From Nitratireductor luteus (lineage in GTDB: Bacteria > Pseudomonadota > Alphaproteobacteria > Rhizobiales > Rhizobiaceae): a stretch of DNA of 64,000 nt. The notes under the pieces are model-generated. The model had not been told where the DNA came from and did no database searches. It saw nothing but the letters and a program-made list of their open reading frames with translations. Positions 1 through 64,000 of the stretch are shown piece by piece (position 1 is the first letter of the stretch; the number at the start of each line of letters is the position of its first letter). The position numbers were made by a program, and so were the translations under genes. The stretch spans positions 186,001 through 250,000 of the forward strand of contig NZ_JAOANW010000009.1 in the NCBI RefSeq assembly GCF_026162365.1, in the 5' to 3' direction.

Positions 1-363
1 ATGGGAGAAGCCGCGCGCTCGGCCCGCATGTCGGACCGTTGGCGCATCCGGCGCAATGGCAGGCTCGTCCACGCCGAGGCGCTGCGATTGACAGGCTCGG
101 ACGACGAGCGCGACGGCATTGGCCTGCTCGCCGGCAATCATGCCTTCGCTACCGTTCTGGCCATAACGCCCGACGCCGACCGGCGGCTTCACCATGTCCG
201 CGAGATTCTCGCCGGCACCCGTTTCGCCGCCGCCAGTGCCATTGGCGAGCGGCTCGTCGTCCGCATCGCCGCGCCCTCGGGCATGGCGCTGCGGAAGTCT
301 CTCGCGCCGGTTCTTGCACTGCTTTCAGGCACCGGCGCCCTGCCCCGCCTTTGGACGATCTAG
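1..363 (+). CDS. ureD: urease accessory protein UreD, C-terminal part (cut by window edge)
   Basis: About 120 residues of the C-terminal half of UreD, the scaffold that binds apo-urease with UreF and UreG so that nickel can be inserted. The family normally has about 270-280 residues, so the gene begins upstream of the window and the ATG at base 1 is probably internal. The ending, with a GTGALPRLW segment just before the stop, is typical of UreD. The position directly before ureA fits rhizobial ureDABC order. I am confident of the family because of ending and context, not of the start. Confidence 0.8.
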   Translation: MGEAARSARMSDRWRIRRNGRLVHAEALRLTGSDDERDGIGLLAGNHAFATVLAITPDADRRLHHVREILAGTRFAAASAIGERLVVRIAAPSGMALRKSLAPVLALLSGTGALPRLWTI

Positions 364-437
364 AGCATGATCCCGAGAAGTAGACACCGGTTTTCGGAAA
401 AGATCATCCGCCAACAAGAGCTGAAAACGGACGAACG

Positions 438-740
438 ATGAACCTGACGCCGCGCGAGAAAGACAAGCTGCTGATCTCCATGGCCGCGATGGTGGCCCGC
501 CGCCGCCTGGAGCGCGGCGTAAAACTGAACCATCCGGAGGCCGTCGCGCTCATCACCGATTATGTCGTCGAGGGCGCGCGTGACGGCCGCACCGTCGCCG
601 ATCTCATGGAAGCGGGTGCCCATGTCATTTCCCGCGATCAGGTGATGGAAGGCGTGCCCGAGATGATCCACGACATTCAGGTCGAAGCCACCTTCCCGGA
701 CGGCACCAAGCTCGTCACCGTCCACGAACCGATCCGCTAG
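438..740 (+). CDS. ureA: urease subunit gamma
   Basis: 100 residues, the usual UreA length. Recognisable family segments are the [12 protein letters not shown] start, [19 protein letters not shown] and the HEPIR end. It is the small structural subunit of cytoplasmic urease, which hydrolyses urea to ammonia and carbon dioxide, and packs with UreB and UreC into the trimeric holoenzyme. It lies 74 bases after ureD on the same strand. In this genome ureA and ureB are separated by two small genes instead of being adjacent or fused. Confidence 0.97.
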
Positions 741-751
741 GGAGGACAGCG

Positions 752-997
752 ATGCTCGAACTTCGGCCGAATTGCGAATGCTGCGATCGTGGTCTTCCTC
801 CCGACGCTCCAAATGCGATGATCTGCACTTTTGAATGTACCTTTTGCGCCGAATGCGCCGACAGCCGCCTGCACAGTGTCTGCCCGAACTGTGGCGGCAA
901 TCTTGTTGCACGCCCAATCCGACCGGCAGTGCTGCTGGCGAAATACCCCGCTTCGATGCAACGCGTATTGAAGCCGGAAGGGTGTTTGACCGCCTGA
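752..997 (+). CDS. DUF1272 small cysteine-rich protein
   Basis: 81 residues with a DUF1272 pattern: MLELRPNCECCDRGLPP, then paired cysteines in ECTFCAEC and CPNCGG, followed by the family ending ARPIRPA. The Cys-x2-Cys pairs suggest a compact zinc-ribbon fold, probably cytoplasmic. A strong ribosome-binding site (GGGAGGA) lies just upstream of the ATG, and the gene follows ureA by 11 bases, so it is translated from the urease transcript. Function of the family is unknown. A role in handling metal is only a guess from the urease setting. Confidence 0.85.
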   Translation: MLELRPNCECCDRGLPPDAPNAMICTFECTFCAECADSRLHSVCPNCGGNLVARPIRPAVLLAKYPASMQRVLKPEGCLTA

Positions 998-1045
998 TCG
1001 CTGAAAGCCGCACTGGACTAAAACTATAATGGGGAACAGATAGCC

Positions 1046-1261
1046 ATGAAGCAAATTCCTTACCTTCTGGCCGCGACAGTCGCCACGCCTGCCGTGGCGC
1101 ACGAGATCACGGCTGATCATACTCATGTGGGCGAGACTGTCCTTTTCCACATGTCCCCCCTCCTCGCCCTCGGTGCCGGAATCGCCGCCCTCGCGGTCTT
1201 TGTCGTCCTGCGCACCAGGGGCACTCGGAAAATGGAAGAGGATCGCCATGATCCCCGGTGA
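1046..1261 (+). CDS. small single-pass membrane protein inside the urease operon
   Basis: 71 residues. Residues 1-18 look like a cleavable signal peptide ending in AVAHE, followed by a short exposed stretch with three histidines (HEITADHTH), one hydrophobic span at about residues 30-55, and a charged tail. Predicted topology is periplasmic N-terminus and cytoplasmic C-terminus. It overlaps the ureB start by 14 bases, which implies translational coupling. It is too short to be UreJ/HupE. I do not recognise a named family; the histidines and location allow, but do not show, a nickel-related role. Confidence 0.65.
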
Positions 1262-1553
1262 AGTCGTTCCGCTGGCGGGCGAAATCGAGCTGAATGCCGG
1301 CGCCGACCAGATCGTGTTGGAGGTTGCAAACACCGGAGACCGCCCCGTGCAGGTAGGCTCGCACTACCACTTCTTCGAAACCAACGAGGCGCTTTCCTTC
1401 GACCGCGACAAGGCGCGCGGCATGCGGCTCGATATCGCTTCCGGCACCGCAGTGCGCTTCGAGCCGGGCCAGACCCGCGAAGTGCGCCTCGTTCCCGTTG
1501 CCGGCTCCAGGAAAATCTTCGGCTTCCAACAGAAAATCATGGGTGAGCTCTAA
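1248..1553 (+). CDS. ureB: urease subunit beta
   Basis: 101 residues beginning [18 protein letters not shown], the standard UreB start. An open frame extends upstream to 1125 but lacks similarity there, so the ATG at 1248 is chosen. Family landmarks include [11 protein letters not shown] and the arginine-rich [12 protein letters not shown] segment. UreB is the beta structural subunit that contacts UreC. It overlaps the preceding small membrane-protein gene by 14 bases and its TAA shares one base with the ureC ATG (TAATG), giving tight coupling. Confidence 0.96.
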
Positions 1554-3262
1554 TGCCCGCAAAAATCTCACGAGCCGCCTATGCAGACATCTACGGCCCC
1601 ACGACCGGCGACAAGGTGCGGCTGGCCGATACCGAACTCTTCATAGAGGTCGAGAAGGATTTCACCACCTATGGCGAGGAGGTGAAATTCGGCGGCGGCA
1701 AGATCATCCGCGACGGCATGGGCCAAAGCCAGGCGACGCGAACGGAGGGCGCCGTCGACACGATCATAACCAACGCGCTGGTGGTCGACGTCACCGGCAT
1801 CTACAAGGCCGACATCGGCCTGAAGAATGGCAATATCTTCGGCATCGGCAAGGCCGGAAATCCCGACACGCAGGACGGCGTGGACGTCATCATCGGCCCT
1901 TCCACGGAAGTCATCGCCGGCGAAGGCAAGATTCTGACCGCCGGCGGCTTCGACGCCCACATCCATTTCATCTGCCCCCAGCAGATCGAGGAAGCGCTGA
2001 TGAGCGGCGTAACCACGATGCTCGGCGGCGGCTCCGGTCCTGCCCATGGTACGCTCGCCACCACCTGCACCGGCGCCTGGCACATCGGCCGCATGATCCA
2101 GTCCTTCGATGCCTTTCCCATGAATATCGGGCTCGCCGGAAAGGGCAACGCTTCGCTGCCCGCGCCGCTGGAGGAAATGGTTCTTGCCGGCGCCTGCTCG
2201 CTCAAGCTGCATGAGGACTGGGGCACCACGCCGGGTGCCATCGACAATTGCCTCTCGGTCGCCGACGATTACGACGTGCAGGTGATGATCCACACCGACA
2301 CACTGAACGAAAGCGGCTTCGTGGAAAACACTGTCGCCGCCTTCAAGAACCGCACTATCCACGCCTACCACACCGAAGGCGCGGGAGGCGGTCATGCGCC
2401 CGACATCATCAAGGTTGCCGGGCTGGCGAATGTCATCCCCTCCTCCACAAATCCGACGCGCCCCTATACGCAGAACACCATCGCCGAACATCTCGATATG
2501 CTGATGGTGTGCCACCATCTGGACAGCGCCATTCCCGAGGATGTCGCTTTCGCCGAAAGCCGTATCCGCAAGGAGACCATCGCGGCCGAAGACATCCTGC
2601 ACGACATGGGCGCCTTCTCCATCATCGCTTCGGACAGCCAGGCCATGGGCCGGGTCGGCGAAGTCATCATCCGCACCTGGCAGACGGCCGACAAGATGAA
2701 GCGCCAACGCGGAAGGCTAGCCGAGGAGAGCGGCGACAACGACAATTTCCGCGTTCGCCGCTATATCGCCAAATACACGATCAACCCGGCCATCGCCCAC
2801 GGCATTTCCAAACACATCGGCTCCATCGAGGTGGGAAAGCGGGCGGACCTCGTTCTGTGGAAGCCGGCGTTTTTCGGCGTAAAGCCGGAAATGATAATGC
2901 TGGGCGGCGCCATCGCAGCGGCTCCCATGGGCGACCCCAACGCCTCTATCCCCACGCCACAGCCCATGCATTACCGGCCAATGTTCGGCGCCTATGGCAA
3001 GGCCGTCACGGCCTCGTCGCTAACCTTCGTCTCCCGGGCGGCCTTCGATGCGGGCCTTCAGGAGAAACTGGGTGTGGAAAAGGGAATGTTGGCCGTCGAG
3101 AACACGCGCGGCGGCATCGGCAAGAAATCCATGCGCCTCAACGATGCGACGCCGCATATCGAGGTCGATCCGGAGACCTATGAGGTGCGGGCCGATGGCA
3201 AGCTTCTCACCTGCGAGCCGGCGGAAGTGTTGCCGATGGCGCAGCGCTATTTTCTGTTCTAG
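1553..3262 (+). CDS. ureC: urease subunit alpha, catalytic
   Basis: 569 residues, full length. It carries the dinickel active site. The pair H136/H138 (in FDAHIH), the carbamylated lysine K218 (in CSLKLHED), H247, H273 and D361 are the nickel ligands expected for the family, and C320-H321-H322 is the mobile flap over the site. All are present, so the enzyme should be active once loaded with nickel by UreDEFG. It starts one base inside the ureB stop codon. After it comes a LysE gene rather than ureE. Confidence 0.98.
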
Positions 3263-3298
3263 TCTCGCGCTGGAATCCCATCTGCGAAAGGTCTCTCC

Positions 3299-3907
3299 AT
3301 GATCGCCTGGTCGATCTTCATTCCCGCCTGTTTCGCGCTCAACTGCGCGCCGGGGCCCAATAACATGCTGGCTTTTGCCAACGGCGCGCGCCTGGGCTTT
3401 TTCCGGGCACTCGCCGGCGGCCTTGGCCGCATGCCGGCATTTGCCATCCTCATCCTGATCACCATTGTCGGCCTCGGCGCGGTTCTGGCGACTTCGGCCA
3501 TCGCCTTCACGATCATTAAGATCGTCGGCGCGCTCTACCTCATCTATGTCGGCATCCAGTTCTGGCGCAAGGCGCGGGCCCTTGCCGCTGCGCAATCGGC
3601 GGCGACGGCGGTGAAGGCATTGATGCGTCGCGACTTTCTCATCGCCATCAGCAACCCTAAGGCCATCGCCGTGTTCACCGCCTTCTTCCCGCAGTTCATC
3701 GACGCCTCCGAACCCGCCTGGAGCCAGCTCGCGGCGATGGGCGGCGTATTTCTCCTTCTGGAGGTGGCTGCGGTGCTACTCTACGTGGCGGCCGGCGTCC
3801 TGCTCGGCAAGGTACTGACATCCCAGCGCATCTTCGTCACTCTCAACCGCCTGATCGGCGGTGTTCTTGTCGCCTCCGGCGCGACCATGGTCCTTTCGAG
3901 GCAATAG
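3299..3907 (+). CDS. LysE/RhtB-family exporter within the urease operon
   Basis: 202 residues, very hydrophobic, with the family's five to six membrane spans. The N-terminal CAPGPNNMLAFANGARLGF segment matches the LysE/RhtB signature (PGPxxxxxxxxGxxxG). The ISNPKAIAVFTAFFPQF segment is also typical. These proteins export amino acids or related small metabolites through the inner membrane. The stop codon directly abuts the ureE ATG, so it belongs to the urease operon. The substrate cannot be read from sequence. Confidence 0.85.
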   Translation: MIAWSIFIPACFALNCAPGPNNMLAFANGARLGFFRALAGGLGRMPAFAILILITIVGLGAVLATSAIAFTIIKIVGALYLIYVGIQFWRKARALAAAQSAATAVKALMRRDFLIAISNPKAIAVFTAFFPQFIDASEPAWSQLAAMGGVFLLLEVAAVLLYVAAGVLLGKVLTSQRIFVTLNRLIGGVLVASGATMVLSRQ

Positions 3908-4390
3908 ATGCCCCAGCAAGCAGCAAGGGCGGTCGTACATGAATTCGTGCAAGCCGCCGATACGATCACCCTCGACGAGACCGCCCGCCACCGGCGGCGC
4001 ATGGCGATGCGCTCCGACCATGGCATCGAGTTCCTGCTCGATCTTCCCGAAGCCCGCCTCTTGAATCACGGCGATGGCCTGATGCTCGACGATGGCCGCA
4101 TCATAGAAGTGCGCGCCGAGCCGGAAGCGCTCTACGAAGTACGAGGAAGAGACCCGCGCCATCTGCTGGCGCTGGCATGGCAACTCGGCAACCGTCATCT
4201 GCCGGCGCAGATCCATGCCGATCATATTCTGGTGCGCGAGGATCACGTCATCCACGACATGCTGCTAGGCCTTGGCGCCACGGTACAGCAAGTAAATGGG
4301 CCGTTCTCGCCCGAAGGCGGCGCCTATGCCGGTCATGCCCATTCCGGTCATCACCATGAACATGGCGGGCACCACCACGACCATGACTGA
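3908..4390 (+). CDS. ureE: urease accessory nickel metallochaperone UreE
   Basis: 160 residues with the UreE core: [14 protein letters not shown] (metal-binding histidine region) and [16 protein letters not shown]. The C-terminal tail [18 protein letters not shown] has ten histidines in eighteen residues, the classic nickel-binding tail. UreE delivers nickel to the UreG/UreF/UreD complex. It begins immediately after lysE and overlaps ureF by 8 bases. Confidence 0.96.
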
Positions 4391-5045
4391 GGCTCGCGTC
4401 CTCCAGCGCCTGCTCGCCTGGGCTTCTCCCTCCTTCCCGATAGGCGGGTTTGCCTATTCCGCGGGGCTGGAAACCGCGATAGCCCGAGGCACTGTGCGCG
4501 ATGCCAGCGCCAGCCGGCGATGGATCGCCGACAGCATTGGCCACGGTTCGGCCCACAATGAGGCGATCCTCGCCGCAGAGGCGTGCCGTACAAGCCAGGA
4601 CCGACAGCGGGTGGCCGAACTCAGCGAGCTTTGCCTCGCGCTGACCCCTGCCCTGCACCGCCATGCGGAATCGATTGCCATGGGAAACGCCTTCGCCGCC
4701 GCCGTCTCGGCCTGGCCCGGCGAATTGACCCGGCTTCTACCCTCGCCCTGCGCCTACCCCGTGGCATTCGGGGCCGTGGCCGGCGCTTGCGGCATCGGAA
4801 TTGAAACGGCCCTCATCGCCTACCTGACGGCCTATACCCAGGCTCAGATATCGGTTGCCATACGCCTGATCCCCATCGGACAGACGCAGGGTCTCGGTAT
4901 TCTGGTTGCTCTGGAGCACCTGATCGAAGTGGAAGTGCGAAGCCTCAGCTCGCTGACGATAGACGATCTCGGCTCCGCCGGCATCACGGCAGACATTGCC
5001 GCCATGAACCACGAAACCCTTGAAACGAAGATTTTCCGCTCCTGA
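4383..5045 (+). CDS. ureF: urease accessory protein UreF
   Basis: 220 residues from the ATG at 4383 ([26 protein letters not shown]). The open frame runs upstream to 4296, but the SPSFPIGGF motif sits at the expected distance from 4383. That start overlaps the ureE stop by 8 bases. UreF is an all-helical protein that bridges UreD and UreG and gates GTP hydrolysis during nickel insertion. The conserved [15 protein letters not shown] region lies toward the C-terminus. Confidence 0.94.
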
Positions 5046-5066
5046 CGTTCCAAAGGAGGCAACGAC

Positions 5067-5702
5067 ATGAAATCCACCAACGGCCCCCTGCGCATCGGTA
5101 TCGGCGGCCCTGTCGGTTCGGGCAAGACGACGCTTTGCGAAATGCTGTTGAAGGCAATGCGCGGCCGCTATTCCATGGCCGTGGTGACCAACGACATCTA
5201 TACGCGCGAGGATGCGCTGATCCTGGCCCGTGCCCAGGCGATCTCGGAGGATCGTATCGTCGGCGTCGAGACGGGCGGCTGCCCCCATACTGCGATCCGC
5301 GAGGACGCTTCGCTCAACCTCGCCGCCATCGACGGCCTGAATCGCCGGTTTCCCGATCTCGACGTGATTCTCATAGAAAGCGGCGGAGACAATCTCGCCG
5401 CCACCTTTTCACCCGACCTGGCCGACCTGACGCTTTACGTCATCTCCGTCGCACAAGGAGAAAAAATACCGCGCAAAGGCGGGCCGGCCATCACCCGGTC
5501 CGATCTGCTCATCATCAACAAGACAGATCTTGCGCCGCACGTGGGTGCAGATCTCAAAATTATGCAGTCCGACACGCAGAAGGTACGCGGCGGTCGTCCC
5601 TATGTCATGACGGACCTGCTACGCCGTAGCGGGCTGGAAGAAATCGTCGACTTTGTGGAGAAAACGGGCGGATTGCAGCCCAGAACGGCCGAAACGGCCT
5701 GA
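5067..5702 (+). CDS. ureG: urease accessory GTPase UreG
   Basis: 211 residues. Walker A GPVGSGKT (14-21), the invariant nickel-binding CPH (72-74), an [15 protein letters not shown] segment and the guanine-specificity NKTD (151-154) are all present. UreG couples GTP hydrolysis to nickel transfer into UreC. A strong AAAGGAGG ribosome-binding site precedes the ATG. It is the last gene of the urease operon and ends three bases from the convergent dksA stop. Confidence 0.98.
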
Positions 5703-5705
5703 GAA

Positions 5706-6122
5706 TCAATCGTCGCGGTAGACTTTCTCGCGGCGTTCATGACGTTCCTGCGCTTCGATCGAGAGGGTTGCGATGGGGCGCGCGTCGAGACGCTTCAGCG
5801 AAATCGGCTCACCGGTCTCCTCGCAATAGCCATAGGTGCCCTCGTCGATCCGCTGCAAGGCGGCGTCGATCTTGGATATGAGCTTGCGCTGCCGGTCGCG
5901 CGCGCGCAACTCGATAGCGCGGTCCGTCTCTGACGAAGCACGGTCGGCTAGATCGGGATGATTGGCGTTTTCCTGCTGCAGCGCGTCGAGCGTTTCGCGC
6001 GCCTCTCTGAGGATTTCGTTCTTCCAGGAAATGAGCTTGGCGCGGAAATAGGCCCGCTGCCGTTCGTTCATGAAGGGCTCGTCATCAGATGGGACGTATT
6101 TAGCATCAACGAGATCGGTCAT
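5706..6122 (-). CDS. dksA: DksA-type RNA polymerase-binding protein with degenerate zinc site
   Basis: 138 residues from the ATG at 6122; a longer frame reaches 6167 but would overlap the promoter. The protein has the long coiled-coil and the tip motif D57-x2-D60-x-A62 used to reach the polymerase active site with ppGpp. The C-terminal zinc finger retains only C100; the other three ligand positions are T103, S121 and A124. Structure there must be held without zinc. Degenerate fingers of this kind are known in some alphaproteobacterial and DksA2-type proteins. Confidence 0.9.
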   Translation of the reverse strand: MTDLVDAKYVPSDDEPFMNERQRAYFRAKLISWKNEILREARETLDALQQENANHPDLADRASSETDRAIELRARDRQRKLISKIDAALQRIDEGTYGYCEETGEPISLKRLDARPIATLSIEAQERHERREKVYRDD

Positions 6123-6152
6123 CGATTCACCCCACAGCTTGCCAGCGGCGCC

Positions 6153-6181
6153 TATATATTCGCGCAAGCCGCCCCCGACAA
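6153..6181 (-). promoter_or_regulatory. predicted sigma-70 type promoter of dksA
   Basis: Reading the minus strand, TTGTCG (6181-6176) and TATATA (6158-6153) are separated by 17 bases. The start of transcription would fall near 6146, about 25 bases before the dksA ATG. Seen by eye only. Confidence 0.55.
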
Positions 6182-6394
6182 GCGCAAAGCAGGTTCCGGT
6201 AACGTATTTGTCAAAATCTTCTTAATATTGCCTCGGGGTGAGACAAACCGTTGCCGCCGCGGCGTCTTTGCGCGTCGCCATGAAATTATCTTCCCCGAAT
6301 TTATGCGCTTGCGGGCGGCCCTGGCGACACCGGCTAGCATCCAGGGGGCGAATCAGCCCGTACTAGCCACTCGCAAACGTGGAGAGGTGACCTT

Positions 6395-6898
6395 GTGTAC
6401 AGGCTCTATCTGATGCGCCATGCCAAGGCGGCATGGGGGGGACCGGGAATTTCCGACTTCGAGCGCCCTCTGGCGCCCTCGGGCAAAGAGGATGCGGAGC
6501 TCCTCGGCCAGAACATGAAGAAACGGTCCTATTTGCCTCCTATCGTTATTTGTTCTGGAGCCAGACGAACACGCGAAACCTGGCATGTGGTTGCTCCCTT
6601 CATAGCCACTGCCCAGGAAATTCATTTCATGGACGACCTCTACCGGGCCGATGCCACCGAATGCCTGGCGTTGATTATGGCCTATGCCGGCCAATCCTCG
6701 CTCATGGTCGTCGGCCATAACCCGGTCATGGAAGATCTCGCGCTCGCGCTGGCCCCAACGGGCGACAGCCGGGCGCTGGCGGCCGTACGGGCGGGATTTC
6801 CCGCTGCCGGGCTCGCCGTGCTCGAATTTGAGACTCCGCTGGGCGAAGCTGGTCCGGGCAAGGGAGTGCTGGTGGATTTCCTGCGGCCGGCAAGGTGA
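6395..6898 (+). CDS. SixA-like histidine phosphatase family protein
   Basis: 167 residues starting with GTG at 6395, preceded by GGAGAGG. The N-terminal LYLMRHAKA gives the phosphohistidine motif R8-H9 with A-K instead of the usual G-E, as in SixA-like members, and the second catalytic histidine is in MVVGHNPVMEDLA. SixA removes phosphate from histidine phosphotransfer domains. The true substrate here is unknown. The gene is divergent from dksA and is followed by ycjX. Confidence 0.88.
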   Translation: MYRLYLMRHAKAAWGGPGISDFERPLAPSGKEDAELLGQNMKKRSYLPPIVICSGARRTRETWHVVAPFIATAQEIHFMDDLYRADATECLALIMAYAGQSSLMVVGHNPVMEDLALALAPTGDSRALAAVRAGFPAAGLAVLEFETPLGEAGPGKGVLVDFLRPAR

Positions 6899-6984
6899 CG
6901 TAGCTGGTCCGTTTCATCTTTGCCGTGCATCTCCTATATGCGGAAGCCGGACATGCAGCCGGAAGGACTTTACGGAATGCCCAA

Positions 6985-8448
6985 TTGCCGTCGCTGACCA
7001 CCTTCACCGATGAAGCGCGCATCGCGCTCGACACCGTGGCCGACCGGGCAGCCGGTCTCTGGTCCCCTGCCATCCGCCTCGGCGTCACCGGCCTTTCCCG
7101 CGCCGGCAAGACCGTTTTCATCTCATCACTGGTGCACAATCTCATCCATGGCGGCCGTCTGCCGCTGTTCGAGGCCCAGGCTTCCGGCCGCATCGCCAGG
7201 GCCTATCTCGAACAGCAGCCCGACGACGCCGTTCCGCGCTTCCAGTACGAAGACCACATCGCCTCGCTGCTCGACGAGCGCATCTGGCCCCAGTCCACGC
7301 GCTCGATCTCCGAACTGCGTTTGACGATCGAGTACGAATCGGCCTCCGCCTGGGGCCGATTCCTGTCGCGCGGACGGCTGTCGGTGGACATCGTCGACTA
7401 TCCCGGCGAATGGCTGCTCGACCTTCCCCTGCTCGGCAAATCCTACGAAGCGTTCAGCCGGGAAGCGGTGGAACTTGCGGCCGGCCCCGCCCGCGCCGAC
7501 CTTTCGGCCGACTGGCGCAGCCTGGCTGAGACCGTCGATCCGGATGCGCCGGCCGATGAAATGCTTGCCCGGCACCTGCACGAGCTCTTTTCCGCCTATC
7601 TTGCCGCCTGCAAGCAGGAGAGCCGTGCTCTCTCCACCCTGCCGCCCGGCCGCTTTCTGATGCCCGGCGACCTGGACGGCTCCCCGGCCCTGACCTTTGC
7701 ACCGCTGGCCGGCCTCGACGGCGGGCGCGGAAAGCCGAACTCCATGCGGGCCATGATGGAAAGGCGCTACGAAGCTTACAAGACCCACGTCATAAAGCCC
7801 TTCTTTCGCGAGCACATCGCCCGGCTCGACCGCCAGATCGTGCTGGTCGACGCCATGCAGGCCATCAATGCGGGGCCTTCCGCCATCGCCGACCTGGAGC
7901 GGTCCATCGGCGAGATCCTCGCCTGCTTCCGGCCGGGAAAGAGCCGCTTCCTGACCGACCTGGTCATGCGGCGCATCGACCGCATCCTAATCGCGGCGAC
8001 GAAAGCCGACCATCTGCATCACGAAAGCCACGACCGCATGCAGGCCATCGTCCGGCGCCTGGCCGAGCGGGCCATCGCCCGCGCCGGCTTCAGCGGCGCC
8101 GAGGTGGAGGTGGTCGCCATGGCCGCGATCAGGGCCACCCGCGAGGGAACGGTCAAGCAGGGCCGGCAGAACCTGCCGGTGATCATCGGCACCCCGCTTG
8201 CCGGGGAAACGATCGGCGGAGAGACCTTCGACGGCCAGACCGAAACCGCGATCTTCCCCGGCGACCTGCCCGACACGCCTGCCGCCCTGTTCCGTAAGGG
8301 ATCGGAAGCCGCCGCCGAGCCTGAACTGCGCTTCGTGCGCTTCCGCCCGCCGAAACTGGAGCGCACCGCCGAGGGCTTGACCCTTTCGCTGCCGCATATC
8401 CGCCTCGACCGGGCGCTTCAATTCCTGCTTGGAGATCAATTGGCATGA
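6985..8448 (+). CDS. YcjX family P-loop protein (DUF463)
   Basis: About 487 residues from a TTG at 6985; a GTG at 6925 would add 20 residues that do not look conserved. Walker A GLSRAGKT lies at residues 36-43. DIVDYPGEWLLDLPLL and the GTPase-like ATKADHLHHESHD segments are YcjX hallmarks. The family is a GTP-binding stress-related protein, paired with YcjF in many proteobacteria and part of the phage-shock regulon in E. coli. It overlaps ycjF by 4 bases (ATGA). No phage-shock regulator is visible here. Confidence 0.88.
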   Translation: MPSLTTFTDEARIALDTVADRAAGLWSPAIRLGVTGLSRAGKTVFISSLVHNLIHGGRLPLFEAQASGRIARAYLEQQPDDAVPRFQYEDHIASLLDERIWPQSTRSISELRLTIEYESASAWGRFLSRGRLSVDIVDYPGEWLLDLPLLGKSYEAFSREAVELAAGPARADLSADWRSLAETVDPDAPADEMLARHLHELFSAYLAACKQESRALSTLPPGRFLMPGDLDGSPALTFAPLAGLDGGRGKPNSMRAMMERRYEAYKTHVIKPFFREHIARLDRQIVLVDAMQAINAGPSAIADLERSIGEILACFRPGKSRFLTDLVMRRIDRILIAATKADHLHHESHDRMQAIVRRLAERAIARAGFSGAEVEVVAMAAIRATREGTVKQGRQNLPVIIGTPLAGETIGGETFDGQTETAIFPGDLPDTPAALFRKGSEAAAEPELRFVRFRPPKLERTAEGLTLSLPHIRLDRALQFLLGDQLA

Positions 8449-9518
8449 GCCAGACACGACGCCCGGCCGCCTTTCGCCTAGACCCGCCGGAGCCTTCCAA
8501 GGCCGGCGAGGACGGACAGCGTGAAGCGCCGCGCAAGCCGCGCGCCGTCAAGGATGCGGCGCAGATCGTCGTCACCCCGTCGGAGGACGACTTTTTCGAA
8601 GCGGCGGAGGCCGTCGATGCGGCACCGCCGCCACCAGTTGGGCGAAAAGGCGGCTCGCGGCTGGGCCGGATATTCCTGGCCGCCTTCGGGCTTCTCGTCT
8701 CGCTCGGGATCGGGCTCTGGGCCGACCGGCTGATCCGCGACATGTTCGCCCGCAGCGACTGGCTCGGATGGCTGGCCCTGGGGCTGGCCGCCATCGCGCT
8801 CCTCGCCCTCCTGGCGCTGATTGCCCGGGAAGCTTTCGCTCTTTCCCGCCTTGCCTCGGTGGAGCGGATGCGCAGGCGCGCCGAGGACGCCTATGCGCTC
8901 AACGACGCGGCTTCGGCCCGCGCCGTCATCGCCGATCTTTCGGCCCTGATGCAAAGCCATCCCGACACCGCAGCTGGCCGGCGCACGCTCAAGGTACTGG
9001 AGCACGACGTCATCGACGGCAGCGATTATCTGCGCATCGCCGAACAGGCGCTCCTGCGGCCGCTCGACGCGCGTGCCCAGAAACTGGTGCTCGATGCCGC
9101 CAAGCGCGTCTCGGTGGTGACCGCCGTTAGCCCGCGCGCGCTGGTGGATGTCGGCTATGTCCTGTTCGAGGCAGCACGGCTTGTGCGCCGCCTGGCTGAA
9201 CTTTATTGCGGCAGGCCCGGTTTCTTCGGATTCCTGCGCCTGTCTCGCAGCGTCATCGCGCATCTGGCCGTCACCGGATCCATGGCGATGGGCGAAGCGC
9301 TCGTCCAGCAGGTGGTCGGCCACGGCCTTGCCGCACGCATCTCGACCCGTCTCGGCGAGGGCGTCGTCAACGGCATGATGACCGCCCGCATCGGTATCGC
9401 TGCGATGGACGCAATCCGCCCCCTGCCCTTCCACGCCGTCGAGCGGCCGGGCCTGGGCAATTTTCTGAAAGCGCTGACCCGCTTCGCTTCTCAGGAAAAG
9501 CAGCCCCCCGGCAAATAA
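8445..9518 (+). CDS. YcjF family inner-membrane protein (TIGR01620/DUF697)
   Basis: 357 residues. The N-terminal 70 or so residues are charged and probably cytoplasmic. Two membrane spans follow at about residues 72-92 and 104-128, then a mainly helical soluble region and the DUF697-like segment with GSMAMGEALVQQVVGHGLAARISTRLGEG split between helices. It overlaps ycjX by 4 bases. The two proteins are nearly always encoded together and are assumed to act together at the membrane, with unknown biochemistry. Confidence 0.88.
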   Translation: MSQTRRPAAFRLDPPEPSKAGEDGQREAPRKPRAVKDAAQIVVTPSEDDFFEAAEAVDAAPPPPVGRKGGSRLGRIFLAAFGLLVSLGIGLWADRLIRDMFARSDWLGWLALGLAAIALLALLALIAREAFALSRLASVERMRRRAEDAYALNDAASARAVIADLSALMQSHPDTAAGRRTLKVLEHDVIDGSDYLRIAEQALLRPLDARAQKLVLDAAKRVSVVTAVSPRALVDVGYVLFEAARLVRRLAELYCGRPGFFGFLRLSRSVIAHLAVTGSMAMGEALVQQVVGHGLAARISTRLGEGVVNGMMTARIGIAAMDAIRPLPFHAVERPGLGNFLKALTRFASQEKQPPGK

Positions 9519-9644
9519 CCTTGCGCCTGCGCCGGGACTCGACCATTCTGCATCCGCCTGCGAGTGACGATCCGTTAACCAAAACAGGCCATCCTCGCTG
9601 AAACTGACCGCCCGAAACCTGCTGCCATTGAGCTGATCGATCCC

Positions 9645-10190
9645 ATGCACGCATCGCTTCGCAAATTTGCCATCCTGCCGCTCGCGGCGCTGCTGTCGGC
9701 GGGCGTCGCCCAGACGGCCGCCGCTTCGGAGCGCGAGAAGCGCTTTTTCGAGCAGATGGAGGGCGAATGGTCGGGGCCGGGGGAGATCGTCGCCGGCAAG
9801 TACAAGGGCACGAAGTTCGTCTGCAAGTTCGCCGGCACCACGCCGGACGGCAAGATCGGCATGGCCCTCGATGGAGGCTGCCGCGTCGGCGTGATCAACC
9901 AGGAGATGTCCGCACGCATCGAACGCTCGCAGTCGGGCTATCGCGGCTCGTTCCTGGATGGCGCCAAAGGCAAGGGTCTCGACGTCGTGGGCGGTTCCGT
10001 CAAGGACAAATACGTCGTCTTCGCACTGCACCGCAACGAGCTCACCGGCGCCATGCGCGCCCAGATCAACGACAAGGATACGATGAACGTGACCATCTCC
10101 GTCCATGTGGACGAGGAACTGGTTCCCGTCATCGGCATGAACCTCAAGCGGCTGGACGCGCGTACCGTCGGCGCGCTCAGTGCGCAGTAG
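9645..10190 (+). CDS. conserved exported protein of unknown function
   Basis: 181 residues. Residues 1-28 form a signal peptide (charged start, hydrophobic LPLAALLSAGVAQTAAA, then ASE). The mature part is rich in glycine and beta-strand-like segments and contains only two cysteines, C60 and C79, which could form a disulfide in the periplasm. I do not recognise a named family. Its 3' end overlaps the convergent folK gene by 14 bases. Confidence 0.7.
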   Translation: MHASLRKFAILPLAALLSAGVAQTAAASEREKRFFEQMEGEWSGPGEIVAGKYKGTKFVCKFAGTTPDGKIGMALDGGCRVGVINQEMSARIERSQSGYRGSFLDGAKGKGLDVVGGSVKDKYVVFALHRNELTGAMRAQINDKDTMNVTISVHVDEELVPVIGMNLKRLDARTVGALSAQ

Positions 10191-10725
10191 CCTTCAAGGC
10201 AGACCGCCACCAGCCGCCATCGCTGCTGGCGGGCTCTATTCCGGCCTGGTCCAGCGCGGCCAGATGCTTTTCCACGGGTGCGCCCGCGATATGCAGGCCG
10301 GGCGCGATCTCGGCCAGCGGCCGCAGCACAAAAGCACGCTCCAGCATGCGCGGATGCGGCACTTCGAGGCCCTCCCGCGCAACATGCTCGTCTCCGTACA
10401 GAAGCAAGTCGATGTCGATGACCCGCGGGCCCCAGCGCTCATTGCGCACGCGCTTCAGGCTCCGCTCTACCCGCAGGCAGAACTCCAGCAGTTCCGCCGG
10501 TCCGAGCCGCGTCGACAGCAGACAGGCAGCGTTCAGAAAATCCGGCTGGTCAAGTTTGCCCCAGGGCGGCGTGCGATAAAGTCGGGATACGGCGAGGATC
10601 TCGTTCTCTGGTGCGGCATCGATCCGGCGCAGTGCTTCGCTCATGGCATGCGCGGGCTTGCCGATATTCCCGCCGAACCCCAGAAACGCCCGCGCTGGCG
10701 TGACGGCGCTATTGCGGCCAGACAA
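10177..10725 (-). CDS. folK: 2-amino-4-hydroxy-6-hydroxymethyldihydropteridine diphosphokinase
   Basis: 182 residues. The start FLGFGGNIGKP, YRTPPWG and RWGPRVIDIDLLLYG (the magnesium-binding DxD region) identify HPPK. It transfers pyrophosphate from ATP to the pterin just before condensation by FolP. It overlaps the folB 3' end by 17 bases, so folP-folB-folK form one unit. Confidence 0.96.
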   Translation of the reverse strand: MSGRNSAVTPARAFLGFGGNIGKPAHAMSEALRRIDAAPENEILAVSRLYRTPPWGKLDQPDFLNAACLLSTRLGPAELLEFCLRVERSLKRVRNERWGPRVIDIDLLLYGDEHVAREGLEVPHPRMLERAFVLRPLAEIAPGLHIAGAPVEKHLAALDQAGIEPASSDGGWWRSALKATAH

Positions 10726-11074
10726 CCGTCACCTCGACATGGTCCAGCACGCCTGGCACCGGCGCATTAGGTTTGCGGATCGTGATCTGGGCTCGCGTGA
10801 TCTCTTCGAAGCGCGCGCACAGCGTCTTGGCCACTTCCAGCGCCAGCGCCTCGATCAGAAACCGCCGCTTGCCGGTTATGATCTTCTCGATCTCGCTGAA
10901 GGCTACGCCATAATCGACGGTTCCGGCGATGGAATCTTCCTCCAGCGCATGACCTGGATCGACCTCCAGCAAGGCATCGACATAGAAACGTTGGCCAAGC
11001 CGCTCCTCCTCGTCAAGCACGCCGTGGCGTGCGAAGAAGGCGCAGTTCTTCATGTGGATCGTGTATCGGGGCAT
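10709..11074 (-). CDS. folB: dihydroneopterin aldolase
   Basis: 121 residues, the normal subunit size. FFARHGVLDEEERLGQRF is the FolB signature with the substrate-binding glutamate, and the VDYGVAFSEIEKI segment is conserved. It cleaves dihydroneopterin to 6-hydroxymethyl-dihydropterin and glycolaldehyde. It lies 9 bases after folP and overlaps folK. Confidence 0.95.
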   Translation of the reverse strand: MPRYTIHMKNCAFFARHGVLDEEERLGQRFYVDALLEVDPGHALEEDSIAGTVDYGVAFSEIEKIITGKRRFLIEALALEVAKTLCARFEEITRAQITIRKPNAPVPGVLDHVEVTVVWPQ

Positions 11075-11083
11075 GGTATCTCC

Positions 11084-11914
11084 TCAACCTGCCGCCAGCA
11101 TAGCATCGGCGACCAGCAGCGCGTCCCTGTTTTCCGCGACATCATGCACACGGAAAACCGACGCGCCGCGCATGCGCAGCAGCGCGCTGGTGGCCGCCGT
11201 ACCCGCCGCCCGCGATCCCGCCTCGCGCCCCGTCAGATGCCCAATGAAACGCTTGCGCGACGTGCCTACAAGAAGGGGGAGCCCCAAGCCTCCAAGCTCG
11301 CCGAATCGCGCCATGATCTCTACATTCTCCGCCGGATCCTTGGCGAAGCCGAATCCCGGGTCGAGCACGATCTGCGCGTCGCCAACACCGGCTTCGCGGG
11401 CGATCTCTACGGAGCGCCGCAGGAATGCGAACTGGTCGGAGATGACATCGGGCAGTTTTTCACGCTCCCGCCCCGTGTGCATCAGCACAAGGCCCGCGCC
11501 GGTCTCGGCCGCCACCCGGGCAAGGCCCGCCTCCTTGTGCAGCCCCCATACGTCGTTGACGATATGGGCGCCCGCCTCGACCGCCAAGCCGGCGGTCTCG
11601 GCGCGATAGGTGTCGATTGACAGGATGATATCCTCGTCGCCGGCCAGCGCCTCGATCACCGGCAGCACGCGAGCCTGCTCCTCCGCAGCGCTTACCGCTT
11701 CGCCTCCGGGCCGGGTCGATTCGCCGCCGACATCGATGATGTCCGCGCCCTCCTCCCGCATTTCGCGCGCACGAGCGACGGCGCTGTCGATGGCCTCGTA
11801 CCGTCCGCCATCGGAGAAGCTGTCCGGCGTGACGTTGAGTATGCCCATGATGCGTGCGCGGGGGCCGAGCTCGAGCCCGCACCCGTGCGCCAATTGCCAA
11901 ATATGCCGCTTCAT
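11084..11914 (-). CDS. folP: dihydropteroate synthase
   Basis: 276 residues. NVTPDSFSDGG near the N-terminus and GGESTRPGG are the pterin- and phosphate-binding signatures; SIDTYRAETA and VGTSRKRFIG follow. The enzyme joins the activated pterin to p-aminobenzoate and is the sulfonamide target. First gene of the folP-folB-folK unit. The divergent DUF922 gene begins about 160 bases away. Confidence 0.96.
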   Translation of the reverse strand: MKRHIWQLAHGCGLELGPRARIMGILNVTPDSFSDGGRYEAIDSAVARAREMREEGADIIDVGGESTRPGGEAVSAAEEQARVLPVIEALAGDEDIILSIDTYRAETAGLAVEAGAHIVNDVWGLHKEAGLARVAAETGAGLVLMHTGREREKLPDVISDQFAFLRRSVEIAREAGVGDAQIVLDPGFGFAKDPAENVEIMARFGELGGLGLPLLVGTSRKRFIGHLTGREAGSRAAGTAATSALLRMRGASVFRVHDVAENRDALLVADAMLAAG

Positions 11915-12075
11915 AAATCACACCTCTATCGCGCCGCTCGCACTTTGATCATCGCCATGTCCGGTGCTGTAGCCGACGACCACCGGCCTCACAACCTGCC
12001 GGCACCGAACATCCCTCAAAGATTTCCATTGCCGTCGCCGCCTGCGTGGCGCAATCATGGTCCATGAGGTGCCGT

Positions 12076-12687
12076 ATGAAAACGACATTCGTCCTGCCGC
12101 TGCTCATGTGCCTGGCCGCCACAGGCGCGTCGGCGGCTTCAATGTCGCGTTCATACAGTTACTTCCCGATCGGCGGCCTCACCCTGCCGGAAATCGAGAG
12201 CCAGCTGCGCACGCGCGGTCCGAAACTCGAAAGCACCGGCACGCGCCATCCCGGCGCGACCAATCTCGAATTCAACACGAGTGTCGATTATGTCGAGCGG
12301 GATGGCCGCTGCCGTGTCTCCAACGCGACGGTATCGGTCAAGGCCAAGGTGACGCTGCCCCGCTGGCGCAACCGCAACCGTGCCAAGCAGGAAGTGCGCC
12401 TCATTTGGGACACGCTGGCCAAGGACATAAAGCGCCATGAGGAAAGCCACCTCAGCATCGCCAAGAATCACGCCCGACAGCTCGAGGACGCAATTGGCGG
12501 CATGGTGGGAACCGGTTCCTGCTCGGCGCTCGAAAAGCGAGTCCAGGCCAAGGCAGCCAAAGTCCTGGCCCAGCACGACGCCGCTCAGGAACGCTTCGAC
12601 CGTATCGAGAGCATCAATTTCGAAAGCCGCATAATGCGACTTCTGCGCTACCGCCTTGAGCAGATCGAGGCCGGTCGTCTGAAATAG
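12076..12687 (+). CDS. DUF922 putative zinc-dependent protease, exported
   Basis: 203 residues from the ATG at 12076, chosen because GAGGT precedes it and a signal peptide (residues 1-21, ending ASAAS) starts there. The central RHEESHLSIAKNHA has the HExxH motif that defines the DUF922 family of predicted periplasmic metallopeptidases. The C-terminal third is helical and charged. Substrate unknown. Convergent with the ferredoxin reductase gene, 28 bases apart. Confidence 0.85.
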   Translation: MKTTFVLPLLMCLAATGASAASMSRSYSYFPIGGLTLPEIESQLRTRGPKLESTGTRHPGATNLEFNTSVDYVERDGRCRVSNATVSVKAKVTLPRWRNRNRAKQEVRLIWDTLAKDIKRHEESHLSIAKNHARQLEDAIGGMVGTGSCSALEKRVQAKAAKVLAQHDAAQERFDRIESINFESRIMRLLRYRLEQIEAGRLK

Positions 12688-12715
12688 ACGGTCCGAAATC
12701 ATCGCCCCACCCGCG

Positions 12716-13765
<1,050 letters not shown>

Positions 13766-14086
13766 CTATGCCTGGCGCTCAGGCACTTGAACGACCAACC
13801 CGTCCAACTCGTCGCTCACCCTGATCTGGCATGAAAGGCGCGAATTCGGCCGCACATCGTAGGCAAAGTCGAGCATGTCCTCCTCCATCACCTCCGGCCC
13901 GCCGACCGCATCCGTCCATTCCTCGTCGACATAGACGTGGCAGGTGGCGCATGCGCACGCCCCGCCGCACTCAGCCTCGATTCCCGGCACGCCGTTGCGG
14001 ATGGCGTTTTCCATCACCGTCGAACCGTTCTCGGCGTCGACCTCGAACCTTGTGCCGTCAAATGCGATGAATGTCAGTCTGGTCAT
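13766..14086 (-). CDS. [2Fe-2S] ferredoxin, adrenodoxin type
   Basis: 106 residues. Four cluster cysteines are visible: CGGACACATC gives C-x5-C-x2-C, and the fourth is in [15 protein letters not shown]. This is the adrenodoxin/putidaredoxin-like class used to feed electrons to cytochrome P450s, Fe-S assembly or heme enzymes. Immediately upstream of the reductase gene on the same strand, so together they form an NADPH-to-ferredoxin chain. The final acceptor is not encoded nearby. Confidence 0.94.
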
Positions 14087-14253
14087 GCGTCGATCCTGCA
14101 GTTCTACAGCGCCCTTCGCACTCTTGGGCGCATGGGACGCAGTAAATTATCGAATCCGCGTATCGCACTTTCCGAATTCGAAAGCACGAGGCGCAGTCAG
14201 GAGCCCGAGATAAGGGTTGCAGGAAGCCTGTCAACTGGCCGGACCGAACCGCG

Positions 14254-14583
14254 CTACGACGAAGCGGCCCGCATCTCGACAAGATGACGTGTCTGGCGCG
14301 CGGCCTCGATCAGCGCTTCCAGGTCCGCCGCCTCCTGGCGCCCGGTTTCGATGCGGGCGGCCGCGTCGGCCAGCGCATGGGCGCCCAGAGCCCGCGCCGA
14401 CCCGGCCAGCGCATGTGCCATTTCGCGACGAACCCTGTCGTCCGCCGCCGCGATGCCGGTCTGAATATCGGAAATCTGCTGCAGGAAAAGCTGAAGCACC
14501 TCGCGCTCCAGCATCTTGTCGCCAAGGGTCTGCCGTTCTAGCTGTATCAGATCGAACAACCGTCTCTCAATCGTTTCGCTCAT
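14254..14583 (-). CDS. Hpt (histidine phosphotransfer) domain protein
   Basis: 109 residues from the ATG at 14583 (MSETIERRLFDLIQLERQ); the open frame upstream to 14721 has no support. The segment MAHALAGSARALGA carries the phosphorylatable histidine in an Hpt-like H-x-L-x-G-S-A-x-x-L-G pattern inside an all-alpha protein. It would pass phosphate between a hybrid kinase and a response regulator. No kinase or receiver gene lies in the window, though a SixA-like phosphatase is about 8 kb away. Confidence 0.82.
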   Translation of the reverse strand: MSETIERRLFDLIQLERQTLGDKMLEREVLQLFLQQISDIQTGIAAADDRVRREMAHALAGSARALGAHALADAAARIETGRQEAADLEALIEAARQTRHLVEMRAASS

Positions 14584-14847
14584 ATAGTCCAGTTCCCGCC
14601 AGCATCGTCCGACTGCGAGAATGGCCGGGAAACGATGTCTGCACAAGGCGTTAATGGAAAGGTCCAAAAATCCTTGCTCCCGCCATATTCGCGTTAACCT
14701 TATGTTTAAACTTCTGGGCATCGTCGTGAAAACGTGTTTCCAACGATTGCCTGTGCCACTACGATACGGGTTGGCGAGTTTTGGGCGTAGTGTGGGTTAC
14801 GAGGACCCTAGCGGGAAGACCCATGCCAGTAACAGGGTGACGGCGGA

Positions 14848-17800
14848 ATGGCTCGAAACACAACGAAAAAAACGGCACCGCAGGACGACTTCGCGAAAGA
14901 GCTTGAAGAAGCGCTTGAGCTTGAGGTGTCCGATTTTGCACTCACCGACGATGGCGACCTCGATATAGCCGCTTCGATGGAGGATCTGGAGGCACAGATA
15001 TCCATGGCGGCCGAGGAACTGGCCAGGGAAGGTCGCTCGGATAGCGACGCCCCTGCCAAGACCGGGAAAGAGCCGAAGAGAGCCACCCTAGAGCCGGCGA
15101 AGGCCGAAGCTTCCAAAACGAAGCATACGGATTCGGATCACCCGGCCCCGGAGGCTGCCGGGGAAACAGCGTCACGGCAGGACAATCTGTCGCCGGCCCC
15201 CGTCACACCCTCCGCTTTCTCGCCTGCCAATGACGACCAGCAGCGTTCCCACGATACGTTCGGCAGCAAACTTGCCAGCCAACCGCCGCGTACCACCTAC
15301 TGGATGGCCGCCGTGCTTTCCGTATTGTGGGTCGCCGGCGCTGCGATGTTGGGCCACTTGCTCTATTCGCCCGAAATCTGGCGGATTCGTTCGATCCAGG
15401 GCATTTTGGCTGCACCGCATACAATCGGCCTGTTGGTCGGCGCGCTGGTTCCTGTTCTGCTCTTCTGGGCCTTCGCCATCATGGTGCGCCGCGCGCAGGA
15501 GATGCGTATCGCAGCCCAGCAGATGGCCGAAATGGCCTTCCGCCTTACCGAGCCCGAAAATCTGGCGCAGGATCGTGTGATGATGGTCGGCCAGGCCGTG
15601 CGCCGCGAGGTGCAGGCCATGGGCGACGGCATCGAGCGCACGCTGGCGCGCGCCGTCGAACTTGAGACCCTGGTCCACACCGAGGTCAACGAACTGGAGC
15701 GCGCCTATTCCGAAAACGAGACCCGCATCCGCTTGCTGGTCGACAGCCTCGGCAGCGAGCGTGAAGGCATCGTCAGCCACGCCGAGCGTGTCCGCGCGTC
15801 CATTACCGGAGCCCACGAGATCCTCAAGGAGGAACTGGACTCCGCCGGCGAACAGATCCGCATCAGCGTGGACAGCGCCTCGCAGCGCCTCACCTCCTCT
15901 CTTGCGCAATCCGGCGACGGGCTGGTGGAACGCATCAGCAGCACCGGCGAGAACATCTACAAGGCCGTGGACGAACGGGTCGCAACGATCTCCGATCGCA
16001 TCACCACGTCCGGCGATGCCGTCGCCAAACTGCTCGACACACGCATCGCCTCGCTCGGATCTTCGAGCGACGACCTCATGCAGCGCCTCAGCGAGGCCAC
16101 CGCCGGCATCGGTCAGACGATCGACCACCGCGCCGAGGAACTCACGTCCCGCGTCCGCAAGTCCGGCGACGACGTTTCCGGTCTGCTGGATTCGCGCATT
16201 GCCTCCCTCGCTGCCTCTGGCGACGAACTGGTGCGCCGTCTCGACGAAACCACGGCCGGCGTCGGTCAGGCCATCGGCCACCGCGCCGAGGAACTCACGT
16301 CCCGCGTCCAAAAATCCGGTGACGACCTTGCCGGCATGTTGGACGCGCGCATCGCCTCCCTCGGCACCTCCGGCGACGAGCTGGTGCGCCGCCTCGACGA
16401 GACCACGGCCGGCGTCGGCCGGCTCCTCGACGACCGCGGCAACGAGCTTACAAATCGCGTGCAGGCAACGGGCGACAGCGTGGCGGGACTGCTCGACGCG
16501 CGCATTGCGTCCTTGTCGGACCGCACCGACGAAGCAACGCGCTCGCTGAGCGAGACCTTCGACAGCCGGGTGTCCGGCCTCTTGTCGTCGGTAGGCGATG
16601 CCTCCAGCAGGCTGAACGCCGAGTTCGACACGCGACTCGGCCAGCTTGAACGGTCGCTTTCCGAGCGCGGACAATCACTTATCGAAGAATTCTCGACTCG
16701 TGCCGAAGCACTCGACACGGGCATGCAGAAGCTTAACGCGGCCCTCGATGCGCGTGCGCGCAGCATCAACGAGTCGCTGGTCGAGCGCAGCCGGGAGATC
16801 GCCGACACCTTCGCCCGTGGTAAGCAGGATGTGTCGGCAGCGATCGAAAGCGGCAAGTCGGCGATTGACAGCGAGCTTGCTGATATCGTCGCCTCCACCT
16901 CGATCATGCTTGAAGGTAAGGCCGAAGATTTCGCCCGCCGCCTTGAAGACGGCCAGGCCATGCTCAGCGCTCGCCTCGACGGCGATCTTGGCCGGTTCGA
17001 TTCCATTCAGGCCCGCATGGACGAAGCCGTCGGTCGTCAGGTGCAGGCCTTTTCCGAGAACCAGGACAGACTGGCCACCCTCCTTGAAGCCGATCTGGAA
17101 AAGCTCAACGAAGCGCGCAGTGCGTTCCAGGAACGCATCGAAGGCCAGTTGGAGAAGCTGTCGGAGACGCGCAGCACGTTTGCCGCGGCACTAGACCAGG
17201 ATATCGCCAAGATCGGCGAACGCCGCGAGGAACTGACCGCCGCTATCGGCGCCGATATCGAGCGCATCAACGCCGCCTTCAGTGCCCATACCGGCGTGAT
17301 CGAAGAGCGCACCAGCACCATGGAGAAGGCGCTCACGGTCGGCGTCAGCAATGTGCGCCAGACGTTGGAAAACAGCGCCGGAGCGCTGGCCGGCGCACTA
17401 CGCGAAAAGGTCCTGGAAGCTACTACCTCGCTCAATGAAGAGGCCGGAAAGGTGCTCGATGGCGTCGATGCCCGCATCCAGACTCGTGTCGAGCATGCGG
17501 CGCAGACGCTCGGCCAGCAGGTGGATGCCATCGACCGCACCTTCGACGGCGCTGCCGAGCGGATCGCCACCCATACGTCGACATTCGGCGAGCATTTCGC
17601 GGATATCGACAACCGCATCGCAGCGCGCGTGTCGGAGACCGCGCAAACGCTCTCCGGCAGGGCCGAAGAAATATCCCGCACCTTTGAGCAGGTGGACAAC
17701 CGCATCGCGGCGCGCACCCACGAAACGGCGGAAACGCTGGCTGCCCGTGCCGACGCCCTCGCCCGCACCTTCGAGGAGACCGATCAGCGGATCATTGCCC

Positions 17801-19776
17801 GCACGCATCAGACGTCAGCCGAGCTCGACGCCCGCGCGGCGGCCATTGCCGAAACGCTGGGCACGGTCGAAAACCGGCTCAAATCTACCGCCGGCTCCAC
17901 TGCGTCGGCCTTCGTCAACGGCATGCTGGAAGTAGAAAAGAAGCTGACCGACAGCGCCACCCGCACCCGCGCCACGCTTGACGAGGGTCTGGGCGATGCC
18001 GAGACGCGCCTGCGCTCGTCGGCCGAACAGGCGGCACAGCACGTCAGCCAGCAGCTTTCGCGCACCCAGGCCGACCTCGTGTCCACTGCGGACACGATCG
18101 GCCAGACCTTCGCCGCCGTCAACGAGCACATCACCAAGCGCACCGGCGATACCGTCCGCACGCTCGACGAACGGACCCAGGAACTCAATGCCATGCTCGC
18201 CGGGCGTACCTCCGAGATTTCGCGCATTCTCGACGAGAGCGCGCGGCCGCTGGTCGAGCGGTTCGAGGCAAGCGGTGGTGAACTGCAGCAAAGCATTCGG
18301 GCTATCACAGACGAGACCGCCGAACGCCTTCAAAAGGAGAATGCCGCCCTGATCAACGCGCTGGCAGCCCGTACCTCCGATACGGTCGGCGCACTCGAAC
18401 AGGCCCGCAACAGGCTCTCGGGCAACGTGCAGGAGCTTCTGGCGCAGCTTGACAATTCGGGCGATCGCCTGGGTCAGCTTATCGAGCAGGCTGCCCAGAA
18501 CCTGAGCGACGTCGACAACCGCCTCGTCTCCACCACCAGCAACTTCGCCGCCAACGCGGAAAAAGCTGCCGAGACGTTCTCCAACTCCGCCAGCCTTATC
18601 AATGCCAATTCGGGTCGCCTGGCCGATTTCTCGGAGCGCACCCTGCGTGAGATCTCGGCTATCGCCAGCCGGTTCGAAGATCACAGCCGTGTTCTGGAAA
18701 GCGCATCGGAACTGCTCGACAAGGCGCAAAGCGGACTCTCCACCACACTGGAGGGGCGCCAGCAGGAGTTGCAGGCACTCGCCAGCGGCCTCGTCGAGAA
18801 ATCGGAGAACCTGCAGCGCGTGATGCAATCCTTCGAAGGATATCTGGGCCGCGCGCTCGAAACGGCGGAAGGCCGCACCAAGCAGTCTGTCGAATCCATC
18901 CGCGACGCCATTGGCGAAGTCGTGGAGGCGGCAACCGAACGCTTCGCCGGCGCGACCGACGATATCCGCCGCACCGCCACGGAAATCCGCTCCGAGTTGG
19001 AGGCGACCCGTGCCGACATGAAGCGGGGCATCGCCGAGCTTCCAGAGGAAGCCAAACAGTCCACTTCCGCCATGCGTCGCGCCATAACGGAACAGATAAA
19101 CGCACTCAAGGAACTTTCTGACATCGTTGCCAAATCAGGCAAGATGCAGAACCCGGCCAAGCCCGATGCAAACATGTCCTCACCGGCCGTGGAGCAATCC
19201 CGCCCGCCGCCTGCGCCCCAGCAGCCACGGCCGCAGCAGGCCCCCGTGTTGGAGCGCCCGGCTCCTGCCCCGGCCCGGCCGCAGCCGCGCACCGCGGCCC
19301 AGCCCGCTCCCGAACCGGCTCCCGAGGCCCAGCAGGGCGGCGGCTGGATAAGGGACCTTCTGCGCAGCGCGTCCCGCGAGGAAGAGACCGTCAATCGCAG
19401 CAAGTCGGCGGAAGCCGACCGTTCTGCGCTCCATGTGGTGGAATCGCTCAACTCCCTTTCCGTCGACATCGCCCGCGCCATCGACCATGACGCTTCCGTC
19501 GAGCTTTGGGACCGCTATCGCCGCGGCGAACGCAACGTCTTCACCCGTAGGCTCTATACGCTGAAGGGCCAGCAGACCTTTGACGAGATCCAGCGCAAGT
19601 ACCGGGGCGATGCGGACTTCCGCAAGGCGGTCGATCAGTACTGCCGCGACTTCGAGAAGCTGCTCGCCGATGTGTCGCGTTCGGACCGTGACAACATCAT
19701 GACGCAGACCTATCTCACCTCGGATACCGGCAAGGTCTATACTATGCTGGCTCATGCCAGCGGAAGGCTCCGTTGA
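14848..19776 (+). CDS. giant coiled-coil membrane protein, probable growth pole ring (GPR) homologue
   Basis: 1642 residues. Order: acidic soluble N-terminus (1-145); two membrane spans at about 150-172 and 190-212; roughly 1200 residues of predicted coiled coil with apolipoprotein A1/A4/E-like periodic helices and three near-identical 51-residue repeats (399-551); a Pro/Gln-rich linker (about 1450-1505); and a compact conserved-looking C-terminal domain (1506-1642) with WDRYRRGERNVFTRRLY. This architecture matches the Agrobacterium tumefaciens growth pole ring protein, which is about 2100 residues and needed for polar growth. Assignment is by architecture, not alignment. Transcription ends at a strong terminator 52 bases downstream. 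Confidence 0.72.
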   Translation: MARNTTKKTAPQDDFAKELEEALELEVSDFALTDDGDLDIAASMEDLEAQISMAAEELAREGRSDSDAPAKTGKEPKRATLEPAKAEASKTKHTDSDHPAPEAAGETASRQDNLSPAPVTPSAFSPANDDQQRSHDTFGSKLASQPPRTTYWMAAVLSVLWVAGAAMLGHLLYSPEIWRIRSIQGILAAPHTIGLLVGALVPVLLFWAFAIMVRRAQEMRIAAQQMAEMAFRLTEPENLAQDRVMMVGQAVRREVQAMGDGIERTLARAVELETLVHTEVNELERAYSENETRIRLLVDSLGSEREGIVSHAERVRASITGAHEILKEELDSAGEQIRISVDSASQRLTSSLAQSGDGLVERISSTGENIYKAVDERVATISDRITTSGDAVAKLLDTRIASLGSSSDDLMQRLSEATAGIGQTIDHRAEELTSRVRKSGDDVSGLLDSRIASLAASGDELVRRLDETTAGVGQAIGHRAEELTSRVQKSGDDLAGMLDARIASLGTSGDELVRRLDETTAGVGRLLDDRGNELTNRVQATGDSVAGLLDARIASLSDRTDEATRSLSETFDSRVSGLLSSVGDASSRLNAEFDTRLGQLERSLSERGQSLIEEFSTRAEALDTGMQKLNAALDARARSINESLVERSREIADTFARGKQDVSAAIESGKSAIDSELADIVASTSIMLEGKAEDFARRLEDGQAMLSARLDGDLGRFDSIQARMDEAVGRQVQAFSENQDRLATLLEADLEKLNEARSAFQERIEGQLEKLSETRSTFAAALDQDIAKIGERREELTAAIGADIERINAAFSAHTGVIEERTSTMEKALTVGVSNVRQTLENSAGALAGALREKVLEATTSLNEEAGKVLDGVDARIQTRVEHAAQTLGQQVDAIDRTFDGAAERIATHTSTFGEHFADIDNRIAARVSETAQTLSGRAEEISRTFEQVDNRIAARTHETAETLAARADALARTFEETDQRIIARTHQTSAELDARAAAIAETLGTVENRLKSTAGSTASAFVNGMLEVEKKLTDSATRTRATLDEGLGDAETRLRSSAEQAAQHVSQQLSRTQADLVSTADTIGQTFAAVNEHITKRTGDTVRTLDERTQELNAMLAGRTSEISRILDESARPLVERFEASGGELQQSIRAITDETAERLQKENAALINALAARTSDTVGALEQARNRLSGNVQELLAQLDNSGDRLGQLIEQAAQNLSDVDNRLVSTTSNFAANAEKAAETFSNSASLINANSGRLADFSERTLREISAIASRFEDHSRVLESASELLDKAQSGLSTTLEGRQQELQALASGLVEKSENLQRVMQSFEGYLGRALETAEGRTKQSVESIRDAIGEVVEAATERFAGATDDIRRTATEIRSELEATRADMKRGIAELPEEAKQSTSAMRRAITEQINALKELSDIVAKSGKMQNPAKPDANMSSPAVEQSRPPPAPQQPRPQQAPVLERPAPAPARPQPRTAAQPAPEPAPEAQQGGGWIRDLLRSASREEETVNRSKSAEADRSALHVVESLNSLSVDIARAIDHDASVELWDRYRRGERNVFTRRLYTLKGQQTFDEIQRKYRGDADFRKAVDQYCRDFEKLLADVSRSDRDNIMTQTYLTSDTGKVYTMLAHASGRLR
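16042..16520 (+). repeat. 153-bp tandem repeats inside the coiled-coil gene
   Basis: Units begin with CGCAT(C/T)GCC at 16042, 16195 and 16348, exactly 153 bases apart, and a fourth diverged unit begins at 16501. Each unit encodes 51 residues running RIASL...GDELVRRLDETTAGVG...HRAEELTSRV...KSGDD...LLD. Nucleotide identity between units two and three is high, suggesting recent duplication or gene conversion. The period keeps the reading frame. Confidence 0.85.
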
Positions 19777-19827
19777 TCGAAGTAAATTCATGGGATGCGC
19801 GGAGCATCATCCGCGCACTGACCTCAG

Positions 19828-19859
19828 GGCTTCCGGTCACGACCGGAAGCCTTTCTTTT
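19828..19859 (+). terminator. rho-independent terminator after the GPR-like gene
   Basis: GGCTTCCGGTC (19828-19838) and its exact complement GACCGGAAGCC (19841-19851) form an 11-bp inverted repeat (10 bp with a CACG loop), followed by TTTCTTTT. This is the strongest terminator in the window on the plus strand. Confidence 0.92.
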
Positions 19860-19886
19860 GCCTTAGCAAGCAAGGTAGGGGGGTGA

Positions 19887-20623
19887 ATGACGGGAGAGCC
19901 GGTGCATCGCGGGGTGGCTGACGCCGTCGGCGCCGAACTGGTGGGACTGATCGAGGACTGCAACTCCGTTGGCAACGCCGTATTCGGTGTTCGCGACCGG
20001 CTTGCCGTCGAACATGTCACCTATCACTGCATCGCGCGGTATCCGGGCCACCTCCACGCTCCGTATATCCGCAGCACATATCCTGCCGAATGGATCGCCC
20101 GCTACGTCCTTGAAGATTATCTGAACATCGATCCGGTGGTGCTCTTCGGCTTTGAGACAGCCCGCCCCTTTTTCTGGCACCAGCTTTCGCTCACCCCACG
20201 GCAGCGTGAGCTGATGCAGGATTCGCTGACCCACGGCCTTGGCGACGCAGGTATTCCATCCCCATTGTCAGCGGACCAAGGCGCGCCCTGCTCAGCCTGA
20301 ACGTGAAATGCTCTCAGTCCGACTTGGTCAGCTATGTGGAGAAGAACGCTGCGATGCTCATGCGTATTGCCAGCGCCATCGACGAAAAGGCGGCTCCGGC
20401 CTTGTTGCCCGAAACCGAAGCGTATCCGGTGCTCGCCCCACGCGAATGCGAATGCCTGCTCTGGACGGCGCGCGGCAAGGACGCCAAGGCTATCGCCGCC
20501 ATATTGGTCCTGTCCGAATTCACCGTCCGAAGCTATTTGCGCTCCGCGCGGCAAAAATTGAAAAGCAGCACGCTTTCACAAGCTGTGGCCAAGGCCATAA
20601 ACGCACGTCTGATCGCTCCCTGA
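19887..20623 (+). pseudogene. LuxR-type autoinducer-binding regulator split by a -1 frameshift
   Basis: The first frame (19887-20300) encodes an autoinducer-binding domain with YPAEW, ARY, IDPVV, FFWHQL and HGLG, that is, the Trp, Tyr, Asp, Trp and Gly positions that contact acyl-homoserine lactone. It loses register at 20251-20253. The second frame, traceable from about 20252 to 20623, continues as YSIPIVSGPRRALLSL and ends in a LuxR helix-turn-helix (LAPRECECLLWTARGKDAKAIA, with SEFTVRSYLRSA). Restoring one base after GCAGG would give about 245 residues, the normal LuxR size. No luxI gene is nearby, so it would be an orphan receptor. It could also be a sequencing error. Confidence 0.85.
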
Positions 20624-20638
20624 ACCTCCGCACGACCG

Positions 20639-22132
20639 TTAATTGTGCGTCAAGGTCCGACGCACGCAATCATGCCATCCGGCGAGCTTGCGTTCCCGCT
20701 CGTCGCTGTCCATCTGCGGCCTGAACTGCTGGTCGAGCGCCCACAGGCGGGAAAACTCCTCAGCGGAAGGCCAAACACCTGCTCTGGAGCCGGCAAGCCA
20801 TGCAGCACCCAGCGCCGTCGTCTCCAGCGTCGTCGGCCGATCCACCGGGGCGTCGAGAATGTCGGCCAGCCTCTGCATGGTCCAGTCGCTCGCCACCATC
20901 CCCCCATCGACCCGCAGGATCGTTTCGTCGCCGCCGTCGGGCCAGTCCTTGCGCATCGCATCGAGCAGGTCGCGGGTCTGGAAGGCGATCGATTCCAGCG
21001 TCGCACGAGCGAACTCGGCCGGCCCCGTATTGCGCGTAAGGCCGAAGATCGCCCCGCGCGCCTCCGAATCCCAATGCGGCGCTCCGAGACCGACAAAGGC
21101 GGGAACCAGATAGACATCCTGGGTGGGATCGGCCTGATCGGCGAGCCTGCCGGAATCGGCTGCCTGATCGATGATCTTCAGCCCATCGCGCAGCCATTGC
21201 ACGGCGGCCCCCGCCACGAATATCGAACCCTCCAGGGCATAAGTCGTCTCACCGTTCAGCCGGTAGGCGATGGTCGACAGCAGACGATTGGACGAGCGCA
21301 CAAGCGACGTTCCGGTGTTCAGCACGGCAAAACAACCCGTGCCATAGGTGGATTTCAGCATACCGGGCTTGAAACAGGCCTGACCGATCGTCGCCGCTTG
21401 CTGATCGCCCGCCACGCCCAGGATGGGAATGGCCGCGCCGAACAAGCTTTCGTCGGTCACGCCGAATTCGTCGGCACTATCCTTCACCTCCGGCAGGAGT
21501 GCCGCCGGAATGTCCAAAATCGACAGCAACTCCTCATCCCAGCAGTTGTCGGCGATGTTGTAGAGGAGCGTTCGCGAGGCGTTGGTGGCGTCGGTCACAT
21601 GCGACTTGCCGCCTGTCAGCCGCCAGATCAGGAAGGCGTCGACCGTGCCGGCGAGAAGTTCCCCCTTCTCCGCTCGCACGCGCGCGCAGTCGACATTGTC
21701 GAGGAGCCAGGCAAGTTTGGTGCCGGAGAAATAGGGGTCGAGCAGCAGGCCGGTCTTCTCGGAGAATTTCGGCTCCAGCCCCTGCTCCTTCAGCTTCTCG
21801 CATAGCGAGCTTGTCCGCCTGTCCTGCCATACGATGGCGTTATGCGCCGGCCTGCCGGTTTCCCGATCCCACAAAAGGATGGTTTCGCGCTGGTTGGTAA
21901 TACCGATGGCCGCGACATCGCCGGCTGAAATGCCGGCATTTTGCAAAGCCGTCTTCACTGTAGAAACGACCGTCTTCCAGATGTCTTCGGGATCGTGCTC
22001 GACCCAGCCGGAGCGGGGAAAATGCTGCGTGAATTCTTCCTGGCCGACACCGACCGATTTCATTTCGGCGTCGAATACGATGGCGCGGCTCGATGTCGTC
22101 CCCTGATCGATCGCCAGAATGTGCCCAGCCAT
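20639..22132 (-). CDS. glpK: glycerol kinase
   Basis: 497 residues, full length. The N-terminal [15 protein letters not shown] phosphate loop, [24 protein letters not shown] and the ATP-site [15 protein letters not shown] followed by [10 protein letters not shown] are FGGY-family glycerol kinase features. It traps imported glycerol as glycerol 3-phosphate for GlpD. Last gene of the glp operon, separated from glpV by a strong hairpin. Its stop lies 15 bases from the convergent luxR end. Confidence 0.97.
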
Positions 22133-22159
22133 TTTCCCTCCCGATCATACCTGTCAAAT

Positions 22160-22188
22160 GGGAGGAGGCGGTCAGGCCGCCTCCTCCC
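22160..22188 (-). promoter_or_regulatory. perfect 12-bp hairpin between glpV and glpK
   Basis: GGGAGGAGGCGG (22160-22171) and CCGCCTCCTCCC (22177-22188) pair perfectly around a 5-base loop. No T-tract follows on either strand, so it is not a simple terminator. In binding-protein operons such structures often protect the 3' end of the binding-protein mRNA from decay, and this fits the place after glpV. Confidence 0.7.
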
Positions 22189-22206
22189 TCGTTATCCGGT
22201 CAAGCG

Positions 22207-23931
22207 CTAGTCGCTCCAGCTCTTGACGAGCTCGTCATAATTGACGGTCTTGGGCTCTTCCTTTTCATTCTCGATCTTGAGCTGCGGCGCAAGGTTGCCT
22301 GCCTCCTGAGCCTGCTTGTTCCAGTACTCCAGATCATGCTCTTCGGCCAGTTTCGGGCCGATATCGCCCTGAACTCCGGCGCGTTCGAGACGGGCAAGCA
22401 CCTTTTCCTGCTCCTCGCAGAGCGAGTCCATGGCTGCCTGGGCCGTCTTGGCACCCGAGGAAGCGTCGCCGATGGCCTGCCACCAAAGCTGTGCCAGCTT
22501 TGGATAGTCGGGCACATTGGTGCCGGTCGGGGTCCACTGGACACGAGCGGGCGAACGGTAGAATTCCACCAGGCCGCCAAGTTCCGGCGCACGTTCCGTG
22601 AAGCTGTCGTGCTGGATCGAGCTTTCGCGGATGAAGGTCAGGCCGACATGGCTCTTCTTCACGTCCACGGTCTTCGAGGTCACGAACTGCGCGTAGAGCC
22701 AGGCTGCCTTGGCCCGATCGTCCGGCGTCGACTTCATCAGCGTCCAGGAACCTGCGTCCTGATAACCAAGCTTCATGCCGTCCTTCCAGTAGACACCATG
22801 CGGGCTCGGCGCCATGCGCCACTTCGGAGTACCATCCTCGTTCACCACCGGCAGTCCTTCCTTGACCATGTCCGCAGTGAAGGCGGTGTACCAGAATATC
22901 TGCTGGGCAATCGCTCCCTGCGCCGGCACCGGGCCGGATTCGGAGAAGGTCATGCCTTGGGCTTCCGGCGGAGCATAAGCGTTCAGCCACTCCAGATACT
23001 TTTCGATGGCGTAGACCGCGGCCGGGCCGTTGGTATCGCCGCCGCGTGCCACGCAAGAGCCGACGGGACGCGAATTCTCGTCAACCTTGATGCCCCACTC
23101 GTCAACCGGAACGCCGTTCGGAATGCCCCTGTCTCCATTGCCGGCCATCGACAGCCATGCATCGGTGAAGCGCCAGCCTAGTGACGGGTCCTTCTTGCCG
23201 TAATCCATATGGCCATAGACTTTCTGGCCATCGATTTCCTTACCAGTGAAGAACTCGGCAATGTCCTCATAGGCCGACCAGTTAACCGGCACGCCCAGTT
23301 CGTAGCCGTATTTCTCCTGGAATTCGGCCTTGATGGCGGGATCGTTGAACCAATCGTAGCGGAACCAGTAGAGGTTTGCGAACTGCTGGTCGGGAAGCTG
23401 GTAGAGCTTGCCGTCCGGCGCTGTGGTGAAGGACTTGCCAATGAAGTCGTCGACGTCGAGATTGGGGTTGGTGACGTCCGCGCCCTCGCCCGCCATCCAG
23501 TCGGTCAGGCTGCGCGCCTGCTGGTAGCGCCAGTGGGTGCCGATCAGATCGGAATCGTTGATATAGGCATCGTAAATGTTCTCGCCGGACTGCATCTGCG
23601 TCTGCAGCTTCTCGACAACATCGCCCTCGCCGATCAGATCGTGGGTGATCTTGATGCCGGTGATGGCTGTGAAAGCCGGTGCCAGCACCTTCGCTTCGTA
23701 TTCATGCGTGGTGATCGTCTCCGACACCACCTTGATATCCATGCCCTGGAATGGCTCGGCGGCATCGACGAACCATTGCATCTCCGCTTCCTGTTCCTCG
23801 CGCGACAGCGTCGACAGGTCGCCGATCTCGGCATCGAGGAACTCCCGGGCTTCCTCCATCCCCGCCATGGCGCCGCCGCTGGTCATCAGCAGCATCAGCG
23901 CCGAGGTCGTCATTAACAAGTGCCGTTGCAT
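22207..23931 (-). CDS. glpV: glycerol ABC transporter substrate-binding protein
   Basis: 574 residues from the ATG at 23931, chosen because GGGAGGATACT precedes it and it begins a signal peptide (residues 1-23, ending GGAMA). The mature protein is a long periplasmic solute-binding protein with a type I-like WFRYDWFNDPAIKAEFQEKYGYE region and YQDAGSWTLMKST hinge segments. Size and operon position match GlpV of the Rhizobium leguminosarum glycerol importer GlpSTPQUV. Followed by glpK. Confidence 0.92.
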   Translation of the reverse strand: MQRHLLMTTSALMLLMTSGGAMAGMEEAREFLDAEIGDLSTLSREEQEAEMQWFVDAAEPFQGMDIKVVSETITTHEYEAKVLAPAFTAITGIKITHDLIGEGDVVEKLQTQMQSGENIYDAYINDSDLIGTHWRYQQARSLTDWMAGEGADVTNPNLDVDDFIGKSFTTAPDGKLYQLPDQQFANLYWFRYDWFNDPAIKAEFQEKYGYELGVPVNWSAYEDIAEFFTGKEIDGQKVYGHMDYGKKDPSLGWRFTDAWLSMAGNGDRGIPNGVPVDEWGIKVDENSRPVGSCVARGGDTNGPAAVYAIEKYLEWLNAYAPPEAQGMTFSESGPVPAQGAIAQQIFWYTAFTADMVKEGLPVVNEDGTPKWRMAPSPHGVYWKDGMKLGYQDAGSWTLMKSTPDDRAKAAWLYAQFVTSKTVDVKKSHVGLTFIRESSIQHDSFTERAPELGGLVEFYRSPARVQWTPTGTNVPDYPKLAQLWWQAIGDASSGAKTAQAAMDSLCEEQEKVLARLERAGVQGDIGPKLAEEHDLEYWNKQAQEAGNLAPQLKIENEKEEPKTVNYDELVKSWSD

Positions 23932-24002
23932 AGTATCCTCCCTAGCAAATTTCGCACTCAAACGGAGAAACCGCGACGCGGTCCTCCAGCCCAATTCTCC
24001 CC

Positions 24003-24284
24003 CTAAACCAACCGAAAGACGCCGATGGCGTAGACGATCGACAGAGCGAGAGCCCACCACAGGTTGGGGCCGACAAGCCCCAGCCATGCGAGATGAATGA
24101 AAGCGCTACCCAATAGCGATACGAAGAGGCGGTCACCGCGCGTCGTCTCGAAGCGCAGAATGCCCACGCGCGGGTGCCCGCCCGGCGAAAAATACTCCCA
24201 CACGCCCATCGAGATCAAAAGCAGCGCGATGACGATGAAGAACGTGGCGGTCGGCCAGGTCCAGGCCATCCATGACAAGCTCAT
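24003..24284 (-). CDS. glpU: DUF2160 small membrane protein of the glycerol importer
   Basis: 93 residues from the ATG at 24284 (GGGAGG ribosome-binding site). Two or three hydrophobic spans are visible, with a short cytoplasmic or periplasmic loop EYFSPGGHPRVGILRFETTRGDR. It is the conserved small partner between permease and binding protein in rhizobial glycerol operons. Its role in transport is not established. Confidence 0.88.
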   Translation of the reverse strand: MSLSWMAWTWPTATFFIVIALLLISMGVWEYFSPGGHPRVGILRFETTRGDRLFVSLLGSAFIHLAWLGLVGPNLWWALALSIVYAIGVFRLV

Positions 24285-24297
24285 CCTTGCCGCCTCC

Positions 24298-25221
24298 CTA
24301 TACCCGGCCCAGGGCAAAGCCCTTGGCGATGTAGTTACGCACGAAATAGATCACGAGCGCACCCGGAATGATGGTCAGCACGCCCGCTGCCGCCAGCACG
24401 CCCCAGTCGAGACCGGATGCCGACACCGTGCGCGTCATGGTGGCGGCGATGGGCTTGGCCGCAGTCGTCGTCAGTGTGCGGGCCAGAAGAAGCTCCACCC
24501 ACGAGAACATGAAGCAGAAGAAGGCGGCCACGCCGATGCCCGAAGCGATCAGAGGCATGAAGATCTTCACGAAAAAACGCGGGAATGAATAGCCGTCGAT
24601 ATAGGCTGTTTCGTCGATCTCCTTGGGCACCCCCGACATGAAGCCTTCCAGTATCCACACCGCCAGCGGCACATTGAACAGGCAATGCGCGATGGCGACC
24701 GCAATATGCGTATCGATCAGATTGAAGGCCGAATAAAGCTGGAAGAAGGGCAGCGCGAACACCGCTGGCGGTGCCATGCGGTTCGTCAGCAGCCAGAAGA
24801 ACAGATGCTTGTCGCCCAGGAACCGGTAGCGCGAAAATGCATAGGCCGCGGGCAGCGCGGCGCTGACCGAGATCACCGTATTCAGCACCACATAGATGAT
24901 CGAGTTGATATAGCCCGAATACCAGGACGGATCAGTGAAGATCACCATGTAGTTGCGCAGCGTCGGTTCCTGCGGCCAGAGCGAGAAGGTGCTCAGTATC
25001 TCGCCGTTGGTCTTGAAGCTCATATTGATCAGCCAGTAGATCGGCAGCATCAGAAAGACGATGTAGATCGTGGGAACCAGCCACCAGAAGCGCGACTGCG
25101 TGCCCCGCTTCAGCATGAGCTGGCCAAGTTCTTCCTGGCTCTTTGCGCTGCCGGAAGCGTTCTCACTTGTTCCGGCGGCAACGCGGTCCGCCGTCGTCGC
25201 GGTCTGGTTCTTCACCGCCAT
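24298..25221 (-). CDS. glpQ: glycerol ABC transporter permease
   Basis: 307 residues from the ATG at 25221, whose first base overlaps the glpP stop (TAATG). Six membrane spans are expected. The EAA-like cytoplasmic loop is VPKEIDETAYIDGYSFPRFFVKIFMPL, which contacts the ATPases. A charged cytoplasmic N-terminus of about 40 residues precedes the first span. Confidence 0.92.
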   Translation of the reverse strand: MAVKNQTATTADRVAAGTSENASGSAKSQEELGQLMLKRGTQSRFWWLVPTIYIVFLMLPIYWLINMSFKTNGEILSTFSLWPQEPTLRNYMVIFTDPSWYSGYINSIIYVVLNTVISVSAALPAAYAFSRYRFLGDKHLFFWLLTNRMAPPAVFALPFFQLYSAFNLIDTHIAVAIAHCLFNVPLAVWILEGFMSGVPKEIDETAYIDGYSFPRFFVKIFMPLIASGIGVAAFFCFMFSWVELLLARTLTTTAAKPIAATMTRTVSASGLDWGVLAAAGVLTIIPGALVIYFVRNYIAKGFALGRV

Positions 25222-26090
25222 TATCGCCTCTCCGTCCCGTAATTTGTCATCACCGTGTAGAACACCCACGACATCACAAGGATGATGAGGAAGTAGATGA
25301 TGGACATCGCCGCCGCCTCGCCGAGATTGAACTCGCCGATCGCCAGCTTCACCAGATCGATCGAAAGGAACGTGGTCGTGTTGCCCGGCCCGCCACCAGT
25401 CAGCACGAAGGGCTCCGTATAGATCATGAACGAGTCCATGAAGCGCAACAGGATGGCAATCAGCAGCACCCGGTGCATCTTGGGCAACTGGATGTAGCGA
25501 AACACCGCCCAGCGCGAAGCACCGTCGATCTTGGCCGCCTGGTAATAGGCGTCGGGGATCGAAACGAGCCCAGCATAGCAAAGCAGCACGACAAGACTCG
25601 TCCAGTGCCACACATCCATCAGGATAATGGTGACCCACGCATGCACCGGATTATTGACGTAGTTATAGTTGACGCCGAGCTCGGCGAGTGTATGGCCCAG
25701 CAGACCGATGTCGATCCGCCCGAAGACCTGCCAGATCGTGCCCACCACGTTGAAGGGAATGAGCAGCGGCAAGGCCATCAGCACCAGGCAGACCGGTACG
25801 CCCCAGCCCTTGCGGGGCATGTTGAGCGCGATGAATATGCCAAGCGGCACCTCGATCGCCAATATGATCGCCGAGAAGACGAGGTTGCGGCCCATCGCCG
25901 CCCAGAAGCGGTCGGAGGCCAGTATTTCCTGGAACCATTCGGTGCCCGCCCAGAAGAACACGTTGCTGCCGAAAGTGTCCTGAACCGAATAATTGACGAC
26001 GGTCATCAGCGGAATGACGGCCGAAAAGGCGACCAGCACCAGCACCGGAAGCACCATGAACCAGGCCTTGTTGTTCAGCGTCTTGTTCAT
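25221..26090 (-). CDS. glpP: glycerol ABC transporter permease
   Basis: 289 residues with six predicted spans. The EAA loop IPDAYYQAAKIDGASRWAVFRYIQLP is clear. Together with GlpQ it forms the heterodimeric membrane channel. Overlaps glpT by 4 bases and glpQ by 1 base, so all are co-translated. Confidence 0.92.
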   Translation of the reverse strand: MNKTLNNKAWFMVLPVLVLVAFSAVIPLMTVVNYSVQDTFGSNVFFWAGTEWFQEILASDRFWAAMGRNLVFSAIILAIEVPLGIFIALNMPRKGWGVPVCLVLMALPLLIPFNVVGTIWQVFGRIDIGLLGHTLAELGVNYNYVNNPVHAWVTIILMDVWHWTSLVVLLCYAGLVSIPDAYYQAAKIDGASRWAVFRYIQLPKMHRVLLIAILLRFMDSFMIYTEPFVLTGGGPGNTTTFLSIDLVKLAIGEFNLGEAAAMSIIYFLIILVMSWVFYTVMTNYGTERR

Positions 26091-27163
26091 GCTGCGCCCT
26101 CCAGGTCCACACGCCAGGAATTGGCATAAAGGTTGAGATGCGCGGGGTCGAAAACCACATGCGGCTCCGCCGGCACCTCCGTGTCCTCATCGATCACTGC
26201 GGCTATCGTCTCACCCTCGAGCTCGGCGCGCACGATTTTCTTGCGCCCGATATCCTCCACCTTGGTGATTGAGATGGGCATGCCCTCGCGCCCGAGCTGC
26301 ACGAATTCGGGGCGGATGCCGAGTTCGATGCGGTCCGAACCCAGGGCCCCCGCCCTGCCCGGCAATGTCAGCGATTGCGAACCTATGCGCACCGTGGCAC
26401 CGTCGACGGATGCCGGCAGAAGGTTCATGCCGGGCGATCCGATGAAATAGCCGACAAAAGTGTGGCTCGGACGCTCGAACAGCTCTTCCGGCGTGCCGAT
26501 CTGCACGATCTCGCCCTCATACATCACCACCACATTGTCGGCGAAAGTCAGCGCCTCCGTCTGGTCGTGGGTGACATAGACCATCGTGTAGCCGAAGCGC
26601 CGATGCAGCTCCTTCAGCTGCGTGCGCAGTTCCCACTTCATATGCGGATCGATAACCGTCAGCGGCTCGTCGAACAGGATGGCGTTGACGTCCGCCCGCG
26701 CCAGGCCGCGGCCCAGCGAAATCTTCTGCTTCTCGTCCGCCGTCAGCCCCTGCGCCTTGCGCCGCGCCCGCTCCTCCAGGCCGATCATGGCGATGATTTC
26801 GCGCACACGCTTGTCCACCACACCTTCGGGAACACCGCGATTGCGTAGTGGAAACGCCAGATTGTCGTAGACGGTCATCGTGTCGTAGACGACGGGGAAC
26901 TGAAAGACCTGGGCAATGTTGCGCGCCTCGGTCGGCAGGCCCGTCACGTCGCGCGTGTCGAAAAGGATCTGCCCCTCACTCGGACGCAGCAGGCCGGAAA
27001 TGATGTTGAGCAAGGTCGTCTTGCCGCAGCCCGATGGACCGAGAAGCGCGTAGGCGCCGCCGTCCACGAAGGTATGGTGCACCTTCTTGAGCGCGTAATC
27101 CTCGTCGCCGGCCGGATTGGCCATATAGGCGTGGCGGATATTGTCGAGATCTATACGTGCCAT
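26087..27163 (-). CDS. glpT: glycerol ABC transporter ATP-binding protein with degenerate signature
   Basis: 358 residues from the ATG at 27163; the frame extends upstream inside glpS. Walker A GPSGCGKT (42-49), Q-loop Q88, Walker B AILFDEP (161-167) and H-loop H199 (VTHDQTEA) are intact. The ABC signature, normally LSGGQ, reads LTADEK at 140-145. A C-terminal TOBE-like regulatory region follows. This is the ATPase glpT of the rhizobial importer, unrelated to the E. coli antiporter of the same name. Confidence 0.93.
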   Translation of the reverse strand: MARIDLDNIRHAYMANPAGDEDYALKKVHHTFVDGGAYALLGPSGCGKTTLLNIISGLLRPSEGQILFDTRDVTGLPTEARNIAQVFQFPVVYDTMTVYDNLAFPLRNRGVPEGVVDKRVREIIAMIGLEERARRKAQGLTADEKQKISLGRGLARADVNAILFDEPLTVIDPHMKWELRTQLKELHRRFGYTMVYVTHDQTEALTFADNVVVMYEGEIVQIGTPEELFERPSHTFVGYFIGSPGMNLLPASVDGATVRIGSQSLTLPGRAGALGSDRIELGIRPEFVQLGREGMPISITKVEDIGRKKIVRAELEGETIAAVIDEDTEVPAEPHVVFDPAHLNLYANSWRVDLEGAA

Positions 27164-27173
27164 AATCCGCCTC

Positions 27174-28256
27174 CTATGCCGCCACTGGCCGCGCCGGCGC
27201 GGCGCTGCGTCCGGACGGCTCGAACACGAGAAGATGCCTGGTGTCGATATAGACCTCAACGGTGTCGTCGACGGAAAGGCGATGAACGCCTTCTTCCAGC
27301 ATCACCCAACGGTTGCCCGCATAATCCAGATGAATGAAGCTCTCCGAACCGGTAATCTCCGTCACCGTCACTCTGGCGTTCAGCGCAGTATCGGCGCCTG
27401 TGCTGCTAGACAGGGAAAGATGATGCGGCTGAAAACCGATCCTATAGGGACCATCGGCAAGCCCCTCATATTCTGCCGGAACCGGCAGGCCCACCGTCGG
27501 GTCGAGCATGAAATTTCCGCGCTTTTTCTCCACTTCGATCGTGTTGAGTGGAGGGTCGGAAAAAGTTTGAGCGGTGATCAGGTCCGCCGGCTTGCGGAAA
27601 CCCTCGATGGTCGGACCGAACTGCGTCACCCGGCCCTCGCTCAGGGTCGCTGTGTTGCCGCCCAAAAGCAGCGCCTCGCTGGGTTCGGTCGTGGCGTAGA
27701 CGAAGATCGCGCCGGTAGCAGCGAAGATGCGCGGCAGCTCGGCGCGCAGTTCCTCGCGCAGCTTGTAGTCCAGATTGGCCAGCGGCTCGTCCAGCAGCAC
27801 GAGCCTTGCATCCTTCACCATCGCCCGCGCAAGCGCCGTGCGCTGCTGCTGGCCGCCCGAAAGCTCGAGCGGCATCCGGTTGAGATAGGGTCCGAGCCGC
27901 AGCAGGTCGGCCGCCTCGCCGACCCTGCGCTTCAGCGTCTCGGCATTCGTGCCCGCCACCCGCAGAGGAGAAGCGATATTCTCAAACACGGTCATGGCCG
28001 GATAGTTGATGAATTGTTGGTAGACCATGGCAACCGAGCGGCGCTGCACCGGCACCCCGGTCACGTCCGCGCCGTCCATCCACACCGAGCCGGATGTCGG
28101 CTGATCCAACCCTGCCATCAGCCGCATAAGGCTGGTCTTGCCCGCCAGCGTCGGCCCCAGGAGGACGTTGAGCGAACCTTCCTCAAGGCGCAGCGAAACA
28201 CCGCTGATATGGCGGGCGCCCGAAACGACCTTGGTGACGTTACGCAGCTCCAGCAC
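27174..28256 (-). CDS. glpS: glycerol ABC transporter ATP-binding protein with altered H-loop
   Basis: 360 residues. Walker A GPTLAGKT (34-41), a canonical signature LSGGQQQR (132-139) and Walker B LVLLDEP are present. The H-loop histidine is replaced by T190 (VYATTEPSEA instead of VYVTHDQTEA). A TOBE-like C-terminal domain follows. It pairs with GlpT as a heterodimer. The gene overlaps glpD by 17 bases and precedes glpT by 10. Confidence 0.93.
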   Translation of the reverse strand: MLELRNVTKVVSGARHISGVSLRLEEGSLNVLLGPTLAGKTSLMRLMAGLDQPTSGSVWMDGADVTGVPVQRRSVAMVYQQFINYPAMTVFENIASPLRVAGTNAETLKRRVGEAADLLRLGPYLNRMPLELSGGQQQRTALARAMVKDARLVLLDEPLANLDYKLREELRAELPRIFAATGAIFVYATTEPSEALLLGGNTATLSEGRVTQFGPTIEGFRKPADLITAQTFSDPPLNTIEVEKKRGNFMLDPTVGLPVPAEYEGLADGPYRIGFQPHHLSLSSSTGADTALNARVTVTEITGSESFIHLDYAGNRWVMLEEGVHRLSVDDTVEVYIDTRHLLVFEPSGRSAAPARPVAA

Positions 28257-29874
28257 GGCCCTGTCCTCCTCTGGCTACCTGTTCGACGGCGCGTCCGGCT
28301 GCATCCTCCGGATTGGCCCGGCGGGCGATATCTCCCATGAACGCATCGACAATGCCGGCTTCCTCCGACGACAATCGAAGCCCGCGCTTGGTGCGGCGCC
28401 ACAGCACATCCTCGCCCGTGCAGGCCCATTCGCGCGCCGCGAGATGACGAAGCTCGACCTCATAGAGATCGGCGCCAAAATGGCGGCCCAAATCTTCGAC
28501 CGAGGTCGCTCCGTTCAGGACATTATGCGCGACGCGGCCATAAAGCCTGACGAGCCGCCGAGCATGCTCTGCCTGGACAAACGGATAGGCGGACTGCAAG
28601 GTATCGACTTCCCGCTCGTAGCCGTCATGGCCGAAATCGCCGCCAGACAGCACTTCGCGATGCGTCCAGGCGGTGCCGCGCGCGCCGATCTTCCGACCGA
28701 TCTCTGCGACGACCGATTCCGCCAACCGGCGGAAGGTCGTGATCTTGCCCCCGAAAACATGCACGATAGGCGCACCGAAGGTTTCTTCGTCGGACTTCAG
28801 AACGTAGTCTCGGGTGGCCTCCTGCGCCATCGACGCGCCATCATCGAACAGTGAGCGCACGCCAGAAAAGCTCCAGACAACGTCTTCCGGGTGGATCGGG
28901 TCGGTGAAATACTCGCTGGCGGCGGCGCAGAGATAGTCGATCTCTTCGCCGCTGATTTCCACCTTGGCCGGATCGCCCTCGAAATCCTGGTCCGTCGTGC
29001 CGATCAGCGTGAATTCTTCTTCATAGGGGATCGCGAAGATGATGCGGCCGTCCGCATTCTGGAAGAAATAGGCACGCTCACCGTCGAACTTTCTTGGAAT
29101 GACGATGTGGCTGCCCTTGACCAGCCGCACATTGTGAACGTCGTTGCGGCCGAACGCGCCGGCGACCACCTCATCGACCCAAGGTCCGGCCGCGTTGATC
29201 AGCATGCGCGCCCGCACCTCCTCGCGTAACCCCGTCAACAGATCGTCGAGCGTCAGAATCCAGATTCCATCTTCGATACGCGCGCCGGATACCTTGGTTC
29301 GGGTGCGGATATCGGCGCCCCGGTCTGCCGCGTCGCGTGCGTTCAGCACGACCAGCCGGGCGTCGTTCACCCAGCAGTCGGAATATTCGAAAGCGCGCCG
29401 GTAGGAAGCTTTCAGCGGTTTTCCCGCCGCATCGCTGCGCATGTCCAGCGTGCGCGTGGCAGGCAGGAGCTTGCGGCCACCGATATGGTCGTAGAGAAAG
29501 AGGCCGAGCCTGATCAGCCAGCCGGGCCGCATGCCCTTGTGCAGCGGCAGCACGAAACGCATCGGCCAGATGATATGCGGAGCGTTGCGCCAAAGCACCT
29601 CGCGTTCCATCAGCGCTTCGCGCACCAGCCGGAACTCGTAATATTCGAGATAGCGCAAGCCGCCATGGATGAGCTTGGTGGAAGCCGAAGACGTCCCGCT
29701 CGCGAGGTCGTTCATTTCGGCCAGGCCGACCGAATAGCCGCGTCCGGCCGCATCCCGTGCCACACCGCAGCCGTTGATGCCGCCGCCGATGACGAAGACG
29801 TCGAAAACCGACTCTTGCTGGATCGGACGCTGGCCCAACCGCTCCTCCCGAATGGATCGTAAAGTCTCTCCCAA
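28240..29874 (-). CDS. glpD: glycerol-3-phosphate dehydrogenase, FAD-dependent
   Basis: 544 residues as drawn from a TTG at 29874. A second TTG at 29838, preceded by GGGAGGAG, would give a 532-residue protein and leaves more room for the operator, so the start is open. FAD-binding VIGGGINGCGVARDAAGRG is followed by SGTSSASTKLIHGGLRYLE and FGGKITTFRRLAE. It oxidises glycerol 3-phosphate to dihydroxyacetone phosphate at the inner membrane, passing electrons to quinone. Confidence 0.95.
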   Translation of the reverse strand: MGETLRSIREERLGQRPIQQESVFDVFVIGGGINGCGVARDAAGRGYSVGLAEMNDLASGTSSASTKLIHGGLRYLEYYEFRLVREALMEREVLWRNAPHIIWPMRFVLPLHKGMRPGWLIRLGLFLYDHIGGRKLLPATRTLDMRSDAAGKPLKASYRRAFEYSDCWVNDARLVVLNARDAADRGADIRTRTKVSGARIEDGIWILTLDDLLTGLREEVRARMLINAAGPWVDEVVAGAFGRNDVHNVRLVKGSHIVIPRKFDGERAYFFQNADGRIIFAIPYEEEFTLIGTTDQDFEGDPAKVEISGEEIDYLCAAASEYFTDPIHPEDVVWSFSGVRSLFDDGASMAQEATRDYVLKSDEETFGAPIVHVFGGKITTFRRLAESVVAEIGRKIGARGTAWTHREVLSGGDFGHDGYEREVDTLQSAYPFVQAEHARRLVRLYGRVAHNVLNGATSVEDLGRHFGADLYEVELRHLAAREWACTGEDVLWRRTKRGLRLSSEEAGIVDAFMGDIARRANPEDAAGRAVEQVARGGQGRAGAA

Positions 29875-29880
29875 AAATGA

Positions 29881-29915
29881 AACTAAAACGAATGCATAAC
29901 GAATGTCAAACGAAT
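29881..29915 (-). promoter_or_regulatory. glpD promoter overlapped by three 11-bp-spaced GlpR-like half-sites
   Basis: On the minus strand ATTCGTT occurs three times with CGAAT (plus strand) at 29889, 29900 and 29911, exactly 11 bases apart. A TTGACA -35 element lies at 29909-29904 within the array, with a weak -10 (TTTAGT or TTAGTT) near 29887-29881. The TTCGTT core is the same as in the dyad upstream of glpR. DeoR-type repressors bind such repeats. Repressor identity is inferred from context. Confidence 0.6.
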
Positions 29916-29916
29916 A

Positions 29917-30696
29917 TCAGACAGCCTCAACCGTAGCGCAAGCCTCAACCAGATGCACATTCGCTTCCTCGCAAACAGCCCTGAAGCGCGAGTCGGGGCA
30001 GCGGTCGGTGATAAAGGTGTCCACCTGTGAGATATGGCCGATGCGCACAGGCGCGGCGCGGTCGAATTTGGATGAGTCGGAGACCAGCACCACATGCCGC
30101 GCATTGGCGATGATGGCTTGTGCCACCTTGACCTCGCGAAAATCGAAGTCGAACAGCGCACCGTCCTCATCGATCGCCGAAACGCCGATCACCGCGTAAT
30201 CCACCTTGAACTGCCGGAAGAAATCAACGGCCACCTCGCCGACAACGCCGCCGTCTGAACCGCGGACCACACCGCCGGCGATGATGACCTCAAGCGAAGG
30301 ATAGACCCGCATCCTGTTGGCAACATTGATGTTATTGGTAATGACCATCAACCCCTCATGATCAAGAAGTGCGTCGCTCACGGCCTCGGTCGTGGTGCCG
30401 ATATTGATGAACAATGACGCCTTGTCGGGGATGAGCTGGGCTGCCGCGCGGCCGATGGCGCGCTTCTCATCCGCCGCCAGCTCCCGCCGCGCCTCATATT
30501 CCATGTTCTCGATGCCCGACGGCAGCAGAGCGCCGCCATGTATACGGGTCAGCAGGCGCTGGTCGCAGAGGTCGTTCAGATCCTTGCGTATCGTCTGCGG
30601 CGTCACGCTGAACAATTCGGCCAACGCATCGACCGTGACCCGGCCATGCTCCTTGGCAAGCTGCAGGATCCGTTCATGACGTGGCAGGAGAAACAT
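29917..30696 (-). CDS. glpR: DeoR-family transcriptional repressor GlpR
   Basis: 259 residues. The N-terminal winged helix-turn-helix VTVDALAELFSVTPQTIRKDL followed by RIHGGA is typical of the DeoR family; the C-terminal DeoRC sugar-phosphate sensor includes INIGTTTEAV and ITNNINVA. In this family glycerol 3-phosphate is the usual inducer. It is the first gene of the glp cluster and likely represses both itself and glpD-K. Confidence 0.93.
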   Translation of the reverse strand: MFLLPRHERILQLAKEHGRVTVDALAELFSVTPQTIRKDLNDLCDQRLLTRIHGGALLPSGIENMEYEARRELAADEKRAIGRAAAQLIPDKASLFINIGTTTEAVSDALLDHEGLMVITNNINVANRMRVYPSLEVIIAGGVVRGSDGGVVGEVAVDFFRQFKVDYAVIGVSAIDEDGALFDFDFREVKVAQAIIANARHVVLVSDSSKFDRAAPVRIGHISQVDTFITDRCPDSRFRAVCEEANVHLVEACATVEAV

Positions 30697-30706
30697 CGGG
30701 GCCTCA

Positions 30707-30741
30707 CTTTCGTTTCAGGAAATTTATAGCAGAAACGAAAG
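30707..30741 (-). promoter_or_regulatory. perfect 10-bp dyad over the glpR promoter
   Basis: CTTTCGTTTC (30707-30716) and GAAACGAAAG (30732-30741) are exact inverted repeats around 15 bases. A -10-like TATAAA (minus strand, 30728-30723) sits in the spacer, and another CTTTCG lies just upstream. A bound repressor would cover the -10 box, which suggests GlpR autoregulation. Confidence 0.65.
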
Positions 30742-30781
30742 GATGCGAAAGTGCAGCCGCTGCAGCAGGCTTAACGAAACC

Positions 30782-31510
30782 TCAGGCGCTGAAATCGGGC
30801 AGGCTGCGGAATGCCTCTTTCAGGGCGCTCGACCAGCCATCGGAGATGGCCCTGAAATAGGGATCGTCGATCTCAATGCGTCTTTCGAACGACACCTGAT
30901 AGGTATCGCGCTCGTAGAACATGAGATCGAGCGGCATTCCCACGGAAAGGTTCGACTTCAGCGTCGAATCGAAAGAGACCAGCAAGAGCTTGACGGTTTC
31001 CTCGAAACTCATCTTCGGATCGTGCGCGCGCACGAGAATGGGCTTGCCGTATTTGGTCTCGCCAACCTGGAAGAAGGGGGTGTCGTCGCCGGCCTCGATG
31101 AAATTACCTTCCGGATAAATCAAGAACAGCCGCGGCTCCATCCCCTTGATCTGCCCGCCGAGGATGAACGATGCGCCGAAAGCGTCGGCATTCTGGCCCA
31201 CCGGCGCCGTCTGGCGAATGACTTCCTTGACGGTGTCACCCACCAGCTTGGCCGCCTGATAGAGCGAAGGCACCTCTAGCATGGTGGCGGAACGCTCTTC
31301 AGGCGCCTTGGTCCGCTCGTCGAGCAGGCTCACCACCGCCTGTGTTGTCGCCAGGTTCCCCGCCGACAGAAGCACCAGAACCCGCTCGCCGGGCTTGGTC
31401 CAGCAATGCATCTTCTTGAACGTGGAGACGTTGTCGACGCCGGCATTCGTCCGCGTATCGGACATGAAGACCAGCCCACGATCGATCTTGAGCCCGACGC
31501 AATAAGTCAT
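30782..31510 (-). CDS. Anbu-type proteasome-like peptidase
   Basis: 242 residues. The start MTYCVGLKIDRGLVFMSDTRTNAG matches the Anbu (ancestral beta subunit) family of Ntn hydrolases, in which Thr2 becomes the N-terminal nucleophile after Met removal. The LLSAGNLATTQAV and YPEGNFIE segments are typical. It is distinct from HslV, and no HslU-like ATPase is adjacent. It is the last gene of a four-gene unit with transglutaminase-like, alpha-E and ATP-grasp genes. Physiological substrate unknown. Confidence 0.92.
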   Translation of the reverse strand: MTYCVGLKIDRGLVFMSDTRTNAGVDNVSTFKKMHCWTKPGERVLVLLSAGNLATTQAVVSLLDERTKAPEERSATMLEVPSLYQAAKLVGDTVKEVIRQTAPVGQNADAFGASFILGGQIKGMEPRLFLIYPEGNFIEAGDDTPFFQVGETKYGKPILVRAHDPKMSFEETVKLLLVSFDSTLKSNLSVGMPLDLMFYERDTYQVSFERRIEIDDPYFRAISDGWSSALKEAFRSLPDFSA

Positions 31511-31543
31511 GCCGGTGCGAATCCTCTAAAATAGCTGAGCGAA

Positions 31544-32338
31544 TTACTGCTCGACCGTGATGTGGACTGCAAGCTGTTCCTGCGCCTGTCCCAGCCGAAT
31601 GCCCATTACAGGCATGGCGTCACGGTAGTCCCGTCCCGTCGCGATGCGCACATAACGCTCGTCCGGGGAAATGCCGTTGGAGCAATCGAAGCCGACCCAG
31701 CCGATCTCCGCCACATGGGCCTCCGCCCAGGCGTGGCTCGCCGTCTGCTCGTCGACACCGTCCATGCGCAGATAGCCGCTCACATAGCGGGCCGGGTAGC
31801 CCAGCTTGCGCGCCGCGCCCAGGAAGATGTGCGAATGGTCCTGGCAAACGCCCCGGCCGGCGCAAAGCGCCTCCTCGCCCGTGGTGGTCGCTTCCGTCGT
31901 CCCCGTCTCATAGGCGACGCGCCCGCGTATGAGCAGCATCAGCTGATGAAGCCGGTCGAGGTCGGAGCCCTCCCCGATCTCCGCCACCAGCGCCGTGATC
32001 TTCTCGCCGGCAGCGCTCAGCGCCGTATCGCGCTCGAAGAGCCACAGGGGCGCGAGCCCCGCATGCCGGCCCGAAACGCCGGCGGTGTCGACCGTTTCGA
32101 CCGTGCCCGAGGCCGTGACGGTGATCGTCTGCGGCGCGCCTTCGATGCTCAGAAGCCGCGTGTCGTTGCCATAGCAGTCGTCGTAGCGCACCTCTTCACG
32201 CGCACCCTCGATTGCCAGCGACCATTCCACGACTTTCTGGACAACATCGCTCTTGGGAAACACCCGCAGCCGCTGCAAGGCGTAGGAAAGCGGCGCGTCG
32301 TAAGCGTATTCGGTGCAGTGGGAAATTTTTAGACGCAT
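31544..32338 (-). CDS. transglutaminase-like cysteine protease/amidase family protein
   Basis: 264 residues from the ATG at 32338, the start typical of the family (MRLKISHCTEY); a GTG at 32347 overlapping the alpha-E stop as GTGA is also possible. Catalytic triad C165 (GRGVCQDHSH), H202 (SHAWAEAHV) and D218 (GWVGFDCSNG) is complete. The N-terminal beta domain is that of bacterial transglutaminase-like proteins. No signal peptide, so it acts in the cytoplasm. Probably hydrolyses or forms an amide or isopeptide bond in a peptide made by its ATP-grasp neighbour. Confidence 0.9.
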   Translation of the reverse strand: MRLKISHCTEYAYDAPLSYALQRLRVFPKSDVVQKVVEWSLAIEGAREEVRYDDCYGNDTRLLSIEGAPQTITVTASGTVETVDTAGVSGRHAGLAPLWLFERDTALSAAGEKITALVAEIGEGSDLDRLHQLMLLIRGRVAYETGTTEATTTGEEALCAGRGVCQDHSHIFLGAARKLGYPARYVSGYLRMDGVDEQTASHAWAEAHVAEIGWVGFDCSNGISPDERYVRIATGRDYRDAMPVMGIRLGQAQEQLAVHITVEQ

Positions 32339-32343
32339 GGATC

Positions 32344-33306
32344 TCACTCATAAAAGCGATAATCCGCCGCGATCTGGTTGCCCAGCTCGGCGTTATCGCG
32401 AATGAACTCGCTCAGGAATTCGTGCAGCCCCTCGTCGAATATATCTCCGACTGTGGCCGTTTTGAGCTTGGAGAGCTTCGCGCCCGCCCGATCCAGCGAC
32501 TTATGCCGGGTTCCGTACTCCTCGGTAAGAAACTCAAGGGAATCGCAGATGCCGCGATAGCAGAAGGCGAGCGAGCGCGGCATGCGTCGATTGAGGATCA
32601 GGTAGTGGGCGATGTTGCCCGGCTGATAATCCCCTTCATAGTTCCAGCGGTACGAACGATGCGCCGAGACCGACCGCAGGATCAGCTGCCACTGATGATT
32701 GTCGAGCGATGATCCCACCCACGTCGCCGACGGAAGCAATATGTAATATTTGACGTCGAGAATGCGCGCCGTGTTGTCGGCCCGCTCCATGAGCGTTCCG
32801 ATCTGCGCGAAGTCGAAGATCTCGTTGCGCAGCATGGTGCCCTGGAAAGCCCCCCGGATCAGCGCCGTCTCGCGCTTGATCGCGTCGAGGACGCTCGGCA
32901 TGTCGCGCTCGTCGATGGGCCGCGTCAGCATCCGCCGCAGCGCCATCCAGGCCTCGTTGATGCTTTCCCATACCTCCCGCGTGAGCGATGTCCGGACCAT
33001 GCGCGCGTTCATCCGCGCCGTCTCCATGGAGGCCATCACGCTGGATGAGTTGGACAGGTCGCGCAGAAGAAAATCCGAGACGCTGCGCGCATCATATTCG
33101 TCGTAGCACTGTTCGAAGGCATCGCGCACGCCGGCGCTGGTCATGACCGAGGCCCATTCGTCGGCGGGGGAGCTCGTCTGGGTCAGGGCGAGCCGCTGCC
33201 CCGTATCGACAAGCCGGGCCATATTCTCGGCCCTCTCGATATACCGGCTCATCCAGTAAAGCCCGTTCGCCGCCCGCCCCAGAAGCATCAGCAGCGTCCC
33301 CGGCAT
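32344..33306 (-). CDS. alpha-E domain protein
   Basis: 320 residues, mostly helical. The LLGRAANGLYWMSRYIERAENMARLVD start, FQGTMLRNEIFDFAQIGTLMERADNTAR and the RRMPRSLAFCYRGICDSLEFL region define the alpha-E family, named for conserved glutamates and arginines. A second ATG at 33288 would begin right before LLGRAANG. Function unknown, but it nearly always accompanies the type 2 circularly permuted ATP-grasp protein and may be its partner. The gene lies 24 bases from the ATP-grasp gene. Confidence 0.9.
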   Translation of the reverse strand: MPGTLLMLLGRAANGLYWMSRYIERAENMARLVDTGQRLALTQTSSPADEWASVMTSAGVRDAFEQCYDEYDARSVSDFLLRDLSNSSSVMASMETARMNARMVRTSLTREVWESINEAWMALRRMLTRPIDERDMPSVLDAIKRETALIRGAFQGTMLRNEIFDFAQIGTLMERADNTARILDVKYYILLPSATWVGSSLDNHQWQLILRSVSAHRSYRWNYEGDYQPGNIAHYLILNRRMPRSLAFCYRGICDSLEFLTEEYGTRHKSLDRAGAKLSKLKTATVGDIFDEGLHEFLSEFIRDNAELGNQIAADYRFYE

Positions 33307-33330
33307 CGTGCGGCCATCAATTGCTGCGGG

Positions 33331-34740
33331 TCAGTCATCGAGAACCCATGTGTCTTTCGTCCCGCCCCCTTGAGATGAATTGACCACCAGCGATCCCTCC
33401 TTCAACGCCACCCGCGTCAGCCCGCCGGGCACGATGCGGATACGGTCCGACACCAGCACGAAGGGCCGCAGATCGACATGCCGCGGCGCCAGCCCGCCAT
33501 CGGTCAGGATCGGGCAGGTCGAAAGGGAAAGGGTCGGTTGCGCGATGTAGTTGGCGGGCCTGGCCTTCAGCTTCTGCGCAAAAGCCTCCCTCTCCTTCTT
33601 CGAGGCGGCAGGCCCCACCAGCATGCCGTAGCCGCCCGACCCGTGAACCTCCTTGACCACCAGCTCCTCCAGATGCTCCAGCACATAGGCAAGGCTGTCC
33701 GCTTCCGCGCAGCGCCAGGTCGGCACATTCTGAAGGATGGCCTTGCGGCCCGTATAGAACTCCACGATCTCGGGCATGTAGGAATAGATCGCCTTGTCGT
33801 CGGCGATACCGGTGCCGGGCGCGTTGGCAATGGCAATGTTGCCGGCCCGGTAGACATCCATGATGCCGGGCACGCCCAGCGCCGAATCTGGCCGGAACGT
33901 CAGCGGATCGAGAAAATCGTCGTCAACCCGGCGATAGAGCACATCGATGGGCTTGTAGCCCTGGGTCGTGCGCATCGCCACGCGCCCGTCGATGACCCTG
34001 AGGTCCTGTCCCTCCACCAGTTCCACGCCCATCTGGTCGGCAAGGAAGGCGTGCTCGAAATAGGCAGAATTGAAGCTGCCGGGCGTGAGCACGGCGATGG
34101 TCGGCTTGCCCTCGCAGCCCTTCGGCCGAACCGCCCCCAGGGACTCGCGCAGCAACTGCGGGTAGTTCTCCACCGGCAGGACCTTGATCTTCTGAAACAG
34201 CTCCGGAAAGAGCTGCATCATCGTCTCCCGGTTCTCCAGCATGTAGGAGACGCCCGAGGGCGTGCGCGCATTGTCCTCGAGCACGAAGAACTCGTTCTCT
34301 TCGGTGCGCACGATATCGACGCCGATAATGTGGGTATAGACGCCGCCCGGCGGCCGTACGCCGATCATTTCCGGCAGGAAGGCCTCGTTTCCGGCGATGA
34401 TCTCCTTGGGGATGCGGCCGGCGCGCAATATCTCCTGGCGGTGATAGATATCGTCAAGGAAGGCGTTCAACGCCTGAACCCGCTGCTCTATCCCCTGCAC
34501 CAGGCGGCGCCACTCCTTGCCGGAGATGATGCGCGGAACGATGTCGAAGGGAATGAGCCGCTCGGCCGCTTCGGTGTCGCCATAGACCGCGAAGGTGATG
34601 CCGGTGCGCCGGAAAACCCGCTCCGCATCCAACGATTTCTCGTTGAGACGACCCGCATCCTGCTGGTTGAACCAGTCCTCGTACGCTTCGTATGGCTGTC
34701 TCGCCCGGGCCCCCAGGCGCATCTCGTCGAACGCGGTCAA
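33331..34740 (-). CDS. circularly permuted ATP-grasp type 2 family protein
   Basis: 469 residues from a TTG at 34740, supported by an AGAAGGAG ribosome-binding site seven bases before it. Family segments: VDIVRTEENEFFVLEDNARTPSGVSYMLENR (ATP/metal region), LVVKEVHGSGGYGMLVGP and RHVDLRPFVLV near the end. ATP-grasp enzymes join a carboxylate to an amine through an acyl phosphate, so this is the predicted ligase of the cluster. First gene of the operon. Start lies inside a hairpin that may control translation. Confidence 0.92.
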   Translation of the reverse strand: MTAFDEMRLGARARQPYEAYEDWFNQQDAGRLNEKSLDAERVFRRTGITFAVYGDTEAAERLIPFDIVPRIISGKEWRRLVQGIEQRVQALNAFLDDIYHRQEILRAGRIPKEIIAGNEAFLPEMIGVRPPGGVYTHIIGVDIVRTEENEFFVLEDNARTPSGVSYMLENRETMMQLFPELFQKIKVLPVENYPQLLRESLGAVRPKGCEGKPTIAVLTPGSFNSAYFEHAFLADQMGVELVEGQDLRVIDGRVAMRTTQGYKPIDVLYRRVDDDFLDPLTFRPDSALGVPGIMDVYRAGNIAIANAPGTGIADDKAIYSYMPEIVEFYTGRKAILQNVPTWRCAEADSLAYVLEHLEELVVKEVHGSGGYGMLVGPAASKKEREAFAQKLKARPANYIAQPTLSLSTCPILTDGGLAPRHVDLRPFVLVSDRIRIVPGGLTRVALKEGSLVVNSSQGGGTKDTWVLDD

Positions 34741-34767
34741 GAAATGCTCCTTCTAGAAGGGCATTTC
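34741..34767 (-). promoter_or_regulatory. hairpin that buries the ribosome-binding site of the Anbu operon
   Basis: GAAATGC and GCATTTC flank CCTTCTAGAAGG, so the 27 bases next to the start can fold into a stem of 7 plus 4 base pairs with one bulge and a CTAG loop. The AGAAGGAG ribosome-binding site of the ATP-grasp gene lies in this stem. Opening it would be required for efficient initiation. Confidence 0.5.
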
Positions 34768-34888
34768 AGCGTCCTTGCCAGGCAAAAGCAAGCAATTTCT
34801 AAGGCTTGCCGTCTTCTGCCCAATCCGTGGGCAGCATGGACGCCGCACAGGCAGCGCCAGCCCGGACTTGCCGCAGCGACGGGCAGAC

Positions 34889-36019
34889 TCACAGGGCCGG
34901 TACGTCGCCCCGCATCCATTCCTCGCGAATCTCCCCTGCCCGTTCGGCGAACCGGCCCGCTTCGATCGCCGCACGGATGTCGGCCATCAGGCCCTGGTAG
35001 TAGGCCAGATTGTTCCAGGTGAGCAGCATGCCGCCCAGCGCCTCCCCGGACTTCACCAGATGATGCAGATAGGCGCGCGAATAGTCCCGCGTCGCCGGGC
35101 AATCGCTCTCCTCGTCCAGCGGGCGCGGATCTTCCGCATGGCGCGCATTCTTGAGGTTAATCTTGCCGCGGCGGGTGAAGGCAAGCCCGTGGCGGCCTGC
35201 GCGGGTGGGCATCACGCAATCGAACATGTCGACGCCCCGCTCGACCGACCGCAGGATATCGTCCGGCGTTCCGACCCCCATCAGATAGCGCGGCTTGTCG
35301 GACGGAAGCGCCGGGCATGTGGCCGCCAGCACCTCCAGCATCACCCCCTGCGGCTCGCCCACCGCCAGCCCGCCGACGGCATAGCCCTTCAGGTCCATCG
35401 CAGCCAGGGCCGATGCGGAACGCTCGCGCAGCTTCAGGTCGTCGCCGCCCTGGACAATGCCGAACATGGCCTTTCCAGGCTGGTCGCCGAAGGCCGTCTT
35501 GCACCGCTCCGCCCAGCGCAGCGAAAGCTCCATCGCCCGCGCGATCTCCTTTTCGTCCGCCGGCAGCGCCACGCACTCGTCGAGCTGCATCTGTATGTCG
35601 GAGTCCAGAAGGCCCTGGATTTCGATGGAACGTTCCGGCGACATGTCGAACACCTGCCCATCGACATGCGAGCGGAACGTGACGCCCTTTTCGGTGATCT
35701 TGCGCAGCGCCGACAGCGACATCACCTGAAAGCCGCCCGAATCCGTCAGGATCGGATAGGGCCAACGCGCGAACTCGTGCAGCCCGCCGAGCCGCGCCAC
35801 GCGCTCAGCGCCCGGCCGCAGCATCAGATGGTAGGTGTTGCCCAGGATGATGTCGCTGCCCAGCGCCCGCACCTGGTCGAGATACATCGCCTTGACCGTG
35901 CCGCCGGTGCCGACCGGCATGAAGGCCGGCGTGCGGATGGCCCCGCGCGGCGTGGAAATTTCGCCGCGCCGGGCTTCTCCGTCCCGCGCCAGAAGATGAA
36001 AAGAGAATGCGTCGGTCAC
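34889..36019 (-). CDS. tgt: queuine tRNA-ribosyltransferase with lost zinc site
   Basis: 376 residues from a GTG at 36019 that overlaps the queA stop (GTGA). Catalytic D93 ([10 protein letters not shown]) and nucleophile D267 (FDCVMPTR) are present, so base exchange of preQ1 for guanine-34 in tRNAs should work. The structural zinc site, normally Cys-x-Cys-x2-Cys plus His, reads S305, C307, T310 and N336, leaving one ligand of four. Acts right after queA in gene order, although QueA works after Tgt in the pathway. Confidence 0.95.
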
Positions 36020-37089
36020 GGCTCTGCCCTGAACAGGAGGCTGCCATCGCCATAGGAATAGAAGCGGTAGCCGCTTGCGATGGCATGCGCATAGGCCCGT
36101 TTCATGCGCTCGAGCCCGCTGAACGCGGAAACGAGCATGAAAAGGGTCGAGCGCGGAAGGTGAAAATTGGTCATCAGAATGTCGGCCGTGCGGAACCGGT
36201 ATCCGGGCGTGATGAAGATGTCGGTCGCCCCCGACCACGGTTTGAGCAGCCCATCCTCGCCGACCGCGCTTTCCATGAGCCGCAGCGAGGTCGTGCCCAC
36301 GGAAACGATGCGCCCGCCCCGCGCCTTGACGGCGTTCAGCGCTGCGGCCGTGCCTTCGCTCACCACGCCGATCTCGGCATGCATGCGGTGGTCTTCCGTC
36401 TCCTCGGCCTTGACCGGCAGGAATGTCCCCGCCCCCACATGCAGCGTCACGAAGTGCATCTCGATGCCCGCCGCCTTCAGCGCCTCCAGCAGTTCCGGCG
36501 TGAAGTGCAGGCCGGCGGTGGGCGCTGCGACCGCGCCTTCCTCGCGCGCGTAGACGGTCTGGTAGTCCTGCTGGTCGCGCTCGTCTTCGGGCCGCTTGGC
36601 GGCAATATAGGGCGGCAACGGCATGTGGCCGGCCGCCATGATCGCCTCGTCGAGAGCCGGCCCCGACAGCTCGAAGACAAGCAGCGCCTCGCCGCCCTCG
36701 CCCTTTTCCGCGACGGTGGCGTCGAGTGCGCCTAGAAAACAGGCTTCGCCGTCATGGCCGAACCGGATGCGCTCGCCCACCGCCACGCGCTTTGCCGGTT
36801 TGAGGAACGCCTGCCACCGATCTGGCCCGGCCCGCATATGCAGCGTCGCCTCGATCCGCGCCGCGCCCTCGCCGCGCCGGCGTAGACCGGCAAGGCGCGC
36901 CGGGATCACCTTCGTGTCGTTGAAGACGAGCGCATCGCCCGGCCTCAGCAGCGAAGGCAGGTCGCGCACGATCCGGTCTTCCAGCCGTTCACCATCGACC
37001 ACCAGCAGGCGCGCGGAATCGCGCGGGCTGGCCGGCCGCAGCGCGATCCGGTCTTCGGGCAGATCGAAATCGAATTGATCAACACGCAT
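36016..37089 (-). CDS. queA: S-adenosylmethionine:tRNA ribosyltransferase-isomerase
   Basis: 357 residues. The start [53 protein letters not shown] and [19 protein letters not shown] are QueA signatures. It adds the ribosyl part of SAM to preQ1 in tRNA to make epoxyqueuosine. Coupled to tgt by a 4-base overlap. About 200 bases separate it from the upstream cyclophilin gene. Confidence 0.97.
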
Positions 37090-37165
37090 ATTGGCAGCTC
37101 AGGAACGAAACGGCACCTTGGCCGTCATGCCGGCCAAGGGTAGCGGGAGCCGGGCCGATTGATAA

Positions 37166-37224
37166 GCGCGGCCGGCCCTCACAGAAGGCGGGGCCGGTGC
37201 TGAAATGGCCAGGACCGGCCGCGC
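37166..37224 (-). other. GC-rich imperfect inverted repeat between ppi and queA
   Basis: Arms GCGCGGCCGGCCC (37166-37178) and GGACCGGCCGCGC (37212-37224) match at 12 of 13 positions across a 33-base loop. It lies in the 202-base gap between the cytoplasmic cyclophilin gene and queA. It could be a terminator-like or mRNA-stability element. There is no T-tract. Confidence 0.4.
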
Positions 37225-37291
37225 TCCACGATGATCCTTCAACCGGTCCCGGTTAGGCTCTCGGGCCTCCGGAATGAGGACGTTGGATCCC

Positions 37292-37768
37292 TCAGGCCAC
37301 GTCCGCCGCGACCCGCATCGAAACGATGGAATCGGGGTTCTGGACCGGCTCGCCGCGCTTGATCTGGTCGATATTGTCCATGCCCTCGATCACCTGGCCC
37401 CAGGCCGAATACTGGCGGTCGAGCCAGGGGGCGCGGTCGAAGCAGATGAAAAACTGCGAATTCGCCGAGTTCGGGTTCTGCGACCGCGCCATGGAGCAGG
37501 TGCCACGCTGATGCTGCGTGTTGGAGAACTCGGCCTTCAGGTCCGGCTTGTCCGAGCCCCCCGTGCCGGTGCCCGTCGGATCGCCTGTCTGTGCCATGAA
37601 GCCATCGATCACCCGGTGGAAGACGATGCCGTCGTAGAAACCGTCGCGCGACAGTTCCTTGATGCGGGCCACATGGCCCGGCGCGACATCCGGCAGAAGC
37701 TGGATGACCACCTTCCCCTTCGTCGTTTCCATGATGATGGTGTTTTCCGGATCCTTGATCTCGGCCAT
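37292..37768 (-). CDS. cyclophilin-type peptidyl-prolyl isomerase, cytoplasmic
   Basis: 158 residues from the ATG at 37768 (MAEIKDPENTIIMETTKG); the open frame runs on upstream into the next gene without support. FHRVIDGFMAQTGDP and SMARSQNPNSANSQFFICF are the active-site and cyclosporin-site regions. No signal peptide. It lies 25 bases after a paralogue that carries a signal peptide, so the pair serves both compartments. Confidence 0.95.
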   Translation of the reverse strand: MAEIKDPENTIIMETTKGKVVIQLLPDVAPGHVARIKELSRDGFYDGIVFHRVIDGFMAQTGDPTGTGTGGSDKPDLKAEFSNTQHQRGTCSMARSQNPNSANSQFFICFDRAPWLDRQYSAWGQVIEGMDNIDQIKRGEPVQNPDSIVSMRVAADVA

Positions 37769-37793
37769 GACGCGTCCTTTCTGATTGGTCTTA

Positions 37794-38375
37794 TTAGTCA
37801 GCGGCGATTTTTGCGCTGACGATGCGGTCCGGGTTGTCGACCGAGCCGTTATTGGCCTGATCGCCCTTCTTGATGTTGTCGACAAATTCCATGCCGCTTT
37901 CCACCTGCCCGACGACCGTGTACTGGCCGTTGAGGAACGGGCCTTCGGCGAACATGATGAAGAACTGGGAATTGGCCGAATTGGGATCCTGAGCCCGCGC
38001 CATGCCCACCGTGCCGCGCTCGAACGGCACGTCGGAGAACTCGGCGGGCACATTGGGCAGGTCGGAGCTGCCGGTGCCGGCGCGGGCGGCCACAAAGCCC
38101 TCTTCCATGTCGCCGAACTGGACGTCGCCGGTCTGCGCCATGAAGCCATCGATCACCCGGTGAAAGGCGACATTGTCATATTCGCCGGCACGCGCGAGCT
38201 TCTTGATCTGCTCGACATGCTTGGGCGCAAGGTCGGGCCGCAGCGCGATCTGCACCTCGCCGTCCTTCAGTTCCAGGATGAGCGTGTTTTCCGGCTCGGC
38301 CGCCCCTGCGGCGTAAGCCGAGGCGAACAGCCCCGCCGCGACACACAACGGCGCAATGAATTTCGTGAACTGCAT
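37794..38375 (-). CDS. cyclophilin-type peptidyl-prolyl isomerase, periplasmic
   Basis: 193 residues. Residues 1-26 form a signal peptide (PLCVAAGLFASAYAAGAAE). FHRVIDGFMAQTGDVQFG and GMARAQDPNSANSQFFIMF are the cyclophilin core. It should assist proline isomerisation in secreted proteins. Downstream of coaD and upstream of the cytoplasmic paralogue; the two probably arose by tandem duplication. Confidence 0.95.
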   Translation of the reverse strand: MQFTKFIAPLCVAAGLFASAYAAGAAEPENTLILELKDGEVQIALRPDLAPKHVEQIKKLARAGEYDNVAFHRVIDGFMAQTGDVQFGDMEEGFVAARAGTGSSDLPNVPAEFSDVPFERGTVGMARAQDPNSANSQFFIMFAEGPFLNGQYTVVGQVESGMEFVDNIKKGDQANNGSVDNPDRIVSAKIAAD

Positions 38376-38399
38376 TGAAGATCTCCCGAATGCTTTCGA

Positions 38400-38900
38400 T
38401 CAGCCGGCGAATTTGGCTTTGAGCGCCCCGGCAACGACGGCCGGCACGAATGGCGTTATATCGCCGCCCATGGACGCGATCTGGCGCACAAGTGTGGCCG
38501 TAATGGTGCGGACCGACGGGCTTGCCGGCAAAAAAACGGTCTGCAGGTCCGGCGCCATGGTCTCGTTCATGCCCGCCATCTGCATCTCGTAGTCAAGGTC
38601 TGTGCCGTCGCGCAGGCCCCGAATCATGATCGAGGCACCATGGGTGCGGGCGGCATCGACGACGAGGTTGTCGAAGGCCGCCACCTTGATGCGGTCGGCA
38701 TCCGCGCCGAGCTCGTCCACCGCCGATCGTTCGATCAGCATGACCCTTTCATCATAGTCGAAAAGCGGCTTCTTGCCGGGATGAAGCCCGATGCCGATAA
38801 CAATCGTATCGGCAATCGTCATCGCCCCCTTGAGCACGTCCAGATGGCCGTTTGTCAGGGGATCGAAGGAGCCGGCGTAAAAAGCGGTGCGCGTGATCAT
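38400..38900 (-). CDS. coaD: pantetheine-phosphate adenylyltransferase
   Basis: 166 residues. The nucleotidyl-transferase start [17 protein letters not shown] holds the TxGH motif, and [19 protein letters not shown] is the pantetheine-binding segment; SSPSVR-like [19 protein letters not shown] ends the core. It converts 4'-phosphopantetheine and ATP into dephospho-CoA. Head of the coaD-ppi-ppi-queA-tgt group. Confidence 0.96.
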
Positions 38901-38947
38901 GCCAGCGCTTTTACTTGGCCGCGCCGCTCAACGCAATTCGCAACACG

Positions 38948-39550
38948 CTACCGGCGCGCAAAGGCGAGCCAGAGCCCGCCACCTATGAGAAACGTCCCGG
39001 AAATGCGCTCGGCCAGCCGCACGCGCGCCCGCGTAAGCCTGGCCCCGGCGCCGCCGGCGGCGAAGGCGTAGAGCGAATCGAACACCGTTGCCACCGCCAT
39101 GAATATCGCCGTCTGCGCAACGGCGCCGCCCGCCGGGTCGATGAATTGCGGAATGAAGGCACCGAAGAACAGCAAGGCCTTGGGATTGGACCATATGACG
39201 ACAAAACCCTGCAGGACGAAGGAGTTGCCCGCCGCAGGCGTGCTTTCGCCCGTGCCGAGTGAGCCGTCGGAGCGCCACATGCGAATACCCAGCCACACCA
39301 GATAGGCCGCACCGAGAAGCCGAAGCACGTCGAAAACGCTGGCCATGGCGCTGACAACTGCCGAAAGCCCACAGGCAAGGACGCCGATCATCAAGGCAAG
39401 ACCAAGCTGCGTGCCGGCTACATTCAAAATCCCGGCGCGCGCGCCGTGGCGCATAGAATTGGCGACGATCACCGTGACCGAGGGGCCCGGCACGACGACG
39501 ATCAGGATGCAGGCGGCAATATAGGAAAACAGTGCAGCGGTTTCCGGCAT
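38948..39550 (-). CDS. LysE/RhtB-family exporter
   Basis: 200 residues from the ATG at 39550, which has GGGGAG upstream. The N-terminal ILIVVVPGPSVTVIVANSMRHG is the LysE-family signature, followed by about five hydrophobic spans and WSNPKALLFFGAFIPQFIDP. Likely exports amino acids or derivatives. It resembles the exporter in the urease operon only at family level. It ends 47 bases before the coaD start on the same strand. Confidence 0.87.
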   Translation of the reverse strand: MPETAALFSYIAACILIVVVPGPSVTVIVANSMRHGARAGILNVAGTQLGLALMIGVLACGLSAVVSAMASVFDVLRLLGAAYLVWLGIRMWRSDGSLGTGESTPAAGNSFVLQGFVVIWSNPKALLFFGAFIPQFIDPAGGAVAQTAIFMAVATVFDSLYAFAAGGAGARLTRARVRLAERISGTFLIGGGLWLAFARR

Positions 39551-39689
39551 TAGTCGATCTCCCCACTCGGTCGGAGACACGAAGCCACAACTGCGCAAGC
39601 CATGCAAGCGCTCCGCGCAGTGCCCGCACTCGGCCACGGTAAGCGTCCCTCTCCTGCCGATGAACGCTACATGAACGGCTCATTCAGCA

Positions 39690-39703
39690 TTGGTTTGAAC
39701 CAA
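39690..39703 (+). promoter_or_regulatory. small dyad upstream of the 44-codon gene
   Basis: TTGGTT and AACCAA flank TG, a 6-bp inverted repeat about 75 bases before the small membrane-protein start. It could be an operator. Chance occurrence is possible at this length. Confidence 0.25.
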
Positions 39704-39779
39704 ACCTGTCATCAACCGCACCAAGGCATGATGAAACAAAAGGCGGTTTGGGCCGTTATCGATCCAAGGAGACACGACC

Positions 39780-39914
39780 ATGATGATCTTTACGCTGGCA
39801 GCCGCAATGACCTTGGCCATGCTGATTGCTACCGCTTTCGGACTTCATCAGGAAGCACAGCGTGTGAGGCTCAAGAACCGTATCGCCGACAAGCGCTATC
39901 CCTACCGCAGATAG
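39780..39914 (+). CDS. 44-residue small membrane protein
   Basis: A start codon at 39780 follows a strong AAGGAG site with good spacing. It encodes 44 residues: a hydrophobic N-terminal helix (MIFTLAAAMTLAMLIATAF), then HQEAQRVRLKNR and a basic, tyrosine-containing end KRYPYRR. The stop at 39912-39914 is directly followed by a terminator. Ribosome-binding site, one membrane helix with positive-inside tail, and terminator together support a real gene. No family recognised. Confidence 0.65.
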   Translation: MMIFTLAAAMTLAMLIATAFGLHQEAQRVRLKNRIADKRYPYRR

Positions 39915-39917
39915 GAA

Positions 39918-39949
39918 AAAGGCGCTGTCCTGCAGCGCCTTTCCTTTCC
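39918..39949. terminator. bidirectional rho-independent terminator between the small gene and gyrA
   Basis: AAAGGCGCTG (39918-39927) and CAGCGCCTTT (39933-39942) form a 10-bp stem around TCCTG. On the plus strand TTTCCTTT follows. On the minus strand the stem is followed by a run of Ts from the GAAAAAGG sequence, so it can end gyrA transcription too. Confidence 0.88.
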
Positions 39950-39952
39950 GGC

Positions 39953-42751
<2,799 letters not shown>

Positions 42752-42788
42752 GATGGGTCACATTCAGCTAACAGAATCACTTTATCCT

Positions 42789-42816
42789 TATATAGGAACA
42801 GGGGCCGTGACTCCAA
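42789..42816 (-). promoter_or_regulatory. predicted gyrA promoter
   Basis: On the minus strand TTGGAG (42816-42811) and TATATA (42794-42789) lie 16 bases apart, about 40 bases before the gyrA start. Seen by eye only. Confidence 0.5.
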
Positions 42817-43018
42817 TCGTCCGGACCATTATTCACGAGGAATTTCAGAAGCTTTTTCAAATAGATAGTATTACAAGAGGATTCTCCACAGAGGCGCTTC
42901 GTCGCATCGGACCATTTTGCGCCTGACGATTGCCCGTTTCGGCCTCCGGGAGATCGGGAATCTTCGTCTGTTGTGCCAGCGCGCCGCATGTTCTCCTGGA
43001 CTTTCAAAGTCGCTCCGT

Positions 43019-43085
43019 CCTCTTGTTTTTCCGTATTTGTGTCAACGCCAGACGTGCCGCCTGATCGTAAAATGCTATAGCAATG
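43019..43085 (+). repeat. copy A of a ~65-bp imperfect direct repeat flanking marC
   Basis: Contains TTTCCGTATTTGTG at 43028-43041 and ATGCTAT at 43072-43078. Both elements recur 3' of marC with almost the same spacing (44 here, 45 there). Copy A ends about 20 bases before the marC ribosome-binding site. Confidence 0.6.
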
Positions 43086-43105
43086 GCTGGCAGAAGGAGA
43101 TGCCG

Positions 43106-43741
43106 ATGCCGGCTTTCGATACATTGCTCAATGCCTTCGTGACACTGCTCGTTACCGTCGATCCGCCCGGCCTAGCCCCGCTTTTCCTGGCGCTGACCGC
43201 GGGCATGAACCGTTCCGAGCGCAATCAGGTCGCCATCCGCGCCAGCCTTATCGGCCTGTCGATCCTGCTGGTATTCGCTCTTGCCGGTGGTGCGATCCTG
43301 AAGGTCTTCGGCATCACGCTTCCAGCATTCCGCGTTGCCGGCGGTCTGCTCCTGTTCTGGATCGCTTTCGAGATGATTTTCGAGCGCCGGCAGGAGCGCC
43401 ACGAAAAGAGCGCCGAGCGCGCCGTCACACGCGACATGATCCGCAACATCGCGGCCTTCCCGCTCGCCATTCCGCTCATTGCCGGCCCCGGTGCGATATC
43501 GGCTTCTGTGCTCCTGTCGGGAAGTTTCGCCGGACCGGCGGACCGCGCCGCCCTTGCCCTGATCATCGCCTCGGTGATCGCGTTGACCTATATCGTCTTC
43601 GTACTGGCCGAGCGCATCGACGGCTTTCTCGGCGAGACCGGCCGGTCGATCCTGACACGGCTCCTAGGCGTGATGCTCGCAGCGCTCGCCGTCCAGTTCG
43701 TCTCCGATGGCGTCAAACACCTTTTCGGCATTGCCGCGTAG
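43106..43741 (+). CDS. MarC family integral membrane protein
   Basis: 211 residues from the ATG at 43106, which has AAGGAG at good spacing; an in-frame ATG at 43100 is too close to that site. Six hydrophobic spans. FVTLLVTVDPPGLAPLFLALTAG and FPLAIPLIAGPGAI are the two MarC/UPF0056 motifs. Family function is unclear despite the historic link to multiple antibiotic resistance. Confidence 0.92.
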   Translation: MPAFDTLLNAFVTLLVTVDPPGLAPLFLALTAGMNRSERNQVAIRASLIGLSILLVFALAGGAILKVFGITLPAFRVAGGLLLFWIAFEMIFERRQERHEKSAERAVTRDMIRNIAAFPLAIPLIAGPGAISASVLLSGSFAGPADRAALALIIASVIALTYIVFVLAERIDGFLGETGRSILTRLLGVMLAALAVQFVSDGVKHLFGIAA

Positions 43742-43793
43742 AGCCCATAATGGACTGGAGCGCCGTGCACCCATCAGGACGCACGGCGTTCCA

Positions 43794-43864
43794 TCTCTTC
43801 GTCTTTCCGTATTTGTGCGGACGCCGGATGATTCCACCTGGCTACAAGATGCTATGGCGTTGGG
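43794..43864 (+). repeat. copy B of the imperfect direct repeat flanking marC
   Basis: Contains the identical 14-base core TTTCCGTATTTGTG at 43804-43817 and ATGCTAT at 43849-43855. No plus-strand gene follows. It lies just beyond the 3' end of the minus-strand exported protein gene. Confidence 0.6.
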
Positions 43865-43873
43865 ACCGAGGCC

Positions 43874-44257
43874 TTATCCGCCTGGAAGGAGCACCGACAT
43901 CTCCTTGCCGCCATAGCCATGCACGGAATCTCGCGCACGGATCGTCACTTCGCGGATTTGAGCAGGCAAGGAGACACCGGAAAGGCTGCGTGTGAATGGC
44001 TGCTCGTCCACATGGGGATGGGCCAGCACGCGCGTCGCCAGCACTTCGTCTTCGCCGCTCAACACTTCCCACTGGTCGACGTAGTGATCCCAACCGGCGT
44101 CTTCATGGGAAACGGTGACATCGAACCGGAAGGAACCGGGCGCGCCGTCGGGTTTCACGACGACGGCCACCACATCGGCTTCGCCCGCCATTGCCAGCGC
44201 ACCCGTCGAAAGGAGCAGCGCCCCCAGGACAAGACAGTATATGGATCGGTGCCCCAT
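43874..44257 (-). CDS. conserved exported protein downstream of ssb
   Basis: 127 residues. Signal peptide at 1-24 (LVLGALLLSTGALAMAGE), then a small, beta-rich periplasmic domain with VSHEDAGWDHYVDQWEV and VLAHPHVDEQPFTRSLSGV. No cysteines in the mature part. The gene starts 5 bases after the ssb stop on the same strand, so it is probably cotranscribed with ssb and could be induced by DNA damage. I do not know the family's function. Confidence 0.75.
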   Translation of the reverse strand: MGHRSIYCLVLGALLLSTGALAMAGEADVVAVVVKPDGAPGSFRFDVTVSHEDAGWDHYVDQWEVLSGEDEVLATRVLAHPHVDEQPFTRSLSGVSLPAQIREVTIRARDSVHGYGGKEMSVLLPGG

Positions 44258-44262
44258 GAAGA

Positions 44263-44760
44263 TCAGAACGGAATTTCATCGTCCAAGTCACGTGAAAAGC
44301 CACCGCCGGCATTCTCTGTCGGGCTGGACTGGCCGAAATCGGAGCCGCGTCCGCCGCCCTGGTTGACCTGCTGGCCGCCGTAGCTGCCCTGGCTTTCACC
44401 GCCCTGGCTGCGCGTATCCAGCATCTGCAATTCACCACGGAACTTCTGCAGCACGACCTCCGTCGTGTAGCGGTCCTGCCCCTGCTGGTCGGTCCATTTG
44501 CGGGTCTGCAGCTGGCCTTCGATATAAACCTTCGCGCCCTTCTTCAGGTACTGCTCGGCCACCTTGGCGAGATTGTCGTTGAAGATGACGACATTGTGCC
44601 ACTCAGTGCGCTCGCGGCGCTCTCCCGACTGGCGGTCGCGCCATGTCTCGGACGTGGCGATACGCAGGTTGACCACCGGATCGCCCGAATTCAGCCGGCG
44701 AATCTCTGGATCCGCGCCCAGATTCCCGACCAGAATTACCTTGTTCACACTGCCCGCCAT
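44263..44760 (-). CDS. ssb: single-stranded DNA-binding protein
   Basis: 165 residues. The OB-fold start [29 protein letters not shown] and WHNVVIF are typical. A Gly/Gln-rich linker follows, and the acidic tip DDEIPF is the partner-binding end that recruits repair proteins. A LexA-type box lies 160 bases upstream. Confidence 0.98.
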
Positions 44761-44919
44761 GGGATCACTCCACTCGTCCGAAATTGAAAATGCACATCAC
44801 CGGTTGCCAGCGCCGACTTCCGGCCGCCGAACAATTCTTGGTCTCGCTCACAATAGCCCATGGCGCTGCTCGGCGCGCCACCCCACCTCACACGGCCCGT
44901 CATCGTCCACAACTCATTT

Positions 44920-44934
44920 GTTCTTGATATGTTC
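44920..44934 (-). promoter_or_regulatory. SOS box (LexA site) for ssb
   Basis: GTTC-TTGATAT-GTTC, an exact match to the alphaproteobacterial LexA site GTTC-N7-GTTC. On the minus strand a TATAGA -10-like element overlaps its start, with TTGCGT 15 bases upstream, so LexA could block an ssb promoter here. Confidence 0.75.
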
Positions 44935-45541
44935 TATAGCACCCAGCCCCTTCACGCAACCCACCGGGCATTTTCGCCAAAGCCACGCCGTTCAGCACTG
45001 CCTCTGTTGGGATAATCCGTGAAAGAGCGCGTATCGCAACGCTGGAAACACTGCTGTGCAGCATCAGGCCCTGCCGCCGCTTGTTCCGGGCGCGCAGGGC
45101 CTCGTTCGGTCTTTGCCCATGCCGGGAGTATGTTACCGACATTAATCCGGCACCCGAAGGTCCGGTTGTTCAGGTTTAATTTTCGTGTGGCAGCCGCTCG
45201 CTCGGACGACATCGGCAACAACTCTAGAGGAATTACCGATCCCGGCTGATTTTCGTCAACCGGGCACCTTCGCCGTCACATGGCCAAGGCTTCCGGCTTG
45301 CAGCCGTGGCCCCAGCTAGAACCTGGAGCCAGTGGAACAGTCAGGTGGATTCATGCCTTCCTCCTGGTTTCCTTGCGCGTTGCACCGCAGAGACATAACG
45401 CGATCCGATGGGATTCTACGCGTTTCTCTTGATGCGCAATATCAATGTGCGCAGCCTTGGTCGAACCGTCAAGACACGTGCCTGCGTATTCATCAAATGT
45501 GATCGAAACGGCACTATCGGGCAGCGAATTGTCAGGAGATC

Positions 45542-45556
45542 GTTCGGCCTTTGTTC
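45542..45556 (+). promoter_or_regulatory. SOS box (LexA site) for uvrA
   Basis: GTTC-GGCCTTT-GTTC, an exact GTTC-N7-GTTC match, 146 bases before the uvrA ATG and immediately upstream of a candidate promoter. Confidence 0.78.
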
Positions 45557-45559
45557 TTT

Positions 45560-45589
45560 TTGCTTGCAGGCGCGGCTCAATAGCATAAA
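45560..45589 (+). promoter_or_regulatory. predicted uvrA promoter
   Basis: TTGCTT (45560-45565) and CATAAA (45584-45589) are separated by 18 bases, directly after the SOS box. Weakly matching; by eye only. Confidence 0.4.
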
Positions 45590-45701
45590 ACGGACCTTGC
45601 GCGGATGCGGCTGCGCCATCGACATTGTCGCGCAGTTTCCTACATGAAGCCGAGCCGGCCCGCGCCGGAATTGGCCAAAGCAAGACAAGGTGGCGACGGG
45701 C

Positions 45702-48623
45702 ATGCCCGATCACAAGTACATATCCATTCGCGGCGCCCGCGAACACAATCTCAAGAACGTCGATCTCGACCTCCCCCGCGAGAAGCTGATCGTCATGACC
45801 GGCCTGTCGGGTTCAGGCAAATCCTCGCTCGCCTTCGACACTATCTATGCCGAGGGCCAGCGCCGCTATGTCGAAAGCCTGTCGGCCTATGCCCGGCAGT
45901 TCCTGGAGATGATGCAGAAGCCGGATGTCGACCAGATCGACGGGCTCTCGCCCGCGATCTCCATTGAGCAGAAGACCACGTCGAAGAATCCCCGCTCCAC
46001 AGTCGGCACGGTTACGGAAATCTACGACTATATGCGCCTGCTGTTCGCGCGCGTCGGCGTGCCGTACTCGCCGGCGACGGGACTTCCGATCGAGAGCCAG
46101 ACGATCAGCCAGATGGTCGATCGCGTGCTGGCGCTGGACGAAGGCACGCGCCTCTACATCCTGTCGCCCATCGTGCGCGGGCGTAAGGGCGAGTACCGCA
46201 AGGAACTGGCCGAACTGCAGAAAAAGGGCTTCCAGCGCGTCAAGATCGACGGCGCCTTCTACGAGATCGGCGACGCTCCCGCCCTCGACAAGAAATACAA
46301 GCACGACATCGATGTGGTCGTCGACCGCATCGTTGTGCGCCCGGACATGGCCACGCGCCTGGCCGATTCGCTGGAGACCTGCCTGGCGCTCTCGGAGGGC
46401 CTGGCCGTCGCCGAATTTGCGGACAAGCCCCTTCCCGAAGATGAAACTGCGGAAGGTGGATCTGCCAACAAGTCGAAGAACGAAACGCATGAGCGCATGC
46501 TGTTTTCGGAAAAATTCGCCTGCCCCGTGTCGGGCTTCACAATTTCCGAAATCGAGCCCCGGCTTTTCTCCTTCAACAACCCGGCCGGCGCCTGCCCCGC
46601 CTGCGACGGCCTGGGCAGCCAGCGCGCCATCGATCCCGATCTGGTCGTGCCGGACGAGAACATTGTCCTGCGCGAGGGGGCGATCGCGCCTTGGGCGAAA
46701 TCGACCTCGCCTTATTATCTGCAGACGCTGGAGGCCCTCGGCCGCGAATACGGCTTCAAGGTCGGCCAGCGCTGGAGGGACCTCGGCCAGGAGGCGCGGG
46801 ACGCGATCCTGCACGGCACCGGCACGAGGAAGATCGATTTCGACTATGACGACGGGCTGCGCAGCTACCGCACGACCAAGCCTTTCGAAGGCGTGGTGAC
46901 GAACCTGCAGCGCCGCTGGAAGGAGACCGAATCGGCTTGGATGCGCGAGGAGATCGAGCGCTACATGTCGGCACATCCCTGCCCCGCCTGCGGCGGCCAC
47001 CGGCTGAAGCCGGAAGCGCTGGCGGTCAAGGTCGGCGGCCGGCATATCGGTGAAGTCACCGCCATGTCGATCAGGGCCGCCAATAGCTGGTTCGAAACGC
47101 TCCCGCAGAGCCTCAACGACAAGCACAACGAAATCGCCGCGCGCATTCTCAAGGAGATCCGCGAGCGCCTGCGCTTCCTCAACGATGTGGGCCTCGACTA
47201 TCTGACGCTGTCGCGCAATTCCGGCACGCTGTCGGGCGGCGAGAGCCAGCGCATCCGCCTCGCCTCGCAGATCGGCTCCGGCCTCACCGGCGTGCTTTAC
47301 GTGCTGGACGAGCCGTCCATCGGCCTGCACCAGCGCGACAACGACCGGCTTCTGGCGACGCTGCGCCACTTGCGCGACCTGGGCAATACAGTGATCGTCG
47401 TCGAGCACGACGAGGATGCCATCCTGACGGCCGACTATGTGGTCGATATGGGCCCCGCCGCCGGCGTTCATGGCGGCAGGATCATCGCCGAGGGCACGCC
47501 GGGCGACATCATGGCCAATCCCGCCTCGCTCACTGGCCGCTATCTGACCGGCGACATGGCCATTCCGATGCCCTCCGCCACCCGCGAGATATCCAAGAAG
47601 CGGCGGGTCCGGGTCGTCGGCGCCCGCGCCAACAATCTGAAGAACGTCACCGCCGACATCCCGCTCGGCACATTCACCTGCGTCACCGGCGTTTCCGGCG
47701 GCGGCAAGTCGACATTCCTCATCGAAACGCTCTACAAGGCAGCCTCGCGCCGCATCATGGGCTCGCGCGAGCATCCGGCCGAGCACGACCGTGTCGAAGG
47801 CCTGGAGCATCTGGACAAGGTCATCGACATAGACCAGTCCCCCATCGGCCGCACGCCGCGCTCCAACCCCGCCACCTATACGGGCGCCTTCACGCCGATC
47901 CGCGACTGGTTCGCCGGCCTGCCGGAAGCCAAGGCGCGCGGCTACCAGCCCGGCCGCTTCTCCTTCAATGTCAAGGGCGGGCGCTGCGAGGCCTGCCAGG
48001 GCGACGGCGTCATAAAGATCGAGATGCACTTCCTGCCGGACGTCTATGTCACCTGCGACGTCTGCCACGGCAAGCGCTACAACCGCGAGACCCTGGACGT
48101 CACCTTCAAGGGCAAATCCATTGCAGATGTCCTTGAAATGACCGTGGAGGAAGGCGTCGAGTTCTTCTCGGCCGTGCCAGCCGTGCGCGACAAGCTGGTC
48201 ACGCTGGCCCGGGTCGGCCTTGGCTATATCCATATCGGCCAGCAGGCCACGACGCTTTCGGGTGGCGAGGCGCAGCGCATCAAGCTAGCCAAGGAACTGT
48301 CGAAACGGGCCACCGGCCGCACGCTCTATATTCTGGACGAGCCGACCACCGGCCTGCACTTCCACGATGTCGCAAAGCTTCTGGAAGTGCTGCACGAGTT
48401 GGTGGACCAGGGAAATACCGTGGTAGTCATCGAGCATAATCTGGAAGTCATCAAGACCGCCGACTGGGTTCTCGACCTCGGGCCCGAAGGGGGCGACGGC
48501 GGAGGCGAACTCGTCGCCGCCGGCACCTTGAACGACATCGTGGCCGAGAAACGCAGCTATACCGGAAACTTCCTGAAGGAGCTTCTGGAGCGGCGGCCGG
48601 CAAAGAAGCAGGCCGCCGAGTGA
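45702..48623 (+). CDS. uvrA: excinuclease ABC subunit A
   Basis: 973 residues from the ATG at 45702, with AAGGTGG before it; a GTG at 45690 is less likely. Two ABC ATPase modules: Walker [10 protein letters not shown] near the start and GVSGGGKST in the second half, signatures [12 protein letters not shown] and [12 protein letters not shown]. The second zinc module is intact (C762, C765, C785, C788). The first reads C274, S277, C298, C301, so one ligand is lost. It recognises bulky DNA lesions with UvrB. An SOS box precedes it. Confidence 0.98.
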
Positions 48624-48651
48624 CGCACGGCGAGAGGTTACGGGGGATAAA

Positions 48652-49461
48652 GTGACCACATCCGGAAGAATTCGCGCCGGCATCGGCGGCTGGACCTTCG
48701 CGCCATGGGAAGGCACCTTCTATCCTGATGACCTGCCCAAGAAGCGGCAGCTGGAGTATGCCAGCAGGCAGATGCCGACGATCGAGGTGAACGGCACCTA
48801 TTATGGCTCGCAGAAGCCTGCCGTCTATGCCAAATGGGCAAGCGAGACGCCCGACGATTTCGTTTTCTCGCTGAAGGGAAACCGCTTCGTCACCAACCGC
48901 AAGGTCCTTTCGGAGGCTGCCGAATCGCTGGAGAAGTTCCTGGGCTCCGGCATCACCGAAATGGGTGGGAAGCTGGGCCCGCTGGTCTGGCAGTTCGCGC
49001 CCACCAAGAAGTTCGACCCGGAGGATTTCGAGGGTTTTCTCCAGCTTCTGCCTTCGAGCCGGGATGGCATCGCCCTGCGGCATGTGCTGGAGGTCCGCCA
49101 CCCTTCCTTCGTCGTGCCGGAATTCGCCGCGCTTGCCCGCAAGTACCGGGCCGCGATCTGTTACGCACATCACTTCGAATATCCCGAGATCGCCGACGTC
49201 ACGGCCGATTTCGTGTATGCGCGGCTGCAGCGCGGCCAGGACGACATACCCACGGCCTATACGCCGGCGGATATGGACGCCTGGGCCGACCGTGCCGGAA
49301 CATGGGCGGAGGGCGGCATGCCGGGCGATCTGCCGCTGGCGGACGAGACCACCGAGATCGAAAAGCGCCCGCGCGATGTCTTCGTCTATTTCATTCACGA
49401 AGGAAAGATCCGCGCCCCCCACGCCGCGCGCGCCTTCATGGAGCGCGTCACGAAAGCCTGA
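48652..49461 (+). CDS. DUF72 (YecE-like) family protein
   Basis: 269 residues from a GTG at 48652. IRAGIGGWTFAPWEGTFYPDDLPKKRQLEYAS and IEVNGTYYGSQKP are the DUF72 core, a TIM-barrel-like family distantly like xylose isomerase or endonuclease IV. VFVYFIHEGKIRAPHAA ends it. The biochemical role is unknown. It lies 28 bases behind uvrA on the same strand, so it may share SOS control. Confidence 0.9.
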   Translation: MTTSGRIRAGIGGWTFAPWEGTFYPDDLPKKRQLEYASRQMPTIEVNGTYYGSQKPAVYAKWASETPDDFVFSLKGNRFVTNRKVLSEAAESLEKFLGSGITEMGGKLGPLVWQFAPTKKFDPEDFEGFLQLLPSSRDGIALRHVLEVRHPSFVVPEFAALARKYRAAICYAHHFEYPEIADVTADFVYARLQRGQDDIPTAYTPADMDAWADRAGTWAEGGMPGDLPLADETTEIEKRPRDVFVYFIHEGKIRAPHAARAFMERVTKA

Positions 49462-49464
49462 TGC

Positions 49465-50649
49465 TCACTTCGCCACAGTGCCCTTCCCGTAGATCGTGGC
49501 GAGCACGGCATCGGCGGCCAGTTCGCCGGAGGGCTTTGGTGTTGCAAGGGCGGCGGCCACCTGCGCAAAGCCTTCGCGCTGTGCAGCCCGCGTCGGCGTG
49601 TCGTCCCATAATTGTCCGATCTGCCGCGCCAGGTAGGAAGGCCGCACGAACTGGTCGAAATATTCTGGCACCACGGGCCAGCCGGCGATCAGGTTGGGCA
49701 GCGAGGCGGACCACACCGTGATCATCGATATCAGCAGGCGCGCGACCGGATCCGTCTTGTAGCAACTGATGAAGGGCACGCGCGCCAGCGCCAGCTCCAG
49801 TGCGACCGTCCCAGAACAGGCAAGTGCCGCGTCCGCGCCGGCAAAGGCGCGCCATTTGCGTTCCGGCTCCAGGATGATTTCCGGCCTGACCGCCCAGTCT
49901 TCGGTGGCTTTTTTGACGATCGGCGCGACATGCGGCACTGTCGGCAACAGCACGTCGAAGCGATGGCCCGTTCCGTGCAGTTCGGCAACGGCTTTGCCGA
50001 AAGGCTCGATCAGCCGCTGGACCTCGCCCCGGCGCGAACCTGGCAGCACCAGCAGCGTCTTGCGGCTGGGCGACGGCTTCTCCTTGCGCGTAAGCTGCTC
50101 ATGGGCGGTGGCCAGTATGTTTTCGTCGGCATTCAGCCGATGTCCGACATAGCTGCCGGCCGGCCCGCCCAGCCGTTCGAGCTCCGCCGGCTCGAAAGGC
50201 AACAGGCACAGAACATAGTCTACATGGGGCCGCATCTGCGCCGCCCGGCCCGGCCGCCACGCCCACACGCTGGGGCACACATAATGCACGATCGGTATCG
50301 AAGGATCGGCCGCCCGCACCTTCCGGGCCACGCGCAGACCGAATTCGGGGCTGTCTATGGTCACGAGACAGTCGGGCTTTTCGGAGACAACGGCCCTTGC
50401 GGTCTGGCCGATACGGTGCCAGAGGCGCGGCAGATCGCGAAGGACCGCCGATATCCCCATCAGCGCGATCTCGTCGGCATCGAACAGCGACACAAGGCCC
50501 AACGCGCGCAGATTGCGCCCGCCAACACCCGTCAGCACCACGTCCTGACCCGTCTTCCGTTCCAGCGCCGCCACGAGATCGGCGCCCAGCAGATCGCCCG
50601 ATTCTTCGCCGGCCACGATGGCGATGCGCAGGGGCTTCTTGGCGCTCAT
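49465..50649 (-). CDS. lpxB: lipid-A-disaccharide synthase
   Basis: 394 residues from the ATG at 50649, overlapping lpxI by 4 bases. RIAIVAGEESGDLLGADLV starts the glycosyltransferase; SPEFGLRVARKV, YVCPSVWAWRPGRA and LPGSRRGEV are conserved. Joins UDP-diacylglucosamine and lipid X to the lipid A disaccharide. Last gene of the long envelope operon and convergent with the DUF72 gene. Confidence 0.96.
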   Translation of the reverse strand: MSAKKPLRIAIVAGEESGDLLGADLVAALERKTGQDVVLTGVGGRNLRALGLVSLFDADEIALMGISAVLRDLPRLWHRIGQTARAVVSEKPDCLVTIDSPEFGLRVARKVRAADPSIPIVHYVCPSVWAWRPGRAAQMRPHVDYVLCLLPFEPAELERLGGPAGSYVGHRLNADENILATAHEQLTRKEKPSPSRKTLLVLPGSRRGEVQRLIEPFGKAVAELHGTGHRFDVLLPTVPHVAPIVKKATEDWAVRPEIILEPERKWRAFAGADAALACSGTVALELALARVPFISCYKTDPVARLLISMITVWSASLPNLIAGWPVVPEYFDQFVRPSYLARQIGQLWDDTPTRAAQREGFAQVAAALATPKPSGELAADAVLATIYGKGTVAK

Positions 50650-51536
50650 GCCGCGGGCTCGCCTTCCAGACCGACCAGGTAGAGCCCCAGTTCGTCGGCA
50701 AGCCGGATTGTCTCGGCCATGTCGAGGATCAGGCTGCGGCCGGCTTCCACGGCAACGCCTCCAAGCCCGGCCGCCTTGGCGGCGGTCATCGTGCGGGGGC
50801 CGATGGAGGGCAGGTCGGCCCGTTCCTCCTGCCCCGGCTTCGCACATTTTACCAGCGCGCCGCGCGCCTTGCCGGCCAGCCGACCGTGCCCGCGCAAATC
50901 CTTCATGCGCTCCAGCAGCCCGTCCGTTCCCTCGATGCCCTCGAGCGCCACCGCGCGCCCGCCGATGGCGATGGCCGCCTGGCCGATGTCGAGCGCCCCG
51001 ATGGCGCGCGCCGCCGCAAAGGCGGCCGCAATGTCCTTCCGGTCGCCGCTTCCAGGCTTGATCTTGCCGAGAGCCCCCGTCGGCGCCAGCAGGTCCGGCA
51101 CCACCTCATGCGCCCCCACGACCTGGATGCCGCTGCTTTCGATATAGCCGATGGTGGCGCGCAACAGACCGTCATCACCCCGCGCATAGGCGGCGATGAG
51201 GCGGGGTATCTGCAGAAGCACGGACGGCGGGAACCGCAGGCGCGAGAGCGGCGGGCGCTTGGCCACACCGCCAGCCATCACCAGGTGCGTCACGCCGCGC
51301 CTGCGCAATTCCGGCAGGACGAAGCCCAGCCTGTCGACCGCCGCGGTGAGAAGATCGTAGCGCCCAGGCGCCTCGGCTATGTCGGCCTCGTCGGCAATCG
51401 CCACGACCACAGGCCGATGACCGGCCGAAGCAAGCGCGTCGATTACATGAATTGGCAAAAGCCCGCTGCCGGCCACGACGGCAACACGGTCACCCGCGCC
51501 GAACCTCGCTTGCCTAGTCCTCGCCGTCATCGTCAT
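50646..51536 (-). CDS. lpxI: UDP-2,3-diacylglucosamine diphosphatase, LpxI type
   Basis: 296 residues from the ATG at 51536 (a second ATG lies two codons later). VAVVAGSGLLPIHVIDAL, HLVMAGGVAKRP, GDDGLLRATIGYIE and PSIGPRTMTAAKAAGLGGVAVEAGRSLI are LpxI (DUF1009) features. It hydrolyses UDP-diacylglucosamine to lipid X, replacing LpxH, as is usual in alphaproteobacteria. Overlaps lpxA by 23 bases. Confidence 0.94.
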   Translation of the reverse strand: MTMTARTRQARFGAGDRVAVVAGSGLLPIHVIDALASAGHRPVVVAIADEADIAEAPGRYDLLTAAVDRLGFVLPELRRRGVTHLVMAGGVAKRPPLSRLRFPPSVLLQIPRLIAAYARGDDGLLRATIGYIESSGIQVVGAHEVVPDLLAPTGALGKIKPGSGDRKDIAAAFAAARAIGALDIGQAAIAIGGRAVALEGIEGTDGLLERMKDLRGHGRLAGKARGALVKCAKPGQEERADLPSIGPRTMTAAKAAGLGGVAVEAGRSLILDMAETIRLADELGLYLVGLEGEPAA

Positions 51537-52347
51537 CGTCGATGGCCCTTCCGCGCGGCGGTACCGTGAAGTGGCGCTTATCCTTGCCCGCCACGAAACG
51601 GAGCATGTCTGCCACCACCGCCGAATCCGGGAAAGCGGTCGCGACGCGGCCGATATTGGCGGCAAGCGGCTGATCCGGATCAAACAGCATCCGGTAGGCC
51701 TTGCGCAATTGCACCAGCTCGGAGCGCGGCATGCCCGATCGCTTCATTCCGATCACGTTGAGCCCGCGCAGCTTGGCCCGGTCGCCGACAGCCATGCCGT
51801 AAGGTATGACATCGCCGACCACTGCCGCGAAGCCACCCAGAAAAGCGTGATGGCCCACCCGCACGAACTGGTGGACGGCCGCATAGCCGGACATGATCAC
51901 GGCGTCGCCGATCTCGGAGTGCCCGCCCAGCCCCGCATAGTTCGCCATCGTCACCTTGTTGCCGACAATGCAATCATGGGCGACATGGCTGTAGGCCATC
52001 AGATAGCAGTCGTCCCCTACGACCGTGCGGCCTCGCCCCGTCTCGGTGCCGCGGTGGACCGTCATGCCTTCGCGGATGATGCAGTTGCGGCCCACCGTCA
52101 GCGTCGTGCGGCCGCCCTTGTATTTGAAATCCTGCGGCGGACCGCCAAGTACGGCGGTGGGATAGACTTGGCAGCCCTCCCCGAGCGTCGTTTCGCCGAG
52201 AATGGTGACCTGGCTCACAAGCTCCGTCCGGTCGCCGATGATGGCCTGCGGCCCCACATGACAGAATGGCCCGATGCGCACGCCAGCGCCCAGTTCGGCA
52301 CCCTTCTCGACTACCGCGCTTGGATGAATGAGGGTTTCCTGTGGCAT
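51514..52347 (-). CDS. lpxA: UDP-N-acetylglucosamine acyltransferase
   Basis: 277 residues of left-handed beta-helix with hexapeptide repeats. Catalytic His lies in AYSHVAHDCIVGN, and ANYAGLGGHSEIGD follows. The C-terminal helical part ends in an acidic tail DDDDDGED. First step of lipid A synthesis, using acyl-ACP. Nine bases behind fabZ. Confidence 0.97.
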   Translation of the reverse strand: MPQETLIHPSAVVEKGAELGAGVRIGPFCHVGPQAIIGDRTELVSQVTILGETTLGEGCQVYPTAVLGGPPQDFKYKGGRTTLTVGRNCIIREGMTVHRGTETGRGRTVVGDDCYLMAYSHVAHDCIVGNKVTMANYAGLGGHSEIGDAVIMSGYAAVHQFVRVGHHAFLGGFAAVVGDVIPYGMAVGDRAKLRGLNVIGMKRSGMPRSELVQLRKAYRMLFDPDQPLAANIGRVATAFPDSAVVADMLRFVAGKDKRHFTVPPRGRAIDDDDDGED

Positions 52348-52356
52348 GGTGTCCCG

Positions 52357-52821
52357 TCAGCCCGGCTCTTTCGCCGACATCATGGCCGAGATCACGGCCT
52401 CCGCGACCTTGCTCCCACCCACCTTCGCCTCACAGGCGAACCGCCAGATATTGCCACGCTGCTTCTGCTTGACGACATGGATCTCGAGCTTGTCGCCCGG
52501 CACCACAGGCTTGCGGAACTTGGCATTGTCTATGGTCATGAAATAGACCACCGAAGGCTGGCTATCGCCGGAATTGTTGATGCAGATCGCGCCGGCCGTC
52601 TGCGCCATGGCCTCGACGATCAAGACGCCGGGCATAACTGGCTGGCCGGGGAAATGTCCCAGGAAATGCGGCTCATTGAAGGTGACATTCTTGATGCCAA
52701 TGGCGGAATTGTCGCCGTCGACCTCGATGATGCGGTCGACCAGCAGGAATGGATAGCGGTGCGGCAGCAGGCGCAGAATATCCATTATTTCAAGACTATC
52801 GAGCGTCGAGCCGTCGGCCAT
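52357..52821 (-). CDS. fabZ: 3-hydroxyacyl-ACP dehydratase
   Basis: 154 residues from the ATG at 52821. The hot-dog fold motifs [13 protein letters not shown] and [19 protein letters not shown] (with catalytic His and Glu) are present. It dehydrates 3-hydroxyacyl-ACP in fatty acid elongation and competes with LpxA and LpxD for the same substrate, which explains its place among them. Four bases after lpxD. Confidence 0.97.
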
Positions 52822-52825
52822 TATG

Positions 52826-53872
52826 CTATTTTCCCTTCCTTGTTCCCTCGGCAAGCCTGCGCAGCGCCGTCAGCTCGCGAAATGCCTGTCGCATGGGCTG
52901 CGCAGGCGATCCCGCCCAGCGCTCGCCCGCCGGAATGTCGTTCATGACGCCACTGGAAGCGGCAAGCTGCGCCCCGTCACCGATCGACAGATGATCGGCA
53001 ATGCCGACACGACCGCCGAGCATCACGTAATTGCCGAGTGTCACCGAACCGGAGAGCCCGCACTGGCCAGCCACCACACAAGCCCTGCCAATACGCACAT
53101 TGTGCGCGATCTGTACGAGATTATCGATCTTGCTGCCCTCGCCGATCACCGTATCCGTCAACGCTCCGCGATCCACAGTCGTGTTCGCACCGATCTCGAC
53201 GTCGTTCTGAATGATAACCCGACCAAGCTGGGGATATTTTTCCAGCCCCGCTGCCCCAGGCAGAAAGCCGAACCCGTCCTGCCCGATCTGCACCCCAGGA
53301 TGGATGATCACGCCATCGCCGATCACGGCGAACTGCACGGTGGTGTTGGGACCGATATAGCTGTTGCGGCCGATCTTGCAGCCGGCCCCTATAACGGCAT
53401 GCGGAGCGATAACGGTTCCCCTGCCGATCTCCGCGCCCGTGCCGATCACCGCTCCGGCTTCAATGATGGCACCTTCTTCGATCAGGGCACCAGCGGCAAT
53501 TGCCGCGCGATCGGAGACGCCTGTTTCGCCGGTCATCGGCTGCGGCCTGCTGGCGGCAGGAAAGAGAAGCCGGGCCACCGCCGCAAAGGCATGTTGTGGC
53601 CTGGGCGCAGACAGCACCGCTACGCCATCCGGCACCATACCCGCGAATTCTCCCGGGCAAATCACGGCAGCCGCAATCAGGCCCGGGATGATATTCGCGT
53701 TGCGCTTGCCTTCCACGAAGACCAGTGCGCCCTGTCCACCTTCGGTGGCGGCCGCCAAATGGGTGATTTCAACGTCCGCGAGCTCCGGCCTGGCAAGGGT
53801 TGCGCCGGTCAGTGCCGCGATCTCGCCCGCGTTGATGCGGCGCGCGGGGACAAAAAAATCGGGTTCTTTCAT
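52826..53872 (-). CDS. lpxD: UDP-3-O-acylglucosamine N-acyltransferase
   Basis: 348 residues. The N-terminal uridine-binding domain ends around residue 100, then hexapeptide beta-helix repeats follow; the catalytic histidine is in [11 protein letters not shown]. Third step of lipid A synthesis. It lies 67 bases behind bamA with no skp gene between, unlike E. coli. Confidence 0.97.
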
Positions 53873-53939
53873 GAACGCCTTCTCGTCCGGGCTGCCTCAA
53901 GCTGCCCGGACAGTCTGCTATGCCTCAGCGAGCCCAGGC

Positions 53940-56309
53940 CTAGAACCGCGTGGAAATACCGAAGTTCCAATGCTGAAGCCGGTCCGTGTCTTCCTTCACA
54001 ACGGGATATGCGTAGTCGACACGCAACGGGCCAAAGGGCGAAGCCCAGATCAGGCTGGCGCCAACCGATGCACGCCATTCCATACCGGTGGCCACGGCAC
54101 CCGACACCTCGCTGCCATACAGCGTGGCGGCATCGGCGAAGAAGGCGCCACGCATACCGAAGCTCTCGGGAATAACCGGCATTGGGAACTGTGTTTCAGC
54201 CGAAGCGTGGAAATAGGTCGTGCCTCCGAGATAGTCCCGCGTCCCGTCAGAAGCCAATTGGTACGGTCCGATGCCGTTATACTTGAACCCGCGGATAATG
54301 CGGTCATTGCTGTTGAAATTATCGAAGACACGAATCGGGTTGTCGCCGTAGCCGAAGATGTGCCCACCACCGACCGTGACGAGACCGACAAGGTCCAGTT
54401 CCTCGGAAATCATCTGATAGTAGTTGGCCCGCCCCGTGAGCTTCACCCACTTCGCATCTCCGCCGAGGCCGGCGAACTCGGTCGTGAAGTTAGCGTAAAT
54501 GCCTTCACGCGGAGACTTCATATCGTCGATCGTGTTGTAGATCAGCGAACCACTGACGGATGACTTCTTCCAGGTGCCTTGGTTGATAGCCTCTTGAACA
54601 GCGGTCGAGACGCCGGAGCCCGTCCCATAGTCATCGCCCCTCGTATACTCTTCCTGCACGTAATTATAGGCCAGCTGGGTCGTCAAAGCCTCGGTAATCG
54701 GCAGGCCAAATCGCACGGTGGCACCCGTTGCCTCGCGATCATAGATGTTAGCCCCGCCGGAATTTTCCACGCTGCGCGTATTGCGGAACACATCGAAGCC
54801 GGCGGCAATGCGGCGTCCCAGGAAGTAAGGCTCGGTGAAGGAGAAGGTGTAATCGCGCGAATCCTCGCCACCGGCTGCAGAAACGCGGATGAACTGCCCA
54901 CGACCCAGGAAATTGCGCTCGGTGACCGACCCCTCGACCGAGAAGCCGCCATTGCTGGAAGACGAGGCGCCCGTAGCGTAACCCGCACCAATGGAGAACT
55001 CGCCGGTCGATTTCTCCACCACATCCACGACCAGGATGACCTGATCCGGCTGGGAACCCGGCACAGTGGTGATGTTGACGGTCTGGAAGAAATTCAGCGC
55101 ATCGAGCCTGCGCTTGGCGCGCTGGATCAATACCTGGTTGAAGGCATCGCCCTCGCTGACGTCGAATTCGCGCCGGATAACGTAGTCGCGCGTGCGGCTG
55201 TTGCCACGAATCTCGATGCGCTCGACATAGGCGCGCGGTCCCTCATCCACCGAATAGACAACGGAGATCGTGCGGTTTTCGAAGTCGCGGCTGCCACGCG
55301 GCGTAACCTGCGCGAAAGCATAGCCGCGCCCGGCGACTTCCTCGGTGAGGCCGATGATCGTGTCTTCGATATCCTTGGCGCTGTAAAGCCCCCCGCTGCG
55401 CGTCTCGATCCGATCCTGAAGCGTGGCGGTATCGATGCCATCGATGGTTGAATCGATCGACACGTCGCTGAACCTGTAGCGCTCACCCTCTTCCACGGTG
55501 AAGGTGATCGTATATTTGTTGTCGGCCTCGTTGAGATCGGCCGAGGACGAGATGACCCGGAAATCCGCAAAGCCGCGATTGTAATAGAAGCGGCGAAGCG
55601 CCTCTTCATCGGCGCGCAGACGATTGTCGTCATAGATGTCGTTGCGCATCAGGAACGACAGAAAGTTCGACTGCTTCGTCGAAACGACGTCCTTCAGGCG
55701 ACGATCGCCGAAGGCATTGTTGCCGATGAATTCGATAGAGCCGATCTTGGTGCGGTCGCCTTCCTGGATGTCGAAGATGACATTCACGCGCCCGTCGCTG
55801 AGCTCCTGAATGCGCCCGCTGACGGTCGCCTCATCGCGGCCTATGCGCTGATAGGCTGCGCGCACGGCCTCTTCATCGGCCTGCAGAAGCTGATTCGAGA
55901 ATGCCTTGCGCGGCCCCAACTGCACCGCACTGGCAAGGTTGGCGTCCTTGATCTTCTTGTTGCCCTGGAACAGCACCTGATTGACGATCGCATATTCGTC
56001 GACCGTCACAACCAGCGTGTTTCCGGACTGAGTGACCGAAACGTCGGCAAACAAGCCGGTGCTGAACAGGCGCTTCACGGCCTCGTTCACGTCGGCGTTG
56101 CTGAAAGATTGTCCGGGCGAAATGCCGACCTGGTTGCGGATCGTATCAGCATCGACGCGGCGATTCCCGCGGACCTCGATCCGGCTGACCGTCGCTGCCT
56201 CGGCGACAGATACGGATGCAAGCTGAACAGCGATCGCCCCCGATACCGCTAGACCGGCCGTCAGCGCCACCGCCGAAACGGCGCACATCAATCTGGAAGC
56301 TGCCTTCAT
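53940..56309 (-). CDS. bamA: outer membrane protein assembly factor BamA
   Basis: 789 residues. N-terminal signal peptide (about 1-38, ending SVAEA), five POTRA domains (about 40-420, starting ATVSRIEVRGNRRVDADTIRNQ) and a 16-strand beta barrel ending in phenylalanine (WNFGISTRF), the standard outer-membrane insertion signal. The conserved IRGF (RIIRGFKYNGIGP) loop is present. Core of the BAM complex. A perfect dyad lies in its leader. Confidence 0.97.
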   Translation of the reverse strand: MKAASRLMCAVSAVALTAGLAVSGAIAVQLASVSVAEAATVSRIEVRGNRRVDADTIRNQVGISPGQSFSNADVNEAVKRLFSTGLFADVSVTQSGNTLVVTVDEYAIVNQVLFQGNKKIKDANLASAVQLGPRKAFSNQLLQADEEAVRAAYQRIGRDEATVSGRIQELSDGRVNVIFDIQEGDRTKIGSIEFIGNNAFGDRRLKDVVSTKQSNFLSFLMRNDIYDDNRLRADEEALRRFYYNRGFADFRVISSSADLNEADNKYTITFTVEEGERYRFSDVSIDSTIDGIDTATLQDRIETRSGGLYSAKDIEDTIIGLTEEVAGRGYAFAQVTPRGSRDFENRTISVVYSVDEGPRAYVERIEIRGNSRTRDYVIRREFDVSEGDAFNQVLIQRAKRRLDALNFFQTVNITTVPGSQPDQVILVVDVVEKSTGEFSIGAGYATGASSSSNGGFSVEGSVTERNFLGRGQFIRVSAAGGEDSRDYTFSFTEPYFLGRRIAAGFDVFRNTRSVENSGGANIYDREATGATVRFGLPITEALTTQLAYNYVQEEYTRGDDYGTGSGVSTAVQEAINQGTWKKSSVSGSLIYNTIDDMKSPREGIYANFTTEFAGLGGDAKWVKLTGRANYYQMISEELDLVGLVTVGGGHIFGYGDNPIRVFDNFNSNDRIIRGFKYNGIGPYQLASDGTRDYLGGTTYFHASAETQFPMPVIPESFGMRGAFFADAATLYGSEVSGAVATGMEWRASVGASLIWASPFGPLRVDYAYPVVKEDTDRLQHWNFGISTRF

Positions 56310-56347
56310 TGGGCTTTAAAACCTTCTATTCTCGTTGTCCCCACGGC

Positions 56348-56400
56348 GAGAAAATCCGGACAATCGGGCAATTCGCATACCGTAATAGCCGGATTTTCTC
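56348..56400 (-). promoter_or_regulatory. perfect 12-bp inverted repeat upstream of bamA
   Basis: GAGAAAATCCGG (56348-56359) and CCGGATTTTCTC (56389-56400) are exact complements separated by 29 bases. The right arm falls between the -35 and -10 boxes of the candidate bamA promoter. It may be an operator or a leader hairpin. Confidence 0.6.
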
Positions 56401-56409
56401 TATACGCAA
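56382..56409 (-). promoter_or_regulatory. candidate bamA promoter
   Basis: On the minus strand TTGCGT (56409-56404) and TATTAC (56387-56382) lie 16 bases apart, about 75 bases before the bamA ATG. By eye only; it would let bamA-lpxB be expressed independently of rpsB. Confidence 0.4.
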
Positions 56410-56551
56410 GGCTTCTGGTTAATTTGCGTTTACGAAACATCCATCCGTGGCTTTCGCGTCACGCCAACCGTCCAACGTGGTAAATACCACCTGAACGACC
56501 AACCCCGGATGTACCCTCACGCAATTGCCTTTCCGTCAAACATATTTCTCC

Positions 56552-57691
56552 TCAGCATCCAAACAGATCGTTCCAGAAAACGAAACCCATGAACGCGAGA
56601 ACTACCAGCATTCCAACACGGTAAACCGCCTCCATCACTGCCTCGGGCACGGGCCGGCGCATCACCGCTTCCATGGCGTAGAACAAGAGATGGCCGCCAT
56701 CAAGCGGGGGGATGGGTAAAAGATTGAGAATCCCGATGCCAACGGACAGAAGCGCAACGAGTTGAACCAGCCATTCGAAACCCAGACTGGCCGCCTTGCC
56801 CGCCATATCGGCGATCTTCACTGGCCCGCCGAGCTGACAGCGATCCTCGCGCCCGACGACGAAACGCTTGAGGAACTGGCCGGTACGGGCAATTACGTGG
56901 CCGGTTTCCTCGACACCGGCCACGAGCGCGCCCACCGGACCGAATTCGTCTACCCGCCTGGCGCTTTCGCCCTCGTCGTTGATGACGCCGATGACGCCGA
57001 CCTTGACCGTGTTACCAAGCGCGTCTTCCTGCTCGGTCACCCGTGGCGCGGCGACGAGTTCGACCTCCCGACCATTGCGCATCATCACAAAAGTCAGCGG
57101 ATCGCCGGCCCGGCCTGACACGATGCGCTGAACGTCGCGAAAGGTCTCGACCGTCGTCCCGTCCACCGAGACAAACCGGTCTCCCGGCAGGATGCCCGCC
57201 TCCTCGGCAGCACTTCCCGGCTGGACCTGCGATACCGTCGGCTCAACGACGACGCGGCCATAGAGGCCGAACATGACGGCGAATACCGCTATCGTCAGCA
57301 GAAAATTGAAAAACGGCCCGGCAAACACCGTCGCGGCGCGTTTCCAGACCGGCTGCGTATGGAAGGCGATGCGCCGCTCGTCATCGGAAAGTGCGGCGGC
57401 AGCATCGGCGTCCGGCTGGCTCGTCGCCGACATGTCGCCGACGAACTTCACATAACCGCCGAGCGGTATCGCCGACAGCTTCCAGCGTGTACCCCGCCGG
57501 TCGTTGAACCCGAACAATTCCGGCCCGAAGCCGATGGAGAACGCCCGCACGCCGATCCCACACCAGCGGCCCACCAGATAATGGCCCATCTCATGCACGA
57601 AAACGACGACGGTGAGGACGAACAGAAACGGCACGATCGTGCCGAGGAGAAATCCGCCGGTGCCGGCAAGGAATGCGGAAATGTCGGTCAA
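56552..57691 (-). CDS. rseP: site-2 intramembrane zinc metalloprotease RseP
   Basis: 379 residues. H33-E34-x2-H37 in VFVHEMGHYLVGR is the zinc site in the first span, with the partner Asp in NLLPIPPLDGGHLLF near the C-terminus. One PDZ domain lies around residues 130-210 (QPGSAAEEAGILPGDRFVS), where E. coli RseP has two. It cleaves anti-sigma factors or signal peptides within the membrane. Between cdsA and bamA. Confidence 0.95.
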   Translation of the reverse strand: MTDISAFLAGTGGFLLGTIVPFLFVLTVVVFVHEMGHYLVGRWCGIGVRAFSIGFGPELFGFNDRRGTRWKLSAIPLGGYVKFVGDMSATSQPDADAAAALSDDERRIAFHTQPVWKRAATVFAGPFFNFLLTIAVFAVMFGLYGRVVVEPTVSQVQPGSAAEEAGILPGDRFVSVDGTTVETFRDVQRIVSGRAGDPLTFVMMRNGREVELVAAPRVTEQEDALGNTVKVGVIGVINDEGESARRVDEFGPVGALVAGVEETGHVIARTGQFLKRFVVGREDRCQLGGPVKIADMAGKAASLGFEWLVQLVALLSVGIGILNLLPIPPLDGGHLLFYAMEAVMRRPVPEAVMEAVYRVGMLVVLAFMGFVFWNDLFGC

Positions 57692-57856
57692 TGCGCTTCC
57701 GTTCTCCCAGATTCTATCGTTGCCGCGTCAGCTTTTCCCGCCAATCCGGGCAAATCCAAGGCCTGCGCCCGATGCCATAGGGAAGGGTTGCCGGGAGCAC
57801 ACCCGAATCCGGTGCGCGAGAGGGATGTAGCATCTAATCGCACCGGTAGAAACCGG

Positions 57857-58684
57857 TTAGAACGGCGACAGCGGCTCAACGGACGGCCCCAGCACAAGCG
57901 TTGCCGCATAGAGGAGGATGGCCGCAGGAATCAGCCCATCCACACGGTCCATTACGCCGCCATGCCCGGGAATGATCGCGCCCGAATCCTTCACCCCGTT
58001 CCGGCGCTTCACAGCCGATTCGAACAGGTCTCCTGCCTGCGAAACAACCGACAATGCGAGCGAGATAAGCCCCGCCGTCACGAGGACACCCAGGCTCGCG
58101 CCGGCAACGAACGCCGCCACGGCCAGCCCGCCGGCAAGCCCGAATGCCGCGCCGCCTATCGCCCCGCTCCATGTCTTGCCCGGCGAAATCGAGGGCGCGA
58201 GTTTCGGCCCGTCCAGAGAGCGGCCCGTGAAATAGGCCATGATGTCGGTCGCCCACACGACCACGAAAAGCAGGATCACGAGAACCAACCCCTCCTCCCT
58301 GAGGAAGGACAGGGCGATGGCCGGCAGTCCCGCATAGAGCAGGCCCCAGAGCGGCCAGAGCGTCGCTCGGGAGAACGCCCATGCGGCGAAGAGCCAGACA
58401 AGGCCGGCGCCAAGGGCTGCAACGCAGCCCAGCAGCGGCGCATCGAGCAGCAGAATGATCGCCAGAACCGCAAAGGCCGGCCAGCCATAGAGCTCACCGC
58501 TGGCATCGTCCTTGCGCATATCAAGCCACTCATGGAATATTCCGCCGCTCATCGCGACGACGAAAACGCGAAACCAGAAACCGCCGAACCAGGTCGCCGC
58601 CAGGACCACGATGATCAGGACGATTGCCGAGAAGACCCGCAGCTGCAGATTGCTGCGCTTTCCGGTTCCGCCTCCGGCGGTCAT
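57857..58684 (-). CDS. cdsA: phosphatidate cytidylyltransferase
   Basis: 275 residues with about seven to eight membrane spans. The C-terminal signature is present: [12 protein letters not shown], then [17 protein letters not shown] and [13 protein letters not shown]. Makes CDP-diacylglycerol from phosphatidic acid and CTP for all phospholipids. Overlaps uppS by 4 bases. No dxr gene lies between it and rseP. Confidence 0.95.
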
Positions 58685-59466
58685 GACACCGCTTCTTGCG
58701 CGGCCACACCGCCGAAACGCCGGTCACGCTCTTCGTAAACGGCAATCGCCGCCGCCAAGTCCTCGCGGCTGAAGTCCGGCCAGTGGAGCGGTAGAAACAC
58801 GAATTCTGCGTAGGCAGCTTGCCACAACAGGAAATTTGAAAGCCGCTGCTCGCCGCTCGTGCGGATGATGAGATCGGGATCGGGAATGCCTGCGGTGTCG
58901 AGGCGGGCAGAGAATGATTCGGCCGTCACGCTCTCCGGATCTATCTGTCCGTCACGCGCCTCGCGCGCGATCTCTCGGGCGGCGCGCAGGATTTCGTCGC
59001 GCGCCCCGTAATTGAACGCAACCACCAGGTTCATGTTGGTGTTCCGCTCGGTCAGGCTCTCGGCCTCGGTCAGCAAGGCTGCGATGTCAGGAGTGAGATC
59101 CTGGCGGCTGCCCACGATGCGTACCCGCACGCCGTTCTGGTGCAGTTCGGCAAGGTCGCGGCGAATGAACCGCTTCAATAGTCCCATGAGATCGTTGATC
59201 TCGGATTTCGGACGCGACCAGTTCTCGGACGAAAAAGCGTAGACAGTCAGCCAGCCAACGCCCAGTTCGCCCGCCGCGCGCACGGTCTTGCGCAGCGCCT
59301 CCACGCCGGCGCGATGGCCGGCGGCGCGCGGCAGGCCGCGAGCCCGCGCCCAACGGCCATTGCCGTCCATGATGATGGCCACATGTGCCGGCTTCACTGG
59401 ACTTGGCTCTCCCCTTTGCCCCCGCGATGGCATTCGGATGCGCGGTAACCGTGTCTTCTTGAGCAC
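58681..59466 (-). CDS. uppS: undecaprenyl diphosphate synthase
   Basis: 261 residues from a GTG at 59466; an ATG at 59433 is possible and no ribosome-binding site decides between them. [27 protein letters not shown] (catalytic Asp) and [23 protein letters not shown] are conserved. Cis-prenyltransferase making the C55 carrier for peptidoglycan and O-antigen. Confidence 0.95.
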
Positions 59467-59507
59467 CGGGCGTGCCGGGCGCCGCGCCGGGCGCGAAACT
59501 CCGACCC

Positions 59508-60068
59508 TCAGACCTGAAGGATTTCCGCTTCCTTGTCGACTAGAAGCTTGTCGATGGCTGCGATCGTGTCGTCGGTCAACTTCTGCACGCGGTCGGACTG
59601 TACGTGCAGATCGTCCTGGCTGATATCGCCGTCTTTCTCGGCCTTTTTAAGGTGTTCCATGCCGTCGCGGCGCACATGACGGGCGGCGATGCGGGCATTT
59701 TCGGCATATTGATGCGCAATTTTCACCAGTTCCTTACGCCGCTCCTCGTTGAGTTCCGGCAAGGGTATGCGCAAAGTGGTGCCATCGACGATCGGATTGA
59801 AACCGAGATTGGATTCACGGATAGCCTTGTCGACCGCCTGGACCATGCTCTTGTCCCAGATGGAAACGGAGATCATCCGCGGTTCGGGAACGGACACCGT
59901 TGCCACCTGATTGATCGGCATCGACGCACCATAGGCTTCGACATTGATCGGATCGAGAAGGTTTGCTGAAGCGCGCCCGGTCCTCAGCGAAGCCAAATCA
60001 TGCTGGAACGCACTGACCGCACCTTCCATGCGCCGGTTCAAATCCTTGAAATCAACTCCGTCAGACAT
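59508..60068 (-). CDS. frr: ribosome recycling factor
   Basis: 186 residues, standard length. The [20 protein letters not shown] and [19 protein letters not shown] segments are characteristic. Splits ribosomes after termination with EF-G. Preceded by a good GGGAGG site, 11 bases after pyrH. Confidence 0.97.
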
Positions 60069-60079
60069 CGCTGCCTCCC

Positions 60080-60823
60080 TTACGCCTTGGCCTTTTCGAG
60101 ATCCGCAGGATCGTCATCGACGACAGTACAATGTCCCGCGCCCCGTAGAATGTCACCGAACCCGCCTTCCTCGTGGATCGAAAAGACGATTATCGGAATG
60201 TTGTTCTCACGTGCAAGCGCAATCGCCGCCGTATCCATGACCGCCAGGCCATCCCGCATGACCTTTTCGTGGGATATGCGCTCATAGCGCGCGGCCTTGG
60301 GGTCCTTCTTGGGGTCGGCGGTATAAACCCCATCGACCTGGGTGCCCTTGAAAAGCGCCTCCGCCCCGATCTCCGCCGCACGCAGCGCAGCCGCGGAATC
60401 GGTGGTGAAGAAGGGATTGCCCGTACCACCGGCGAAGATGACGACCTTGCCTTCGTTCATATAGCTCGTGGCCTGGCGCTGAGAAAAGCTTTCGCAGAGT
60501 TCCGGCATGGCGATGGCCGAAAGCACCACTGCCTCGACGCCGATCTTCACCAGCGAGGTCCGCAACGCCAGCGAGTTGATGACCGTGGCCAGCATGCCCA
60601 TGTGGTCGCCCGTCACCCGGTCGCCACCCTTGGACGCAACGGCGACGCCGCGGAAGATATTGCCGCCGCCGATCACCACGCCGACCTCGACGCCGAGCGA
60701 CCGCGCATCGGCGATGTCCCTGGCGATGCGGTCGACGACCGAGACATCGATGCCGAAGCCCTGCTCACCCATCAGGGCTTCGCCGGAAGCTTTCAGTACG
60801 ACGCGCCGAAATCGTGATTCCAC
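60080..60823 (-). CDS. pyrH: UMP kinase
   Basis: 247 residues from a GTG at 60823 with GAGGG upstream. [22 protein letters not shown] and [21 protein letters not shown] are amino-acid-kinase-fold UMP kinase motifs. Hexameric, GTP-activated enzyme making UDP. Separated from tsf by 125 bases with a hairpin. Confidence 0.97.
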
Positions 60824-60897
60824 TCTACCCTCGTTCCCGTTGACAATCCGGCCGGAACGCGCCCGCGCATCCCAGGTTCCTTCGTCGCCTACACGAA

Positions 60898-60923
60898 GGG
60901 CACCGCGTTGTCACGCGGTGCCC
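60898..60923. terminator. terminator-like hairpin between tsf and pyrH
   Basis: GGGCACCGCG and CGCGGTGCCC form a perfect 10-bp stem around TTGTCA. No T-tract follows on the minus strand (CTTCG comes next), so read-through into pyrH is likely and the structure may attenuate rather than stop transcription. Confidence 0.5.
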
Positions 60924-60948
60924 TCTGATATGCCCCGATAAGCAGCGC

Positions 60949-61872
60949 CTACGACTTTGCGACAGCGGCCACTTCGGCGGCAAAGTCCGATGTCGCGCGC
61001 TCGATGCCTTCGCCGAGCGCGAAACGGATGAAGCCGGTGATCTTCGCCGGCGCGCCGATTTCCTTTTCGGCTTCCTTCAACGCCTGCTCAACGGTCACGT
61101 CGGGATTGACGACGAAGGCCTGCTTGAGAAGCACGACTTCCTCAAAGAATTTGCGCATCCGGCCTTCGACCATCTTCTCGATGATGTTTTCCGGCTTGCC
61201 GGACTGGCGCGCCTGATCGGAGAATATCTCCTTCTCGCGTGCAACGGCCGCCGGGTCGACATCCGTATCGTTCAGCGCCAGCGGGTTCACCGCCGCGACA
61301 TGCATCGCGACCTGACGACCGAAAGCGGCGGCGGCTTCCGCGCTGCCTTCCGTCTCGATGGCGACCAGCACGCCGATCTTGCCGAGGTTGTCGGCAGCTG
61401 CGTTGTGCACGTAGCTCGCCACGGCACCCTTGCTCACCGAAAGCTTGGCCGAACGGCGCAGGGCCATGTTCTCGCCGATGGTGGCGATGGCATCCTTGAT
61501 GGTATCTTGGACGCTCTTACCGCTATCGGGGTAAGCAGCGGCCGAAACCGCCTCCACCGAGCCGTCGGTCGACAGGGCGACGGACGCGACATTGCGCACC
61601 AGGTCCTGAAATGCGTCGTTGCGCGCGACGAAATCGGTCTCCGAGTTCACTTCGACGACGACAGCGCTGCCGGCGTCGGTCGCAACGCCGATCAGGCCTT
61701 CCGCCGCCGTGCGGCCAGCCTTCTTGTCGGCCTTGGACATCCCCTTCTTGCGCAGCCAGTCGACAGCCGCTTCGATATCGCCGCCATTTTCGGCCAGCGC
61801 GGTCTTGCAGTCCATCATGCCCGCGCCAGTCATCTCGCGCAGTTGTTTGACCTGTGCTGCTGAAATGCTCAT
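60949..61872 (-). CDS. tsf: elongation factor Ts
   Basis: 307 residues. [37 protein letters not shown] is the UBA-like N-terminus, followed by [14 protein letters not shown]. It recycles EF-Tu-GDP. Follows rpsB after 113 bases that contain two hairpins. Confidence 0.98.
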
Positions 61873-61937
61873 CGTCGCCTCTTCATATCCGATTGGTCAG
61901 CGGCCGGGTGAAGACACCGCGGCCGCTTTCATTTGGT

Positions 61938-61981
61938 GGGGCTATGAGCCCCGGAATGGAGAGAAGGGTCGAAAGACCCTT
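61938..61981 (-). promoter_or_regulatory. two stem-loops in the rpsB-tsf gap
   Basis: GGGGCT-ATG-AGCCCC (61938-61952) and AAGGGTC-GAAA-GACCCTT (61964-61981) are perfect small stems. The second starts four bases after the rpsB stop. No T-tract follows. They may tune the ratio of S2 to EF-Ts by partial termination or mRNA processing. Confidence 0.5.
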
Positions 61982-61985
61982 CCCG

Positions 61986-62813
61986 CTAAGCCTTGTTCGC
62001 CTCGTCAGCCGGCGTCTCGGAAACCGCCTCTTCGACCGGAGCAGTTTCCTCGGCAGGCGCAGCTTCAATCGCCGGCTCGACCGGGGCTTCCTCGGAAGCG
62101 CCTACATCCATGCCCATCGAACCCTGCTGGCGCTCGATGCCGTCGATGGCGGCCTTGGCAAACAGATCGCAGTAAAGCGAGATGGCGCGCGAAGCATCGT
62201 CATTGCCCGGGATCGGGAAGTCGACGACCTCGGGATCGCAGTTCGAGTCCGAGATCGCGATCACCGGAATGCCCAGACGGCGGGCTTCCTGCACGGCGAT
62301 GGCTTCCTTGTTGGTGTCGATCACGAACATCATGTCCGGCGTCGAGCCCATGTCGCGGATACCGCCCAGCGCGCGCTCCAGCTTGTCGCGCTCGCGTTCG
62401 AGGTTGAGCCGCTCCTTCTTGGTGAAGCCCGAAGCATCTCCCTGAAGCAGTTCGTCCAGCTTGCGCAGGCGCTGGATCGAATTGGAGATCGTCTTCCAAT
62501 TGGTCATCATGCCGCCGAGCCAGCGCGAGTTCACGTAATACTGGGCCGACCGCTTGGCCGCATCGGCAACGATGTCGGAAGCCTGGCGCTTGGTGCCGAC
62601 GAACAGAACGCGGCCGCCCTTGGCCACGGTGTCGGAAACCGCCTTCAGCGCCTGGTGCAGCAGCGGAACGGTCTGGCTGAGATCGATGATATGGATGTTG
62701 TTGCGGGCGCCGAAGATATAGGGCGCCATTTTCGGGTTCCAGCGGTGGGTCTGGTGGCCGAAGTGAACACCAGCTTCAAGAAGCTGGCGCATGCTGAAAT
62801 CAGGCAATGCCAT
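61986..62813 (-). CDS. rpsB: 30S ribosomal protein S2
   Basis: 275 residues. [22 protein letters not shown] is the S2 start, and [24 protein letters not shown] the conserved end of the core. An acidic, Ala/Glu/Pro-rich C-terminal tail of about 40 residues extends beyond the E. coli protein. First gene of the translation and envelope cluster. Confidence 0.98.
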
Positions 62814-62930
62814 TGTCGTTTTCCTTTCCGGTTAAGCCTCCGCGGATCACAGGCGGTCTCGCCGCCACCGGAGGATTCGGCCGGATGTCTCCCGACAGAA
62901 CCCAAAAAATCCGCGTGTGGAATGGGCGCG

Positions 62931-62959
62931 CATATAGAGGCTATTTCCGCGCAATGCAA
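62931..62959 (-). promoter_or_regulatory. strong predicted rpsB promoter
   Basis: On the minus strand TTGCAT (62959-62954) and TATATG (62936-62931) are separated by 17 bases, about 118 bases before the rpsB ATG. The leader contains a GGCGG-CGAGA-CCGCC stem and could host S2 feedback control. Confidence 0.68.
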
Positions 62960-63009
62960 GCGAAGGCCGCCGGCGGCGGTCGATTGCCGCAGTTGCCCAG
63001 GCAGATGCG

Positions 63010-63837
63010 CTATTGCGCCGGGCAGCTATCGTCCGTGTCGAACAGCGTCAGGTCGGCGAGTTTCGCCGTCATGGAATACTCATCGTAGCGGATGAGCATG
63101 TCCCGCTGCACGCCGTTTTCATGCAGCTTGAAGCTCACGATATAATCGCTCACCTCTTCGCCGCCCGACTTCTCACCGTCGAAATAAGCGGCAGTCACTG
63201 CCATGAACTCGTCCTCGGACAGTTCCCCGAGCGCCTCGGCCTCAGGATCGTTCTCCTCCACGGGCTTGGGCTTTCCCACGACGACCGACGTCATGATGGC
63301 ACTATCGGTAAATTCGGTCCCGTCGAATATCGGGCTTTGGAAGAAACTCTCACCCTTCTCGGCATTGTCCAGAAGCCTGTTGAGAAATGCCGAGGGGAAA
63401 AGCGTCGTCTCGAAGCTCTGCTCGACCTTCTCCGGCTGCTCGTAGGCAACGGTCGTTCCTTCGTCATCCAGCTTCGCCGTGCCCTTGACCTCGCTCTCCA
63501 GTTCCTCGTCAATGAACGACTTGGTCACGAAACGGAATGTCTGGCTGTCAGCATCCTCGAAGCTCGTCACCTGCTGATCGATGAGTCGTTCGCCTTCGCT
63601 CATGCCAATGCGCATGACGATGCGCGATTTCAGCGCGTAGCCGGAGCACTTGGAACCGGAAAACTCGAATACCCAGCGGCCGGACAGACTCTCGATTTCG
63701 GAATCGTCGTTGGTGTCGGCGAGCGCAAGATTGTAGACTGCGCGATGCGCCTGCAGCTCACGCGCCTGCACATCCAGCGGAACGAAAAACGTGCAAACGG
63801 GTGCAAGCAAGGCAATGGCAAGGCGCGGCAGACGCAT
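63010..63837 (-). CDS. eipB: periplasmic cell-envelope integrity protein EipB (DUF1849)
   Basis: 275 residues from the ATG at 63837, which starts a signal peptide (1-25, ending VQA); the open frame runs to 63942 without support. ELQAHRAVYNLALA, GRWVFEFSGSKCSGY and the end DDSCPAQ match the DUF1849 family. C64 and C272 lie where the Brucella EipB disulfide closes its beta-spiral. In Brucella EipB is needed for envelope stress resistance and virulence. Divergent from the next gene. Confidence 0.88.
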   Translation of the reverse strand: MRLPRLAIALLAPVCTFFVPLDVQARELQAHRAVYNLALADTNDDSEIESLSGRWVFEFSGSKCSGYALKSRIVMRIGMSEGERLIDQQVTSFEDADSQTFRFVTKSFIDEELESEVKGTAKLDDEGTTVAYEQPEKVEQSFETTLFPSAFLNRLLDNAEKGESFFQSPIFDGTEFTDSAIMTSVVVGKPKPVEENDPEAEALGELSEDEFMAVTAAYFDGEKSGGEEVSDYIVSFKLHENGVQRDMLIRYDEYSMTAKLADLTLFDTDDSCPAQ

Positions 63838-63953
63838 GTATGAACTCCCGTTACTGGACGGATATATAAAATCAGGCGTGCATCGTCCCACGCGCATTAT
63901 CTGTCGTGAACAAAGTGCTGCAATCTTGCAAGGGTCAAACACGAGGAAATTCC

Positions 63954-64000
63954 ATGGGCAATGCGATTGAAAAGAGGCTTCTGGAGCTCGGCGTCGAACT
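63954..64000 (+). CDS. start of a probable RidA-family gene (cut by window edge)
   Basis: Sixteen residues visible: MGNAIEKRLLELGVEL, preceded by GAGGA. The pattern resembles the start of RidA/YjgF-family enamine deaminases next to eipB in related bacteria. Too short for certainty. Confidence 0.45.
   Translation, partial: MGNAIEKRLLELGVE

Follow-up and report, generated by a model that had tools for sequence, protein, structure and literature searches.

The gene at positions 14,848 to 19,776 of the window, by which we mean the whole 64,000-nucleotide stretch of Nitratireductor luteus DNA analysed here, encodes a protein of 1642 residues that is almost certainly the syntenic, single-copy orthologue of RgsE of Sinorhizobium meliloti and GPR of Agrobacterium tumefaciens, and so a putative scaffold of the new pole. 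As such it is an ordinary member of the studied GPR/RgsE family. It adds one more orthologue, and the wider comparison with relatives across the class matters more. The features of the locus are as follows.

14254..14721, minus strand: divergent Hpt-domain gene, a conserved neighbour of the family (Pfam Hpt, E 2.4e-7; synteny)
14722..14847, unstranded: intergenic region of 126 bp separating the Hpt and GPR-like genes
14848..19776, plus strand: GPR/RgsE-family protein, 1642 aa, ATG start (open reading frame, single copy, homology, synteny)
15307..15363, plus strand: first of the two predicted transmembrane spans, at about residues 154-172 (hydropathy)
15430..15486, plus strand: second of the two predicted transmembrane spans, at about residues 195-213 (hydropathy)
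15490..19152, plus strand: apolipoprotein-like long helical region, residues about 215-1435 (PF01442, 11-residue periodicity)
19165..19341, plus strand: Pro/Gln-rich low-complexity linker, residues about 1440-1498 (sequence inspection)
19342..19374, plus strand: short conserved segment GWIRDLLRSAS at the junction of linker and C-terminal domain (C-terminal alignment of the named loci)
19411..19773, plus strand: conserved C-terminal domain, residues about 1522-1642 (alignments and profiles; model pLDDT 74)

The anatomy claimed in the original prediction, namely 1642 residues with two N-terminal spans, an apolipoprotein-like helix, a Pro/Gln-rich linker and a C-terminal domain, was recovered in full. 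Hydropathy analysis gives two spans, and the highest 19-residue mean elsewhere in the protein is 0.94. The Pfam family Apolipoprotein (PF01442) matches the protein in 8 stretches with an E value of 9.7e-45. Over residues 241-1440 the hydrophobic periodicity has its maximum at 3.64 residues with a power of 8.15, compared with 1.54 +/- 0.19 in 30 shuffles and a power of 1.59 at 3.5 residues, and the top self-similarity lags are 51, 22, 18 and 11. The long region of about 1200 residues is thus mainly an 11-residue amphipathic helix and not a run of plain heptads. The C-terminal domain of about 120 residues forms a strongly conserved unit across the family alignment. When the genome of the window was searched, the protein was found in one copy.

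For the assignment, the most direct comparison is with the S. meliloti record CP090106.1 (locus L179), in which a protein of 2089 aa has exactly the published length of RgsE, and the upstream gene order is that of the window: YcjF, a hypothetical protein, folK, folB, folP, DUF922, a 2Fe-2S ferredoxin and the divergent Hpt gene. The C-terminal 137 aa of the window protein are 72% identical to this RgsE (E 5e-66), and the N-terminal 300 aa are 54% identical to it over 182 residues around the spans (E 2e-62). The low-complexity coil gave alignments at 28-29% identity. In five genomes that we take for Agrobacterium, a profile of the C-terminus found one match each, with E values no higher than 2.1e-64 and in frames of 2173-2400 codons; the label of this genus (code g18) comes from one marker family, the telomere resolvase TelA, which we take to be a mark of the Agrobacterium linear replicon. 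Synteny is common to both loci fetched from these genomes (L122 and L123). Among the best 80 of at least 562 relatives, the closest named ones of the window C-terminus are Chelativorans, Mesorhizobium and Nitratireductor species, which makes the host a Chelativorans-like organism within Rhizobiaceae in the broad sense. The matches to RgsE at both ends, the same gene order and the profile matches in putative Agrobacterium together argue for a GPR/RgsE orthologue, and the GPR assignment originally proposed is borne out. It is very improbable that the protein is instead an unrelated long coiled coil, or an apolipoprotein of the lipid-droplet type that only resembles GPR. Spurious coil matches do occur, and the profiles of ZorA, SpiroCoCo, exonuclease VII and PspA all match the window protein; however, both ends of the protein, which lie outside the coil, match RgsE strongly, and the gene order is conserved.

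The two characterised relatives differ from the window protein in several respects. RgsE (SMc00190, 2089 aa) shares the gene order, the two N-terminal spans, the apolipoprotein-like coil and the C-terminal domain, but it is 447 residues longer. GPR (Atu1348, 2115 aa) has the same architecture as far as published in PMC8262873, and was compared with the window protein through architecture and profile; between GPR and the window protein, only GPR has a demonstrated ring (about 200 nm), hexamer and phenotype. The occurrence of such a protein outside Agrobacterium, to which the original prediction drew attention, is already in print for S. meliloti (2020, PMC7327166) and Brucella (2023, PMC9938171), because RgsE is a known GPR homologue that was also localised in Brucella. 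According to the part of PMC7327166 available, the homologues have members in all Rhizobiales families, the polar location, phenotype and interactions of RgsE are described, and overproduction of GPR or RgsE leads to extra growth zones or branches. The accessible text of PMC9938171 places Brucella RgsE at the new pole, and that of PMC8262873 states that C-terminal deletions of GPR block complementation.

By analogy with these proteins, the likely role of the window protein is that of a membrane scaffold at the new pole. The two N-terminal spans would hold the protein in the inner membrane, and both of its termini would face the cytoplasm. The long stretch of amphipathic helix would likewise be cytoplasmic, probably running along the membrane or self-associating, and partners or adjacent subunits would most likely be bound by the conserved C-terminal domain, which is carried on a flexible linker. 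Both the same action as RgsE and GPR in the host of the window and the function of the C-terminal domain are what we infer from the studied relatives.

The shorter length of the window protein had suggested a minimal form of this organiser, and this does not hold. In 64 relatives with a set start, the length ranges from 1324 to 2486 aa with a median of 2067.5, and 9 of the 64 are shorter than 1642; the relatives in Rhodobacterales are shorter still, with 330-418 codons. These 64 are the proteins, out of 81, whose start could be set by a pattern rule, consisting of 63 named loci and the window copy (L001). The 17 left out comprise six truncated at a contig end (L006, L011, L014, L024, L058, L060), two apparently interrupted (L048, L054) and nine in which the start pattern was missed (L029, L049, L051, L061, L063, L064, L065, L072, L081; three of them from Brucella). 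Those nine frames are closed at both ends and measure 1511-1699 aa from the first Met, and six of the nine also fall below 1642. Conservation of the membrane region and of the C-terminal domain places most of the length difference in the stretch between them. Median lengths are 2068 for Rhizobiales (73 proteins), 885 for Caulobacteraceae (16) and 986 for the remainder (33), in a phylogenetically non-independent sample. The lengths outside the named loci, those of the 40 sampled loci, Caulobacteraceae and Rhodobacterales included, are stop-to-stop and hence upper bounds.

We then consider how far the C-terminal domain extends. A profile of 15 rhizobial C-termini matched in 143 of 387 alphaproteobacterial genomes at E <= 1e-3, and a wider profile of 42 sequences (A2) matched in 155 of the 387, belonging to 100 of 264 genera, at E <= 1e-4. 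There was one A2 match in 147 of the 155 genomes and two or three in the remaining 8 (G355, G455, G490, G588, G589, G603, G625, G663), which may indicate paralogues in some lineages. Four genomes of 0.9 Mb (G353, G453, G600, G661) retain a family member, with frames of 647-679 codons. Across a draw from the phylum, A2 matched in 93 of 299 genomes at E <= 0.01. Only two of these lie outside the class, and we regard both as noise, with E values of about 0.008 and frames of 45 and 100 codons. Of 40 loci fetched across the class, all chosen for having a domain match, every one encodes a protein with the domain at its end, 1-22 residues before the stop, and 36 have at least two hydrophobic peaks near the N-terminus. 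Earlier work, in the part of PMC7327166 available, reported more distant homologues outside Rhizobiales only in Emcibacterales and Rhodospirillales. One of the families here, f13, was identified as Sphingomonadaceae through a named Sphingomonas match, and its reading as Caulobacteraceae was rejected on the same match. No NCBIfam model naming the family was found for six distant members, and the best Pfam E value for 15 C-terminal domains was 0.013.

A model of the C-terminal domain is all helical with moderate confidence (mean pLDDT 74, pTM 0.64). A sequence search of the PDB gave three weak matches (E 0.14-0.18), and a fold search with the model gave 80 matches at E <= 10 and none at E <= 0.001. 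In a second structural comparison the best match, with a Z of 7.2, was to a Habc helical bundle, perhaps just a common helical-bundle arrangement. The predicted model therefore has no significant match in solved structures.

From the named loci, a divergent Hpt gene was found upstream in 69 of 80, some of the 80 being truncated at a contig end. In the 40 sampled loci it was found in 16, made up of all 8 from Rhizobiales and 8 of the 32 from elsewhere; 13 of the 16 were detected by blastp with the window Hpt protein and 3 by a homologue profile (one weak, E 1e-4). The S. meliloti and Sphingomonas records also contain this neighbour, and one histidine column is conserved in 82 of 82 aligned Hpt homologues. 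A functional partnership, in which the Hpt protein passes phosphoryl groups to or from a pole-growth regulator and thereby tunes the scaffold or a shared promoter, would agree with these observations, yet we consider it rather doubtful. No Hpt-profile match was obtained in the 16 Caulobacteraceae loci or in 11 further loci, 10 of which are Rhodobacterales; two Sphingomonadaceae genes at the Hpt position have no Pfam match; and the histidine, judged by eye, is apparently lost in the Sphingomonas neighbour. A shared neighbourhood does not establish a shared function, and no Hpt protein is among the RgsE interactors in the accessible text of PMC7327166. No paper mentioning the pairing came up in a text search that combined Hpt with RgsE or GPR. 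At one locus of a distant family member (L144, 4178-6844), an Hpt-profile match falls in a frame of 889 codons that lies immediately upstream on the same strand and is possibly a hybrid kinase.

Neither CtrA-type nor GANTC sites occur at 14601-14960 around the start codon of the window gene. Within 350 bp upstream, GANTC is present in 47 of 63 relatives, against a background fraction of 0.43, and TTAA-N7-TTAA in 0 of 63. On the other side of the gene, a LuxR-type regulator (19887-20623, plus strand) is split, with the autoinducer-binding part (19887-20300) and the DNA-binding part (20303-20623) in different frames. In eight close relatives, matches to both parts lie downstream of the GPR-like gene, and they share one frame in the two that were checked (L003, L005). 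The split gene is either a pseudogene or a sequencing error.

TipN of Caulobacter crescentus has two N-terminal spans and interacts with ParA. It is described as a marker of the new pole that sits in the membrane and has a large coiled coil in the cytoplasm (PMC13170164, PMC5347347), and as 882 aa long (PMC13170164). In the passages available, GPR is stated to have 'similarity to' TipN (PMC8546619) or is called 'analogous' to it (PMC13170164), and TipN is reported missing from most alphaproteobacterial genomes (PMC5182065). A domain-level comparison of GPR and TipN was not found in the literature searched, which was accessible in part and did not cover the first GPR paper (Zupan 2019).

We identified Caulobacteraceae (f55) by the identity of MipZ to a solved chain, which is 66-67% in three genomes and 91% in G714. 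A2 matched in 46 of 60 genomes of this family at E <= 1e-3, with one such match each, and 14 of the 60 had no match at this threshold. In 16 Caulobacteraceae loci, all selected for a domain match, two or more N-terminal hydrophobic peaks are present and the domain lies 1-5 residues from the end. The comparison of Rhizobiaceae with Caulobacteraceae by hhalign gave P 96.1 for the C-terminus and P 97.1 for the N-terminus, with reversed and mid-coil controls at P 1.3 or less. When Caulobacteraceae were compared with an intermediate group (f11, f105 and neighbours), the values were P 98.5 and 99.5, respectively, and over both of these pairs the controls reached at most P 2.6. The highest control over all pairs was P 19.3, for the reversed C-terminus of Rhizobiaceae against a Rhodospirillales-like group, and the weakest true pair was the N-terminus of Rhizobiaceae against Sphingomonadaceae at P 8.5. 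As the latter is below the highest control, the Sphingomonadaceae N-terminal pair alone shows nothing.

The gene abuts cysD-cysNC in two Caulobacter loci, those closest to C. crescentus in MipZ identity (91% and 80%), and we take tipN to be CC1485. In C. crescentus, cysD and cysNC are CC_1483 and CC_1482 (PMC4551563). The closest locus (G714) encodes a protein of 885 aa from the first Met, close to the length of TipN. No cysD-cysNC match was found beside the gene in the other 14 of the 16 loci, two of which share the genus code. A search of the candidate TipN from G714 against named plasmid records gave no match, and the one Caulobacteraceae family protein tested has no Pfam match. From its size, its anatomy and its neighbourhood in 2 of the 16 loci, we infer that the Caulobacteraceae protein is TipN. 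By profile, this putative TipN is related to GPR at both ends. Compared with the window protein, TipN is half as long, the 16 loci of its family lack the Hpt neighbour, and MreB is present in the three Caulobacteraceae genomes tested, unlike in Rhizobiales.

Another family (f21) was identified as Rhodobacterales through Ruegeria and Tritonibacter matches at 50-56% identity, the match of one of its members being the hypothetical protein TM1040_RS04205 of Ruegeria sp. TM1040. The ten loci fetched encode proteins with two N-terminal spans and the terminal domain, but with a very short helical part compared with GPR/RgsE. Their C-termini gave P 90.8-96.7 against three groups, 69.4 against Sphingomonadaceae and 74.8 against Caulobacteraceae, and their N-termini gave P 91.5-96.6, with reversed controls at most P 2.4.

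MreB was also considered. No full-length MreB match was found in 7 of 7 Rhizobiales genomes tested, the window genome included. Their best MreB-family matches lie in frames of 538-1148 codons, with E values between 1.3e-14 and 3.3e-17; these pass the Pfam cut-off but are partial, and we took them for other, presumably actin-fold, proteins. The best in the window genome (E 3.3e-17, 638-codon frame) is of this kind, as a polar grower would be expected to show. On the other hand, MreB is matched over its full length in 29 of 30 other carriers, with E values of 6e-138 or better, the exception being G331.

These comparisons probably reflect one class-wide, mostly single-copy family that includes TipN, in which an ancestral landmark of the new pole had its coil lengthened for polar growth in the MreB-less Rhizobiales. 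This reading extends the explanation of the window protein as a GPR/RgsE orthologue and does not contradict it. It is favoured by the distribution of A2 in the class and in Caulobacteraceae, the N-terminal peaks and terminal domain shared by the 16 Caulobacteraceae loci, and the high P values between Rhizobiaceae and Caulobacteraceae relative to their controls. The position beside cysD-cysNC and the size of the candidate TipN point the same way, as do the greater median length in Rhizobiales and the distribution of full-length MreB. In addition, an excess of TipN leads to ectopic poles, as stated in the part of PMC5347347 available, much as an excess of GPR or RgsE leads to extra growth zones or branches. 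Against this, TipN is represented by a candidate Caulobacteraceae protein, 14 of the 16 loci lack cysD-cysNC and 14 of the 60 genomes lack a match, and the Sphingomonadaceae N-terminus scores below a reversed control. Long forms, of 1979-2418 codons, are also found in MreB-bearing genomes, and therefore length does not strictly follow MreB loss.

A more specific proposal, which we offer tentatively and would not bet on, is that GPR/RgsE, TipN and the short Rhodobacterales protein all derive from one new-pole landmark, ancestral in Alphaproteobacteria and made of a membrane hairpin, a helical spacer and the C-terminal domain, with the divergent Hpt gene as its original partner. The spacer would vary in length between about one hundred and more than two thousand residues, the Rhizobiales form would have been lengthened into a polar-growth organiser after the loss of MreB, and the minimal form proper would be that of Rhodobacterales. 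The evidence that suggests the wider family comes from profiles. If TipN and GPR/RgsE do share both ends and their origin, two separately studied markers of the new pole would become one testable system, study would centre on the C-terminal domain, and its biochemistry would be made tractable by a naturally occurring version of about 350 residues. The conserved Hpt neighbour would be a candidate signalling input.

Some minor observations were made in other records. RgsE is annotated as 'kinesin' in CP090106.1. In this record of S. meliloti Ak57 (2038034-2062384, L179), which is labelled plasmid pSymB and is 3.72 Mb long, rgsE and cytochrome bc1 genes are both present, and therefore the labels of chromosome and pSymB may have been exchanged. 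A 1.0-Mb member of Rhizobiaceae (G182) has two equal-scoring telomere resolvase matches on contig 1 (351066-353819), about 2 kb apart and on opposite strands.
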